Below, one piece after another: positions 1 through 64,000 of a DNA stretch of 64,000 nt. Every line of letters begins with the position of its first letter. Positions within the stretch are counted from its first letter, which is position 1. Where the stretch lies: positions 30,877 to 94,876 of the forward strand of contig JAJRSF010000024.1 of NCBI GenBank assembly GCA_024278935.1, read 5' to 3'. The position numbers were made by a program, and so were the translations under genes. Source of the DNA: Candidatus Zixiibacteriota bacterium (GTDB taxonomy: Bacteria > Zixibacteria > MSB-5A5 > GN15 > FEB-12). The notes beneath the pieces are model-generated. The model searched no databases. It saw nothing but the letters and a program-made list of their open reading frames with translations, and had not been told where the DNA came from.

Positions 1-662
1 ATCATTCTATCGGTCTCTAATAATTTATTATTCCGAACTTTTTTAAGATCTTTTTCCTGTTTCTTTTTTATGCTTTGAGCGAGAGACAATGAAGTTGTCT
101 TTTTATTTTTCACTCTTTTAACTCGTTTATTTTCAGATAATAAATCATCTTTTATGACGACTGATTCAGAGAGTAAATCTTCGGCTAGCTCAACATTTTC
201 AGATTCTAACCCTGCCAATAATGATAGGTATTTAATCTGTCTGCTGAGACGCATTTCTTCGTTTGGGTCTTCTGAAAAAACATCGGTATCTCTGCTATGG
301 GCAGTGAAATAAAATTGCCGAATATTTCCGAGATAGCGACGTTTGCTCTGCTCTAAAGTCAGGGTTCTATTTTCCAGTTGCGATTGGGCATCATCGATCT
401 GATTTTTGATTTGATTCAACTCTTTGTTGAGTCCTGAAATGACTTTTTTGTCAGCATTAATTTTTTGTTTAGAGTCGGCGAGTCTCTTTTGAACTTTGTT
501 TTCGTTTTTGCGAAGTTTCTCTAAGTTCTTATCTGAATTTTCTATCTCTTTATTTAAATCTTTGAGAGCGTTCTGTTGTTTTTTGAAATCATCTTTAGAA
601 TCAGCAAATGTAACTGCTGTACATAGTAATATAGAAAATATAATGTGAATATAGTATTTCAA
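1..662 (-). CDS. EnvC-like coiled-coil murein hydrolase activator (N-terminal part; truncated by window edge, TTG start)
   Basis: Reverse-strand reading from TTG at 662 gives (M)KYYIHIIFSILLCTAVTFADSKDDFKKQQNALKDLNKEIENSDKNLEKLRKNENKVQKRLADSKQ...: signal peptide then long coiled coil, directly downstream of ftsX. The C-terminal peptidase domain is outside the window. Confidence 0.7.
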   Translation of the reverse strand, partial: MKYYIHIIFSILLCTAVTFADSKDDFKKQQNALKDLNKEIENSDKNLEKLRKNENKVQKRLADSKQKINADKKVISGLNKELNQIKNQIDDAQSQLENRTLTLEQSKRRYLGNIRQFYFTAHSRDTDVFSEDPNEEMRLSRQIKYLSLLAGLESENVELAEDLLSESVVIKDDLLSENKRVKRVKNKKTTSLSLAQSIKKKQEKDLKKVRNNKLLETDRM

Positions 663-663
663 T

Positions 664-1524
664 TTATAACCTCAATGCTCTTCTGATACCAACATAGCCC
701 GAGATAAGTCCAAGGATTCCCGCCGCTAAACAATAGAAACCGATTTCTTCAAGAGTTGGAAAAACAATCTCGAAACTGGTGAACTGAATTTTTTCTTTCC
801 AATAGAAAATGATTCCCCATCCTATTCCCGCCGATAAGGCTCCCATGAAAACACCTTCGATAATAAAAGGCATCGCAAGCAGAAGTTTCCCTGCTCCGAG
901 CAGACGCATTTGGGAGAAGCCGATTGCTCTGGTTTTGGCAGTCAACCGCATATTATTTGCTGATGAAACTAAAACAGTAAGCAGAATTAAGATTCCTAAA
1001 AAGAGTCCAATATCGGCAATTATATTTTTTGTCGACTCTGCTTTTGCCAGCCAATTTTTGCTATAGTACACATTTGAAACACCTTTTTGGGAAAGGATTC
1101 TGTTTTCTATCTCTGTGAGATCAGTTGAATTAATAAAATCATTTTGAAAAGTCAAAATAAATGACTGCGGCAGTGGGTTACTGCTGTCATAACCAACGAG
1201 TAAATCTATTCCGACTAAGTCAGTAAGTTCGTTCCTAGCAGATTCTTTTGAGATAAAAACAAGAGAACTGATAGCATCGATTTTTTTTATCTCATCTTTT
1301 ATAATCGTAATCGACGAATCAGGGTAATCTTCTGAGATAAAAATTTCCATTTGTAAATCGGAAAGATAGTCTTCATAAAATTTATCAGATGTATCGGCTG
1401 CTATCCAGAAAATATCAAAAAGTAATAATAGCAGAGTCATAGATAAAACAGCGGATAGTGATGTCCCCGGGTTCCTATATAAATTACGGAAGATTTCTTT
1501 GCATACATGCCCTATTCTGTTCAT
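664..1524 (-). CDS. ftsX: FtsX-like cell division ABC transporter permease
   Basis: 286 aa, N-terminal TM, extracellular loop, three C-terminal TMs, adjacent to an FtsE-like ATPase. Confidence 0.85.
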   Translation of the reverse strand: MNRIGHVCKEIFRNLYRNPGTSLSAVLSMTLLLLLFDIFWIAADTSDKFYEDYLSDLQMEIFISEDYPDSSITIIKDEIKKIDAISSLVFISKESARNELTDLVGIDLLVGYDSSNPLPQSFILTFQNDFINSTDLTEIENRILSQKGVSNVYYSKNWLAKAESTKNIIADIGLFLGILILLTVLVSSANNMRLTAKTRAIGFSQMRLLGAGKLLLAMPFIIEGVFMGALSAGIGWGIIFYWKEKIQFTSFEIVFPTLEEIGFYCLAAGILGLISGYVGIRRALRL

Positions 1525-2195
1525 GCGAGACTCCCGTTTATAAGATGATAACTTGATGTATTCGGGAGTTTATTTTTCAGTTCTTCAGATGAAACTATCA
1601 CAAGCGACAAACCAGAAACAGCCAACTTGGACATATATTCATAAATTCGATCGTAGGTTTTTAAATCAAGCCCTGCCAGTGGTTCGTCGATAAGAATCAA
1701 CGGCTGATGGGCGACATTTGCCCGAGCAAACTGCACCAGAGTATTTTCAACGCGTGTAAGTTTATCAGGATAGACTGATGCCTGTTTTAAAAGTGAAAAT
1801 TCGGTCAGCATTTTCATCAGTCGTTCTTTTTGTACTTTTTTACGTTCACCAGAAAGTACAAGCGGAAGAGTTATGTTTTCAGAAACTGTATAACTAGGCA
1901 CCAACGTAAAAAGTCCGCCGATACCACCGGTTTTACGCCTGACAGATTTAATTATCCGTTTTTTATTTTTTTGCATTAATGACCCAAATAGCTCAACTGA
2001 ACCTGCATCGGCAAACCGTCTACCTACTAAAAGCTCAATAAGGGTGCTTTTTCCTGAACCGGCAGCTCCATAAATTATCGCAGATTCACCGGATAATAGC
2101 TTGAGGTTTAAGTCTTTGAATACCTCATGCCCTCTATCTGTCTTTAAATAGACATTTGAGAGTTCAATTATTGTCTTATCTGACATAAAAACCAA
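1521..2195 (-). CDS. ftsE: FtsE-like ABC ATPase with degenerate Q-, signature and H-loops
   Basis: Walker A GAAGSGKST and Walker B LILIDEP; 4-nt overlap with ftsX; LSGGQ-equivalent reads LTRVE. Confidence 0.8.
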   Translation of the reverse strand: MVFMSDKTIIELSNVYLKTDRGHEVFKDLNLKLLSGESAIIYGAAGSGKSTLIELLVGRRFADAGSVELFGSLMQKNKKRIIKSVRRKTGGIGGLFTLVPSYTVSENITLPLVLSGERKKVQKERLMKMLTEFSLLKQASVYPDKLTRVENTLVQFARANVAHQPLILIDEPLAGLDLKTYDRIYEYMSKLAVSGLSLVIVSSEELKNKLPNTSSYHLINGSLA

Positions 2196-2318
2196 TCTTT
2201 ATATAAAAAAGTTCTTCAATTATAAATAATATTAGTTATTTTAAAACTTATACCGATAGTAAGTGTAAAAAGTTAAAACGAAAAAGACAATTTTAAAATT
2301 ATAAAGAATGTAAAGAAA

Positions 2319-3254
2319 ATGAGAAATAAACTAATTTTATTAAGCTGTTTCATAATTTTAGCAGCATGCTCCGTGCAAGCTCAAGGCTGGAATGCAGTCC
2401 AGTTTCCATCAACTGAAAATATCAATGGGGTCTCTTTTGTAAATGAAGATACTGCTTTCTTTGTGACAAATAAGGGTACGCTTATTCGTACTTTTGACGG
2501 GCTAAAAAGTTTTGATGGTTTTAATCCTACTCCCGAGATCTCTTTGGAAGATGTTCTGTTTCTAAATTCAGAAGTCGGCTATATTTGTGGAGCCAATGGA
2601 ACCTTTATGAAAACGACCGATGGTGGGTACACATTTAAACAGATTCCAGTTAACAATATGAACAGTTGGTTCTTTGATATTGAAATGTTTGATGAATCTC
2701 ATGGGCTTATAATCGGAATGGTTCGCGACTCTGCCACTCCATATGGCGGAATTACTTATCGCACTAGCGATGGTGGCAAAAATTGGACAGAAATAAAACC
2801 ATACGGGATTGGATTAAGTGAAATTGGATATCAGAATGGCAAAGTGTATGTGCAGTCATTTGGTCGGATGAACAGTTCTACCGATTTTGGAAAGACTTGG
2901 GTAAGTGATTCGACTATCTCCGGAAGCCCGGGGCGTTCGTTTTCTTATTTTGAGAAGAACGGGATTCTTTGTGGTATGAGCGGTACCTGTGCCTATTCAA
3001 GTGATGGTGGTAAAAGCTGGAAACCATCGGAGCAGAACCCTGAAGTTATGTTTATAGCATCTCAAATGGTAAACAACACAGTCGGCTATATTGGCGGAAC
3101 TAAAACAACTCTTATGAAGACTGTCGATGGTGGTAAATCATGGAACCCTGAACTGATGGCAAAATCATTTGATGTTTTCGACTTTGCTTTGGTTAAAGAT
3201 CGGTTATATGCTGTTGGTAGTTTTGGTGGTGTTATTTGGAAAAAAGTAAAATAA
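2319..3254 (+). CDS. Secreted YCF48/BNR-repeat beta-propeller protein
   Basis: Signal peptide; repeated ...TTDGGYTF, TSDGGKNW, SSDGGKSW, TVDGGKSW motifs. Confidence 0.8.
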   Translation: MRNKLILLSCFIILAACSVQAQGWNAVQFPSTENINGVSFVNEDTAFFVTNKGTLIRTFDGLKSFDGFNPTPEISLEDVLFLNSEVGYICGANGTFMKTTDGGYTFKQIPVNNMNSWFFDIEMFDESHGLIIGMVRDSATPYGGITYRTSDGGKNWTEIKPYGIGLSEIGYQNGKVYVQSFGRMNSSTDFGKTWVSDSTISGSPGRSFSYFEKNGILCGMSGTCAYSSDGGKSWKPSEQNPEVMFIASQMVNNTVGYIGGTKTTLMKTVDGGKSWNPELMAKSFDVFDFALVKDRLYAVGSFGGVIWKKVK

Positions 3255-3326
3255 TTAAATTGCTTAAATAAGATTTAAGATAAAGGAGCTCTCACCCGGT
3301 TCCTTTTTTTTATGATAAATTTTGGA

Positions 3327-4136
3327 TTAGAAATAGGATGGAGTGATTATTGTTTTTAATTCTTTTTCGTAATTAATAGCTGATAATGCTTTTTCGATGA
3401 GTACAAAATAAATATCATCACCTGAAGATACTAAATATAATTTATTCCGTTCAACTTCATATACCCCGCACTGCCTTGAGAAAGTAACACCCGGCATAAG
3501 AGTGAATATTTCTATAAGTTCTGAGATAGATTTAAAAACGACTGAAAATGATTTTTTAAAATTATCACTTTCGATTTTATTAACAAACTCACCATCGATA
3601 TTTAAGTGATAGACATACTTCACACCTGCGATTGCTTTAAACTTGTCATCAAAAGAAAATTCTTTTGGGGAAGCTTGCGGAGCAATGTCAGATTCTATGT
3701 TGTTTTCAATTGTAGCTGTTTCTTGGGTTTGTTTAGCTATTTTAATTTTCTGACTTTCAGATTTTTGAAGTAGACTGGATGCATCGTTTTCTTTGATAAT
3801 TGCCACAACATCTTGATGTTGCTTATTCATCCGATTTTCCATGACTGCCTGCTCTTCGAACGATTCAATCGGTTTCACCAATTTTTTTTCAATCTTATGG
3901 AGAACCTGTCCCTCATGAATAATAGTCGTTGTTATACGTGCATACGGACGGTAGGCGTATTCGGTCTGTATCTGCAAGCCGGCACCATCCTTTTTTACAA
4001 GTGAGGTACGACCGCTTGGTATGTATTGTGTCAAGTTCATATTCTTATCCATAACGTGCACAGAGCCATCTGTCAATGAGAAAACATTTCTATCTATATA
4101 ATTATCGGCAATTTTAGCAGTTAGAATAACCACAAC
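3327..4136 (-). CDS. Hypothetical protein (start uncertain; longest ORF to 4232 overlaps nrdJ)
   Basis: ORF downstream of nrdJ on same strand; N-terminal hydrophobic segment. Confidence 0.5.
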   Translation of the reverse strand, partial: VVVILTAKIADNYIDRNVFSLTDGSVHVMDKNMNLTQYIPSGRTSLVKKDGAGLQIQTEYAYRPYARITTTIIHEGQVLHKIEKKLVKPIESFEEQAVMENRMNKQHQDVVAIIKENDASSLLQKSESQKIKIAKQTQETATIENNIESDIAPQASPKEFSFDDKFKAIAGVKYVYHLNIDGEFVNKIESDNFKKSFSVVFKSISELIEIFTLMPGVTFSRQCGVYEVERNKLYLVSSGDDIYFVLIEKALSAINYEKELKTIITPSYF

Positions 4137-6339
4137 TAGCACAATTATAACATCCTGACTCAAAACGCATAGGCGATGAACAGCTTGGGCAGACTTCAAA
4201 CGTTTCTGACTTAGAACTGTCTTTATCGCCAAAATGCTTGTTCAAAATTTGCGCAATTGCATCGGGAATTGAGAATACTTTGGCTCCACCGGCATATATT
4301 TGGTTTGAACCTCCGATTGAACGAAGCTGCGATATTATAGTATCTACCGGAATCTGAGAGCGTAAGGCAAGCGATATAAGACGGCTGATAGCCTCGGTAT
4401 CTGCCATTGTGGTGTAGCCTGATTTACCGATTTGGGCAAACAGTTCAAACGGTTTGCCATCTTTGAGGTTGATAGTGACATACAAATTGCCGTAGCCTGT
4501 TTTCAGCTTTTCAGTGATACCTTGTAAAACATCAGGACGTTTTTCAACAAACGGTTCTGATTCATCGGTTGTTTTTTTACGGATTGGAGCAAGGACTTGG
4601 TTGGGGCGTGAATTATCCCGATAAATTGTGACGCCTTTGCATCCGAGTTGGTAGGCTGTCAAAAATGCACGGGCGACATCTTCGATAGTGGCAGATTCTT
4701 CAAAGTTGATTGTCTTTGAGACCGACGAATCTGAATGTTTCTGGAAGAGTGCCTGCATTTTGATATGTTCATCTGCGGAAACATCGGCGGCAGTTAGAAA
4801 TATAGCTTTCATCTGTTCAGGGATATCATCGATATCTTTGAGAGATCTTTCCGATGCTACCCTCTCAAACAATTCTTCGGAATAGAAATTTTGTTTTTCA
4901 GCAAGCTCTTTAAAAAAATTGTTCACTTCAATCAGCTTGGTGCCATCCATAACATTTCGTTCAAAAGCTATCGAATAATATGGTTCGATACCTGATGAGC
5001 ATCCTGCTATAATTGAGATTGTCCCGGTTGGGGCGATAGTTGTGACGGTTGCGTTTCGCATCGAGATATTTTGATCTTTGTAAATAGAGTTTTCCCAGTT
5101 TGGAAATTTACCACGAGTCTTGGCAAGTTCCGATGAATGCTTGCGAGCTTCCAGTTCGATAAAGGCGGAGATTTCTTCGGCAAGTTGTAAAGCCTGTTCG
5201 CTGTTATATGGAATATTGAGTTGTACAAGAATGTCAGCCCATCCCATTATGCCGAGACCGATGCGACGGTTCTTATAGGTCTGCTCTTCTATTTGCGGAA
5301 GCGGATAAGAATTTTGGTCGATGACATTGTCTAGAAAATGTACGGCAGTACGGACGACATCGCCAAGTTTTTCCCAGTCAATAGAGTCAGTTGTATTCTC
5401 TGAATTTGAATCCAATACAAATTGTGAGAGGTTGATAGAACCAAGATTACAGGAATCATACGGTGGGAGCGGTTGTTCGCCGCACGGGTTGGTAGCCTCG
5501 ATTGTTTCCGATGGCGATGTTGGGTTGAGACGGTTCATACGGTCGATAAAAATTATGCCTGGCTCGCCAGTCTGCCAAGCGTGGTTGACAATCGTATCAA
5601 ACAGTTCCTGGGCATCAAGCCAGATTTCTTTGCCATCTCTTACAAAGACGGTTTGGGTACGAGGGTCTATCAGTGGGAACTTATCTTTGTTTGCGAGAGC
5701 TTCCATAAATGAATCTGTTATAGCTACGGATATATTAAAGTTTTTAATTTTATTTGTATTCTCTTTACAGGAGATAAATTCTAAAATATCAGGATGGTCA
5801 ATCCGAAGGATTCCCATATTGGCACCCCGCCTAGTTCCTCCCTGTTTGACCGCTTCTGTTGATGCGTCATAGACTGACATAAACGAGACTGGTCCTGAAG
5901 CTATCCCTGATGTTGATGCGACGATTGAATCTCTCGGGCGTAAGCGTGAGAATGAGAAACCTGTTCCCCCGCCTGATTTATGAATGATAGCGGCGTGTTT
6001 GTTGGTTTCAAAAATTTCTTCCATTGAGTCGCCAACGGGAAGGACAAAACAGGCGGAGAGCTGGCCATTGGCACGACCTGCATTCATAAGTGTTGGTGAG
6101 TTTGGGAGGAAACAGAGCGATGAAATTATATCATAAAATTTCCGTGATGTTTTTTTTATTTCAATTTCTGAAGCACCGTAATTTTTATCAGCATCTGCAA
6201 TAAATTCTGCGACTCTGAAAAACAGCTCACGCGGGGTCTCTTTGATATTCCCTTTTGTGTCCTTAAACAGGTACCGTCTTTTAAGTACCGCCAGAGCATT
6301 TTCGGTCAATTTTGATTCTTTATATTGTATCATATTCAT
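4114..6339 (-). CDS. nrdJ: Vitamin B12-dependent (class II) ribonucleoside-diphosphate reductase
   Basis: 741 aa; NPCGEQPLPPYDSCNLGSINL motif, APTGTISIIAGCSSGIEP, C-terminal Cys-rich zinc finger CPSCSSPMRFESGCYNCASCGYSNC. Confidence 0.95.
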   Translation of the reverse strand: MNMIQYKESKLTENALAVLKRRYLFKDTKGNIKETPRELFFRVAEFIADADKNYGASEIEIKKTSRKFYDIISSLCFLPNSPTLMNAGRANGQLSACFVLPVGDSMEEIFETNKHAAIIHKSGGGTGFSFSRLRPRDSIVASTSGIASGPVSFMSVYDASTEAVKQGGTRRGANMGILRIDHPDILEFISCKENTNKIKNFNISVAITDSFMEALANKDKFPLIDPRTQTVFVRDGKEIWLDAQELFDTIVNHAWQTGEPGIIFIDRMNRLNPTSPSETIEATNPCGEQPLPPYDSCNLGSINLSQFVLDSNSENTTDSIDWEKLGDVVRTAVHFLDNVIDQNSYPLPQIEEQTYKNRRIGLGIMGWADILVQLNIPYNSEQALQLAEEISAFIELEARKHSSELAKTRGKFPNWENSIYKDQNISMRNATVTTIAPTGTISIIAGCSSGIEPYYSIAFERNVMDGTKLIEVNNFFKELAEKQNFYSEELFERVASERSLKDIDDIPEQMKAIFLTAADVSADEHIKMQALFQKHSDSSVSKTINFEESATIEDVARAFLTAYQLGCKGVTIYRDNSRPNQVLAPIRKKTTDESEPFVEKRPDVLQGITEKLKTGYGNLYVTINLKDGKPFELFAQIGKSGYTTMADTEAISRLISLALRSQIPVDTIISQLRSIGGSNQIYAGGAKVFSIPDAIAQILNKHFGDKDSSKSETFEVCPSCSSPMRFESGCYNCASCGYSNC

Positions 6340-6520
6340 TCTACCTTTTAGCTGTTTTTCTCGATATTCGCAGTTGTAGGATTGTTATAGTTTTATCGGC
6401 AATTATTGATATTCTTAAAAGCTGTCACTCTATATAATATACGTGGAAATAGAGTTTTTAGAATCACATTTTTCGAGTTTTTACATAGATATCTGAGAAT
6501 TATTGTTGTATTATTGCTAA

Positions 6521-6949
6521 ATGAGCATACCTGAACCAGCAGTAAAAAGAACGACCCTTGTATGCACCGCCGGTATATTGTGGTCATGTATAGGGCTGTT
6601 TTTATTTGGACGTGGAATTACAAAAATCCTGCCTCTTGACTCGACTGCATATATCATGATTGGAGTTGGGATATTTTTGGGGATTTTGCAAAACAGATTG
6701 ATGTTTAAAAAAATTATAGATAAAAATCTTCTGCGAATAAAAGAATTATCACCCCATAAAGAGAAAATTTGCGTGTTTGCTTTTCAGGCGATGCAGTCCT
6801 ATTTGATAGCTCTGTTTATGATCGGCTTGGGGATTCTGATGAAGCACCTTCCGATACCACCACTTTATTATGGTACGATTTTACTTATAATCGGTACTGC
6901 ATTATTTACATCGAGCCTGCATTATTTCTCTGTTATGCGAAGTATGTAG
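6521..6949 (+). CDS. Hypothetical membrane protein
   Basis: 142 aa, four hydrophobic segments. Confidence 0.55.
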   Translation: MSIPEPAVKRTTLVCTAGILWSCIGLFLFGRGITKILPLDSTAYIMIGVGIFLGILQNRLMFKKIIDKNLLRIKELSPHKEKICVFAFQAMQSYLIALFMIGLGILMKHLPIPPLYYGTILLIIGTALFTSSLHYFSVMRSM

Positions 6950-6978
6950 GGAATTGTTCATCCTGAAACTATTTATCT

Positions 6979-7004
6979 GAACAGGCAAGCGGTTTCCCTA
7001 CAAC
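6979..7004. repeat. Dispersed palindromic repeat copy
   Basis: GAACAGGCAAGCGGTTTCCCTACAAC; pairs with GTAGGGAA at 6946-6953. Confidence 0.55.
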
Positions 7005-7031
7005 ATCATCTCTCTGAAACTACTATCTCTA

Positions 7032-7382
7032 CTACGAACCCTTTACAGCTAAAGCTACTTGCTGGGCTTGAGACTGGTTATAAGCAAATGTCATTTTTTT
7101 AATGTTGATTAAGTCTATAATCGTCCCGATATAACAAAATCCAACAGTAAATAAATAAAGTAATCCCATTCCAATTTGTCCTATCAAAAACCGATGAATC
7201 CCGGCAAATCCTAAAAATCCTAACAATACTACAATTAACATTGTTGTTGGATCTTTTCTGCGCGGTCTATAAGAATTCGCAAACATCTGTGCTTTGTTAT
7301 CATCCATATCTTTGATAAGTCCCTGCACAAAAACCATTTCGTCGCCTTCTAATTCAGGTAGTAACTGCATAATGTTAGCCAT
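7032..7382 (-). CDS. TM2 domain-containing protein
   Basis: LGFLGFAGIHRFLIGQIGMGLLYLFTVGFCYIGTIIDLINI matches the TM2 pattern. Confidence 0.85.
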   Translation of the reverse strand: MANIMQLLPELEGDEMVFVQGLIKDMDDNKAQMFANSYRPRRKDPTTMLIVVLLGFLGFAGIHRFLIGQIGMGLLYLFTVGFCYIGTIIDLINIKKMTFAYNQSQAQQVALAVKGS

Positions 7383-7710
7383 GATAACTCTCCATGTTTC
7401 TATTTTTTTTATATGATTTTTGTAATAGTATAAAAGAATGTCTTAGTAATACAAAAACTGTAATAATTCCTAAAGGGTGTGTATCAAATGATGCACGTAT
7501 ATTGCCATGAAAAAAATGAGCAATAGAATGTCCAAGCCCATATCCCGGACTTTGTATATCAAACAATAGTGACGGCAAAAAAAGTGTGTAATGAGCAGAG
7601 CTATAAGGATCAGAAACTGCAAGTAGAAAGATTGCTGTTATCCAGAAGAGAGCTTCAAAATCTAAATAGCTATAAAATCGATTTATTTTCTTGGTCAACT
7701 TGTAATACAC
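7375..7710 (-). CDS. DUF2752-like membrane protein (Cys motif degenerate)
   Basis: SPGYGLGHSIAHFFHGNIRASFDTHPLG resembles the CPGCGLTRA...G....A...NPLG pattern; overlaps the TM2 gene. Confidence 0.6.
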   Translation of the reverse strand: MYYKLTKKINRFYSYLDFEALFWITAIFLLAVSDPYSSAHYTLFLPSLLFDIQSPGYGLGHSIAHFFHGNIRASFDTHPLGIITVFVLLRHSFILLQKSYKKNRNMESYHG

Positions 7711-8005
7711 ATCTTCCCTTTAAAGATTATATTAATAGCATACCAATATATTTCACTAATAAGTCTATGTCAAACAAAATTGGTTTTGATAAAGAAGCTC
7801 GTTATTGAGACTAATTCAGATAAAAGCTTAATAAAAACAAAAATATTACTCATCATATCATGGATGTTAGTGTCGACTACTAATGATAATTAATCGGAAG
7901 ATTCCTATACATTTCAACGAACTCTTAAAAAGGATAACTTTTTCCATGTTTGTAAGCTACTACTAACAAAACGGTTGCGAGAAAATATCACTGTCTTGGT
8001 GCTTT

Positions 8006-8021
8006 TGGTATTCAACTTGCA
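8006..8021 (+). promoter_or_regulatory. Putative sigma-54 promoter (-24/-12) of the minor pilin operon
   Basis: TGGTAT-TCAAC-TTGCA against consensus TGGCAC-N5-TTGCA; GG and GC elements correctly spaced. Confidence 0.6.
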
Positions 8022-8057
8022 ATTAAAATAGTAAAAGATTCAACTATGGAGTTAGAT

Positions 8058-8453
8058 ATGAACAATAAAGGTATTTCAATTTTAGAAGTTTTAGTTTCGA
8101 TGATAGTTCTCAGTGTAGGTCTGCTTGGGGTAGCCCCTATGGTTGTGTTATCGGTAAAAAGTAACTCAACATCGAGGGATACATCGGAGACATCAAAACT
8201 AGTCAGAGAACAGATAGAATATTACGAAGCAATGGACTCACTTCCAACGGTGCCATATGAATTTTCTGAACGAAGCATAGATAATAAGTATGATATAAAT
8301 GTAATGATTCAAAACAACAGTTCCGACGCAGATATTCCTGAAGGGCTTTTTGAAATTATGGTTACCATCAACTGGGAAGACGAAACCAATTTGCCAAAGA
8401 TGACGACATATTCGACCTATTTGAGAAAAGGTGCTATTCATGTGTACAATTAA
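8058..8453 (+). CDS. Type IV minor pilin, PilV-like prepilin
   Basis: Prepilin motif NNKGISILEVLVSMIVLSVGLLGVAPM; GGAG 7 nt before ATG at 8058 favours this start over 8046. Confidence 0.8.
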   Translation: MNNKGISILEVLVSMIVLSVGLLGVAPMVVLSVKSNSTSRDTSETSKLVREQIEYYEAMDSLPTVPYEFSERSIDNKYDINVMIQNNSSDADIPEGLFEIMVTINWEDETNLPKMTTYSTYLRKGAIHVYN

Positions 8454-9045
8454 AAATCAACGGGGCTTTACACTCATAGAAATGTTGATAGCGGTTGCTT
8501 TATCCGGTATTATAATTTCCGGTGGTTTTAGTTTTTATTCAAAGATGCAAGACCAAACAACAGTACAAATTGAAATGTCTAATATTCAAAATATTGCTCG
8601 CTCAAGTATTGAAGATATTTCTACAACATTACGCCAAGCAGGATATAAACTTGATGGTCATGAACCGTATGAGATAAACGGCGATAGTTTGATGATATTT
8701 TACAGTATGTATGACGAAGTTGATACTGTTTCATATTTTCTAGCAAGTAGTTCTAATGTTAGTGGATTTGACGACGACGACGACGATGATGATGATGACA
8801 ACGACGACGATGATGATGATGAAAGTTCTGAAAAAAATACATATTTTCTTATGAAAGGTTGTTCTTATAGTTCTACCTCGATTTATGCTGACAATATTGT
8901 CTCTATAAATTTCGAATCGATAGAAGATAATATTATAAAAATCACAATAAAAACTCAATCAGAATATCAAGATGAATCTTATAATGCCAACAATGGTTAC
9001 CGAGACTGGACATTATCAGAAACAGTCTGTATCAGAAATATTTAG
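8431..9045 (+). CDS. Type IV minor pilin, PilW-like, with poly-Asp tract
   Basis: NQRGFTLIEMLIAVALSGIIISGGFSFYSKM prepilin signal; DDDDDDDDDDNDDDDDDD tract. Confidence 0.8.
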   Translation: MLFMCTIKNQRGFTLIEMLIAVALSGIIISGGFSFYSKMQDQTTVQIEMSNIQNIARSSIEDISTTLRQAGYKLDGHEPYEINGDSLMIFYSMYDEVDTVSYFLASSSNVSGFDDDDDDDDDDNDDDDDDESSEKNTYFLMKGCSYSSTSIYADNIVSINFESIEDNIIKITIKTQSEYQDESYNANNGYRDWTLSETVCIRNI

Positions 9046-9054
9046 GAGGAAGAG

Positions 9055-10218
9055 ATGAAAAAAATATTTTCAAATAGAGGTTCTGCTTTATTAACAGTTC
9101 TTGCCCTTATGGGAATAATCTCACTGGTTGCAATTACTGCTGTTGACCAGGCAACGACCGATGTTGAGTTGTCATACAATCAACTGCATTCCGACCAAGC
9201 ATTTTATATTGCCGAAGCGGGTCTAAAACAAGCACTGGCAAAAATATCTGAGAACCCGGCATGGGACTCAGGATTTACAGATATTGATTATGAAGGCGGT
9301 TCTTTTACTGTGTTGTATATCGACAATACAGTGGATTCGGCATTGATTGATACAATAATTATCAGGTCCTTTGCAACGGTGAAAGAAAGCCGAGGAGGAG
9401 TTGAAACTTGGTTGGTGCCATTAGAGTTTAACCCTTTTAAATATGCGATGTATGGTGATGAAGTTATTGATATAAGAAATAGTATGTCAACCGACTCGTA
9501 CAACTCCGATTCGGGAGCCTATGTAGCAACGGTTCTTAACGAAGGTGGTAGTATCGGTTCAAATGGCGATGTAATTGTTAAAAATGGAGCAACTGTGAGT
9601 GGTGATGCGATTACATCACTAGACGGTGGCTTAGACATCAATGCAGGTGCTATCATTGTAGGTGATACAAGTTCTACTGCACCAGTACATGATCTTGAAC
9701 TTATCCCTCAATCTGAATATGATTGGGCAGAAGCGACCAGTATCGCATCAACAGGGATTAGCGGAACGTATGATTATGATCCGGTTACAAAATCATTTGA
9801 CGCCAAGGATGGCGATGTCGTATTAACGAGTGGGGTTTATTATTTCTCATCAATTGTTCTTAGTAAAGATGCTGCCTTAACTCTTGCCCCAGATGCTGAA
9901 GTGACTATTTATATAACAGGTGATATTGAGATTAAAAATTCAGGTGACATAAATGACGGTGGGACACCATCGGATCTTACATTTTTATCACAGGGTGATT
10001 TAGTTTTAAAAAATAGCGGTACAATCTCAGCAGTTTTTTATTGCCCTGAGGGTTCTGCCGATTTAAGGAACTCATCTGACTTTTATGGATCAATTATCGC
10101 CAATGATATTATCGCACATAATAGTGCCGGATTTCATTATGACCGTGAATTAGATAGCTATAGGAGAACATCGCAGATATATAAAGATCAAATTGCTTGG
10201 AAGGAAGTTTATTTCTAA
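9055..10218 (+). CDS. PilX N-terminal domain-containing pilus assembly protein
   Basis: NRGSALLTVLALMGIISLVAITAVDQATTDVELSYNQLHSDQAFYIAEAGLKQAL typical PilX start; repetitive beta-rich C-terminus. Confidence 0.75.
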   Translation: MKKIFSNRGSALLTVLALMGIISLVAITAVDQATTDVELSYNQLHSDQAFYIAEAGLKQALAKISENPAWDSGFTDIDYEGGSFTVLYIDNTVDSALIDTIIIRSFATVKESRGGVETWLVPLEFNPFKYAMYGDEVIDIRNSMSTDSYNSDSGAYVATVLNEGGSIGSNGDVIVKNGATVSGDAITSLDGGLDINAGAIIVGDTSSTAPVHDLELIPQSEYDWAEATSIASTGISGTYDYDPVTKSFDAKDGDVVLTSGVYYFSSIVLSKDAALTLAPDAEVTIYITGDIEIKNSGDINDGGTPSDLTFLSQGDLVLKNSGTISAVFYCPEGSADLRNSSDFYGSIIANDIIAHNSAGFHYDRELDSYRRTSQIYKDQIAWKEVYF

Positions 10219-10245
10219 GGAGGAATACAAAAACAGTTAGTTATA

Positions 10246-10274
10246 AAAGGCGGAACAATTTATGTTCCGCCTTT
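10246..10274 (+). terminator. Rho-independent terminator after the pilin operon
   Basis: AAAGGCGGAAC-AATTTAT-GTTCCGCCTTT hairpin followed by T-rich sequence. Confidence 0.8.
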
Positions 10275-10308
10275 ATTTATCGTAACAAATAAAAGTTTGC
10301 ATTTAAAT

Positions 10309-10581
10309 CTATTCGGCAGTAGTTGGAGAGATAATGGTTTTCACTTCTGAAACTGCGTTTGCCGGGAAGCCACCTTTGGCAGCATGTTCACGTACCATCT
10401 GTTCGTTTTCAGCAGTATAGACACAGTAGATTTTATCAGCAGTTACATAGCTGTGATCCCATTGGATCTTAGGTCCGAGTTCCTGAAGGACGCTGCAGGA
10501 TTTTTGCGCGACACCTTTTAGATCAGCAGCAGATAAATTTCCCGCTCCCGGTATTTCTCTTTCGATTACATACTTAGGCAT
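10309..10581 (-). CDS. DUF4242 domain-containing protein
   Basis: MPKYVIEREIPGAGNLSAADLKGVAQKSC...IQWDHSYVTADKIYCVYTAENEQMVREHAAKGGFP. Confidence 0.8.
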   Translation of the reverse strand: MPKYVIEREIPGAGNLSAADLKGVAQKSCSVLQELGPKIQWDHSYVTADKIYCVYTAENEQMVREHAAKGGFPANAVSEVKTIISPTTAE

Positions 10582-10715
10582 ACTATGCTCCTTGTTTTGT
10601 TAGATAAATGTAAGATTAGTTATTCATAGAAAAATAACAGGGCTGAGGAACAATGTCAACGGGTATTATGGATAAATTTGATTCATCTTGCCCACTTTCA
10701 CATGTTTCTATTTAG

Positions 10716-11603
10716 TTATTGAGCCGGGAGATGATCGGGGTCGGAGTCTTTGAGCATTTGTAAAAAGTTGACTGTGCCAGCCCCAAAGTATGCTTCGGGA
10801 CGATGGAAGGCTTTATCTTTGAGTGCTTTATCAACCGTTATAAATTTGTAACCCAACTCTTTAATCGCACCGAGCATTTCATCAAGAAAGACAGCGTTGA
10901 TTCGATTGGCACGAAGTTTCAAAATTTGTTTGCAGGGACGGTTCAAAATTTCTTTTGACAATTTTTCCGATGCTTCGATTTCATCGAGAACATGATTGAT
11001 ATATTCATTCATTAAAGCAAAATAATCAGTTGTGTCCGGTTCTTTCCCCATTTTATCTAGAGACATATTATAAAGGTAATCTTCGATGACAACAGTAGCG
11101 GGTACAACATGTAATTGTTTGGAATCTAAATATAGGGAAAGCTGTTTTTTCTTTTCGGAACTGTTACCGTAATGTAGATATGGATATCTAAAATATTTTT
11201 GCTTCTGTCCAAAACCTTTAATCATCGGCTCGAGTTCTTTTTCGCCATGGATCAGATCATCAATAAATTGCGAGATGCCAAGCTGGTTAAAATCCTGATT
11301 GGAATAGGTCATGTTCCCAAGGGTATGACCACTATTGAGCCATTCACCTAAGATATCAAACGATTCATTGACCTGATCGCCAACGACAAAGCCGATAGCT
11401 TTCACCTCATATTTTTTTAACGCCTGCAATATCAGATAGGTTATGGCATCACGGTCGACATCCTGGAAAGAAACTGCTACCGGAAGTTCATCAAAAGAAA
11501 TACAGATTTCTTTTTTTGCTTTTTTCTTATTTGACTTATCCGCGGCAGAGCTGGTTGGCACACTTAAAATAAAGATGAGAAGTAACAGTATAATTTTTTT
11601 CAT
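10716..11603 (-). CDS. Polysaccharide deacetylase-family (NodB-like) protein with degenerate metal site
   Basis: Signal peptide; ISFDELP, GHTLGNMTYSNQDF, YFRYPYLHYG motifs. Confidence 0.65.
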   Translation of the reverse strand: MKKIILLLLIFILSVPTSSAADKSNKKKAKKEICISFDELPVAVSFQDVDRDAITYLILQALKKYEVKAIGFVVGDQVNESFDILGEWLNSGHTLGNMTYSNQDFNQLGISQFIDDLIHGEKELEPMIKGFGQKQKYFRYPYLHYGNSSEKKKQLSLYLDSKQLHVVPATVVIEDYLYNMSLDKMGKEPDTTDYFALMNEYINHVLDEIEASEKLSKEILNRPCKQILKLRANRINAVFLDEMLGAIKELGYKFITVDKALKDKAFHRPEAYFGAGTVNFLQMLKDSDPDHLPAQ

Positions 11604-11610
11604 TTTAACT

Positions 11611-13029
11611 CTACTTTGTAATTTTATGAATCATCATAAAGTTGGTCCCGACGTTAACATCAAAAGGAAGTCCACCGGTGATGATTACATCATCATTCAG
11701 AGTTACCAACTTGTGAGAGAGTCCAGCTTTCTGCACAGTGTTCACCATCTTGCGAAATGAATTTGGTTTTTTCACCAGCACGGGATAGACCGAGCGAAGT
11801 AAGGTAAGTTTGGCGAGGACTCTTGTGTTATATGTCAGAGCAACGATTCTTTGAGGAGGAAATAGATTAGAAATAAGTCCGGCGGTAAAACCTGTAGATG
11901 TAAAAGCAAAAATAGCTTTTGACTCAAATTCTAATTGTATAGAACTCACCGAAGATGCAATCGCATGGGTCACCGCTGACTTAATAAAATAACGATCGAT
12001 ATGAGGAGCAGCTTTGTGATGTTTGGTAAAGTTTTCTGAACTCTCAGCAATTCGAGCCATTGTCTGCACTGTTTCAAGAGCATACTCCCCGGTGGCAGTT
12101 TCCGCAGATAGCATAACGGCATCGACAAAATCAAAGACTGCTGTGGCAACATCGTTTACCTCGGCTCTTGTCGCTCTCGGAGCAAAACGCATCGACTCAA
12201 GCATCTGGGTTGCAACAATCACCGGTTTATGGTGATGATTGGCGAGTCTTATAATTTTTTTCTGAAGTTGCGGAAGGTCTTCAAACGGGAGTTCGACACC
12301 TAGGTCACCTCGGGCAACCATGACGCCATCGGCAAGAAGCATTATGTTTTCGATATCCTCGATAGCTTCTTTTTTCTCAAGCTTAGCAATGATATGTTGA
12401 TCACCGCCGAATTTTTTCAGTAATTTACGTGCTTGAATTATATCATCACCTGAGCGTACAAATGATAGTGCTATAAAGTCTGCGTTGCAGGCACACGCTG
12501 TTTCGATATCTACGATATCTTTTTTTGTAATTGTCGGAATCTTAATATCTGAGTCAGGCAGGTTGATACCTTTGCCCGGGAGAATGACACCATCGTTCAT
12601 GATTTCTAATTCAATTTCCTGCTTAGAACATTTCAAAACTTTTAAACTAATGTTTCCATCATCAATAAAAACCCGTTCGTTTTTTTTGACCGATGCGATA
12701 ATTACAGGATGGTTGACGGCAACAATTCGTTTATCAATGTTTGTCTTACCAGTGGTGAGGATTATGCTCTCACCTTTTTTTATTGGCAGCTCTCCCTCAA
12801 AACGGTCGAGTCGCAGTTTAGGACCTGAAATATCAAATAGAATGCCGATCGGAAATAATGAACCGACGGTACCTTTGCGAATCACATTGACAGCTTTTTT
12901 AAAATCTGCTTCTACTCCATGGGAACAGTTTACTCTAAAAACATTAACGCCCTCATCGACAAGTTGTCTCACTTTGGAACTACTTGCTATTGCGGGACCG
13001 TAGGTAGCTATAATTTTAGTCTTTTTCAT
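11611..13029 (-). CDS. pyk: Pyruvate kinase
   Basis: MKKTKIIATYGPA..., GVMVARGDLGVELP, KPVIVATQMLESM signatures. Confidence 0.95.
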   Translation of the reverse strand: MKKTKIIATYGPAIASSSKVRQLVDEGVNVFRVNCSHGVEADFKKAVNVIRKGTVGSLFPIGILFDISGPKLRLDRFEGELPIKKGESIILTTGKTNIDKRIVAVNHPVIIASVKKNERVFIDDGNISLKVLKCSKQEIELEIMNDGVILPGKGINLPDSDIKIPTITKKDIVDIETACACNADFIALSFVRSGDDIIQARKLLKKFGGDQHIIAKLEKKEAIEDIENIMLLADGVMVARGDLGVELPFEDLPQLQKKIIRLANHHHKPVIVATQMLESMRFAPRATRAEVNDVATAVFDFVDAVMLSAETATGEYALETVQTMARIAESSENFTKHHKAAPHIDRYFIKSAVTHAIASSVSSIQLEFESKAIFAFTSTGFTAGLISNLFPPQRIVALTYNTRVLAKLTLLRSVYPVLVKKPNSFRKMVNTVQKAGLSHKLVTLNDDVIITGGLPFDVNVGTNFMMIHKITK

Positions 13030-13139
13030 ACTGTATTGAGTAGCATCTATTTAGGAGTAAATCAACAAAAAACAACCACTCGCAGTAGGAATAATGTGGA
13101 TAAACACTAAAGCTCTGACTGTTTCATCCGATAAAAATA

Positions 13140-14078
13140 ATGTACCAAATTGAAACAACTGAATGCAAGAAACTCTCAAGGAGAGAAATTGTGGAAACTT
13201 TACTACAAAATAAAAGTCGGTTTATTCCCGATTATACATTGTTGTCGTCAGAAACTAATCTGAATTTTGATTCGTTATTATGGCACCTTGCTTTATATAA
13301 GAATTTTTCAAAAGAAGATTGCAACATGATACAATCATTTATTCCAAAACATTGTTCCCTGTTTATAAAATCTGAAAATAGTTTTTTATTCCGTTCAGGT
13401 TCTTTTGATGCTATTAACGACTCTTTGAAATCAGAAATTCAATACGCTTACGATGCGACCTACGCCCAACAGATTATGACAGCGGAGAATGGTCTTATGA
13501 GAGTTCTCACTGTTCCGTTTACCGAAAATATTCTTATTGGCTTGGTATCGCCGTCCGGTTTATTTCAGACATCTGAGATTGAAGATATCTTTTTGCATAA
13601 GCTTCATGTCGCTCGGAATAGATATAACGAAATTTTGCGAGCTGTTACTGAGATGCAAAAAATCACCAAACATACCGACCCTATAATAATCATTAATCGT
13701 TCGGACAATCAACTACTCACTTGCAATATAACTGCACTTACCTTTTTTAATCTCTCACAAAAAAGTTTATTAGATACAAATCTACAGAACTTACACAAAA
13801 ATTATCCGAAAGCATCGAAGAGAAAAATTCATATTCGTAACTGCGTCGTTGGGAATACTGATTGTTCGCTTGTGCAGTTTACATTGAAAAATTCCGATTC
13901 ATTTCATGTTGAGACAATCACGCAAGAGTTACAAACTCACGCAGATTATTTGTTTCAGTTTTATAAAGAAATACAAAAAGATAACAATATAAAATCAGAT
14001 TCTTTTGATGCTTCTTTTATAGAGCTTGAAAGATGTTGTCTTGAAATTAAAAAGTTACGCAGCAAAGAAGAAAAATAA
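13140..14078 (+). CDS. Hypothetical PAS/GAF-like signalling protein
   Basis: PAS-like IIIINRSDNQLLTCNITALTFFNLSQKSLLDTNLQNL; precedes an NtrC-like gene. Confidence 0.5.
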   Translation: MYQIETTECKKLSRREIVETLLQNKSRFIPDYTLLSSETNLNFDSLLWHLALYKNFSKEDCNMIQSFIPKHCSLFIKSENSFLFRSGSFDAINDSLKSEIQYAYDATYAQQIMTAENGLMRVLTVPFTENILIGLVSPSGLFQTSEIEDIFLHKLHVARNRYNEILRAVTEMQKITKHTDPIIIINRSDNQLLTCNITALTFFNLSQKSLLDTNLQNLHKNYPKASKRKIHIRNCVVGNTDCSLVQFTLKNSDSFHVETITQELQTHADYLFQFYKEIQKDNNIKSDSFDASFIELERCCLEIKKLRSKEEK

Positions 14079-14105
14079 TAATTATAAACATATTGGAAAG
14101 AACAA

Positions 14106-15467
14106 ATGCAGTCACACATTAAGATACTTACCGTAAATCTAAGGGTTGAGCTTTCTAAAAAACTTCTGGATAATATTTCAGAAAGCCAATACACAATTAC
14201 AATGGTTGATTCTTTATACGCACAATCAACAACAAACATGCTCGAAAAATACAACGTTGTGTTAGTGCAAACCGATAACGATCAATATTCTGCAGATCGG
14301 CTTTCATCGTTTTGTACAAGTAATCCGTTTATCGAAATTATCGGGGTGCAATCATCAAGCGATGAAACACAGCATTCATTTATACAAGCAGGTCTGTTTG
14401 ATCTGATTACTGAGAGCTGTTCGCAAGATGAGTTGACAATGGTTCTGCTTAAAGCAGCAAAGGCTCAAAAGAGCAAGTCCGAGTTGTCAGTATTAAAACA
14501 GTTTGTCGCTATGAATTACGGTTTTGACAATCTTGTTGGCGACTCAAAACAGGTGAAAATTTTAAGAGATAAAATGCAAAAAGTATCTCCTACAGACATT
14601 TCAGTTTTAATCACAGGTCCTTCCGGTTCAGGGAAATCACTTGCGGCGAAAATTATCCATCATCATTCGTACAGAAGAAAAAAACAGTTTGTTGTGCTTG
14701 ATACTGTCTCTACCCCGACTCCAATATTTGATGAAATCCTTTTTGGAGATGGAACTGCTCAAAATCTTTCTCTTCTTGAAAAAGCTGACAGAGGCACACT
14801 TTTTATAAAAGACATTCATCTGCTTTCATTGACAACTCAACAAAAACTAACTCAGTTTATGCATACGAATCGGTTAGAACATTCTGCCAACGGGAAAACG
14901 TTGTCGGTACGGTTTCTTTCCACATCTAACCACAACTTACAAAATTTAGTAAACTCGGGTGCATTTGAAAAAGAACTTTATCATCTGTTGAGTGAAGTCT
15001 CGATTTCGATCCCAGCACTCCGCGACAGACTTGATGATATAGAATCACTATCGGAATATTTTATCCGAAATATTTCTCATGCGACAAACCGACCAATGTT
15101 CTCGTTTAGCAGGACAGCACTTGAACTACTTTACAGTCATCACTGGTCTGAAAATATCAGAGAGCTTGAGAACATTATCAAAAGAGCGGCTACGCTTTGC
15201 CGTACATCGCAGATTGAAGAAAGCGATATACTTTTTATTGAATCAGCAAACAGGTCATCGTCGACAAGTAGATTCACAGTCGACATGAGTGCCGATCAGG
15301 GTAATGGGATTCTTGATGAAGGACAGCGGTCTCTCATCGTGAAAACTCTCAATGATAACAATTGGAATTTTACACAGACGGCACAAGAACTTGGTATAGG
15401 CAGAACTACTCTTTGGCGTAAAGTTAAAAAGTATAACCTCAAAAAAGAGTCGACAGAACTTGTCTGA
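14106..15467 (+). CDS. NtrC-family AAA+ regulator lacking GAFTGA, with Fis-type HTH
   Basis: Walker A GPSGSGKS; altered Walker B GTLFIKDI; HHWSENIRELENIIKRA; C-terminal NFTQTAQELGIGRTTLWRKVKKYNL. Confidence 0.75.
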   Translation: MQSHIKILTVNLRVELSKKLLDNISESQYTITMVDSLYAQSTTNMLEKYNVVLVQTDNDQYSADRLSSFCTSNPFIEIIGVQSSSDETQHSFIQAGLFDLITESCSQDELTMVLLKAAKAQKSKSELSVLKQFVAMNYGFDNLVGDSKQVKILRDKMQKVSPTDISVLITGPSGSGKSLAAKIIHHHSYRRKKQFVVLDTVSTPTPIFDEILFGDGTAQNLSLLEKADRGTLFIKDIHLLSLTTQQKLTQFMHTNRLEHSANGKTLSVRFLSTSNHNLQNLVNSGAFEKELYHLLSEVSISIPALRDRLDDIESLSEYFIRNISHATNRPMFSFSRTALELLYSHHWSENIRELENIIKRAATLCRTSQIEESDILFIESANRSSSTSRFTVDMSADQGNGILDEGQRSLIVKTLNDNNWNFTQTAQELGIGRTTLWRKVKKYNLKKESTELV

Positions 15468-15484
15468 TAGATAGGATTGATATA

Positions 15485-16006
15485 ATGATTTCAAATCGTA
15501 GCTATTTATCGGAAGAAAGAGATTTGTCATTTAATTTTGAATCGGAACTACCACAAAAGGCTAATATCTCTGAGATATTTTGCGAAATAACGAGACGGCT
15601 TTTAGTAAATTTTGACATTAACAAAGGTGTCTTGGTTGTTCGTAATCAATCGGAGAATTCTTTTTTAGCAATTTCTACCTGGAACAATGGAGAATTTTTG
15701 GACGGTTTATCTATTTCGTTGCCTACGGCTCCATCGTTGTTTGAACAGGTCGCAAATGATGGTAATGTATTTTCTGATAGTTATGCGGGAATATTTTCCG
15801 GTAACTTTTTTGAGAAAAAATTACTTCTTGACCATAATAGTCGGTCGTATGTTTTGCATCCTCTCAAACATGAGGGAATTATAATCGGTATGATTGGTTA
15901 TAGTTCTGAAGAGGATCTTGCATTTTCTGTTTTTGAGGAAGGTGTCCTGTTGGATATTACTGCTAAGTTTGCAAAATTGATTTCTGAGAGAGAAGAAATA
16001 ATCTAA
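15485..16006 (+). CDS. GAF domain-containing protein
   Basis: 173 aa GAF-like fold pattern; co-directional with previous two genes. Confidence 0.6.
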   Translation: MISNRSYLSEERDLSFNFESELPQKANISEIFCEITRRLLVNFDINKGVLVVRNQSENSFLAISTWNNGEFLDGLSISLPTAPSLFEQVANDGNVFSDSYAGIFSGNFFEKKLLLDHNSRSYVLHPLKHEGIIIGMIGYSSEEDLAFSVFEEGVLLDITAKFAKLISEREEII

Positions 16007-16012
16007 CGGTTG

Positions 16013-17002
16013 TTAGTTATCTGAACGAATTCTTCTGATTGCTCTGTTATGTTCGGCATTTGTTTTTGAAAAATAATGAGTGCCTTTATTGTCAGCCACA
16101 AAATAAAAATAGTCAGTCTGCTCTGGTGCAATCGCCGCTTTGATGGCAGCAAGCCCGGGAGAATTTATAGGTGTTGGCGGTAGACCTTTTTGCATATATG
16201 TATTGTATGGAGTTTTTTTTCGTAAATCTTTTCTATACAAGGATCTTGAGAGTCCTCCTAATCCATAAATAACAGTCGGATCCGCATCGAGTTTCATATT
16301 TATTTTCAAACGATTATGATATACAGATGATACTAATTTTCGCTCTCCGCCTACCCCGGTTTCAGATTCAACAATCGATGCCATTATAATAATTTCATCA
16401 TGCGATAAATTGTTCGGGAGGTTATCAGACCAAATATCTTTGGTTTGTGATTTATACATTGCAACGAGTTCTCTGACAACTCTTTTTTCATCGATGCCCC
16501 AAGCAAAATAATATGTCTCGGGGAAAAGGTACCCTTCTAGTGATGGCACTTCAAGCGACTGCACAAAACTTGTATCATAGGCAAGGTTTCTGACAACAGC
16601 TGAGTCAAGTTCCATACGTTTGCCAATAAGTGCGGCTGTTTCCCAAATCATGTTTCCTTCGGGGATGGTCAGTTTTATACGAAGGAAATCACCATTGGCA
16701 AGTCGTTCTAAAACTGAACGACAGGAATTTTTACCGCTGAAATCATAACGACCGGGAGTCAGCTTTTTATCTATCCCTTTAAGTTGGGCAGGGTATTTAA
16801 ACATTATTTTAGAAGTGATGACTTGGTTTTGTAATAGAGTCGAACTTATGTCTGAAAAGCTACTTCCTGATTTGATAATTAGTGTTACCGTATTATCTGC
16901 TAAATCTATTTCTTCGGTGTACATTCGGTAGCATAAGATTGAAACTACGAGTGCTATGAATAACAGTAGTATGCTAATTTTCATATATAAATTTTGAAAC
17001 AT
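16013..17002 (-). CDS. mltG: Endolytic murein transglycosylase MltG
   Basis: LEGYLFPETYYF, IMASIVESETG, YNTYMQKGLPPTPINSPGLAAIKAA motifs. Confidence 0.93.
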   Translation of the reverse strand: MFQNLYMKISILLLFIALVVSILCYRMYTEEIDLADNTVTLIIKSGSSFSDISSTLLQNQVITSKIMFKYPAQLKGIDKKLTPGRYDFSGKNSCRSVLERLANGDFLRIKLTIPEGNMIWETAALIGKRMELDSAVVRNLAYDTSFVQSLEVPSLEGYLFPETYYFAWGIDEKRVVRELVAMYKSQTKDIWSDNLPNNLSHDEIIIMASIVESETGVGGERKLVSSVYHNRLKINMKLDADPTVIYGLGGLSRSLYRKDLRKKTPYNTYMQKGLPPTPINSPGLAAIKAAIAPEQTDYFYFVADNKGTHYFSKTNAEHNRAIRRIRSDN

Positions 17003-17010
17003 GAAGTCCC

Positions 17011-17439
17011 TTATTGCTGTTCTTCTAAAAAACGTTCGAGAATAATTACTGCCGCCAGTCGGTCGATTCTTTTTTTATCTTTGCCGACTTTTTGTCCATG
17101 GGCGTGAATGATTTTGGTCGCTTCGATAGATGATGCGAATTCGTCGACTCGATAAAGTTTACCGGTGTAGGTCTCTTGGAGTTTATTTATAAACTTGTCA
17201 ATTTCAATACATTTGTCTGATTTATCGCCTGATTTCAAAAGCGGGTAGCCGAAGATAACTGCGTTTGGATTGTATTCGTCGAGAAGTTTACGAATTTTTT
17301 CGAGTGCATCTTTTTGAGACTTTACCTCGAGGGTTGTTAGTGCCGAGGCAATTATCCCCATCGGGTCTGATTTGGCAACGCCGATGCGACGACTGCCGTA
17401 GTCGATTGCTAAATATTCTTTATCGTATTGATCGTTCAT
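17011..17439 (-). CDS. ruvX: Holliday junction resolvase RuvX/YqgF
   Basis: LAIDYGSRRIGVAKSD start, VDEFASSIEA, KKRIDRLAAVIILERFLE. Confidence 0.9.
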   Translation of the reverse strand: MNDQYDKEYLAIDYGSRRIGVAKSDPMGIIASALTTLEVKSQKDALEKIRKLLDEYNPNAVIFGYPLLKSGDKSDKCIEIDKFINKLQETYTGKLYRVDEFASSIEATKIIHAHGQKVGKDKKRIDRLAAVIILERFLEEQQ

Positions 17440-17524
17440 GACCTGAATGTAGACTATTTATAGTTTCAGGTCAAATAAAGATTATCGGCAAACAATGTTT
17501 GTGGTCAAATAATGTTTGATATAT

Positions 17525-18097
17525 TTAAAAGTGAAGATTTAAAGATATTCCAACCGAATTTGTTTGGGAAAAATATTTTGGTATAATATCCAATCTCGCA
17601 TTAGACAAAGCAGCATTACTTTTGCGAACAGCTTTTTTTATTTTTGCGATATCATAAATTGCTGAGAAGACTATAACAGATGCTGATGTTACAAACAATA
17701 TACCAGCACCAGCAGAGTTTGAATTATTATCACCAAAATCAAAATCTGAAAAACTCCACGCTATAGCACTAGCCATCCCGATTACACCAGCTGACCTTAT
17801 TGCTATTCCTTTCCAAGCACGACCTAGCATGCCGCCATAAAAATAACCTAACGATGGTCCAAAGACTAAACCTGGAATTGTAAACACGATTGTTGGAAGC
17901 GGCACAAGAGTACCGTATAGCGACGATTTAAAGGCATGTGATTCTGATTTTAGTTTAAAAGAATCAACGTATTGAATCTCAGTTGTATCTGATTGCAGTT
18001 TAGATGTAGAGTTTTCTTGAGCAAATGCTGTATGAGAGATTAAAACGATAAATATAAAAACAGGTACGAGCAGATTAGTTATTGATTTTTCAGACAT
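17525..18097 (-). CDS. Hypothetical secreted/membrane protein
   Basis: 190 aa with signal peptide and glycine-rich hydrophobic segments. Confidence 0.5.
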   Translation of the reverse strand: MSEKSITNLLVPVFIFIVLISHTAFAQENSTSKLQSDTTEIQYVDSFKLKSESHAFKSSLYGTLVPLPTIVFTIPGLVFGPSLGYFYGGMLGRAWKGIAIRSAGVIGMASAIAWSFSDFDFGDNNSNSAGAGILFVTSASVIVFSAIYDIAKIKKAVRKSNAALSNARLDIIPKYFSQTNSVGISLNLHF

Positions 18098-18296
18098 ATA
18101 AATTCCCTTCGAATATACTTATATTATGTCTCAAGCTTTAAAAAAAGTCAACTCTCAAAAATAATAAGCGACAGACAATTTCGCCTGCCGCTTATTTAAT
18201 ATAGTTTTACAAATCTTTTAGGGATTTTACCTGACGGAGTTTACGAAATAGAGATATATATTCTTTTACCATAATCTCTTCTGCCGCCGAGAGACC

Positions 18297-18464
18297 TTAC
18301 ATCATTGGAATACCGATTTTTAAAACCGCCCGCACCATGTCCGATGTTGTTCGGTCATATTTTTTAGCAAGAGATTTTATTTGTTCTTTGAGTTCATACG
18401 AAACAAAAATATTTAAACAATGTTCGCCTCGTAGTTTTTTAATCTGTTTTTTTTGTTCGCTCAT
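18297..18464 (-). CDS. Small ribbon-helix-helix-like protein (55 aa, below ORF-track cutoff)
   Basis: Translation MSEQKKQIKKLRGEHCLNIFVSYELKEQIKSLAKKYDRTTSDMVRAVLKIGIPMM; RBS-like ggagcaa upstream. Confidence 0.65.
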   Translation of the reverse strand: MSEQKKQIKKLRGEHCLNIFVSYELKEQIKSLAKKYDRTTSDMVRAVLKIGIPMM

Positions 18465-18484
18465 TTTGTTGCTCCTTTTTTAGA

Positions 18485-19051
18485 TTAATGATATTTTTCA
18501 TGTCCGATTAGAATCTGTGGTGATTTGATTTTTATATTATACGATTTAGAAACATTCTGAATAATATGTTTCCATGTGCTTTTAGGGTCACGCATCAGAA
18601 TCAGTTTGTCGATTTCTTTTTTGTACGGTGAGTCGCAAATAAGACAGACCTGTTGGCTATCTTCTGTTACAGCAAATTGTTCTTTGACAAATTTTTTGAG
18701 ATAGTTTTTCAGTTTTTTTACTGCTCTATTATGAAGCGATACCAGGCGATAGATTTCCCGTTCTGATTTTTCTGCTATTTCGATATATTTTTCGCCCATG
18801 AAATAAAAACGGATAATAAACTCATGCTCATCATCGGTCAGTTTTTCAAGGGCAGCTTTGACTGCTTGTTCGATAATTTTTCTGCGGTTAATCTGCCGAC
18901 TGCTCGGTTGTTCTTGTGAAATATCAAAGCCTGATTCAAAAAGTTCGTCGATTGATATCTGCTCAATTTCATTTTTATGCGGTCCTCCCAATTTTGGATC
19001 GTAGCCTATTTCTACCAGCCAGTTTTGAAAAATAAGTCTGTTTTTTGCCAA
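18485..19051 (-). CDS. HTH protein with sigma-70-region-4-like helix and C-terminal C2H2-type zinc finger
   Basis: LTDDEHEFIIRFYFMGEKYIEIAEKSEREIYRLVSLHNRAVKKLKNYL; CLICDSPYKKEIDKLIL...ILIGHEKYH. Confidence 0.55.
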   Translation of the reverse strand: MAKNRLIFQNWLVEIGYDPKLGGPHKNEIEQISIDELFESGFDISQEQPSSRQINRRKIIEQAVKAALEKLTDDEHEFIIRFYFMGEKYIEIAEKSEREIYRLVSLHNRAVKKLKNYLKKFVKEQFAVTEDSQQVCLICDSPYKKEIDKLILMRDPKSTWKHIIQNVSKSYNIKIKSPQILIGHEKYH

Positions 19052-19276
19052 ATGAATCTCCTTTTGTATCTAATTTGAAACCAAGTTACTACAAGGGAGT
19101 TTTTTGGCTATCAGATGCATTTCACTACAAAAACTGTAGGAAAGTCAAGGCTGGGATGTGAATTTCACATGCTGAATGACAACAAGTTAGGAGAATAAAG
19201 AAACTAATTGATTTCACCGATAGATATAGTATCATAAGATTCGTGTGATTTAATGTGAAAGATAAAGAGAGCGATT

Positions 19277-20056
19277 TTGGAACAATACAATTCAGATACA
19301 CCATTAGCAGAACTGCCTGTCACAAAATTTGATATTTTTAAACAACAATTTTGGAATGTTAATTTTCAAGTTTCTAAAATGACTTATTTCTGTTTGGCTT
19401 TTATTTTTCTTTTTGTTTCTCAAGCATTTTTTGGTGACACAACTGACTTGTTTGCCAATATGGATGAAACGATAAGAATATTCACATACATCGTGACTAT
19501 CATATCTCTTTGGATTTTATATGGGGTTATTTATTTAGCTGTTATAAAAGAGAAGACAACAGTCAATAGTATCGGTTTGGTAAAGCTTCGTGTTTTAGAT
19601 TTTGCCCGCGGTTTTGCAATACTGATGGCTCTCTTTGTAATCGCAACGATATTGACTTATTTCATGGCTCAGCTCGGGTATGTAATACCAGGTGAAGTAG
19701 AGATGTTTCTCCCTCAGGAATTATTTGGAAAATTGTTATGGGTAGTCATGTCGTTTACGGCAGGGTTTTGTGAAGAGGCTGTTTTTCGGGGATATTTAAT
19801 GACTCGGATTCGTCTGCTTGGAAAATTCAATAGTTGGACTGTACCGGTAATTTTGTCATCACTGTTTTTTGGCATCCCACATTTGTATCAGGGGCTTGCC
19901 GGTGTTGTTGTGATAACTGCTGTTGGAGCTCTTTTTGCGGTTTCTTATGTTCGCTATAAAACAATCTGGCCGGCAGTTATAGCTCACTTTTTCTTAGACT
20001 TCTTAAATCTCTTTATTCCTTGGTTTGAATCTCTGTTTGAAAGAATAATGGGATAA
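19277..20056 (+). CDS. CPBP family intramembrane metalloprotease
   Basis: FCEEAVFRGYLMTRI, SSLFFGIPHLYQG, PAVIAHFFLDF motifs; TTG start. Confidence 0.85.
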   Translation: MEQYNSDTPLAELPVTKFDIFKQQFWNVNFQVSKMTYFCLAFIFLFVSQAFFGDTTDLFANMDETIRIFTYIVTIISLWILYGVIYLAVIKEKTTVNSIGLVKLRVLDFARGFAILMALFVIATILTYFMAQLGYVIPGEVEMFLPQELFGKLLWVVMSFTAGFCEEAVFRGYLMTRIRLLGKFNSWTVPVILSSLFFGIPHLYQGLAGVVVITAVGALFAVSYVRYKTIWPAVIAHFFLDFLNLFIPWFESLFERIMG

Positions 20057-20057
20057 A

Positions 20058-22787
20058 TTATTTAAGCAGCATCATTTTTTTCATCTCAGCAAATTTCTCA
20101 GTTTCCATTTTATAGCAATAAATTCCCGACGCAACCCGATTGTTATATTGGTTAGTAGCATCCCAAGTTACCGTATGCAGACCTGCGTTCAAATCTGACT
20201 CGACCAATGTTTTGACATGCTGTCCGAGCATATTGAAAACAGAAATTGTCACAAACGAATTCTCAGGCAATCTAAACGAAATTTCGGTCGATGGATTAAA
20301 CGGGTTTGGATAGTTCTGAATCAGTTCAAAGCCGGTTGGAATATTTGGTTCGTTATCATCTATATCAGTTGCGAGATATATCGTATTGTTGGCGTAAATA
20401 TTTATACCGTTTGCTCGTGGGTCAGCCCAGCAGTACCAAGCTCTTCCGTTGTGTGCCGTTGAGAAAGGAGTTGCCATAAACTCCGGTGAATCATTTGATA
20501 CTTTTTTGTTTAAACTTATCGCTATAAACAGATCGTCAAAAATCTGGGAGTAAATTTCTTTTGAACCGTTTCGAGTATCAACCCAAGTAACGCTTATGTA
20601 GTCATTGTTGCTGACGGAGATATGAGCATCGACAGCATCGGAATCTTGTATATCCAAAATTTCAAAAGGTGCCGTGAGCTCGGTGCCATCGGATGAATAC
20701 TCAGCGAGAAAGAGTCTTCGGTTTGTTTCGAGGGTACCATAGACAACAACGATATTACCATTTTGTTTGAGAGCAACAGAAATTTGTTCAATTACAAATC
20801 CATTAGTCGGGAAAGTTTTTTCAAAGGTTGCTCCTAAAGAACCATTGCTGAGATATTGGATTGATTTGAATTTTCTCGGTACGAGTTCTTTTTCAAGATA
20901 ACTGATATAAAAATTTGAGGCATTATCTACTGTGACTTGTAAATCGGTAATGGTGCTGTCGGTTAAATCATTTGAGATTAGAAAATCGGCACCATCTAGA
21001 GAACCATCAGTGGCAAGCCATTGACCGTAGACTTGGTTTGTGCCATCTCTTTTATCCAGCCAAACAATAAGAGCTTTGCCATTTGAATTGATTGCTGCTT
21101 TTGTAGATTTTTTGAAATCAGTAGTAGAGCTATCAGAGACTAAAAATTCATTTTCAGAAAACAGACCAAATTCAGTACCAAACCGTGCGAAGATTCGTTG
21201 TCCTGAAACTGTGTTGATTACTCGGTTATCAACCCATGTGACAAGCGATTTCTTCTGTGTGATAGAGGCTGCTATTGCAGGCTCGGTCTGCAACGTTGCA
21301 CCAACGTCCTGATTGACTTTGATATTAGTGTAGAGACGGATCCCCGTGTTTGAAATAGTTTGGATATAAATATCACCGGCATCGTTGCGTCGGTCTTCAA
21401 AGACAATCAAATTGTACCAATCGGTCGAGACTGTCATTTGTGGATTAAGAGAGATAGCACCTATGGAATCGTCATTTGCTTTGAGTTCTTCAGGTAAGAT
21501 TGCATTGTGGGTGTCATCAAAAATATTGAGAAAGATATCAGAGTTATCAATAGCAAATTCTGACCAGCTTATAATATGTTGATCTGTGGAATTAAAACAA
21601 AGAGATGGTTCCCATCGTCGTCCGGTTGCTGAACTGTTCATAACCAGTTTACTTCCGATCGGGATAAAAGCACTAGAGAAGTCCTGCATGTTGATATAGT
21701 TCTGCGGTCCAAACGATGCCCATACTGCTGAAAGTTGATCGGCTCTGTCTTTGGCAAAGTTGAGATTCCAATTTATAAAGAGAGTATCTGCTGTTGAAAT
21801 AAGTTGGTTGCTACCGACAAGTCCAGCAAGAGATGAGTATACTTGGAAGAACCCTTCCTGTCCTTCACGTTGGTCGATCCATCCGATGACAAAAGTATCG
21901 CCAGAGATGAAACTTACTTCGGGAGCGAACTGGTTGGAGGCATCAAACGGTGGTGGAACGATTGCAAATTCAGAACCGATTGCGGTTCCTGCTCCGTTAA
22001 AGAGTCGAGCATAAATATCTGCTCTGCTGTTTCGGTAATCTTCCCATGCGATAAGGAAATTGCCCGATGGGTCAATGTCGACTGATGGTACCCAATGGGA
22101 AGTGGAGCCACCATCAGCGTTTGCTGATGAAGGTCCAAATATTGAGACAGCCGTTTCATTGTATAGTCGATATTCAATCGTCGAACCTGCGATAGAGTAG
22201 TTTTCCCAAGCGATAGCAATTTTTCCACTCGGATAAACGGCAGCATCAAATGGTCCTGCAAAAGTCGCCCCAGCTGTATCGTTTACCAAAAATGTCGGAA
22301 TATCAATTGTGAGGTCAGAGTTATATCTGCTGGCGTAGATAAGCCCTTCGGAACTGTTTCTGAAAAAGAGATACACTTTCCCCAAAGAATCTATCCGTGC
22401 AATAGGTTCTATAAAATCAGAACCGATTGGTGAAGATGCCACAAGTTGGTTGGTGCCGATAGGTTGACCAAGGGCATCATAGCGTTGCCAGAATATTTTA
22501 TTACTTCCATTACGGTCATCATCGAAAATAACAAGCCAACTGCTGTCAATCAGAATCAGAGCGACTGAATTATCCTGTCTGAATTTGGATGGTGCCGTCG
22601 ATAAAGATACCGCAAGATCAGAAAAACTGCTTAATAACGACTGGATGGAATTTACAGAATTATCTAAGATTCGACGGTTCTGTAAATCGAAATTTTGAAA
22701 CCTATCAGCATGTTCGCTGTTTCTATCAAAGCCAAAGGCAGAACCTGCCAGTATTATAGTTAACGCTAAAACAAAATATTTTTGCAT
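20058..22787 (-). CDS. Large secreted beta-propeller protein with T9SS type A-like C-terminal sorting domain
   Basis: Signal peptide; FELIQNYPNPFNPSTEISFRLPENSFVTISVFNMLGQHVKTLVES...GLHTVTWDATN...VASGIYCYKMETEKFAEMKKMMLLK. Confidence 0.85.
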   Translation of the reverse strand: MQKYFVLALTIILAGSAFGFDRNSEHADRFQNFDLQNRRILDNSVNSIQSLLSSFSDLAVSLSTAPSKFRQDNSVALILIDSSWLVIFDDDRNGSNKIFWQRYDALGQPIGTNQLVASSPIGSDFIEPIARIDSLGKVYLFFRNSSEGLIYASRYNSDLTIDIPTFLVNDTAGATFAGPFDAAVYPSGKIAIAWENYSIAGSTIEYRLYNETAVSIFGPSSANADGGSTSHWVPSVDIDPSGNFLIAWEDYRNSRADIYARLFNGAGTAIGSEFAIVPPPFDASNQFAPEVSFISGDTFVIGWIDQREGQEGFFQVYSSLAGLVGSNQLISTADTLFINWNLNFAKDRADQLSAVWASFGPQNYINMQDFSSAFIPIGSKLVMNSSATGRRWEPSLCFNSTDQHIISWSEFAIDNSDIFLNIFDDTHNAILPEELKANDDSIGAISLNPQMTVSTDWYNLIVFEDRRNDAGDIYIQTISNTGIRLYTNIKVNQDVGATLQTEPAIAASITQKKSLVTWVDNRVINTVSGQRIFARFGTEFGLFSENEFLVSDSSTTDFKKSTKAAINSNGKALIVWLDKRDGTNQVYGQWLATDGSLDGADFLISNDLTDSTITDLQVTVDNASNFYISYLEKELVPRKFKSIQYLSNGSLGATFEKTFPTNGFVIEQISVALKQNGNIVVVYGTLETNRRLFLAEYSSDGTELTAPFEILDIQDSDAVDAHISVSNNDYISVTWVDTRNGSKEIYSQIFDDLFIAISLNKKVSNDSPEFMATPFSTAHNGRAWYCWADPRANGINIYANNTIYLATDIDDNEPNIPTGFELIQNYPNPFNPSTEISFRLPENSFVTISVFNMLGQHVKTLVESDLNAGLHTVTWDATNQYNNRVASGIYCYKMETEKFAEMKKMMLLK

Positions 22788-23127
22788 ACTTACCCCGTAT
22801 TATCTATTTCCTATCTATAAATGCAAATAAAATGCCCTTTTGAAAAGAATTATTATAAAAAACGCAATATTAACGGCAAAATATTTTTCCTCGTAAATCA
22901 CTGCCCTGTAGCTGTTTAATAAAAGTGGTTTTTGAGAGTGATTTCATACCAATATTATAACATAAATTAGTGTGAAATAGTTTTCATTATAAGGATAATA
23001 TAATATCGCAATTTTTACACTTTTTACTGGAAAAGTAAGATATTTTGTGTAGCTTGAACAACTTAGGCAACTTATAGGCATAAATGTCGTAAAACAAGTA
23101 GGTAATAATGCCTTATATAATTGAAAG

Positions 23128-25218
23128 ATGAACGTAATGATGCTCCAAGAGAACAATAATGCTCAACTGACCAGACAGTTGAGAACAAAAACCCATCCAT
23201 GGGACGGCGATGTCGAAGACAGACGCTCACGTATGGTATGGGTTTCTCTCCTCATTACCGCCTTTGTTTTACTTCTCTTTCAATCATCAAATGCTCAGAA
23301 AGTTATATTTTTCCCGGAACCGGAATTTACCGAAGTTGAGGTTGTAGCTCCTGTCAATCAGCTCACAGATTCCGAACGCCGTGCCGCTGAAGATTATCAG
23401 GAAATAATGGAAAAATTAAGTTTTCTAATCCGGCATCATATAGAATATTTTTCAAATTATGAAGAATTTGAAGGTCGGAAATATCAGAACTTACTTTTGA
23501 AAATTCTTATCAGCCTTGAAAAAGGAAACTACTGTGGCGATGTACCCCGTCTTACTTCTGATTTAACGACTCTGAAAACATCATTAAAAAAAGAAGAGAA
23601 ATATCTTGAAAATGATAGGTCTTTACGAAAGTTATATAAAAACGTACGCACTTTACGGTCTGACTTAGATATGATTCAAGAGATGCTTGATGAGGAAATA
23701 GTTGATCAACTGGCTGACCATGAGTCATCACTTTCAGATATAAAAATATTTTTAAAACAATCTCACGATTTTGCAAAGCAAAAAGAAGAATATCAAATTG
23801 CGATGTATGAAATTCAGGAACTGCTGCAAACCGAAGTAAGTAATTTTTTAGTCATGAAAGAAAGCTTACAAATTAACTTTGATGAATCAAAGTTGGAAGA
23901 GCTACTTGAGGCTAAAGAGTTACAAGAAGAATTTGGTGAAATTATTGAAATGTTAGTAACGCTTAACTTAAAAGAACATGATATTACTTTTTTATTACAT
24001 GACCTCGATGATTTGAGAGACCCCCCAGTTCCGCCGGTTCCACCTGTACGAGTACCATATCCTGAACGTCATTCCAGTGACTATGCGATATTCTCGAATC
24101 AATACAAAGATTCTATTTTAGTGAAATCATCGAAGGCTCCAATTATCATACAGAATAAGATTGGTAATGTTGAAATCGAAGGATGGAATAAAAATAAAAT
24201 TTTAGCAGAGTATAGATACGAAGTTACTTCGGATACCGAAGAAGATTCCGAAGATTTTTTAGAATCTATAACTTTAGAGATAACGTCTGATAAGTCCGGT
24301 ATTCATATATCAACCGGTTTTCCTGATTTGCACAATACAAAACGTCAGGTTTTACATAGTTCCATGGTTTTGTACGTTCCCCAAAGAAACAGGATAGATA
24401 TAACCAATTCATTTGGTAGAACCGAGATCAGAGATATTCGTAATGATATAAATTTGCGTACCAAGAATTCAGACATTTTTGTAACTGATATTGACGGTAA
24501 CGTTACTTCAGAGAGCAGACAAGGAAGCAGTTACTTTAGCGACATCCAAGGCAGTGTACAAATAGCCAGTAACCGTGGCAAAGTAACTTTGGAGGATCTG
24601 AGTTCAACAATCAATGTTTCTAATTCTCATGCACCTATTTATCTGAATGACTGTGAGGGTGATGTTACTTTGACGAACTCTGCTGAAATTATAGTTACCG
24701 ATCATACCGGTGATGTGTATATACAAAATGAAAATGGTCAGACAACGGTTGAATCACTAGACGGTGACTTAACATTGTCCGGTTCTTATAAGCCTTTTAA
24801 AATTAGTAATGTAAATGGGTCAGTTAATATTGTAAATAAGAATGGTGCTGTCATGTTATCAGACATCACAGGTAAATCAGTTGTAATCAATGAAAGTGGT
24901 GTGATAAAAGCTCACAGTATGCAAGGTTCTATAGATTTCACAAACAATGGTGGCGGAATTTATTTTATCGCAAATGATGCTTTAGCCGGAAACTCTATCA
25001 TACGTTCTGATTATGGGATGGTAAATATTGTTTTATTGGATGAGTCGAATATACTGATGAAAGCCTCTACCGAAGGTGGTTCGATTATTAGTAATTTTGA
25101 TGCTAAGACCAAAAAAGATGATTTCATATCTTCGACAACAATTGGTATTGGTAACAAGTCGAAAAAGCTTGAGGTTACAGGAATCAACGCCACGATAATT
25201 ATCAAAGCTAGCGAATAA
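23128..25218 (+). CDS. Membrane-anchored coiled-coil protein with DUF4097-like beta-helix domain
   Basis: N-terminal TM, coiled coil, VPPVPPV linker, then repeated V.I.N..G.V.L.D..G beta-helix pattern. Confidence 0.6.
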   Translation: MNVMMLQENNNAQLTRQLRTKTHPWDGDVEDRRSRMVWVSLLITAFVLLLFQSSNAQKVIFFPEPEFTEVEVVAPVNQLTDSERRAAEDYQEIMEKLSFLIRHHIEYFSNYEEFEGRKYQNLLLKILISLEKGNYCGDVPRLTSDLTTLKTSLKKEEKYLENDRSLRKLYKNVRTLRSDLDMIQEMLDEEIVDQLADHESSLSDIKIFLKQSHDFAKQKEEYQIAMYEIQELLQTEVSNFLVMKESLQINFDESKLEELLEAKELQEEFGEIIEMLVTLNLKEHDITFLLHDLDDLRDPPVPPVPPVRVPYPERHSSDYAIFSNQYKDSILVKSSKAPIIIQNKIGNVEIEGWNKNKILAEYRYEVTSDTEEDSEDFLESITLEITSDKSGIHISTGFPDLHNTKRQVLHSSMVLYVPQRNRIDITNSFGRTEIRDIRNDINLRTKNSDIFVTDIDGNVTSESRQGSSYFSDIQGSVQIASNRGKVTLEDLSSTINVSNSHAPIYLNDCEGDVTLTNSAEIIVTDHTGDVYIQNENGQTTVESLDGDLTLSGSYKPFKISNVNGSVNIVNKNGAVMLSDITGKSVVINESGVIKAHSMQGSIDFTNNGGGIYFIANDALAGNSIIRSDYGMVNIVLLDESNILMKASTEGGSIISNFDAKTKKDDFISSTTIGIGNKSKKLEVTGINATIIIKASE

Positions 25219-25246
25219 AAAAAACCGGTCTTTAAACCGGCTTTTA
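25219..25246. terminator. Probable bidirectional terminator between convergent genes
   Basis: AAAAAAACCGGTCTTTAAACCGGCTTTT. Confidence 0.6.
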
Positions 25247-25267
25247 AATAATCAATTAAATTTCAAA

Positions 25268-26581
25268 TCAAGTTGCTATACTATTTTCATGCTGTTCATT
25301 TATGGTAGCAAGTGATTCTTTTATTTTCTTTTCAATATCCAAGATATAGGCATCGTCATGATAGACAACTGTCTTGAATTCTGAAAGATTTCTCAACTCT
25401 TGTAAAACAAGTTGGATTGTATTGACACCGGTGATGATAACTTCAAGAGATGAATCCATCTTATTATTTTTATCAACAATAGTTCCTTTTGACAATGAAA
25501 ATTCTAAAAGTTGCGTTCGCCCTAAAATAGTTGCGGCAGCATTATTAATATAATGATTGAAAGTCGCCGTTATTGTATTGACTGCTTCAAGTGATGCTTT
25601 TTCAATTTTTGATTGTGTGATTTCTTTTTGCATCGTGGCATTTTCTGAAAGCAAATTTTCGACTGTCATATATTGACGATAGAGCATTTTGTTTGCTTCA
25701 AGCAGAATTTCACTTGTAGAACCTATTTCTATTTCCAAGAAACTTGCTTCATCAACAACTTTAGCAATAATACTTTCTTCAAGATCCTTCACTTGCTCAA
25801 CGGATAATTTGAGATTTTTCCGTATTATTTCCTTCTGTTCGATATTATACGCGGAATTATTATTCACCGTCAGTATCGAAAATTTTGCGGTCTTGTTGGC
25901 AAGTGCAATAATTTGTGGCAGAAGAAAATCTTTATCATCTTCATCAGGAGGGAAATTATTATGATGCTGTCCGACTGCACCTGTAATAACAGTTGGGATT
26001 TTCCACTGATCAAGCAGGAACTGTCCTACCCGAGCGTGGTTAGTACTCCAGCTATTTTCTTCAAGTTCAATAAGATGTTCACCTGATTCGGCTTGGTTCC
26101 AGATAGATTTGAATTTATCCGAGAATGATTTTTCTAAAACTAATAGTCCAATATCATGTAAGATTCCGGCAATAAATGCCTCTTCAACTCGAGGATACCT
26201 GATAGCTTCAGCGATTGATCTTGCCGCAACGGCAACTTCTAGCGAGTGTCGCCAGAACCGAGTTCTGTCAATTGATGATTCCCATTTATCGGTCATGTCG
26301 TAAATCGAGGTTGATAATGTAAGGGCTGCGACTGCTCTAGTTCCGAGAGTCATCACCGCTTGGGAGACAGTTGTGATTTCACGACCTGCTCCATAAAATG
26401 GAGAGTTTACAATCCGAAGCATTTTGGCTGTCAAAGCCGGGTCGCGTGAGATTACATTTGCCAAGTCATTGGCGTTGGAGTTTTCATCTTTTAAAATTCT
26501 CAAAACTTCGGTTAAAGTTTGAGGAAGAGATGTAAGCTCTTTGTGGTCTTCAATAATTTTGTTATAAATATCAGTATTCAT
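25268..26581 (-). CDS. HDOD domain-containing protein with C-terminal histidine-kinase dimerisation-like helix
   Basis: DLANVISRDPALTAKMLRIVNSPFYG, AVMTLGTRAVAALTL, EEAFIAGILHDIGLLVLE. Confidence 0.85.
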   Translation of the reverse strand: MNTDIYNKIIEDHKELTSLPQTLTEVLRILKDENSNANDLANVISRDPALTAKMLRIVNSPFYGAGREITTVSQAVMTLGTRAVAALTLSTSIYDMTDKWESSIDRTRFWRHSLEVAVAARSIAEAIRYPRVEEAFIAGILHDIGLLVLEKSFSDKFKSIWNQAESGEHLIELEENSWSTNHARVGQFLLDQWKIPTVITGAVGQHHNNFPPDEDDKDFLLPQIIALANKTAKFSILTVNNNSAYNIEQKEIIRKNLKLSVEQVKDLEESIIAKVVDEASFLEIEIGSTSEILLEANKMLYRQYMTVENLLSENATMQKEITQSKIEKASLEAVNTITATFNHYINNAAATILGRTQLLEFSLSKGTIVDKNNKMDSSLEVIITGVNTIQLVLQELRNLSEFKTVVYHDDAYILDIEKKIKESLATINEQHENSIAT

Positions 26582-26676
26582 GAGAAATCCTTTTCTTACT
26601 TAAGAATATCGGTATGAGACTGATTTAGTTTACAATAATAGGTGAGATTAGGCCTATTTTCGTTATTTAGGAAAGG

Positions 26677-27612
26677 CTATTTATCAGATTCTGTGTCTGA
26701 TGCTTGCAAAACAGATTTCAGTTTGAGTGAGGAAAATTTGTCAAATCCGGCACTCATGATTTCATCCTGAAAACCACATAAATCGGTGCTATCTGCTTCA
26801 AGCAGGGCTAGAGCGGCAGACAGTTTTAAACTACCTGTTGAAGTATGAAAAGTCTGGTATAAAATATCAATTGCGATATCTGTTTTTATTTTGCCTAAGA
26901 TTTGACAACCTAATGAACTGACAAAACTATTTTGAGAGAATAAAGAATCGCCGAGTGATTCAGCAATATAAGTAGAGTCTAGTTTCAGAAGTGCTTCTGC
27001 GGCTGACATTCTTGCTCCGTAAAAATCGTCACCAAGTTGGTGAATCAAAAGTTGGACAGATTCTAAGATTTTCATTTTCCCGGATGAAACCGCGGCTGAT
27101 TTTCGCACCTGCCCGATTTCATCGTTGAAAGCAAACAGAACGGCATCATCGGCTTTGTTATCAGCAATATCTCCGACGGAACCAATCGCTTGGTCGCGAA
27201 CCTGCCAACGAGAATGGTCAGCTATTGCGATGAGTGCATCGACTGCCGATGAATCTTTGATGTCACCTAAAGCAGTGCAGACCCTTTGGACAATAAGTCC
27301 GTTCGGGTTTTTTAAAGATGTGATAAGATATGGAACCGCACCTGCCCCTATTGCTTTGAAGATATTATTTACCGTTAATCTTTCACGGGCAGATTTTGTG
27401 TCGAGTTTATCAACTAAGATTGGGACAATGACAGATCCTAAAGACGCTAACTCTTCAATGGTAGGTTTTACTAAGTCGCGATATTTTAGTTCGCCCGATG
27501 ATGCTATGACAAAAAGTGAATCGACTTGTTTTTTCAAAGTAGATTGTGCGGTACTATTTGTAGTTATAGATAAAACAAGAAGAAGTATCAGAAGTGAAAC
27601 TTTATTTCTCAT
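26677..27612 (-). CDS. Secreted HEAT-repeat protein
   Basis: Signal peptide; repeated VPILVDKL, VDALIAIADHSRWQVRDQAIGSVGDI, VQLLIHQLGDDFYGARMSAAEALLKL. Confidence 0.8.
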   Translation of the reverse strand: MRNKVSLLILLLVLSITTNSTAQSTLKKQVDSLFVIASSGELKYRDLVKPTIEELASLGSVIVPILVDKLDTKSARERLTVNNIFKAIGAGAVPYLITSLKNPNGLIVQRVCTALGDIKDSSAVDALIAIADHSRWQVRDQAIGSVGDIADNKADDAVLFAFNDEIGQVRKSAAVSSGKMKILESVQLLIHQLGDDFYGARMSAAEALLKLDSTYIAESLGDSLFSQNSFVSSLGCQILGKIKTDIAIDILYQTFHTSTGSLKLSAALALLEADSTDLCGFQDEIMSAGFDKFSSLKLKSVLQASDTESDK

Positions 27613-29578
27613 CTTTTACCTCAGTAGAATCTTTTTTAATCGTTTCAATATCTATTCCACCACCCCATTTGGAATTAGTTTTCCAATAGAAATTATCCTG
27701 ACCATTGCCGAAATATTGGTCTGTACCACTTAAGTCTATAAACAGTCCGATAGAACCAAAATCACGACGAGGGTTGCCGTAGCCTTGGGTGTTTTTCGGG
27801 TTCTTGATAAAATAGCGATCATCGCCCTCATTATCAATCAGCACCCCTGCCCCATTTGCTGAGCCAGCACCCTGTGATAAATCAGTAGCGGTATAGGTGT
27901 CGTTGCCGTGACGGTCTAAGATTAGTCCACAGGAATAGTCATGCCCGACTCCCTGCATCAGCCCTTTGCCGAAGTAGACATCGTTGCCGTACTCGTCGAT
28001 AAGTCCGCCCAAAGTCATATGGGTTCCACATCCCTGACCATATTGAAAACAGTTGTAGCTATCGTTGCCTGATGAATCGTAAATAATTCCGAGTGACCAC
28101 CAGTAGCTGGCAGCTTGGGCAAAGATGTCGGAGTTGTAGGTGTCGTTTCCGTCAATATCTACTATTGCACCAATACCACCCGAAGCAAATGGACGAAGCC
28201 CGTAGCCGAAACCTTGTGAGAGAGATAAGTAGTGGTCATCGTAGCGAAGAATATCTTTATATTTCCCACCTGCATAATACGAGTCGGCACCTTTGATATC
28301 AAAGATAGAACCGAGTCCTTCGATAAACCCAAACCCTTGGGAAAATAGAGCAGCGTTATACATATCCCGCCCATCTTCATCAATGAGCAGTCCCAGTCCG
28401 AATGAACCGGCACCCTGTACGTGGGTGTCACCGTCGTAGCGGTCATCACCGGAGACATCGTAGAGCATACCCATCCCAAAGAAACCGGAACCGATAGAAA
28501 ATGATTTTGCGTCGTATCGGTCGTTGCCCTCAAAATCAAATAGGAGTCCAACCGAAAGACAGCCTGAGCCTAGGGTGAAATCTGTTTGTGAGCGATAGCT
28601 GTCATTACCGCTTAGGTCGATGATGATAGTTCCGTGGGGATTTTTTGGGTCGTAGGAAAGATCGTAAACATCATCGCCACCAAAGTCTAAAATAAATTTA
28701 TAATCACCGGTGTAATAGTCATTACCTGTTCCACCGATTTTCCATCCTGATTGACGACCTAGATATGCATCAAAATTTATATTGTCAGGAAGTTCGAAAG
28801 CATCGCTTAGAATTTTTGAAGCAGTCGTTGATTTTGATTTAAGGAGTCGACGTAAACTTTGTATTTCAAGCATCAGTTCATTGACCGAAGAAATACCTGC
28901 ATCTATTATAGGGTCTTTGTCAATCTTGATTCCGAATGCAACAAACTGTTCGATATACGCCTCTTCCACTTTTTCAAGTGAATCCATCGCTTCAACAGAA
29001 AGGAGTTCATCGGAAACTCTTTGGACTAACAGTTCTTTGAATTCATGAGTCAAAAATTTCTTTTCATCTTTTGAAAGAAAAGCGAGTGACTTATCAATTG
29101 AACGAGGATAGATAACTTCGATATAGGTTGCTGCTCTGGTTAAGAGTTGATTGAGAGTCATGTCGGTATAGTAGAGATTGTATTTTTTTTGTATTTCTGA
29201 AATATCAGCATAGTATGCTTTTTCACGGCTGGTCTGGTTTTCTTTTTTCATATCGGCAAACAGATACGATGCAACCAAGCCGGGTTGTTTTTTGACATAT
29301 GAACTTTTGAATTTATCAATGTAAGGAATCATGCCAAGAGGTTGCTGCATTAAGTCGGCGACTATTTGGAGGCGGAATGAATCCGGTTCGGTATAGTCGG
29401 TACGAAATGAAATATCTGACGGTTTTAAAGAAAGATATTCAGTCAGATGGTTCAGCCCGAATTGTTCCGGTTTTTCAGACTCTTGGGCGATGAGAGCAGG
29501 CGTTATAATGAGAAAAATTATGATGATGAGTTTTGTCATAGCTATAGTATATGGTTTCTTAGAGGTTATAATCAACAA
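27602..29578 (-). CDS. Secreted protein with about 10 copies of a ~26-aa G(N/D)D.Y solenoid repeat
   Basis: Signal peptide; repeats such as GNDRYDAKSFSIGSGFFGMGMLYDVSGDDRYDGDTHVQGAGSFGLGLLIDEDGRDMY; overlaps the HEAT-repeat gene. Confidence 0.75.
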   Translation of the reverse strand: MLIITSKKPYTIAMTKLIIIIFLIITPALIAQESEKPEQFGLNHLTEYLSLKPSDISFRTDYTEPDSFRLQIVADLMQQPLGMIPYIDKFKSSYVKKQPGLVASYLFADMKKENQTSREKAYYADISEIQKKYNLYYTDMTLNQLLTRAATYIEVIYPRSIDKSLAFLSKDEKKFLTHEFKELLVQRVSDELLSVEAMDSLEKVEEAYIEQFVAFGIKIDKDPIIDAGISSVNELMLEIQSLRRLLKSKSTTASKILSDAFELPDNINFDAYLGRQSGWKIGGTGNDYYTGDYKFILDFGGDDVYDLSYDPKNPHGTIIIDLSGNDSYRSQTDFTLGSGCLSVGLLFDFEGNDRYDAKSFSIGSGFFGMGMLYDVSGDDRYDGDTHVQGAGSFGLGLLIDEDGRDMYNAALFSQGFGFIEGLGSIFDIKGADSYYAGGKYKDILRYDDHYLSLSQGFGYGLRPFASGGIGAIVDIDGNDTYNSDIFAQAASYWWSLGIIYDSSGNDSYNCFQYGQGCGTHMTLGGLIDEYGNDVYFGKGLMQGVGHDYSCGLILDRHGNDTYTATDLSQGAGSANGAGVLIDNEGDDRYFIKNPKNTQGYGNPRRDFGSIGLFIDLSGTDQYFGNGQDNFYWKTNSKWGGGIDIETIKKDSTEVKDEK

Positions 29579-29691
29579 AATTTCTTATTATTAGTATCGG
29601 AAAAAGAGTACAGAAAACTAAGAAAAATTTTGATTTATACTGACATACCTTGTCAGCCTTCTATCCTATATTGTTGACAATAAACTAATCC

Positions 29692-29888
29692 TAAACCATC
29701 CCTGCGGACGCAGGTAACCAGAACTTATGCCAAAAGAATACTTTGTTTACATATTAGCCAGTAAAAAAAATGGAAAAGGGATTGGAAATTAGAGCTTATT
29801 GAAAATGATAATCCAAGATGGGATGATTTGTACTTCGAGATTATATAATAAAGTAGTACTGGGTACCTGCGTTCGCAGGTATGGTTTA
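29692..29888. mobile_element. Inverted-repeat-bounded element (~197 bp) holding a GIY-YIG relic
   Basis: Left TAAACCATCCCTGCGGACGCAGGTAACC and right GGGTACCTGCGTTCGCAGGTATGGTTTA are inverted copies (25 of 28 positions by eye). Confidence 0.65.
29727..29848 (+). pseudogene. GIY-YIG nuclease pseudogene (internal deletion)
   Basis: N-terminus MPKEYFVYILASKKNG and, in the +1 frame, C-terminus KWKRDWKLELIENDNPRWDDLYFEII*. Confidence 0.75.
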
Positions 29889-29965
29889 AAGAGAGAAGCA
29901 ATTATTTAAAATAATTGCATAATAATAGTTTAATCGGAAACTGATCTTTAAAAAATGACATAAAA

Positions 29966-29987
29966 AAAGCCCGCCGAGGCGGGCTTT
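29966..29987 (-). terminator. Rho-independent terminator of pilin gene 1
   Basis: AAAGCCCGCC/GGCGGGCTTT hairpin followed by T tract on minus strand. Confidence 0.85.
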
Positions 29988-30013
29988 GATAATTCATTTA
30001 ACTAAGATAGAAA

Positions 30014-30445
30014 TTAACCAGTTACGTCATCAATAGTTGGTTGCAACAATCCAGTTTCATCGATTGTCCAAGTATCTATCGTAGCATCATCATCTAAGTT
30101 AGCTGTTGCCGTTGCCGTAAATGTTGTAGCATCAGAAACAATCGCATAAGCATAAATAGATGTAGCCATAACTTCAACACCGATATCCGGGAATGTACCA
30201 CCAGTAGCAGCAGCAATAGAAATACCATTATCGCCATAAGCATTAGAGATGTCACCTTGACGGAATGTACGTTGCATTGTGTAAATCTGTTTCAAAAGCT
30301 GTTTAGCTTCTGACTGTTTTGATTTTGTTGTAGCTTGCATAAAACGAGGAATCGCTAAGGCAGCTAAGATACCGATGATCACAACAACGATCATTAATTC
30401 GATAAGTGTAAAACCTTTTTGACGATTATGGAACTTTGAGAACAT
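30014..30445 (-). CDS. Type IV pilin (PilA/PilE-like)
   Basis: RQKGFTLIELMIVVVIIGILAALAIPRFMQATTKSKQSEAK. Confidence 0.9.
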   Translation of the reverse strand: MFSKFHNRQKGFTLIELMIVVVIIGILAALAIPRFMQATTKSKQSEAKQLLKQIYTMQRTFRQGDISNAYGDNGISIAAATGGTFPDIGVEVMATSIYAYAIVSDATTFTATATANLDDDATIDTWTIDETGLLQPTIDDVTG

Positions 30446-30507
30446 ATGAACCTCCTACGGGTCTTGTTCGTTAATGGTTTCAATTACCTTATTTACTAAT
30501 TACTATC

Positions 30508-30523
30508 GGCAAGTTCTGTGCCT
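30508..30523 (-). promoter_or_regulatory. Putative sigma-54 promoter of pilin gene 1
   Basis: Minus strand AGGCAC-AGAAC-TTGCC: core GGCAC-N5-TTGC matches consensus; about 60 nt upstream of ATG. Confidence 0.7.
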
Positions 30524-30733
30524 TTCTTCCGCCCAAATTTTGAACAGATTGCACTCTCGTTATTTATGCGTAAAGACGCTTTTTTATAATTTGGAAAGAA
30601 CTATGGGACGGTTCCAATAGTTATTTTGATTTTCTTACCTATGAAAAAATTGCGTTTTGCAATAAGTGTGGCAAATTGCGAAAGGTTTTGAGTTAGGAAA
30701 TTATTAAATCGTTGTTTTTACACACCCCTTAAT

Positions 30734-31067
30734 CCCCTCTTAATAGAGGGGAACAGCCTGAAGGCTGGAAATGACAATTATAAAAACATGCTTAATTCTT
30801 TTGTCGGTTGGTTAATAGTTTGTTTTGGGTATTGGCAGAACCGTTAAAGGCTTACAGCCCACTATGTGGGGTTCTTCCCTACGAGGTAAATACCTTCGGG
30901 ACAGGCTAGCGATTTCCCTACTACAGCAATAGGTGGCAGGTCTCAAAAGCGAGACCTGCCCTACGGAACTTGTCGGGTTTCTCGATTTTTAAATCTACCG
31001 ATTTCAAACCAACGGAACCCGACCTACAAGACTATATGTCTGCGGAACAGGCAGGCCAGTTCCCTAC
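30734..31067. repeat. Cluster of short perfect hairpins between the two pilin genes
   Basis: CCCCTCT-TAAT-AGAGGGG; CAGCC-TGAA-GGCTG; CCCAC-TAT-GTGGG; AGGTA-AA-TACCT; GGCAGGTCTC-AAAAGC-GAGACCTGCC. Confidence 0.75.
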
Positions 31068-31098
31068 AGGTCTTTTATGAATAAGCAGGTATAAAAAA

Positions 31099-31118
31099 AA
31101 CCCGCCGGAGAGCGGGTT
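31099..31118 (-). terminator. Rho-independent terminator of pilin gene 2
   Basis: AACCCGC-CGGAGA-GCGGGTT with T-run on minus strand. Confidence 0.8.
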
Positions 31119-31153
31119 CTTTTTGAGGTATGAAAAGGTATTGTAAACTTTTA

Positions 31154-31579
31154 TCAATCAACTACATCGTCTATCGTATTTACAAGGTTACCATCTTGAT
31201 CCATTGTCCATGTATCGAGTGTAGCGTCATCATCAAGATTACCGGTAGCAGTACACAGAAAGGTAGTATTAGTTGCCGCAATGGTAAAAGAGTATTTACA
31301 TGTACTCATAATTTCAACCCATAGTAGAGCAAATGCTTGTGGAGAAGCTGCTGATGCTGCCCCACCCGGTTGATAATAAGAATTCACCATTGATTGTTGG
31401 CGGTATGTACGTTGGTTAACATATATTTGCTTCATAATCAGTTTTACTTCTGATTGTTTTGCTTTGGTAGATGCTTCCATAAAACGTGGGATCGCCAATG
31501 AGGCGAGTATACCTATGATAACAACAACTATCATAAGTTCTATAAGAGTAAATCCGTGCTCTTGCTTTGCTCTATTCAT
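31154..31579 (-). CDS. Type IV pilin (PilA/PilE-like); start MNRAKQ favoured over 31609
   Basis: EHGFTLIELMIVVVIIGILASLAIPRFMEASTKAKQSEVK; the predicted sigma-54 transcript starts near 31611. Confidence 0.87.
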   Translation of the reverse strand: MNRAKQEHGFTLIELMIVVVIIGILASLAIPRFMEASTKAKQSEVKLIMKQIYVNQRTYRQQSMVNSYYQPGGAASAASPQAFALLWVEIMSTCKYSFTIAATNTTFLCTATGNLDDDATLDTWTMDQDGNLVNTIDDVVD

Positions 31580-31621
31580 TTGAATCCTTTCGCTATCTTT
31601 TCTCATCATGCCTAATACTTT

Positions 31622-31637
31622 TGCAAGTTACATACCA
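31622..31637 (-). promoter_or_regulatory. Putative sigma-54 promoter of pilin gene 2
   Basis: Minus strand TGGTAT-GTAAC-TTGCA; GG/GC spacing correct. Confidence 0.6.
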
Positions 31638-31664
31638 TTGGGCTGTTCAAATTTGAAACAGAAA

Positions 31665-33061
31665 TTAATCATCGCTGTTTTTATTAAATAAATCTTTTAA
31701 AGCGTACCGTTCAATTTTTCTATATAATGTGGAAGTGTTGATTCCGAGTATTTTTGCTGCTTCTCGTTTTTCCCGCCAGTTTGACTCATAACAAAATGTA
31801 TATACGCTTTTTCCATCGATTCAAGAGTTGGGTTGAGAGGATCAGCCTCTGTAACAATTGCTGGGCTTTCTTTTATAGATAATTTTTCAGGGAAATCTGA
31901 TAATTCGAGTAGATTGGTGCGATTTAATAAAACTGCCCGTTCTAATGTATTTTCTAATTCTCTTACATTGCCGGGCCAGTTATATGAGAATAAAACATCG
32001 GACGCTTCTTTTGAAATAGTTTTTATCTGTGTTCCTGTTTTATCAGCAAATTTTTTAATAAAGAAATCTACCAGTAAAGGGATATCTTCTTTTCTTTCCC
32101 GAAGAGATGGAATTTCTATAGGGATAACATTGAGACGATAAAAAAGATCCTCACGGAACCGTCCCTGTCTGACATCTTCTTCAAGCTGGGCATTGGTAGC
32201 CGCAATAAGGCGGACATCAACTTCTATAGGTTTGGTATCACCAACAGGAGTTATTATTTTATCTTCAAGTACCCGAAGAAGTTTCACTTGAATAGCTAGA
32301 GATGTATTCCCGATTTCATCTAAAAAGATTGTACCTCTATCTGCAACTTTGAAAAGCCCATCTTTATCTTTAATAGCACCGGTAAAAGCACCTTTGATAT
32401 GACCAAAGAGTTCGGATTCAAGCAGATTTTCAGGAATTGCTCCACAGTTGATAGTTATAAAAGGAGCGTTGCATCGTGGTGACAAATGATGAATTGCTTT
32501 TGAGATTAAATCTTTACCGGTTCCTGATTCTCCTAGAACTAAAACAGTTGAATCTGATGAGGCAACCCGAGTGGCAAGTTTTTTGAGCTTTACTACTGGT
32601 TCAGAATTACCTATAAAATTGCTAAATGAGTTGTTATCCTGTAGTTGTTTTTTGAGTTCTATATTTTCTGAGACTAATTTTTTTCTATTGATAGATTTTT
32701 CGATAGTCAATTTAATCTCATCAACTTTAAATGGCTTTGTAATATAGTCTGATGCCCCAAGTTTCATCGCTTCGATAGCTGTATCAACAGTAGCAAAGGC
32801 AGTCATGACAATAAAATCTTGTTCTACTTTAAAAGTTTTAACTTCCTGGAGAACTTCAAGCCCGGTCATTCCCGGCATATTCATATCTGAAATGACAAGG
32901 TCGAAATTATCATCTTTGAGTAATTCTACAGCTAAAAACCCATCGGAGGCGGTTTCTACTTCGTATCCTTCTTTCTTGAGCATAATCTCAAGGAAGTTGC
33001 ACATTGAATCTTCATCGTCGATAACTAAAATTTTAGACCGCATATCTGTTCCTAAAATCAA
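31665..33061 (-). CDS. NtrC/PilR-type sigma-54 response regulator; Fis domain split by a -1 frameshift at 31767-31771
   Basis: Receiver domain, GESGTGKD, ELFGHIKGAFTGA, GTIFLDEI; alternative frame restores KREAAKILGINTSTLYRKIERYALKDLFNKNSDD*. Confidence 0.88.
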
Positions 33062-33136
33062 TATTTATTATAATAGATATATCACTTATAATTTCGGCAG
33101 GTATGAAAATCCCTTGATATAATAGAAAAAAACTGC

Positions 33137-33709
33137 TCAAGGATTGAGCAGTTGAGAGGATAACTGTTGAGGGTTCACTTCGTTTAGCTCATTGACGTTA
33201 TTGAATTGAATCAAAGTGACAATAACAATAATTAACCCAATTACAATTCCAGTCCTGGGATGCATAAAAAAATGCTTAATTTTTTTATATTTTATCATTG
33301 CTGAAATAATCAATTCTTGAGTTAAAGTTCTATATACCCAATAGTATAAAATGATAAGACAGAGGCTAAAGGCAAAACTAACCGAGAGTTCAAAAGCTGT
33401 AATCCCTTCATCCAAATAGAATTGAATAAGACTATCACTAAATTCTGTAATCAGAAACATTACATTAAAGAGGAAAGTTATAAAATAAAATCCAGATAAG
33501 AAGCTAGTTATCTGAGCAACTCTTAAACTTCCTCTTCGTAAATAGACACCAGCAATAATCGCAAATAGACCTAGATTTGATGAATAACCATATTGGTTCA
33601 TAATGCAATAGATAAAAACTCCAATGTCTATTATCCCCGCAACAATTAAAACATTACCGACTTTTCTTAGAACATCATCTACTTTATTAATTTCATCAAT
33701 TACCTTCAT
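33137..33709 (-). CDS. Hypothetical membrane protein
   Basis: 190 aa with five hydrophobic segments. Confidence 0.5.
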   Translation of the reverse strand: MKVIDEINKVDDVLRKVGNVLIVAGIIDIGVFIYCIMNQYGYSSNLGLFAIIAGVYLRRGSLRVAQITSFLSGFYFITFLFNVMFLITEFSDSLIQFYLDEGITAFELSVSFAFSLCLIILYYWVYRTLTQELIISAMIKYKKIKHFFMHPRTGIVIGLIIVIVTLIQFNNVNELNEVNPQQLSSQLLNP

Positions 33710-33809
33710 AGATATTTATATCGGTCTTTATTTCATAAATCACACGAATAAGATTTAAGAATTAAGGTGCTTGTACACTCTTTATTTTTTGTATATATTC
33801 TTTTAAAAG

Positions 33810-34829
33810 TTGAACAAAGAGGAATGCAATATGGAAAAATATTCACCCCGTGAACGTATAGAAATGATAATTGCCGGCGAGAAACCGGATAGATATGCAG
33901 CATCTTTTTGGAGACACTTTTTTCATCTGGAAAATTCTGCCCAAGGAACTGCCGATGCAATGCTTTATTTTCAGAAAGAATTCAAATGGGATTTTATGAA
34001 AATAAATCCGAGAGCTGATTTCCATATTGAAGACTACGGTTTCACCCATATTTTTTCAAAAGATGAGTTCACAAAACACACAAAAACAAATTTCCCGATT
34101 TCTACTATTGATGATTGGGCAAAAATTAAAGAGATAGATATTCGCTCCAAAGCTCTTGATGAACATCTGCAGATGGTCTCGCTGATTCGGAAAGGGTCAG
34201 ATAAAGAACTTCCGATTTTAATGACTATCTTCTCACCTGTTGCAATTGCCGGACGGATGGTATCTGACCGGTCTATCATGGCTGAACATATTAAGACAAA
34301 TCCAGAAATTGTATTTGAAGCAGTTTCTAATATTGCCAAGACATTTGAAAAGTATATTGTCGAACTTCGTAATGCCGGTGCTGATGGAATTTTTTATGCT
34401 ACGACTCAATGGGCAACAACAAATCTTATCAACTGGGATGAGTATCAAAAATTTGGATTACCATTTGATTTACAACTTTTAAAAGCAAGCGGTGATGATG
34501 CTTTAAATGTATTTCATATCTGTTCATCGAATAATTATTTGAAAAATATAATGGAGCCTGACTTCAACGCCCAGATTATTAACTGGGAAACGGACGACCC
34601 TACCAATATGCCACTCGATATCGGTCTTGAAACTTATCCAAACAAAGTAATTTTAGGTGGTGTTGACCATAACGGTTGGTTGATGCACTCCCCTCCCAAT
34701 GAAGTGAAGTATCAGATTGATAAGTTAAAAGAAAATTCGGATTCATCACGTTTTATCATCGGCCCCGGTTGTGCGGTTGAGCCGAAAGTTTCTTTTGATA
34801 ACTACCGTGCAATACGGGAGAATCTATGA
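33810..34829 (+). CDS. Uroporphyrinogen decarboxylase (URO-D) family protein
   Basis: MEKYSPRERIEMIIAGEKPDRYAASFWRHFF..., NVFHICSSNNYL, GLETYPNKVILGGVDHNGWL, FIIGPGCAVEP. Confidence 0.8.
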   Translation: MNKEECNMEKYSPRERIEMIIAGEKPDRYAASFWRHFFHLENSAQGTADAMLYFQKEFKWDFMKINPRADFHIEDYGFTHIFSKDEFTKHTKTNFPISTIDDWAKIKEIDIRSKALDEHLQMVSLIRKGSDKELPILMTIFSPVAIAGRMVSDRSIMAEHIKTNPEIVFEAVSNIAKTFEKYIVELRNAGADGIFYATTQWATTNLINWDEYQKFGLPFDLQLLKASGDDALNVFHICSSNNYLKNIMEPDFNAQIINWETDDPTNMPLDIGLETYPNKVILGGVDHNGWLMHSPPNEVKYQIDKLKENSDSSRFIIGPGCAVEPKVSFDNYRAIRENL

Positions 34830-35287
34830 ACAACAGAGAAAAATTGATTGCCGATATTTCAGTTGCCGTTACTGATTTAAAAACTGAACAAGAAGTTTTA
34901 GAAGTTTCGATCAATCTGATTGATAGTTTTTCAGATGGCTATAACTGGACAGGTTATTATATGCTGGTTGGTGACCATCTAGAAGTCGGTCCGTATGTGG
35001 GTCCCGAGACGCCTCATACAAAGATTGAATTGAACGCAGGTATCTGCGGTGCGGCTGTTTCGCAACGACAGTCAATAGTGGTTGACGATGTAAATGCTGA
35101 TCCTCGATTTTTGGCTTGTTCCATTTCTACAAAATCTGAAATTGTCGTTCCGCTTATGGATGGCGAAGTTTGCATTGGTGAGCTTGATATTGATTCAAAC
35201 AAGCCGGCATTTTTTACAGACGATGATAAACAGATGCTTGAAAAAATTGCAACTATAGTTGTAGTAAAGTTAAAATCTATAAATTGA
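34826..35287 (+). CDS. GAF domain protein, free methionine-R-sulfoxide reductase-like
   Basis: GYNWTGYYMLVGDHLEVGPYVG..., GICGAAVSQRQSIVVDDVNADPRFLACSISTKSEIVVPL. Confidence 0.8.
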   Translation: MNNREKLIADISVAVTDLKTEQEVLEVSINLIDSFSDGYNWTGYYMLVGDHLEVGPYVGPETPHTKIELNAGICGAAVSQRQSIVVDDVNADPRFLACSISTKSEIVVPLMDGEVCIGELDIDSNKPAFFTDDDKQMLEKIATIVVVKLKSIN

Positions 35288-35310
35288 AAAATTAGAACAA
35301 AGGAGTTCGT

Positions 35311-35463
35311 ATGTTTTTAGGAGTCTTATTATTGTTGATGGGGTTTGTGATGCTTTTGGAAAAATTAGGATTTATTTATGGAGATTTTTCTGACTTTATA
35401 GTACCAATCGGTTTGGTTGCCTTGGGAGCATCGATGATTTTTGATAAGAAAAATAAATGTTAG
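35311..35463 (+). CDS. Small two-TM membrane protein (50 aa)
   Basis: MFLGVLLLLMGFVMLLEKLGFIYGDFSDFIVPIGLVALGASMIFDKKNKC*; aaaggag RBS. Confidence 0.7.
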   Translation: MFLGVLLLLMGFVMLLEKLGFIYGDFSDFIVPIGLVALGASMIFDKKNKC

Positions 35464-35781
35464 ATGTCTGAAACACATTTTTATTTTAATCCAAACGAAA
35501 AAGGTCTTACTGTATTCTTAGGTAAAACAGAGTCTAAACTTATGGAAATCGCATGGGAGCATAAGAACATCAGTGTCAAAACTGCTCTGTTTCACCTGCC
35601 TGAAAAAGATAAGCCGGCATACACAACTGTCATGACTATTTTGAGTCGGATGGCTGATAAGAATTTATTACTCAGAGAAAAAGATGGCAGGTCTTTTTTG
35701 TACAGACCAGCATTAACGAAGAAACAATTTTTAGCTCAGAAAATCTCACAAATCAAGAGCTGTTTACAACAATTCAAATAA
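35464..35781 (+). CDS. BlaI/MecI/CopY family transcriptional regulator
   Basis: LMEIAWEHKNISVKTALFHLPEKDKPAYTTVMTILSRMADKNLLLREKDGRSFLYRPALTKKQF. Confidence 0.85.
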   Translation: MSETHFYFNPNEKGLTVFLGKTESKLMEIAWEHKNISVKTALFHLPEKDKPAYTTVMTILSRMADKNLLLREKDGRSFLYRPALTKKQFLAQKISQIKSCLQQFK

Positions 35782-35812
35782 TCATTTTGTCTATCTGACC
35801 GATAGAATATAT

Positions 35813-36574
35813 ATGAAAAAAGTTATACTTCTGATATATCTATTTAGCATTTGCCTGAGTTTGCAAGCCTCAAACTTTGTCGATTTGGGCAAAGAGATTC
35901 GGATCCCACTTCCTAAGAATTGGCAAGTAGCAGGAGATAGTGGCTTCTATCCATTTCAAATAATCAATGACGCACTCACCGCTGAGTTATTGATATATAA
36001 ATCAATAATAGATAAATCCGAAGCTATCCACACTAACCAAGAATTGAAAGAGTCTGTTGATATAATAATTTCTGATATTATAATGACACTTCCCGAGGCA
36101 AAGTTATTATCAAGCACCGGAAAGATAGATGATAATAGAGCAATTTTCTCATTGGACTTTATTTCGGTAGATACAATTACAAACGGACAGATTCATCATC
36201 GTTTAAATGGCTACTTGTATGATCATCCGAACGGTGAGCAAATTTTGTTTACACTGTGGGGAAAGACTAGTAATAGTTCTAAAGATTTATTGCACAAAGA
36301 AATTTTACTGATGCAAAATAATTTTTCATTCTATGGCGAGTCTAACGGCAGACTATTTCAAACAAACAGTGATGTTGATTGGAAAGTTTTAGTAGTTATT
36401 CTGGTTCTGATTTTAGCTGTTTTATTATTTTTCAGAAAGCATAAAGCGATAGAATCAATTCAGTTTTCAGAGGATTCACATTTTTGGCGATGTTCGTGTG
36501 TACGGCAAAACCATATGAATAATCTGCTTTGCAAAAGATGCGGTCAGCAAAACAATATTAAAGAGTCGGTTTAG
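35813..36574 (+). CDS. Hypothetical exported/TM protein with cytosolic C-terminal zinc-ribbon-like motif
   Basis: Signal peptide, C-terminal TM VLVVILVLILAVLLFF, then WRCSCVRQNHMNNLLCKRCGQQN. Confidence 0.55.
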   Translation: MKKVILLIYLFSICLSLQASNFVDLGKEIRIPLPKNWQVAGDSGFYPFQIINDALTAELLIYKSIIDKSEAIHTNQELKESVDIIISDIIMTLPEAKLLSSTGKIDDNRAIFSLDFISVDTITNGQIHHRLNGYLYDHPNGEQILFTLWGKTSNSSKDLLHKEILLMQNNFSFYGESNGRLFQTNSDVDWKVLVVILVLILAVLLFFRKHKAIESIQFSEDSHFWRCSCVRQNHMNNLLCKRCGQQNNIKESV

Positions 36575-36986
36575 GGAACTCTTCAAGTTCTATTAAAACG
36601 CCATTCATATCTTTTGGCTGTATGAAAGCAATTTTATTTCCATCAGCACCAATTCGAGGAACTTCATCAATTAGACGAACACCCTCTGCTTTTAATTCAG
36701 CAAGTTTTTTTTCGATATCCTCAACATAGATACAAACATGATGCAACCCCTCACCTTTTGAATCAAGAAACTTCGCAATAGGAGAGTCATCTGTAGATGG
36801 TGCGACCAGTTCAATTCTGGCACCTCCACCACAACATCCACCTTTGAAGATAGCAGCTTTTACTTTTTGGTCTGCAACATCATGAATAGCAGGGTTGTCA
36901 TCTCCAATAAGCAAAGAGTATTTTTTGAGTGCTTTTTCAAAGTCTTTGACTGCGATTCCAACATGAGAAATTAGCGGAATATCCAT
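36558..36986 (-). CDS. mce: Methylmalonyl-CoA epimerase
   Basis: ISHVGIAVKDFEKALKKY, KVKAAIFKGG, IELVAP, GLHHVCIYVEDIE. Confidence 0.9.
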   Translation of the reverse strand: MDIPLISHVGIAVKDFEKALKKYSLLIGDDNPAIHDVADQKVKAAIFKGGCCGGGARIELVAPSTDDSPIAKFLDSKGEGLHHVCIYVEDIEKKLAELKAEGVRLIDEVPRIGADGNKIAFIQPKDMNGVLIELEEFPKPTL

Positions 36987-37558
36987 TATTCATCTTCCCA
37001 ATTTGATGCTTCTTCGGCTTGTCTGATAAGGTCTTCATACTCAAGTTGGTTTTTAATAACAGAGATAGTCGGTTTAATCCATTTATCATTATGATAATAA
37101 ACGATGAGTCTTTGTTCTGTCATTTCTTGAATTTTGTCTTCAGCAAATTTGAGTTCTATAGTTACCCATGCCAAGGCAGAGTCATGGGCAAACATTTCCA
37201 GTGAATCAACTTCCAATGAGATAACTTCGCCGGGAGCATGATAGGTAATCTGCGCATATGTAAGATATTTATCAAATGAATGTTCATCTGTATAATAAGA
37301 AAATTCATTTTCATACAATCCAGAATTATCAAAATAAAGAAGACGTTCCATTGCTTCCCATAGAGAAGCTTGGATAGTGTCTTGAACCGTTAAAAGCTCT
37401 TTTGGTATATAGCTTGAGTCGACTATCTCTTGTTGAGTCGCGACATCAGTATTTTCAGAACTCTCTTTATTTGATGTGTCGTTTGAACATCCTATAAATA
37501 TTAATAAAAAAGAAAATATTATGGATACTAGCGGTATATTCTTATAAATGTTTTTCAT
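36986..37558 (-). CDS. Hypothetical lipoprotein
   Basis: [27 protein letters not shown] lipobox. Confidence 0.6.
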
Positions 37559-39128
37559 GATATTCACCCCATACGTCTCGTAGTGCATTTGCTATTTCTC
37601 CAACGGTTGCATAATTTTCTACTGCTTCAATTACATAAGGTACAATATTTTTATTCCCTTTGGCAACTTCTTTAAGTTGCTTGAGTTGTGCTTGTACTAT
37701 TTTGTTGTCACGTCTTGCTTTGAGAGCAGTTAGTTTTTCAACTTGCTCTTTTTCCAGATTTGGATCAACTTTTAAGATATCCGGAATTTGTGGTGATGTT
37801 GTTTGAAATTTATTTATACCAACAACAGTGATATCTTCTTTTTCAATATCTTTTTGATATGTATATGCCGACCGAGCTATTTCATCACGAAAATAACCTG
37901 TTTCAATACAAGCGACCGAGCCATCTTTCTCTTCAATTTCATCAAGAAGTTTTTGAATTTTAACTTCAAGTTCTTTTGAGAGAAATTCCATGTAGTAAGA
38001 ACCTGCCAAAGGGTCGGCAGTATCGGCGACACCGTTTTCATAGGCGAGTACTTGTTGAGTACGAAGAGCGATCTCTGCGGATTTTTCTGTTGGCAAACCA
38101 AGGGCTTCATCGAATGAATTTGTATGCAGCGACTGTGTTCCGCCTAAAATTGCTGCCAGTGCTTGCATCGTTGTACGAATAATATTGTTCTCCGGTTGCT
38201 GTGCGGTAAGAGTTGAACCACCAGTTTGGGTATGGAACCGAAGAAGCAACGCTTTTGGATTGGTTGCTTTAAATTTATCCTTCATAATGTTTGCCCAGAA
38301 TTTGCGAGCAAGACGGAACTTGGCAACCTCTTCAAAAAGATTTGAATGCGACGCAAAGAAAAACGAAAGACGTGGAGCGAATTCGTTTACATCGAGTCCT
38401 GCTGTAATCGCAGCTTTCACATAGGCGATCCCGTTTGACAAAGTAAAGGCAACTTCCTGAGCTGCGGTAGAACCTGCTTCACGAATGTGGTAACCGGAGA
38501 TTGAAATTGTGTTAAACTTCGGAAGGTTTTCTTTGGCGTAATCAAAAATATCGGTAATTATTCGCATGGATGGCGAAGGCGGATAGATATAAGTTCCTCG
38601 AGCTATAAATTCTTTTAAGATATCATTCTGAATTGTACCCATCAGTTTTTCTTGCGGTACACCCTGCTTTTTCCCGGCTGAAATATATAGAGCCAGCAAA
38701 ATAACGGCAGTCGAATTTATTGTCATAGAGGTTGAAACTTTATCAAGCGGGATGCCGTCAAAAAGTGTTTCCATATCTTCAAGCGAATCAATGGCAACCC
38801 CTGTACGACCAACTTCACCCTTTGCCATTGGGTGATCAGAGTCATAACCGATTTGTGTTGCTAAATCAAAGGCAATCGATAGACCTGTCTGACCTTGTTC
38901 AAGCAAATATTTATACCGTTTGTTGGATTCAACAGCAGTTCCGAAGCCAGTATATTGTCGCATTGTCCAGAATCGTCCCCGATACATATTGGGATAGACG
39001 CCACGTGTGTATGGAAATTCGCCAGGCAATGATGGTGAGTTGTCAGGAAGGGTGACGTCATCAGGATGAATCGAAATTGGAATTTCAATATCGGAAGTTG
39101 TCTTTTTCATATCACTCATTTTTAGCAA
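37542..39128 (-). CDS. Methylmalonyl-CoA mutase large (catalytic) subunit, MCM-type (Tyr/Arg)
   Basis: [58 protein letters not shown]; no B12-binding domain. Confidence 0.92.
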
Positions 39129-39630
39129 ACTCCAAAATCAAGTCACCCTTTTCAACCGACTGTCCGGCATCAATAGCAATACTTTCGATAACGGCATCAC
39201 CTGATGCTTTGATAACATTTTCCATTTTCATTGCTTCAATGATTACCAGTGGGTCACCTTTTTTAACTGTGTCACCAACGGCGACTTTGAATTCTAAAAC
39301 TAAACCCGGCATAGGTGCTTTGAGGGACAGATCCATCTTGGCAGTTGACGACATGCCTGCTTTTTTCTTGAGCTGGGCAAGATTATAATTTTCAATCTCA
39401 ACCGGAATCTCTTGTCCTAAAACAAATACTGTTTTAGCGTTGTCATAGCCATTAGAACGAACATCAACTTCAAATGATTTATTGTTCAAAAGCATTATCG
39501 AACGACTGTCGGCGAGTTGGTGCGACTCGATTATAACTTCTTTGCCGTTTATCGTTGCATAATATTTTTCTGACTTATATTCGATGTCAATATCAAATTC
39601 TTTGTCATCTATTTTAACTGAGTAACGCAT
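39112..39630 (-). CDS. Biotin carboxyl carrier protein of acyl-CoA carboxylase
   Basis: [20 protein letters not shown] biotinyl motif; start MRYSVKIDD. Confidence 0.88.
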
Positions 39631-41152
39631 TAAGAGTTCCCCCCTAATCTTTTGACTGCTTGTTTCCGATGATGATTTTTCCATTCGGACTGTTTGTTAT
39701 TATTATCTTCTGATAAAAGAATTTTTCGTTCGTTAATAAAAGTATCAACAGCAACAGCGAGTGCTGCTTGCTCTTTGAGTTCATCACTCAGAATAACAAA
39801 ATTGTGGTCAGGGTATTCTTCATTGATAAAAGCTGTCGAAATATCACCGCTTATAAATTTTTCATTATCCATTACTACACGACAAAAACCGATTGTCGTT
39901 TTTAAACCAGACACACGGTATTCTTCGAGGGCTCGTTTACATCGTTCGATAGCCTCGGTACGATCTTTTCCCCAGACAATCATTTTAGCAATCATTGGGT
40001 CATAGTAAATCGGAACTTCAGAATAAATGACAACGCCTGAATCAACCCGCACGCCAGGACCAGCCGGGAGTCGGTAATTTTTGAGTACGCCTGTACATGG
40101 CATAAAATTTTGCTGTGGGTCTTCAGCACAAATTCGGCACTCGATAGAATGTCCGTTGATGCCGATATCGTCTTGGGTAAGGGTCAGCTTGGCACCCTCG
40201 GCGACGGCGATCTGTTCTTTTACTAAGTCAACTCCAGTGACAAGTTCTGTGACAGGATGCTCGACTTGGAGTCGCGTGTTTACTTCTAAGAAGTAATACG
40301 ACATATCTTCATCAACCATAAACTCGACCGTTCCCGCACCGACATAATGTGTCTCTTTGCAAATACGAAGGGCAGCGTCGCCCATCTCTTTGCGAAGTTC
40401 AGGAGTCATCACAGGTGATGGGGATTCTTCGATAAGTTTTTGGTGGCGTCGTTGGATAGAACATTCACGTTCGTTCAGATGTATACCATTGCCATGTTGG
40501 TCGGTCAAAATTTGTATTTCGATATGACGAGGGCGTAATAAATATTTTCCTATGTATACCCGACCATCACCAAAAGCAGAGATTGCCTCTGAAGCTGCCC
40601 GTTTGAGACCCTCTTCGAAATCTTCAGGTTTTTCAACAACCCGCATACCTTTACCACCACCACCTGCGGCAGCTTTGACAAGAATAGGATATCCGATTTC
40701 ATCAGCTTTGATAAGAGCATCTTGCATATTTTCATTATCAAATTCACAACCGGGAACCAAAGGCATATCAGATGCGATAGCTACTTTGCGAGCCTCTAAT
40801 TTGTCACCGAGTAGTCTGATTGTTTCAGGTTTTGGTCCGATGAAAATTATGTTTTCGTCGATACACCGCTGGGCAAACTCGGCATTCTCTGCGAGGAACC
40901 CATAGCCGGGATGGATTGCATCGGCACCTGAATCTTTGGCAGCTTTGATAATATTGTCTTGTACGAGATATGATTCTGATGACGGTGAAGCTCCGATATG
41001 GAAAGCTTCGTCTGCCATGCGAACATGGTATGCCGATGCGTCAGCATCGGAGAAAACTGCGACCGATGTAATGCCGATGTCACGACAGGCACGGATAATG
41101 CGAACGGCTATTTCGCCACGGTTCGCTATAAGTATTTTTTTATTTTTTTCAT
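39630..41152 (-). CDS. Acyl-CoA (propionyl-CoA) carboxylase biotin carboxylase subunit; N-terminus out of frame with its ATG
   Basis: HPGYGFLAENAEFAQ, KAAAGGGGKGMRVV, FLEVNTRLQVEHPVTELVTG; KKILIANRGEIAVRII lies upstream of the track's M at 41018 in the same frame, without an in-frame start. Confidence 0.9.
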
Positions 41153-41165
41153 ATTATCTCCCCCC

Positions 41166-42716
41166 CTACAATGGGATGTTGCCATGTTTTTTTGGAGGGT
41201 TAGAATCCTGTTTTGTCTCAAGCATTTCAAAAGCACGTATCAAACGAGGACGAGTTGTCTTTGGCTCGATAACATCATCGACATATCCACGAGAAGCAGC
41301 GTTAAACGGATTGGCAAATTCTGTTTGGTAATCATCGGTGAGTTCTTGCAGTTTAGCTTCCGGGTCATCGGAATCAGAAATAACTTTTTTGAAAATAATT
41401 TCGACAGCACCCTTGGAACCCATCACCGCAATTTCCGCAGTTGGCCAAGCGTAGTTCATGTCGCCACGGACATGTTTTGAATTCATAACATCATAGGCAC
41501 CACCGTAAGCTTTGCGAGTGATGACTGTAATTTTAGGAACGGTCGCTTCGCAGTAGGCATACAAAAGTTTGGCACCATTTTTGATAATCCCACCATGCTC
41601 TTGGTCGACACCCGGCAAGAAACCCGGGACATCTTCGAGAGTAAGAAGCGGAATATTGAAAGCATCGCAGAACCGAATAAGACGGGCAGCTTTGATAGAT
41701 GAATCAGAGTCAAGCACGCCAGCCATTACTGCCGGTTGGTTGCCGATGATTCCGATAGAACGTCCGCCAAGATGTGCGAAGCCGACAAGTATGTTTTGTG
41801 CGAAGTCAGCATGTACTTCGAAGAAAGAACCTTTGTCAACGATAGAGCCGATGACATCTTTCATATCGTATGGTTGGTTTGGATTTTCAGGAATAATTTT
41901 ATTTAGTGATTCATCTTCACGAGTAAGTGGGTCGGTGCATTCGACAAATGGCGGATCTTCTAAATTATTTTGTGGAACGTAACGCATCATCTGTTTGAGT
42001 TTGGTAATTGTATCCGCTTCATTTTCACAAGCGAAGTGTGCGACGCCTGATTTTGATGCGTGGACTATTGCTCCACCGAGTTCTTCGGATGTTACATCTT
42101 CGTGGGTCACAGTCTTGACAACGTTTGGTCCTGTGACAAACATATACGATGTGTTTTTTGTCATAAAAGTGAAGTCGGTTATTGCAGGAGAGTATACCGC
42201 ACCACCGGCACAAGGTCCGAGGATGAGAGATATCTGCGGAATGACACCCGAGGCTAAAGTGTTGAGAAGAAAAATATCTGCGTAGCCACCAAGCGAAACA
42301 ACGCCCTCTTGAATCCGAGCACCGCCGGAGTCATTGAGACCGATAACAGTGGCGCCAACTTTCATAGCCATTTCCATAATCTTACAAATTTTTTCGGCAT
42401 GTGCTTCTGATAAAGAACCACCAAAGACAGTGAAATCTTGCGAGAAGATATAGGTTATGCGTCCGTTAATTTTACCGCACCCGGTAATGACACCATCGCC
42501 TAAGAATTTTTGTTTTTCAAGTCCGAACTGATGAGAACGGTGGGTGACAAACATATCGAACTCTTCAAATGAATTTTCATCAACCAAAAGTTCAATCCGT
42601 TCACGGGCGGTAAGTTTACCTTTTTTGTGTTGCGATTCAATTCTTTTTTCACCACCGCCAAGCTTGGCTTTGGTTCGCATTTCTTCGAGTTTATTTAGTT
42701 TTTCTTCAAGTGACAT
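41166..42716 (-). CDS. Acyl-CoA (propionyl-CoA) carboxylase carboxyltransferase subunit
   Basis: 516 aa; [63 protein letters not shown]. Confidence 0.94.
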
Positions 42717-42783
42717 TTTGTATCTCTTTATTAAAAAGATTTTTTATAGACAGGGTAATGCCCTGTCGCTACGATGACTCAAC

Positions 42784-42808
42784 GGAACAGGCAAGCCTGT
42801 TCCCTACA
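42784..42808. repeat. Dispersed palindromic repeat copy
   Basis: GGAACAGGC-AA-GCCTGTTCCCTAC, preceded by GACAGGG-TAATG-CCCTGTC. Confidence 0.7.
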
Positions 42809-42847
42809 AACATTTTGTCGGAACCAGATCGGTTACGACCTACTATT

Positions 42848-43684
42848 TTAACCGTCTACTTTTTCAATGTTGAATCTTTTGCCATCTGCTTTTACTTTTG
42901 CAAATGGATTATTTTTATCATGGTCAAATGCCATGATAACATTGTCGTTTAAAATCTCAGGTAATTTTTTTCTTTTTATTTCCATCGTATCAAGCGGATA
43001 TAAATCGGATGCGGAATTAAATGCAAGCGGCAAGTGTGTTGCCGCCATAAAAATATCCGCATAATAAAAAACTTTTTGTCCGTCTGATTCCATTTCAATG
43101 GCAAAGTGTCCTGCGGTATGTCCACCAGTGTGGACTAAATTTATTCCCGGGAAGAGTTCATAGTTGCCATCAATCAGTTGCAACTGCCCGGCATCTTTTA
43201 TAGCGTAGTATCGGTCGGGAATGTAGACAGCCGATGTTCGTTCGTTAGGATGCGTGGCAACTTCAAATTCAGTTTGTGAAACAACGTAAGTGGCGTTTTT
43301 AAAACGTGGTACAAATTTTTCATCGTCAAGTTTAACAGCACCACCGGCGTGGTCGGTATGTAAATGAGTGAGGATGACATAGTCGATATCATCTTCTGTG
43401 AGACCAATAGATTGTAATCCTTCAGTCATGGTTGACTCACCAACTGTTCCGTAGATTTTCTTTTCTATGTCAGTTAATGTATCGCCCAAGCCAGTATCGA
43501 AAATAAAAATTTTGCCGTGAGCTTTTAGGACAAACAGATTGCATACCATTTCGATCAGATTATTTTCGTCAGGTTTGGCAAGTTTTTGCCACATGGTACG
43601 AGGGATAACCCCAAACATAGAACCTCCGTCGAGTTTAAAATTATGCTCGACGAAGGTTTTAATTTCAAAATCACCAAATTTCAT
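42848..43684 (-). CDS. MBL-fold metallo-hydrolase
   Basis: YVILTHLHTDHAGG (HxHxDH), LVHTGGHTAGH. Confidence 0.9.
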   Translation of the reverse strand: MKFGDFEIKTFVEHNFKLDGGSMFGVIPRTMWQKLAKPDENNLIEMVCNLFVLKAHGKIFIFDTGLGDTLTDIEKKIYGTVGESTMTEGLQSIGLTEDDIDYVILTHLHTDHAGGAVKLDDEKFVPRFKNATYVVSQTEFEVATHPNERTSAVYIPDRYYAIKDAGQLQLIDGNYELFPGINLVHTGGHTAGHFAIEMESDGQKVFYYADIFMAATHLPLAFNSASDLYPLDTMEIKRKKLPEILNDNVIMAFDHDKNNPFAKVKADGKRFNIEKVDG

Positions 43685-44829
43685 TAGCGACCTATAACAG
43701 AGCCTGCTATAACGAGACGCTGAACCTCTGAGGTACCTTCATAAATTTCAAGGACTCTTTGGTCACGGTAGAATTTCTCGATAGTTGAGAACTCACCGAT
43801 ATATCCGTAGCCTGCGTGGATCTGCATTGCTTTTTGACAGCAGAAATTTGCAGTTTCAGAAGAATACAATTTCGCCATGGCAGCTGCGGTAGAATATTTT
43901 TCTTCTTTATCTTGCAATTGAGCAGCTTTGTATGTCAACGCTCTGGCAGCTTCAACACGAGTTGCCATATCAGCGATCATCCATTGAATAGCTTGTAGCT
44001 TTGCAATCGGCGCACCAAAAGCAATACGTTTTTTTGCGTAGGCAATAGAATCATCAAGCATTCTTTGAGCAAGACCTAAACCTTGAGCAGCAACACCAAC
44101 ACGAGCAGAGTCGAGAGTAATCATTGCGTAGCGGAAGCCACGACCTGTATCACCAAGTAAGTTTGCTGTTGGAACACGAACATCTTTTATAATAATTTCG
44201 CCGGTTGTTGCAGCACGCATACCCATTTTATTTACAAGAGTACGTCCCTTCCAACCCGGGTCGTCTGTTTCAACTAAGATAGCAGAAAGTTTTGGTTTGC
44301 CTTCGATTTTACAGAAAAGAACTGCGACATCAGCAGCATCACCATGCATGATAAATATTTTCTCACCATTGATAACATAATCGTCACCATCTTCAACTGC
44401 GACAGTAGAAAGATTGGATGCATCGGAACCTGCGTTGCGTTCTGTTAGAACAAATGCTGGAACGATTTCGCCGGCGGCACATTTTGGTACAAATTTTTTC
44501 TTTTGTTCATCATTGGCGAAATAAATGATAGGATATGTTGCAAGTTCGCCAACAGCAGTTAAAAGTCCGACAGCAGGGTCATGGTAGCAAAGTTCTTCGA
44601 GCAAAGTAATATACTCAAGATGTGATTTTCCTGAACCGCCAAATTCTTTAGGCATGCCAAATCCGATAAATCCGGCTTTACCAAGTTTGCCATAAAGCTC
44701 TCTTGGGAACTTCCGAGGTTCCGGCATTTGGTCTAATTCACGAGTGATAGGATAGATTTCTTTGTCAGCAAAAGCTTTGACAAGATCACGAACTTCCTGT
44801 TGTTTTGGATCTACGTTTTTGTTCATATT
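43684..44829 (-). CDS. Acyl-CoA dehydrogenase
   Basis: FVLTERNAGSDAS, DVRVPTANLLG, IHAGYGYIGEFSTIEKFYRDQRVLEIYEGTSEVQRLVIA. Confidence 0.92.
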   Translation of the reverse strand, partial: NMNKNVDPKQQEVRDLVKAFADKEIYPITRELDQMPEPRKFPRELYGKLGKAGFIGFGMPKEFGGSGKSHLEYITLLEELCYHDPAVGLLTAVGELATYPIIYFANDEQKKKFVPKCAAGEIVPAFVLTERNAGSDASNLSTVAVEDGDDYVINGEKIFIMHGDAADVAVLFCKIEGKPKLSAILVETDDPGWKGRTLVNKMGMRAATTGEIIIKDVRVPTANLLGDTGRGFRYAMITLDSARVGVAAQGLGLAQRMLDDSIAYAKKRIAFGAPIAKLQAIQWMIADMATRVEAARALTYKAAQLQDKEEKYSTAAAMAKLYSSETANFCCQKAMQIHAGYGYIGEFSTIEKFYRDQRVLEIYEGTSEVQRLVIAGSVIGR

Positions 44830-44863
44830 ATCTCCCTGAGACAACTATAAAATTATGATTAAG

Positions 44864-45283
44864 TTACATTATATTTTCATCTGATTTTTTTAATTTCATT
44901 GCTTCTTGTAAAAATTTGATTGCTTCAATTGTTGGAGCACCCGGAGTGAAAACTTTGGCAACGCCAAGTTTTTCAAGTTCTGCTTTATCGTCATCGGGAA
45001 TAATTCCGCCACCGAACAAAATAATATCGGACGAATCTTTTTCTTTTAAGACATCCAGTATTGCCGGGAAAAGTGTCATGTGGGCTCCCGAAAGAATGGA
45101 GACACCAATAGCGTCGACATCTTCCTGAATAGCAGCATCAACAATCATCTGCGGTGTTTGACGAAGACCGGTGTAGATAACTTCCATGCCGGCATCGCGT
45201 AGTGCTGCTGCGATAACTTTGATCCCACGGTCGTGACCGTCGAGACCTGGTTTTGCGAGTAAAACTCTTATTTTTTTATCCAT
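44864..45283 (-). CDS. Cobalamin-binding small subunit of a B12-dependent acyl-CoA mutase
   Basis: [29 protein letters not shown] (DxHxxG), [14 protein letters not shown]. Confidence 0.92.
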
Positions 45284-45307
45284 AGTTTCCTTGTGTGAAT
45301 CTATATC

Positions 45308-45931
45308 TTATGCTATTTCTAATTTAACAAATCTGTTGTTACTGCTGTCGGCTGCCCATAACGACTCGCCGTCGAATGTCATTCCTGAAATTGAAAATTC
45401 AACCGAGAACTTTTCAATCTCGCCTGTCTTAGGGTCAACCTTAAAGAGAAAAGATTCACCATCAATCTCTCCGCCATGCCAAAAGAAAGAACCATCAAAA
45501 GTAAGTCCTGATGTTGAGGCACCTGTTTTTATAGCACGAAGTTCTTTGCCATCTTCAGGGTCAAAGAAAATAATCTCTTTGCGAATCCAGGAACCACGTA
45601 CAAATTCATTGCCGGTATAACAAAGCCCTGAACATTTATCGGGTGTGTCTAGTGTTCTGACAACTGAGCCATCATGCGGGTTTAAAATATAAATCTGCAT
45701 TGTAGTAGGTGATGCTTGCCAGACATGCTGACCATCAAAAGTTGTATCGCAACAGGCTGATTCAATATAATATTTTTTTAAGACTTCGCCGGACAAAGCA
45801 ACTTGAAAAAGTGTATGCTCTGCCAAATCATAATACCAAAAAGATTCACCATCCCAAGCAAGTCCGCACGCAGATCTGCCAGGTGATTTTACCGATTCGG
45901 TTATTATAACTTGTTGTACAGCGTTCATCAT
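45308..45931 (-). CDS. Glutamine-cyclotransferase/SMP-like beta-propeller protein
   Basis: Repeated GLAWDGESFWYYD, DTTFDGQHVWQAS, GLTFDGSFFWHGG, GMTFDGESLWAAD blades. Confidence 0.65.
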   Translation of the reverse strand: MMNAVQQVIITESVKSPGRSACGLAWDGESFWYYDLAEHTLFQVALSGEVLKKYYIESACCDTTFDGQHVWQASPTTMQIYILNPHDGSVVRTLDTPDKCSGLCYTGNEFVRGSWIRKEIIFFDPEDGKELRAIKTGASTSGLTFDGSFFWHGGEIDGESFLFKVDPKTGEIEKFSVEFSISGMTFDGESLWAADSSNNRFVKLEIA

Positions 45932-45960
45932 TTATTCTCTTCGTTTACGAGGCACTCATA

Positions 45961-47670
45961 TTATGAGGCACTCATTGCGGCTTGAGATTCAGAATATTCA
46001 CCCCACTCTTCGCGGAGTACATCGCACATTTCACCAGCCGAGACATAGGCTCTGGCACAATCCATCATTGCTTCAAAAGTATTTCCGTCGGATTTGGCGG
46101 CAGCACGAAGTTTTTCAAGCGTTTCCTGCACTTTGACATTGTCACGTTCTGCTTTAATTTTTTGGCAGAATGCTTTTTGTTCTTGTTCAACATTTTTATC
46201 AATTTTTAATACCGGAATATCAATAACTTCATTTTCTACTATAAAATCATTCACACCAACAATGATGCGGTCTTTCTTTTCAAGTTCCATCTGGTGTTGA
46301 TAGGCAGAGCGAGCAAGTTCTTTCTGGAAAAAGCCATCTTCGATACACTGAAGCACGCCACCACGTTTGTCGATTTCATCAAAATATACTTCCGCTTCCG
46401 CTTCCATTTTGTCAGTCATTGCTTCAACAAAATATGAACCACCTAAAGGATCAACAGTATTAACAACGCCGGTTTCATAGGCGATAACTTGTTGGGTACG
46501 CAAAGCGATAAGGGCAGCTTTTTCAGATGGCAACGCCAGAGTTTCATCCATCGAGTTTGTATGCAGAGATTGAGTTCCACCTAAGACACCCGAGAGGGCT
46601 TGAATTGCTGTACGGACAATATTGTTTTCCGGTTGCTGTGCGGTGAGTGAACATCCTGCTGTTTGAGTATGGAACCGAAGGAGCCAGCTCTTAGGGTTTT
46701 TAGCTCCATATTTATTTTTCATACGTTTGGCAAAGATTCGTCGTGCCGCTCTATATTTTCCGATCTCTTCAAAGAAATCTGAATGAGCATTAAAGAAGAA
46801 TGATAGGCGAGGTGCGAAATCGTCGACATCCTGACCATCGGCAATAGCTGCTTCAATGTAGCAGAAGCCATCGGCAAGTGTGAACGCTAATTCTTGTGCA
46901 GCGGTTGCCCCTGCTTCACGAATGTGATAGCCGGAGATTGAAATTGTATTCCACTGCGGGACATGCTTGGTACAATATGACATCATATCGGTAATAAGTC
47001 TGATAGATGGTTTTGGTGGGAAGATAAATTCTTTTTGTGCGATATACTCTTTGAGAATGTCATTCTGTAAAGTTCCGCGCACATCCTTGAGATCAACGCC
47101 TTGTTTTTCGGCAACAACCAAATACATAGCGAGTACCATTGATGCTGGCGAGTTGATTGTCATAGATGTAGAAACTTTTCCAAGATCGATATCTTTGTAA
47201 ATAATTTCCATATCAGCAAGGGTATCGACAGCCACGCCGCATTTACCAACTTCACCAAGTGAACGTTCGTGGTCGGAATCGTAGCCCATAAGGGTCGGCA
47301 TATCAAAAGCTGTTGAAAGCCCTGTGCCACCTTGTGCTAAAATAAATTTGAAACGGTCGTTCGTGTTTTGTGGTGTACCCATTCCTGCGAATTGTCGCAT
47401 TGTCCAAAGTTTGGAGCGGTACAAAGTTTGATGCACTCCACGGGTATATGGGAATTGTCCCGGGAGTCCGATATTTTCATCGTAATGGTTTTCATCGGTT
47501 GCCCCTTTGAGTGAGTCCGGGGTGTATAGTTCGTCGACATCTTCACCTGAAACAGTGAAAAAGCGTGGTAAAGATTTTCTTGCCCGAAACCGTTCTGCCG
47601 ATTTATCCCATTCTTTTAATTTCTCTTTAAGCCGTGCTATAAAACTCTTGTTAAACATATAATTCTCCAA
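45961..47670 (-). CDS. B12-dependent acyl-CoA mutase large subunit, predicted isobutyryl-CoA mutase type (Phe/Gln)
   Basis: [72 protein letters not shown]. Confidence 0.85.
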   Translation of the reverse strand: MENYMFNKSFIARLKEKLKEWDKSAERFRARKSLPRFFTVSGEDVDELYTPDSLKGATDENHYDENIGLPGQFPYTRGVHQTLYRSKLWTMRQFAGMGTPQNTNDRFKFILAQGGTGLSTAFDMPTLMGYDSDHERSLGEVGKCGVAVDTLADMEIIYKDIDLGKVSTSMTINSPASMVLAMYLVVAEKQGVDLKDVRGTLQNDILKEYIAQKEFIFPPKPSIRLITDMMSYCTKHVPQWNTISISGYHIREAGATAAQELAFTLADGFCYIEAAIADGQDVDDFAPRLSFFFNAHSDFFEEIGKYRAARRIFAKRMKNKYGAKNPKSWLLRFHTQTAGCSLTAQQPENNIVRTAIQALSGVLGGTQSLHTNSMDETLALPSEKAALIALRTQQVIAYETGVVNTVDPLGGSYFVEAMTDKMEAEAEVYFDEIDKRGGVLQCIEDGFFQKELARSAYQHQMELEKKDRIIVGVNDFIVENEVIDIPVLKIDKNVEQEQKAFCQKIKAERDNVKVQETLEKLRAAAKSDGNTFEAMMDCARAYVSAGEMCDVLREEWGEYSESQAAMSAS

Positions 47671-47890
47671 TTAGTATTTAGCATATATAATACGTTATTT
47701 TCTGTAAAAAATCAAGGATGCGAAGCTGGTTTTTATTTAAAAAGGCTCTTTATAACAAATTGTTAGCCAACATGTTAGCATTCATTTCAGGCTGACGAAT
47801 AAAAGATAATCCACTTCTGTTTCATTGCTTGCTTCGGTCGAGTAGAATTCGTATCATATTTTTAATACAATTCAGAGATAAAAAGGTAAC

Positions 47891-48820
47891 ATGATAGAGA
47901 TTTCAGTTGTTGTTCCAGTTTTCAACGAAGAGGAAAATTTAGTACCTCTTTTTACTGCTATAGAAAAAGTGATGCAAACACTTTCTGTTTCATGGGAGTT
48001 AATTCTCATTGATGATGGCAGTACAGACAATAGTTGGAAAAATATTGTTGAGTTATCAAAGCTGCATACTGAGGTGCGTGGGATTTCATTTTCAAGAAAT
48101 TTTGGACATAACAATGCCATGCATGCCGGTATGACTCATAGCAAGGGAAAATCTGTGATTACTATGGATGCTGACTTGCAGCACCCCCCTGAACTTATCA
48201 AAGAGCTGTTTCAAAAATGGCAAGATGGCTATAAAATTGTACAGACCAAACGAATAGACAGCGAAGATTTCTCATTTATAAAACGACTTTTCTCCAAACT
48301 CTTCAATAAAATATTTTCTCTTCTTTCCGGTATTCCAATGGAGTCGGGTATTTCTGATTTTCGATTACTTGACAGAGTAGTTGTTGCAGAAATTTTAAAG
48401 ATGAACGATCATGAATTGTTTTTCCGTGGAATTATTCAGTGGATTGGGTTTGACAATGTTCAGATTGAGTTTAAAGCCCATAACCGTTTACACGGAGAAA
48501 CAAAGTGGAGCTTCAGAAAATTAGTACGTTACTCATCGAATGCTCTAGTTTCATTTTCAATCATTCCATTAAAACTTGGAATTTGGGTAGGATTATTTAC
48601 ATCGTTTTTAGCATTTATAGAAATATTGTATATCTTTGTTCGTTATTTTCAAGGCGAGACTATTCCCGGTTGGGCATCAACTTTGACAATCATTTCTTTC
48701 ATGTTTGGAATCCTGTTTATTTTATTAGGTATTATTGGTTCTTATCTCGGACGAATCTACGAAACATTAAAAAACAGACCTAAATATATCATTGGTTCTC
48801 AAACTGAGTCTGATTCATAA
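47891..48820 (+). CDS. Family 2 glycosyltransferase (DPM1/GtrB-like) with two C-terminal TMs
   Basis: EISVVVPVFNEEENLVPLF, LIDDGSTDNSW, VITMDADLQHPPEL. Confidence 0.9.
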   Translation: MIEISVVVPVFNEEENLVPLFTAIEKVMQTLSVSWELILIDDGSTDNSWKNIVELSKLHTEVRGISFSRNFGHNNAMHAGMTHSKGKSVITMDADLQHPPELIKELFQKWQDGYKIVQTKRIDSEDFSFIKRLFSKLFNKIFSLLSGIPMESGISDFRLLDRVVVAEILKMNDHELFFRGIIQWIGFDNVQIEFKAHNRLHGETKWSFRKLVRYSSNALVSFSIIPLKLGIWVGLFTSFLAFIEILYIFVRYFQGETIPGWASTLTIISFMFGILFILLGIIGSYLGRIYETLKNRPKYIIGSQTESDS

Positions 48821-50527
48821 ATGACAGACAAACAATTTTTGCAAATTGGTTCTATTCAAATTTCATCGACAATGCTCGTTCTTTTTGTATCGATACTACT
48901 AGCTTTGCATCATGGATTTACAGCAAACATTGGCAACCAAAACACCTATTTTCTCCAAGGTCTTCACTATTTCCAGCCTGACCTTTTTGCCCGTGATTGG
49001 TTAACAAATGAAACAACTCATTATCATCCATATTTCTCATGGATTGTTCATTCACTTTATTTCATCACTCCGAGTGGATGGTCTTTTGGTATTCTGAATT
49101 CTCTATTGAACGTAATTAGTATCGTATATATTTATAAAATAATAGAGACAATTTTCAAAGAATCAAAACCTCTTTTAATTTTTTTAATTGTCGCTTCTTT
49201 TATTGCTGCCGCGGAGACCTATTCTATAGGTGGAAGTTATATTTTTTCCCGTACATTCCAACCATCGACAATAGCAACATTTACTTTTATTGCCGGTTTA
49301 TATTATTTTTTAAACAGCAGATATCTTCATTCGGGAATTCTCTTAGCGATAGGTGGAATCTTTCATGTCAATTTTTTAATATTAGGGATACCACTTTACG
49401 GCGCCTATCATCTTTATCAGCGTGATAAGTTCTTTATAAGAAACAGTCTTAAGCAACTTGTACCATCTTTTATAGTTTTACTTCTGCATTTACCAGTAAT
49501 TATAGCAGCGTCTCTATCGCCCGATGCGACGCAAGCGCGATATATTTTTCAAGAGATCCATGCCCCACAACACTACATACCTATGACCTACCTTCGGGAA
49601 TTTTTGCCATTTTATAGTTGGCATTTTTTAGCATTTGTAATTGGATGGAAATATTTACCCTCTACTCCTATCATAAATAAATTTAAGAAACTTTTCATCA
49701 TACAATTTGTTTTTATAACTATTGCAAGCATTCTGACAACTGTCGTTTTTATCCCATCCGTATCACAATTATATGTGTGGAGATTGGCACCATTTTCTGT
49801 TTTAATTGCACAAATAATAGGTAGCTATGGAATCATAAAAAAAACTGACGTCGCTTATAAAAACGAATTTTCAGCAAAATATATTTCTCTGTTTCTTATC
49901 TATGGAGGACTGATTTATTTTATTTGGAATAACCATTATGGATGGTTTAAGTCAGTAACGCTTCGATCGCTTTTATTTTTAGGCTTAACAATAGTAGTCT
50001 GTGGGTTCGTGAAAAAATGTCTACAGTTAACATCTGCGAATCGTTTAAAACTGCAAACATTGATTCTGCTTATTCTTTTTACGTATGCTGCTGTCATTCC
50101 ATTACGAGAATTTCCAAATAGAATAAATTTGATCACAGGGCTCCCCGTTGCAGAAGTTTCCCTCTACAATTGGATTGATCGTAATATTTCCAAAGATGCA
50201 CTCTTTTTAATTCCTCCTCATTTTCAAAATTTTAGATTAAACGCAAAACGCTCCATCGTAGTTGATTGGAAATCACCACCGATTGTTGCATCGGAAATAA
50301 TAGAGTGGTATAATCGTATTGAAGATATTACCAACTATAAAGGTATTAAGAGTCCCGATGATGTCAGAGCATACTATGAGATGCATACATCGGAGAGTTT
50401 ACTGCATGTCTATAAAAAATATAACTGCGACTATATTGTCGTACACACGAAAGTAAACCCTGAAAAATATTCTGATTTTAAAATTTTATATTCAAATGAA
50501 AAGTATACGATTATACAGCAGAACTAA
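48821..50527 (+). CDS. Polytopic membrane protein, possible GT-C-type glycosyltransferase
   Basis: 568 aa, many TMs, soluble C-terminus; immediately follows GT2 gene. Confidence 0.55.
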   Translation: MTDKQFLQIGSIQISSTMLVLFVSILLALHHGFTANIGNQNTYFLQGLHYFQPDLFARDWLTNETTHYHPYFSWIVHSLYFITPSGWSFGILNSLLNVISIVYIYKIIETIFKESKPLLIFLIVASFIAAAETYSIGGSYIFSRTFQPSTIATFTFIAGLYYFLNSRYLHSGILLAIGGIFHVNFLILGIPLYGAYHLYQRDKFFIRNSLKQLVPSFIVLLLHLPVIIAASLSPDATQARYIFQEIHAPQHYIPMTYLREFLPFYSWHFLAFVIGWKYLPSTPIINKFKKLFIIQFVFITIASILTTVVFIPSVSQLYVWRLAPFSVLIAQIIGSYGIIKKTDVAYKNEFSAKYISLFLIYGGLIYFIWNNHYGWFKSVTLRSLLFLGLTIVVCGFVKKCLQLTSANRLKLQTLILLILFTYAAVIPLREFPNRINLITGLPVAEVSLYNWIDRNISKDALFLIPPHFQNFRLNAKRSIVVDWKSPPIVASEIIEWYNRIEDITNYKGIKSPDDVRAYYEMHTSESLLHVYKKYNCDYIVVHTKVNPEKYSDFKILYSNEKYTIIQQN

Positions 50528-51483
50528 GAGCCAATGTCTTTTGAATATTCATTATATAAGTCCCCTGCGACTGCATATGGGTCGGCATTCCCTTTATAGA
50601 TTGCTTCAATAGTTTGAGCAAAATCAACTTGGGATGCGAGTTTATCTACAATCTCTTTTTCGAATCGATTTTTTAAAATCGCTATTATCTTTTTCTCAAT
50701 TTGAAGCTGTCGATGAGTTTCGAAATTACCATTTGCTTTTATGAATGCAATATGTTCAAGAATCTTTTCAAACAGTTCTTCGATATTTTTCTTTTCAATT
50801 GCGACAGTCGGTATAACCGGAATCATCCAGGTATGTTCATCGTGTGCTTTAAACTCAAGTGCCGAACGTAAGTCAGTGACTATCCGATCAGAGTTTGGAC
50901 GGTCAGCTTTATTCACCGCAAAGACATCGGCGATTTCCATCAGCCCTGCTTTCATCGCCTGAACTGCATCGCCTGATTCAGGGACAAGAGTTACTACGAC
51001 TGTATCGCAGGCGTCGATAATATCTAGCTCGACTTGTCCGACTCCGACTGTTTCGACAATGGTAACATCAAACCCGAAAGCATCCATTGCGACCAAGACA
51101 TTATTTGTGGCAGCGGTAAGACCACCCGATGCACCCCGAGTTGCCATAGACCGAAAATAAATATCACCGTCGAGAGGAAACTCATTCATACGGACTCTAT
51201 CGCCGAGCAAAGCACCACCGGTGAAAGGTGATGATGGGTCGACTGCGATGACTCCGACTTTTTTATTTGCTTTGAGAAATTGATGTAGCAATCCATTGAC
51301 AAGGGTAGATTTACCCGCACCCGGCGGACCGGTCACTCCAATACGGATAGCATGGCCGCATTTAGAATAGAGCTTTCCTAAAAGTTCTCGGTAACCGTCT
51401 TGACGGTTCTCGATAAAACTGATTATTTTAGATAAAGCTCTTTTGTCACCGTTCTGAAATTTTTCAAGTACTGTCATAGGCAA
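50524..51483 (-). CDS. meaB: Methylmalonyl-CoA mutase-associated GTPase MeaB
   Basis: RIGVTGPPGAGKSTLVNGLL, VAVDPSSPFTGGALLGDRVRM, ETVGVGQVELDI, FAVNKAD. Confidence 0.94.
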   Translation of the reverse strand: MPMTVLEKFQNGDKRALSKIISFIENRQDGYRELLGKLYSKCGHAIRIGVTGPPGAGKSTLVNGLLHQFLKANKKVGVIAVDPSSPFTGGALLGDRVRMNEFPLDGDIYFRSMATRGASGGLTAATNNVLVAMDAFGFDVTIVETVGVGQVELDIIDACDTVVVTLVPESGDAVQAMKAGLMEIADVFAVNKADRPNSDRIVTDLRSALEFKAHDEHTWMIPVIPTVAIEKKNIEELFEKILEHIAFIKANGNFETHRQLQIEKKIIAILKNRFEKEIVDKLASQVDFAQTIEAIYKGNADPYAVAGDLYNEYSKDIGS

Positions 51484-51491
51484 TTAGTAAT

Positions 51492-53234
51492 TTAAACAGC
51501 CGGCATCGATCCAACGGTTAGTTTAATATCTTTTAATCTGATCTGTTTCCGTTTAATATCATTGTATGTATTGTATTCAACGACATAGACAATATCGACC
51601 AAACATCCTTTCGATGAAATCATCCGTGCCATATCCCCAAAGCCACACCCGATAACATCAAACATCGTGTCACCTTTACGGACTTTCATCTTGAGGTGAT
51701 TTTTACCAACGACATACGGCTGGCCGGAAACTTCACAGTTACGAGTCATGAAAATAGGACGCATATTATGAGGTCCGAATGGAGCAAAGGCTTCAATTGA
51801 TTCCATGAAGTCATCATTTATATCAGAGAGTTCAATTTCTAAGTCGATATTAAGTTTAGGAGCGACATCTTCTTCTGTTAACTTGTCGTTTGAAACCTCT
51901 ACAAATCTTTTGCGGAACTCTGCAACATTTTCAGATTTAATCGAAAGCCCGGCAGCATATTTATGACCACCGTATCGAATAAGGAGATCTTCACATTTTT
52001 TCAGTGCTTCACAAAGATGGAAACCCGGAATCGACCTTGCCGAACCTTTGCCTTCGCCATCGTTTAACGAAATCATAACTGTTGGGAGATGGTATCTTTC
52101 GACGAGTCTACTGGCGACGATACCGATAACACCTTGGTGCCATCCTTCACCTGCGAGAACTATCGCGTTGTCACGGGTAACATCTACGATTTCTTCCATT
52201 TGAGCGAGAGCTTCTTTGAGAGTTTTCTCATCGATTTGTTTCCGACGTTTATTTTCATCATCAAGTTTGCGTGCAATTTCAGAAGCGAGCTTTTCATCTT
52301 TTGTTGCCAAAAGGCGAACTGCTTCGTCAGCTTTTCCTAAACGACCCAAGGCGTTAATCCGAGGAGCCAAGATAAAGACAACTTGCCCGGTAGAAATATC
52401 TTCACCCATCAAGCCAGAAACAAAGGCCAAAGACTTCAGCCCCGGTTTGTTTGTGCGGGCGATTTGTTTTATACCAAATTTTGTAAATATTCTGTTTTCG
52501 CCAACAAGTGGAACTATATCGGCAGTTGTACCTAAGGCTACAAGATCAAGATGTTCTTCTAGTTCTTTTTCATCCTGTTTGAGTGTGCGATAGATACCTT
52601 GGGCAAATTTAAAAGCAACACCAACGCCAGAAAGTTCTGAGATATAATCACAGTCCGGTTGTTTTGGGTTGATAATCGCACAAGCTTCAGGAAGTGATTC
52701 ACCCGGTTCATGATGATCTGTGATAATAACATCAATACCTATAGATTTTGCATAAGCAATTTCTGTGACAGCGGTAACTCCAGTGTCAACAGTTACGATA
52801 AGCGAGACACCATTCTCTTTTGCTAAGTCGATAGACTGTTCGGTGAGACCGTATCCTTCGGTTAATCGATTTGGTAAATAGAAGTCAACATTGGCACCAA
52901 GTTTATTAAAAACCATATAGAGCAATGTTGTCGAAGTGATACCGTCGACATCGTAATCGCCATAGACTAAAACTTTTTCATTATTGAAAAGAGCTTGAGT
53001 CAGGCGTTCGATACCGTCTTTCATACCTGTCATCTTAAACGGATCTATTAAATCGTTGAGGTCAGGATTTAAAAATTTTAAAATCGTATTGGTTTCATCA
53101 AGATCCCTATTACATAGGATTTTGACAATACTCATAGGTAAATCAGTTTCTTTTGCAAGGTTAGCTATTTTTTCTAAATCAACAGCTTCTGCTAAAACCC
53201 ATTTTAGCTGAGATGATTTTTGCATCCAGCCCAT
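51492..53234 (-). CDS. recJ: Single-stranded-DNA-specific exonuclease RecJ
   Basis: YGDYDVDGITSTTLL, ITDHHEPGESLP, RYGGHKYAAGLS. Confidence 0.95.
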   Translation of the reverse strand: MGWMQKSSQLKWVLAEAVDLEKIANLAKETDLPMSIVKILCNRDLDETNTILKFLNPDLNDLIDPFKMTGMKDGIERLTQALFNNEKVLVYGDYDVDGITSTTLLYMVFNKLGANVDFYLPNRLTEGYGLTEQSIDLAKENGVSLIVTVDTGVTAVTEIAYAKSIGIDVIITDHHEPGESLPEACAIINPKQPDCDYISELSGVGVAFKFAQGIYRTLKQDEKELEEHLDLVALGTTADIVPLVGENRIFTKFGIKQIARTNKPGLKSLAFVSGLMGEDISTGQVVFILAPRINALGRLGKADEAVRLLATKDEKLASEIARKLDDENKRRKQIDEKTLKEALAQMEEIVDVTRDNAIVLAGEGWHQGVIGIVASRLVERYHLPTVMISLNDGEGKGSARSIPGFHLCEALKKCEDLLIRYGGHKYAAGLSIKSENVAEFRKRFVEVSNDKLTEEDVAPKLNIDLEIELSDINDDFMESIEAFAPFGPHNMRPIFMTRNCEVSGQPYVVGKNHLKMKVRKGDTMFDVIGCGFGDMARMISSKGCLVDIVYVVEYNTYNDIKRKQIRLKDIKLTVGSMPAV

Positions 53235-53261
53235 AAAGCCTCCAAACCTGAAGACTTAAAA

Positions 53262-53624
53262 AAATGCAGGAGTATAAGCCGAGTTCTGTGTTTCGCCAAG
53301 GCGAACAACAGTCATTTATCTAGGCAGTTAGTTACCTAACTGCTCATGCAGCCTACCCGGGAATCAAGTGGAGCGAATTAACTCCATCTTCCCCTATTTG
53401 GCCTTGCTCTCGGCGGGGTTTACCATCAACAATATTACTACTGTTAATCGTGGTCTCTTACACCACGTTTTCACCCTTACTCACCAAGGTGAGCGGTCTA
53501 TTTTCTGTGGCCCTAATCCGTCGGATTGCTCCGCCCCGGTGTTACCGGGCACCGAAATTCTTTTGAGCTCGGACTTTCCTCACATCAAATTTTCATTGAT
53601 GCGCGACTGTTCCTCCTGCTTTCT
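53262..53624 (-). ncRNA. rnpB: RNase P RNA (bacterial type A-like)
   Basis: Reverse complement has GAGGAAAGTCCGAGCTC, GGGCCACAGAAAATAGACCGC, GGTAAGGGTGAAA-like core, GTAAACCCCGCCGAGAGCAAGGCCAAATAGGGG, ACAGAACTCGGCTTATACTCC; P1 GCAGGAG/CTCCTGC. Confidence 0.95.
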
Positions 53625-53660
53625 CAAGACTTCTATTTATTTAACGTCAACTACTTCTTT

Positions 53661-55139
53661 CTAATACATACGGCGGTAATTCGGAGCTTCTTTAGTAATA
53701 GAAACCGAATGTGGATGTGACTCTGTCATACCTGCCGGAGAAATCCGTACCATTTGTGATTTCTCTTTTAACTCTTTTAAATTAGCTGTACCGCATAAAC
53801 CCATGCCGGAACGAATTCCGCCAACCATTTGGTATACAGTGTCAGCAAGGACTCCTTTGTAGGGAACCTTTCCTTCGATACCTTCCGGTACAAATTTGGC
53901 ACTTTCTTCCTGATGCTCTTGGAAATACCGATCTTTACTTCCTGCTTTCATAGCACCAACTGAACCCATACCGCGGTAGACTTTAAAAGTACGTCCTTCA
54001 AAAAGAACAGTCTCACCCGGGGATTCATCAACGCCTGCAAAAAGTGAACCGAGCATTACTGCGGCAGCACCGCATGATAACGCTTTGACAACATCGCCGG
54101 AATACCTAATACCACCATCGGCGATTATTGGAATATTTTGTTTTTCTGCTTCGCTTACCGCATTCATTATAGCTGTTACTTGTGGAACACCACCACCGGT
54201 TACAATCCTTGTTGTACAGATAGAACCAGGACCGATACCAATTTTAATTGAATCAGCTCCGGCACCAATAAGTGCTTTGGTTCCTTCAGCAGTTGCCACA
54301 TTTCCAGCCATGATCGGAATGTCGGAAAATTTATTTTTCAAAAATGATACTGCGTTTAATATGCCTTCAGAATGTCCATGGGAAGAATCAACAACTAAAA
54401 TATCAACACCAGCATTCACCAGTTGTTCGGCTCTGTTTTCTAAATCAGCACCAACGCCAACAGCAGCTCCGACGCGTAAACGTCCTCGGCTATCTTTACA
54501 GGCAATCGGGTATTGAATTTTTTTCATAATATCTTTGACAGTAATCATACCTTTAAGCATATATTTATCATCAACTATCAGAAGTTTTTCGATACGATGT
54601 TTGTGTAGTATTTCTTTGGCTTTATCTAAGTTGGTTCCTTCACGCACGGTAATTAGATTTTCGGTAGTCATAATTTCAGAAATCAGACGATTGTTTTCTT
54701 TATGAAAACGAAGGTCTCGGTTTGTTAAGATACCAACAAGTTTGCCATCTTCAGTAATCGGAATACCAGAGATAGAAAACCGTTTCATAATTTCCAAAGC
54801 ATCACCGATAGTCTTTTTAGGATTCATAGTGATTGGGTCAATAATCATTCCAGATTCAGAACGTTTAACTTTATCAACTTCGGCAGCCTGAATTTCCGGA
54901 GAAAGGTTTTTGTGTACAATACCTATCCCCCCTTGGCGTGCTAAAGCAATTGCCAAGCGTGCTTCGGTTACCGTGTCCATCGCTGAGGAAACAATAGGAA
55001 TATTCAGATCTAAATTTTTTGCTATCGAAGTTTTAATGTCAATATCTTTGGGAAGCACATTAGAAAATGCCGGCACCATAAGGACATCATCAAACGTCAA
55101 GGCTACATCATCGAGAATTTTTTTTGTCATATCAACCAA
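53661..55139 (-). CDS. guaB: Inosine-5'-monophosphate dehydrogenase
   Basis: 492 aa with CBS insert; [21 protein letters not shown]. Confidence 0.96.
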
Positions 55140-55158
55140 CTACCTGAGTTTAAAAAAA

Positions 55159-55875
55159 TTATGCTGAAAGATCAGCATCCCAATATAATAATCTACCACA
55201 GTTATCACACGTTAAAATCTTAACTGCTTTTCTAATTTCTTGTGCTTTTTTGGGTGTTAATGCTTTAAAACATGCACCACAGGCACGGCTTTTCACAGGA
55301 ACAACGGCAGAGCCGCCTTTTCCTTTTCTGACTCTATCATACACGGAGAAAATCTGACGGGAGATTTCAGTAGTCACTGAATTTCGTTCGCCATTTTTTG
55401 CTGAAACTTTGTCACCGATAGTGTCGATTTTTTCCTGTAAGATTGCCAACTGTTTCCCATTATTATCTTTGGTCTGGGATAGTTTTTCTTTGTACTCTTC
55501 AATGTTAGTTTCAAGAGTAGCAATCGAATCAATTGTTTCGATAAGATCTGTTTCCATCGACGAGACAGATTGTTTAATCATATCTATTTCGGCAACTAGA
55601 GCATCATACTCTTTGTTGGTTTTGATAGACATCATTTGTTGTTGATATTTTTGAAGATCTGCTTCTTTAGTTTTTACTTCAAGTTCCAGATTTTTCTGTT
55701 TGAGCTTAGAGTCTTCCAAATCGGACATAGCAGTTTCAAATTTTAATTGCGATTCGGCAAGTTCACGTTTTAGATTTTCCATCATATCAGGAAGGTATTC
55801 TTTGGAACGTTCAAGCTCACCCAGGAAATAATCTATTTCCTGTAATTTAAGTAAATTATTTAAATCTTGCTGCAT
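55159..55875 (-). CDS. C4-type zinc-ribbon coiled-coil protein (DUF164/CdsZ-like)
   Basis: Coiled coil; SRACGACFKALTPKKAQEIRKAVKILTCDNCGRLLYW; start MQQDLNNLLK favoured. Confidence 0.85.
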   Translation of the reverse strand: MQQDLNNLLKLQEIDYFLGELERSKEYLPDMMENLKRELAESQLKFETAMSDLEDSKLKQKNLELEVKTKEADLQKYQQQMMSIKTNKEYDALVAEIDMIKQSVSSMETDLIETIDSIATLETNIEEYKEKLSQTKDNNGKQLAILQEKIDTIGDKVSAKNGERNSVTTEISRQIFSVYDRVRKGKGGSAVVPVKSRACGACFKALTPKKAQEIRKAVKILTCDNCGRLLYWDADLSA

Positions 55876-55927
55876 AATGAACCTCCATGCAGGTATGTAT
55901 AAAATATTATTTTCATATACAAAAAAA

Positions 55928-55957
55928 CGCATCCAACTTGGTTACCAAGTGAATGCG
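55928..55957 (-). terminator. Strong hairpin/terminator upstream of the zinc-ribbon gene
   Basis: CGCATCCAACTTGG-TTA-CCAAGTGAATGCG followed by a 7-T run on minus strand. Confidence 0.7.
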
Positions 55958-56150
55958 CTTTTATTCTTTTCCCTCATTTGGTTTGCTAATCCAATGAGAT
56001 GTTTCTTTGCAATTTGCAATAATTTTTTATTTTGTCGTACAATCATATTTTACCGAACTCAACTGAGTTGTTTTTCAAAGTTCTTTGGACAAAATCCATT
56101 TCTATCTCTATCGGCTCTATTTCCCGAAAACTTATTCGGGCTTTCAAAAT

Positions 56151-56224
56151 TGGGCCCTGCAGGACTCGAACCTGCGACCCGCTGATTATGAGTCAGCTGC
56201 TCTAACCAACTGAGCTAAGGGCCC
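56151..56224 (-). tRNA. tRNA with CAT anticodon (elongator Met or Ile2)
   Basis: Reverse complement GGGCCCTTAGCTCAGTTGGTTAGAGCAGCTGACTCATAATCAGCGGGTCGCAGGTTCGAGTCCTGCAGGGCCCA folds as a cloverleaf. Confidence 0.95.
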
Positions 56225-56397
56225 GAAAAAAAATAAAGCCAAGTCTTTGATAATATAGTAAAAAGTATGTAGCGTCAAGCCCAATTATGCAAAAGGTGAA
56301 AAAAAATAATTCTTAATCTTAAATTAAAAAAGCGTACAAACGAATTGTACGCTAATCTATTTCTATTCAATAGTTTATATTATTTCTAGAAAGCTGA

Positions 56398-57561
56398 CTA
56401 AGACGACCTGTTTAGGTTCTCGATTGCCTTTTGAATCATCGAAGTTTCGCATGCATACGAAAACCGAATGGAAGGTTCATCATCATAGAAGATATCACCG
56501 GGAACTGAACCCATCGAATATGTGTCAATCAGGTAATTTACTAAATCCCACGCCGATTTATCCCAAGCATCGGTTATTTTGGCATAGAGATAAAATGCTC
56601 CCCCCGGAGGAGTTTCGCATGTCAAAAACTGCGTTTTATTGACACCCTCAAATAAAATATCCCGACGTTCTTTATAAATCTTGACCATATCGGTGACACA
56701 ATCCTGGGGACCTTCTAAAGCAGCGATTGCTCCATATTGTGAAGGAGTCGAAACACCATTGATAGAATAGAGAATCATTTTTTTCATATTATCAGCAAAA
56801 TCATCAGAAGAACAAACGGTATAACCAACTCGCCACCCGGTCATTGCAAATGATTTAGAAAATGTAAAGGCGGTGATTATTTTATCCTGAACTTTCTTAG
56901 AAAAGTCCGAGGCAACCTCGCCGAGCGACACATGTTCTTGATCATAAATAATATCTTCGTATGCTTCATCGGAGACAACATATAAATCATGTTTCTCGGC
57001 AATTGCAAGAAGTGCTTTGTAGTCATCTTTTGTCATCACACCACCGGTTGGGTTATGCGGTGAGTTGATTAAGATAGCAGTTGTGCGGTCTGTAATTTTT
57101 GATTCAAGTTCCGACATGTCCCAACGATAAGCAAGTTCCGGCTTTAGTTTCACTTTGACAAGTTTGCCACCGGCAAGTTCAATCATCCAGCCTGTTGCAG
57201 TCCAGTTCGGTTGCGGAATTATGACTTCATCACCTGCATTTAATATTGTCTGAAATGTACAATACAAAGCATGCATGCCGCCATTGGTTACGACTATTTT
57301 GTCGAGACCATCGATATAGCTGATTTTATTTTTCTCTGTAATTTTTTTGAGTATCGCTTCTTTGAGCGGTTTGATCCCGGTTGATGCCGCGTAATGGGTA
57401 TGGTTATCGACCAGTGCTTTTGCCATCGCTTCTTTAATATGTTTTGGTGTGTCAAATGACGGTTCCCCGGACTCAAGCCGAAGAGGGCTGTCTAGTTGGA
57501 GAAGTCTATCCCGCACCGACACAATGCCTGAGAAAATAACATCTCTCAATTGGTTGTTCAT
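56398..57561 (-). CDS. Class I/II PLP-dependent aminotransferase
   Basis: INSPHNPTGGVM, VVSDEAYEDIIYD, FTFSKSFAMTGWRVGY. Confidence 0.92.
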   Translation of the reverse strand: MNNQLRDVIFSGIVSVRDRLLQLDSPLRLESGEPSFDTPKHIKEAMAKALVDNHTHYAASTGIKPLKEAILKKITEKNKISYIDGLDKIVVTNGGMHALYCTFQTILNAGDEVIIPQPNWTATGWMIELAGGKLVKVKLKPELAYRWDMSELESKITDRTTAILINSPHNPTGGVMTKDDYKALLAIAEKHDLYVVSDEAYEDIIYDQEHVSLGEVASDFSKKVQDKIITAFTFSKSFAMTGWRVGYTVCSSDDFADNMKKMILYSINGVSTPSQYGAIAALEGPQDCVTDMVKIYKERRDILFEGVNKTQFLTCETPPGGAFYLYAKITDAWDKSAWDLVNYLIDTYSMGSVPGDIFYDDEPSIRFSYACETSMIQKAIENLNRSS

Positions 57562-58226
57562 AATTCTACCTCTATAATAGTTTCATTGATTTCATCAGCT
57601 TGGGCAATAATTGCACCATCGGGAGCGATTACCATTGAAGTACCGCCAAATTCGTTTGTACCATCATCACCTACAGCGTTGATACCGATTATTGTCAGAC
57701 CTGTTTGCATAGCTCGTTCTTGAAGTAATTCTTTCCAGACAGCAATACGAACTCTTGGGAATGCTGCCGGAATCAGAATAATATCGGCACCTTTTTCTTT
57801 TAATTGGTCATACATTTTCGGGAAACGAATATCATAACAGATTGAGACTCCGAATTTTTTACTGCCACTATTAAAGAGAACGGTCTTCTCTCCTGCGTTG
57901 AAGTGTTCGGTTTCATTCATTGGTTCAAAAAGATTTATTTTATCATATATTTGAAAATTTGATTTATTAAAGTAGATGTATGAATTGTACATTTTATTAT
58001 TCGCAACTCGCGGGAGACCAATCATGACATCAAACGGATACGCTTGGAAAACTATGCTTAAATCTTCAACAGATTGTATCACTCGTTTTTCAAGACCATT
58101 ATATAGACAACCCGTTAGTGCTAATTCACCAAACAGGACAATATCGGCACCAGTCTCTTTGAGATCATCGAGAACCTCGATAAGATTTGTATCGTTAATA
58201 TTTTTCTGTACTATACTTAATTTCAT
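57558..58226 (-). CDS. Carbon-nitrogen hydrolase (nitrilase/omega-amidase-like)
   Basis: LFGELALTGC, YDKINLFEPMNETEHFNAG, GVSICYDIRFPKMY (Glu-Lys-Cys triad context). Confidence 0.88.
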   Translation of the reverse strand: MKLSIVQKNINDTNLIEVLDDLKETGADIVLFGELALTGCLYNGLEKRVIQSVEDLSIVFQAYPFDVMIGLPRVANNKMYNSYIYFNKSNFQIYDKINLFEPMNETEHFNAGEKTVLFNSGSKKFGVSICYDIRFPKMYDQLKEKGADIILIPAAFPRVRIAVWKELLQERAMQTGLTIIGINAVGDDGTNEFGGTSMVIAPDGAIIAQADEINETIIEVEL

Positions 58227-58489
58227 AGTTATTTGTTTCTATTACTTTATCTGATAATCTACAATGTTATCTAATTTTATTGGAAACCTGCTTTTATTAA
58301 GCTAAAAACAGTGTTTCTTTATAGTACAAGATTTATCTTGAAAGTCAATGAACTTGCTCAAATTATTCTGCATCAGACAGAACATGAACTGTCCTGTATT
58401 GAGTAAAATCTGATATTTACGTTCAATTTTATGAAAGAGATACCGACAATAATAATTAGGGGTGTGTTTTACAAATTTAAGGATAAAAA

Positions 58490-58858
58490 ATGGCAACAGT
58501 ACTTATAATAGATGATGAAGAAATGATTAGATCTCTCGCAGAAAAAATACTTGAAAGAGATTCGCATATTGTATTTACAGCAGCAACTTCATCGGAAGCA
58601 ATCGCATTATTCAAAGAAAATTCTGATGAAATCGACCTGCTTATAGTAGATATGGTTTTAGACGAAATGAACGGGTTTGAGATTCTTTCAGAATTACGAA
58701 AAATCAAGTCGGATATACCCGGAATAATCTCAAGCGGTAACAGCTATAACGAAAATGATATTCCAGTTGATATAAATCAAAACATATTTTTCCTGCAAAA
58801 GCCTTATAGAGCAAATAATTTAACAGAAATGGTAAATTCTTTACTCACACTTTCATAA
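58490..58858 (+). CDS. Stand-alone receiver domain (response regulator)
   Basis: VLIIDDEEMIRSLAEKILE, DLLIVDMVLDEMNGFEIL, FLQKPY. Confidence 0.88.
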   Translation: MATVLIIDDEEMIRSLAEKILERDSHIVFTAATSSEAIALFKENSDEIDLLIVDMVLDEMNGFEILSELRKIKSDIPGIISSGNSYNENDIPVDINQNIFFLQKPYRANNLTEMVNSLLTLS

Positions 58859-58933
58859 TTTTTTGATTTCCCTTTTAAGAAATTTTTTATATATTTTTCC
58901 TTTCGTTCGTTAATAGATAAAGAAAGTAAAAAA

Positions 58934-61272
58934 ATGTATAATAAATTTAATTCGCTCGTATCAATACTGCTCTTCACATTCATCGTTACATCATCAATTA
59001 CCGCCACCACTGTGAAAAAAATAAAAATCGGCTTCTTTGAAGCGGGGAAATATGATATTCATTCGATATTACGCGATGAATATTTTAAACAGCTAGAATC
59101 ACTTCTCCCTGATTCAATCCAGATTATAACAATTCCCGAAGGGTACCGTTCGGCTGACTGGAACCGACCGGCATCAAAAAAGATGGCCGGCGAACTCGCA
59201 AGGTTAAAAAATATTGATATGATCCTCGCTATCGGTCCTTGGGTCGTGCAGGATTTACTCGATGCAGGCTTTGACAAACCAATCATTGGCATGCATCAAT
59301 TTAATCCAAAAGCAGAAGGTCTGACAATCGCTAATGACCGCCCGAAAGCTGAGAATCTGACTGTGCATTTCAGACCGGGCAAAGTAGCTGAAGATATTAG
59401 AGCCCTCACTAAATTGATGCCGGTAGAACGATTGGGAGTGCTTGCTTTTTCATCTGATGATACCGCTAATTCTGTCTATAATCATATCAAAGCGTTAGGC
59501 GATCAACTAGGTTTTAAAGTTTTTTCAGCTACCGAATTTGACAATGAAGGTACTTTTGCATTTTATAAATCGTATAACACTCTTAAAAAGAAACATGTCG
59601 ATGCTATCTATCTTGGTCCTCTCTGGGGTTTGAACTCATTAGATATTGAAAATTTCTTTGAGATGCTGAACAAAGAGAAAGTACCATCATTTACCGATGA
59701 GGGTTCTCTTCTTATTCGAGTTGGTGCTACAGCTACGAACAATTATTTTGGTCTTATTTCTGAAGCATATTACAACGCCTATAAAACTCTTGAGATTATA
59801 AATGGAACCACTCCCGCTGACCTGCCAATAATTTTACGAAGCAATTCTCATCTTGCTATCAATAAACATTCCGCAAAACTGTGCGAACTTAAAATGCGGG
59901 CTGATGCATATAATAGTTATGAAATAATCGGTGCAGAAAATAATAGCGATATTACTCCTTCGACTCTCAGTGAACTTGTCAGTAGAGCGATAAGTCAGAA
60001 TCCAAAAATATTATCTCAAATTGATCTGCTTGATGCCGCTGAGGCACAAAATGCAATCGCAAAATCATCATATAAACCTCAAATATATGGCGATGCTGCT
60101 TATAACTATACCGATAATAATTATCATCATAACCTAAGCAACAGTTCTGAGAAAGAAATTTTTACTTCAGCTTTACACATTTCTCAAACACTTTTTCACT
60201 TGAAAAACTCAAAGAGATTAAAACAGCCAAAGCATTAAAAAAATTATCCGAGATAAGCAAACAGTCCCAACAGCTAGACTTGGAACTTGCCGTCTCATTA
60301 GCATATATCGATATTTTAAAGTTTCAGGAACAAAGCGGGGCTTTGATTAATATTCGAAATATGATTTCCTATAATCTTGAGATTTTACATGTCAAAAATT
60401 TCATAAATGAATCTGATTCACTCGATTATTTAAGGCTGGAAAACTATCGCTATAAAATGACCCTCGCATTTATCGAAAATCATCGAATGCTCAACAAAGC
60501 TCAAATCATATTAAATAGTTTATTAAATATTCATCCTGAAGAAAAGATTCTTTTAGAAAGTGATTATTTTTCTGAAGACCAATTTATAAATATCGAATCT
60601 CCAATTTTACAACTTTTAGAAACCCATTTTTCTCAAGAAGAAATCGGCAACAAATTACTTGCGAAAATGCTCTCGCAAAATCAATCTCAGATTAAATCGG
60701 AAGCAGTTATCGCCTATAAAAAATCAATATTGGATAAGAGTAAAGCAACATTTTTCCCTGAATTTAAACTGCATGGTTCTCTGTTTTATGATAATTACCT
60801 GACTGAGTCAAATATTTTTGAAGAAAAAAAATCATCTTGGTATATAGGTGGGCAGGTAACGTTACCACTTTTTCTGGGGGGTAAAAGATTTCAGGAAAAA
60901 AAGATAGCAAAGGCACTACTCAGTGCTGCGGAGTATGATAAAGATCAAAGCTCGCTTGAAATAATGAAAAATGGCTTGTCAAACTATCAACGGTTCGTGC
61001 AGTTCGCTGAACAGATGATTCCCGCTTACCACGCCAATCAACGGACTATTGGTTCAGTGCATATGGCAAATAATAAATATAAAATCAACGAGATTACTAC
61101 CACTGATTATTTAGAAATCCTCCGCTCTACCATACAATCAAATATGCAGTTAATACAAACCAGATACAGCTACTATGCTTCTATGGCTCACATTATAAAT
61201 GATTTATCTGTCCCGGTGAGTGATACGTATTCTGATTTTGTAATTCAATTCCATGCGGAGTTACAATACTAA
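58934..61272 (+). CDS. ABC_sub_bind-type periplasmic domain fused to TolC/OEP outer membrane factor; split by a -1 frameshift at 60192-60196
   Basis: ORF 58934-60238 has the binding domain plus first OEP helices; the alternative frame continues SLEKLKEIKTAKALKKLSEISKQSQQLDLELAVSLAYIDILKF into ORF 60280-61272. Confidence 0.75.
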
Positions 61273-61283
61273 GTAGAAACTTT

Positions 61284-61940
61284 TTAGATAAAAACAAACA
61301 GCCATAGTTTATAGCTGTAATATGCTATGTACAAAATGACAATAGCAGAACGAAGCATCGATAAAGTTTTACTATCTTTAAAAGCAGGAGCAGGCAGCCC
61401 GTTTTTTACTTTTTTAAATACACGATAGTAAACAAGTATAGATGCAATTATAAAAAAGATTGAAAGATAGGTTGTTGATTCAATTCCAAATGGAAACCGT
61501 ATTGTCGTTGAACCTAAGAGTAGTGCTATCGATGCAAATGCATATTTCCCTGTCAGATTAGATGGTACCACAATTTTCTGCCCTTTTAAAAGAATCCACC
61601 CGGCAAAAACTATCAGCAAGTCTCTCCCTACTATTATAGATGCTAACCAAAGCGGAAACTCACGAAACATGATTAAAAACATAAGCATGATAATAGCAAA
61701 TATCTTGTCGCAGATTGGATCAAAAGCGACTCCAAAGTCAGAGACCAGATTTAATCTCCGAGCTAAGTAGCCGTCGAGAGCGTCTGATATTCCGGCAATA
61801 AACATTAAAATGACTGCTACTAAAGTCGCCTGCGGATTGTCCAGATAAAGATAATATCCAATGACAGGAGTTATAAAAACCCGAAAGAGAGATACTAAAT
61901 TTGGAATCTGTTTGATTTCTTTGAGAATTTTTGTGTCCAT
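61284..61940 (-). CDS. pgsA: CDP-diacylglycerol--glycerol-3-phosphate 3-phosphatidyltransferase
   Basis: IPNLVSLFRVFITP, SDALDGYLARRLNLVSDFGVAFDPICDKI (CDP-alcohol phosphatidyltransferase motif). Confidence 0.88.
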   Translation of the reverse strand: MDTKILKEIKQIPNLVSLFRVFITPVIGYYLYLDNPQATLVAVILMFIAGISDALDGYLARRLNLVSDFGVAFDPICDKIFAIIMLMFLIMFREFPLWLASIIVGRDLLIVFAGWILLKGQKIVVPSNLTGKYAFASIALLLGSTTIRFPFGIESTTYLSIFFIIASILVYYRVFKKVKNGLPAPAFKDSKTLSMLRSAIVILYIAYYSYKLWLFVFI

Positions 61941-62024
61941 CTTGAGAACAATATATCTAAAAATTATCATGCAACAACTGATTTTATATTTTGCAATCAT
62001 CAATTTATGTTGTATCCTCAAGCT

Positions 62025-63239
62025 ATGTCAAAAAACTCAGATGCAGAATTCCACCCGCTTTCTCAAGCCTATCAAGATGAGACGACACTTTTGCATCGCA
62101 AGAAATTTGGTCAATATTTCACCCCAAAAACTATTCGTGAACAACTTTTATCATACTTTCCAAAGGATATAAGCTCGCCAAAGATTTTAGACCCATCCTG
62201 TGGTACAGGGGAATTCCTCCTTTCGGCATCAACAATCTGGGCAGATGGCTCATTATATGGATGGGAAATCGACAGTAAATTAGTTGAAATCGCCAATAAA
62301 GTAATTCCACAAGCTGAGATAATACGGAAAGATAGCCTAAAATCTATGACAACTGAAAAGTTTGATTTCATCGTAGGCAACCCTCCATATTTTGAGATGA
62401 AACTTTCGGACAACCAGAAGAATCAGTACCGTGATATCTTAGGCGGCAGGATGAATATCTTCTCGTTATTCATTAAAATCAGCTTGGATATGCTCAAAAA
62501 AAACGGCTATCTCGGCTTTGTAATTCCGCCCTCGATGAACAATGGAGCTTACTTTGCAAACCTCAGAAAGTACATTATAGCCCATGCTGATATTGTCAAT
62601 CTAGAGATAATATCGTCGCCATCTATCTTCTCAAATGCTCAGCAACAAGTGATGATACTGATTTTAAAGAAACAGAAAAGTACCGAAAAGTACCTATTTT
62701 CAAAAAGCGGCGTAACTATTTTCAGCCCGGATCGGGAGAAATTACAGCACGCTTTTAAGGGAAAATCGACCCTTTTTGAGTCCGGATTTTCTGTCAAGAC
62801 CGGCTCAATTGTCTGGAATAAAGAGAAAGATAAGCTGACTGATTCGCCTAAAAATGGGAAGCTTTTAATCTGGTCAGGCAATATTGAGAAGGAAAAACTG
62901 ACCCTGCACAACCTCAAAAAACCGCAATATATTATCTCCGAAAAGGCAGAATCGGGACCCGTTATTTTGGTCAATCGTATCACCGGAACATCAAACAGAC
63001 CAAAAATCAAAGCTGTTTTTATCGGAGAATCAACCCGATTTTTGGCTGAAAATCATGTTAATATTATCTATCCACCAGATCAAATTAATGGCAAAAAACT
63101 TACAATTTCGTTATTAAAATCTCTGGCAAAACAGATTTCATCTACTGAATCAGGTGAGATAATTCGACTAATTTCGGGTAATACTCAACTCTCAAAAACA
63201 GAACTTTGGAAGCTTTTGCCTCTTACATTCACAGACTAG
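62025..63239 (+). CDS. N6-adenine-specific DNA methyltransferase (TaqI/Type I-IIG-like)
   Basis: KKFGQYFTPKTIREQLL, ILDPSCGTGEFLLSA, FDFIVGNPPYFEM. Confidence 0.88.
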   Translation: MSKNSDAEFHPLSQAYQDETTLLHRKKFGQYFTPKTIREQLLSYFPKDISSPKILDPSCGTGEFLLSASTIWADGSLYGWEIDSKLVEIANKVIPQAEIIRKDSLKSMTTEKFDFIVGNPPYFEMKLSDNQKNQYRDILGGRMNIFSLFIKISLDMLKKNGYLGFVIPPSMNNGAYFANLRKYIIAHADIVNLEIISSPSIFSNAQQQVMILILKKQKSTEKYLFSKSGVTIFSPDREKLQHAFKGKSTLFESGFSVKTGSIVWNKEKDKLTDSPKNGKLLIWSGNIEKEKLTLHNLKKPQYIISEKAESGPVILVNRITGTSNRPKIKAVFIGESTRFLAENHVNIIYPPDQINGKKLTISLLKSLAKQISSTESGEIIRLISGNTQLSKTELWKLLPLTFTD

Positions 63240-63870
63240 CCTGCCATTTTGGCGGTCTTTCTGTCGCCCTAAACCTGCAATTATAAGTCAATATATTCAC
63301 TGATTGATTAAAGTAATCCACCACCTAAATTCAGCGACTAGTCACCTACAAGAAATACTTCCAGCCAGCCAAATACGTATAGACGTCCGCTAACATATTG
63401 AGCAGAGATCTACCGCCTCCTAAAAGTCCTCTTATTTTGATGTTTTGTACTTTCGATTTATTTACCGATTTTGCGATTATTCCTGGCTTGACAGCAAGAC
63501 ATTATTCAGCACTGAACAGCGATCTCAGCATTTCCCCCTGCATCTATGTTAGGAGTATTTGAACAATCACAGATAAACTTCAGACATATTATAGTGCCAA
63601 TATTTGAATAATCCGCCGGTGGATATGTTCGTTATATAGACGTGAGTTCAGATGGGTTGTTTCGGGGGTGCGGTCGGGTTGTTAGGTGAGGACAACAGTT
63701 ATATCTAGGTAGGTTTCGAACTCTGTTTTTGATAAGTTTAACGCTATACTAGGGTAGCTTTCAAGCTCTGTTTGGGTGAGTTCTGAGGGTTTTGAGTTAT
63801 GGTCGGCTCATCTGATTATCTCTGATTTTATTACTACGAGCTATCGTAATTTGATATTATAAAATAATTC

Positions 63871-63898
63871 TTGACATATTTCAGTTATTTGTTATGTT
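63871..63898 (+). promoter_or_regulatory. Putative sigma-70 promoter pointing out of the window
   Basis: TTGACA-16 nt-TATGTT with A/T-rich upstream sequence, in an ORF-free region. Confidence 0.4.
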
Positions 63899-64000
63899 AT
63901 GTGCGTCTAGGGAATTAGTTGCAAGATTAGTTCGCTTCTGTTTTGAGTCCGTCGTACCTTCGTAACACAAGTATTACCTTGTCGTTACAAGATTTAAACC

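Follow-up and report, generated by a model that had tools for sequence, protein, structure and literature searches.

Isobutyryl-CoA mutase (ICM) and methylmalonyl-CoA mutase (MCM) are separated by two specificity sites, according to a passage in PMC7238569, which cites Jost et al. (2015). The isomerisation of isobutyrate to butyrate is known in Syntrophomonadaceae, and Syntrophothermus lipocalidus carries it out to feed beta-oxidation (PMC5017805). Butyrate metabolism has also been reported in Zixibacteria (PMC10439189). The window analysed here, a stretch of 64,000 nucleotides, came from a Zixibacteria-type MAG (3.4 Mb, 95% complete), and the closest relative in the genome-contig search, with a mutase 93% identical, was a Candidatus Zixiibacteriota. 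An explanation with two B12 mutases (ICM and MCM), one cobalamin subunit loaded by one MeaB and a catabolic role is, as a whole, quite probable; the activities, the docking and the flux in it are predictions from sequence.

Organisation of the locus

The operon lay on the minus strand, and both mutase ORFs were open and of full length. The order on this strand was recJ, meaB, two intervening plus-strand genes, the 45961-47670 mutase large subunit, a 207-aa propeller-like gene and the B12 small subunit. The small subunit was followed by an acyl-CoA dehydrogenase, a metallo-beta-lactamase-fold hydrolase, a carboxyltransferase, a biotin carboxylase and a biotin carrier, and the carrier by the 37542-39128 mutase large subunit, a small lipoprotein and a methylmalonyl-CoA epimerase. 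The features are as follows.

50524-51483, minus strand: MeaB-type GTPase chaperone (TIGR00750, 324.7 bits against a cut-off of 240.75; synteny)
45961-47670, minus strand: ICM-type large (substrate-binding) subunit, 569 aa (TIGR00641, 731 bits; PF01642; F/Q signature; ICM clade)
47391-47389 and 47037-47035, minus strand: codons of F94 and Q212 in this subunit
45308-45931, minus strand: propeller-repeat-like protein, 207 aa, between the ICM large and small subunit genes (weak matches to PF21959/PF05096 below cut-off)
44864-45283, minus strand: stand-alone cobalamin-binding small subunit, 139 aa (TIGR00640, 168.9 bits; best PDB match HCM small subunit 4R3U_C)
43684-44844, minus strand: acyl-CoA dehydrogenase, butyryl-CoA/short-chain type (bit scores in the last section)
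42848-43684, minus strand: metallo-beta-lactamase-fold hydrolase (PF00753; NF047919 below its cut-off; synteny)
41166-42716, minus strand: carboxyltransferase subunit, MmdA/PccB type (TIGR01117, 808.6 bits, below the cut-off of 998.8)
39630-41152, minus strand: biotin carboxylase, frame interrupted (PRK08654/accC matches; DNA; comparison with locus L003)
39112-39684, minus strand: biotin carboxyl carrier protein (PF00364)
37542-39128, minus strand: MCM-type large subunit, 528 aa, without a B12 domain of its own (TIGR00641, 771 bits; Y/R signature; clade of short YR mutases)
38954-38952 and 38600-38598, minus strand: codons of Tyr59 and Arg177 in this subunit
36986-37588, minus strand: small putative lipoprotein between the MCM and epimerase genes (without a Pfam or NCBIfam match)
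36558-36986, minus strand: methylmalonyl-CoA epimerase (TIGR03081, 140.7 bits against a cut-off of 114.95)

The small subunit contained the K-x3-DxHxxG motif, and meaB lay upstream of the ICM gene throughout the phylum. The biotin carboxylase frame was broken directly after the ATG at 41152, where an A-run (41133-41152) lacked one base present in the close relative L003. Slippage, or an error of sequencing or assembly, probably accounts for the difference. The propeller-like gene was seen only in some close relatives (L003 and L133, and L153 at 36%) and is a lineage-specific insertion. It was rejected as a mutase component because it was absent from most sibling operons. At the same site, L003 had a further inserted ORF of 418 aa. 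The hydrolase was YtnP-like and was kept in the operon throughout the phylum, and its substrate may be an acyl-CoA or a lactone. The lipoprotein gene was present in most sibling operons, with conservation at 25-35%. A MtaA/URO-D-type methyltransferase-like gene (33810-34829, plus strand) lay just outside the operon and was followed by a gene for a GAF-domain protein.

Substrate class of the two large subunits

Both large subunits had TIGR00641 as their top match in the profile search, and a generic annotation would therefore name both of them MCM, as the first-pass annotation had anticipated. The same annotation had ascribed a Phe/Gln pair to the 45961-47670 subunit and a Tyr/Arg pair to its neighbour, each pair 118 residues apart. 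These residues were located in an alignment of 186 rows, which included P. shermanii MCM (1REQ_A), human MMUT, A. tertiaricarbonis HCM (4R3U) and relatives. In the 45961-47670 protein, F94 stood in the column of Tyr89 of 1REQ_A and Q212 in that of Arg207; the 37542-39128 protein had Y59 and R177 there. The spacing was 118 in both subunits, and no other residues occupied the positions equivalent to ICM 80/198 in the 45961-47670 protein. Its translation reads LWTMRQF...LKEYIAQKEFIF, the neighbour has FWTMRQY in the corresponding region, and all three motifs previously quoted for the former were present.

Two of the 186 rows lacked the specificity columns and were left out of the pair count. The 184 mutases with letters at both columns contained only three pairs, F+Q (120), Y+R (61) and I+Q (3, all HCMs), and the FQ, YR and IQ labels changed only twice on a 64-row tree. 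Hence, the split between F/Q and Y/R is not a product of chance. Phe/Gln was taken as the mark of ICM and Tyr/Arg as that of MCM.

The phylogeny was explored with two trees. On the 64-row tree, the FQ and HCM rows lay together on one side of a branch marked 100 (starred), the window MCM fell in a separate group of short YR mutases, and canonical MutB/MMUT formed a third group. On a careful 38-row tree, ICM and HCM formed a clade marked 99/99 (second value starred), which included a presumed S. cinnamonensis IcmA sequence. As the sole named IcmA row, this presumed sequence is a weak anchor; used as a query, it had no close homologue among the plasmid sequences. Phe and Gln were found in every non-HCM row of the ICM clade. 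The 45961-47670 protein stood in this clade and outside the MCM classes, and two loci of Syntrophomonadaceae MAGs (L065 and L078) belonged to the same FQ clade. The YR class was anchored by an Ilyobacter relative whose gene adjoins epimerase and Na+-translocating decarboxylase genes.

The assignment of 45961-47670 as a predicted ICM, in agreement with the earlier proposal, and of 37542-39128 as a predicted Tyr/Arg MCM drew support from the residues and the trees as well as from subunit architecture and gene context. The description of the neighbour as a "true" MCM stood in part: the subunit is of the Tyr/Arg MCM type but is not a canonical MutB, and belongs to a short class with a stand-alone B12 subunit. 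Judged by their sequences, the short YR mutases, putatively MCMs, are a class distinct from MutB. Three motifs of canonical MCM were altered in the short class: DLPTHRG (Gln-Ile in place of His-Arg), SFFW (Phe in place of Trp) and SGYHM (Ile in place of Met).

It is very improbable that the 45961-47670 protein is an ordinary MCM. Its matches to TIGR00641 and PF01642 were strong, but both carboxylate-binding residues were replaced, it grouped with the F/Q proteins and with no MCM class, and the same operon encoded a separate MCM. Canonical MCM was rejected on F and Q in place of Tyr89 and Arg207. Another monocarboxylic branched acyl-CoA, namely 2-hydroxyisobutyryl-CoA (HCM) or pivalyl-/isovaleryl-CoA (PCM), is an improbable substrate. 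HCM was nested in the wider ICM clade, and IcmF, a related ICM, has been reported to act on pivalyl- and isovaleryl-CoA as well (PMC10481361); against this, HCM has Ile and Asp where the window protein has Phe and Ala, the acyl-CoA ligase and adenosyltransferase genes of HCM clusters were absent here, and a butyryl-CoA dehydrogenase gene lay downstream. HCM was rejected on Phe at the Tyr89 position and Ala for the Asp of the STDFD motif. IcmF was rejected as well, with the B12 domain, G domain and mutase in separate genes and an NF045497 score of 367 bits against a cut-off of 1500.

One cobalamin subunit and two large subunits

The window genome encoded two PF01642 large subunits and one stand-alone mutase-type B12 subunit (44864-45283), a disparity that the first-pass annotation had overlooked. 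A second mutase-type B12 protein was not found in this genome, where the only other PF02310 match was a protein of 506 aa resembling a radical-SAM enzyme. All 26 Zixibacteria genomes whose FQ and YR large subunits were checked by sequence had the same gene content; they were chosen for two readable large subunits and not at random (G000, G005-G008, G010, G013, G014, G016, G017, G022, G027, G028, G042, G043, G045, G053, G054, G063, G073, G077, G081-G083, G089, G095). Each had exactly one TIGR00640 match over the curated cut-off, always near the FQ gene, and a YR large subunit without a B12 domain. Six of these genomes were single contigs (G008, G016, G017, G063, G081, G082), and in G017 over 1 Mb separated the YR gene from the small subunit and the FQ gene. 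Gaps in a MAG may account for a single case but do not explain 26 out of 26 well. The gene order of the operon was kept across much of the class. Moreover, one FQ, one YR and one small subunit each were counted, without completeness figures, in five genomes of other phyla: Coatesbacteria G106 (L019, one chromosome), Ignavibacteriales G108 (L026), Rubrobacteraceae G109 (L076), Melioribacteraceae G110 (L014) and Neomarinimicrobiota G111 (L030).

The large subunits were 52% identical over 528 aligned positions, which makes a common docking face plausible. The small-subunit tree had too few columns to order the descent of ICM partners and MCM partners. Most ICM genes at L013-L064 (Ignavibacteria, Neomarinimicrobiota) had neither a small-subunit gene nor meaB in their vicinity, and in the genomes checked a single small subunit was located elsewhere. 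In the single-contig genome G082 (L122), an extra mutase-like ORF (4301-6100), 38% identical to ICM, directly followed the ICM gene.

Relatives with other gene sets served as natural experiments. Loci L006 and L011 had the operon without the short MCM, and their genomes (G098, G099) encoded a MutA/MutB pair, with a B12 domain in MutB, and kept ICM and the small subunit. G035 likewise had MutAB with its own B12 domain, lacked the short MCM and kept ICM and the small subunit. G052 apparently had MutAB alone: neither of its two matches was an ICM, and no stand-alone small subunit scored over the cut-off. The Syntrophomonadaceae genome G107 (locus L078) had two large and two small subunits, one small subunit beside each large one.

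The small subunit might instead serve ICM only, with the short MCM inactive or using another, diverged cobalamin protein; this is unlikely. The small-subunit gene was always beside the ICM gene in Zixibacteria, and many relatives had weak B12-domain matches (211-257 aa corrinoid-type proteins and MetH-size proteins), and a corrinoid protein of about 220 aa, far below the cut-off, is one candidate alternative. On the other hand, the window genome had no other mutase-type B12 protein. Furthermore, throughout the phylum the aligned short MCM retained its two specificity residues as well as Tyr243/His244, and it was missing in three genomes with MutAB; these two observations argue for a real MCM function of the short MCM.

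Sharing of the subunit is the simplest reading of the gene content across genomes, and we infer that the 44864-45283 subunit, and probably one MeaB, would serve both mutases. In its general form, the proposal is that two mutases of different substrate class share a single cobalamin-binding subunit and a single MeaB. The cofactor part would be an interchangeable module, conserved across Zixibacteria and present in single genomes of several other phyla, and the dependent MCM would be missing where a self-sufficient MutAB is present. This proposal is likely to be correct. It is the new part of the analysis, as the ICM assignment alone adds to a known kind. A literature search found nothing on a shared B12 subunit, which is a weak negative, as the primary ICM and HCM papers were poorly covered.

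Metabolic role and comparison with known systems

The gene after the ICM small subunit was of the butyryl-CoA dehydrogenase type, and the MCM gene was grouped with propionyl-CoA-carboxylase-type genes and the epimerase. The best solved relative of the dehydrogenase (43684-44844) was 5OL2 (chain C, 333 bits), the C. difficile butyryl-CoA dehydrogenase complex; SCADs scored 282-288 bits, and 1RX0, human isobutyryl-CoA dehydrogenase ACAD8, only 211 bits. Contig C64 held crotonase, thiolase, 3-hydroxybutyryl-CoA dehydrogenase and two more acyl-CoA dehydrogenase genes within about 10 kb. The window genome had three full-length matches of the 2-oxoacid:ferredoxin oxidoreductase type and no methylmalonate-semialdehyde dehydrogenase over the cut-off. 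This gene set fits a route from valine or isobutyrate via isobutyryl-CoA and butyryl-CoA to beta-oxidation.

In the proposed mechanism, MeaB (50524-51483) would load the cobalamin subunit, which would dock on either large subunit and bring AdoCbl, and the 5'-deoxyadenosyl radical derived from it would initiate both rearrangements. The large subunits would probably take turns with the sole B12 subunit. With Phe and Gln in place of Tyr and Arg, the two residues that hold the carboxylate of methylmalonyl-CoA, the 45961-47670 enzyme is predicted to interconvert isobutyryl-CoA and n-butyryl-CoA, and the 37542-39128 protein would be an MCM that depends on an external B12 domain. Isobutyryl-CoA, for example from valine, would be converted to butyryl-CoA. 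The neighbouring butyryl-CoA dehydrogenase would oxidise this product, and crotonase, 3-hydroxybutyryl-CoA dehydrogenase and thiolase, whose genes lie elsewhere, would take the oxidation further. Propionyl-CoA would pass through the carboxylase, epimerase and MCM to succinyl-CoA.

A catabolic role of the operon is most likely, with the flux direction suggested by gene content. The ICM may also run in reverse, from butyryl-CoA to isobutyryl-CoA, for branched fatty acids or isobutyrate production. This is a minor possibility: the reaction is reversible, and Clostridia form isobutyrate via butyryl-CoA:isobutyryl-CoA mutase (PMC7764203), but the propionyl-CoA-carboxylase-type genes, MCM and epimerase, with the beta-oxidation set elsewhere, fit catabolism, though gene content cannot fix the direction.

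One routine name for both mutases means that annotation probably hides the isobutyrate/valine metabolism of Zixibacteria and of related, uncultured lineages from sediment. Sharing of the B12 subunit, if real, would couple propionate and isobutyrate metabolism through cofactor loading, and the large subunits would compete for a single carrier. The pair would then be a natural system for the recognition of two catalytic barrels by one B12 domain.

Like the window ICM, the IcmA/IcmB type of Streptomyces cinnamonensis has a Phe/Gln large subunit (about 566-569 aa) and a separate B12 subunit (about 136-139 aa). The window differs in having MCM in the same operon and, apparently, a single small subunit for both large subunits. 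HcmA/HcmB (4R3U) shares the two-subunit architecture and is the best solved relative of the large and small subunits, but has Ile/Gln and Asp rather than Phe/Gln and Ala, shows 48% identity and has other neighbours. MutAB/MMUT (1REQ, 2XIJ) shares the fold and the catalytic Tyr243/His244 with the window mutases; its B12 domain is fused, whereas the window MCM, 49-50% identical, is short and would need a separate B12 subunit. IcmF (4XC6) resembles the window ICM in mutase-domain homology and substrate class, but fuses the B12 domain, G domain and mutase that are three separate genes in the window. The Slip_0757-0760 cluster of Syntrophothermus lipocalidus likewise combines a two-part ICM with a MeaB-like protein; unlike the window, it includes an adenosyltransferase, and MCM is not mentioned (PMC5017805).
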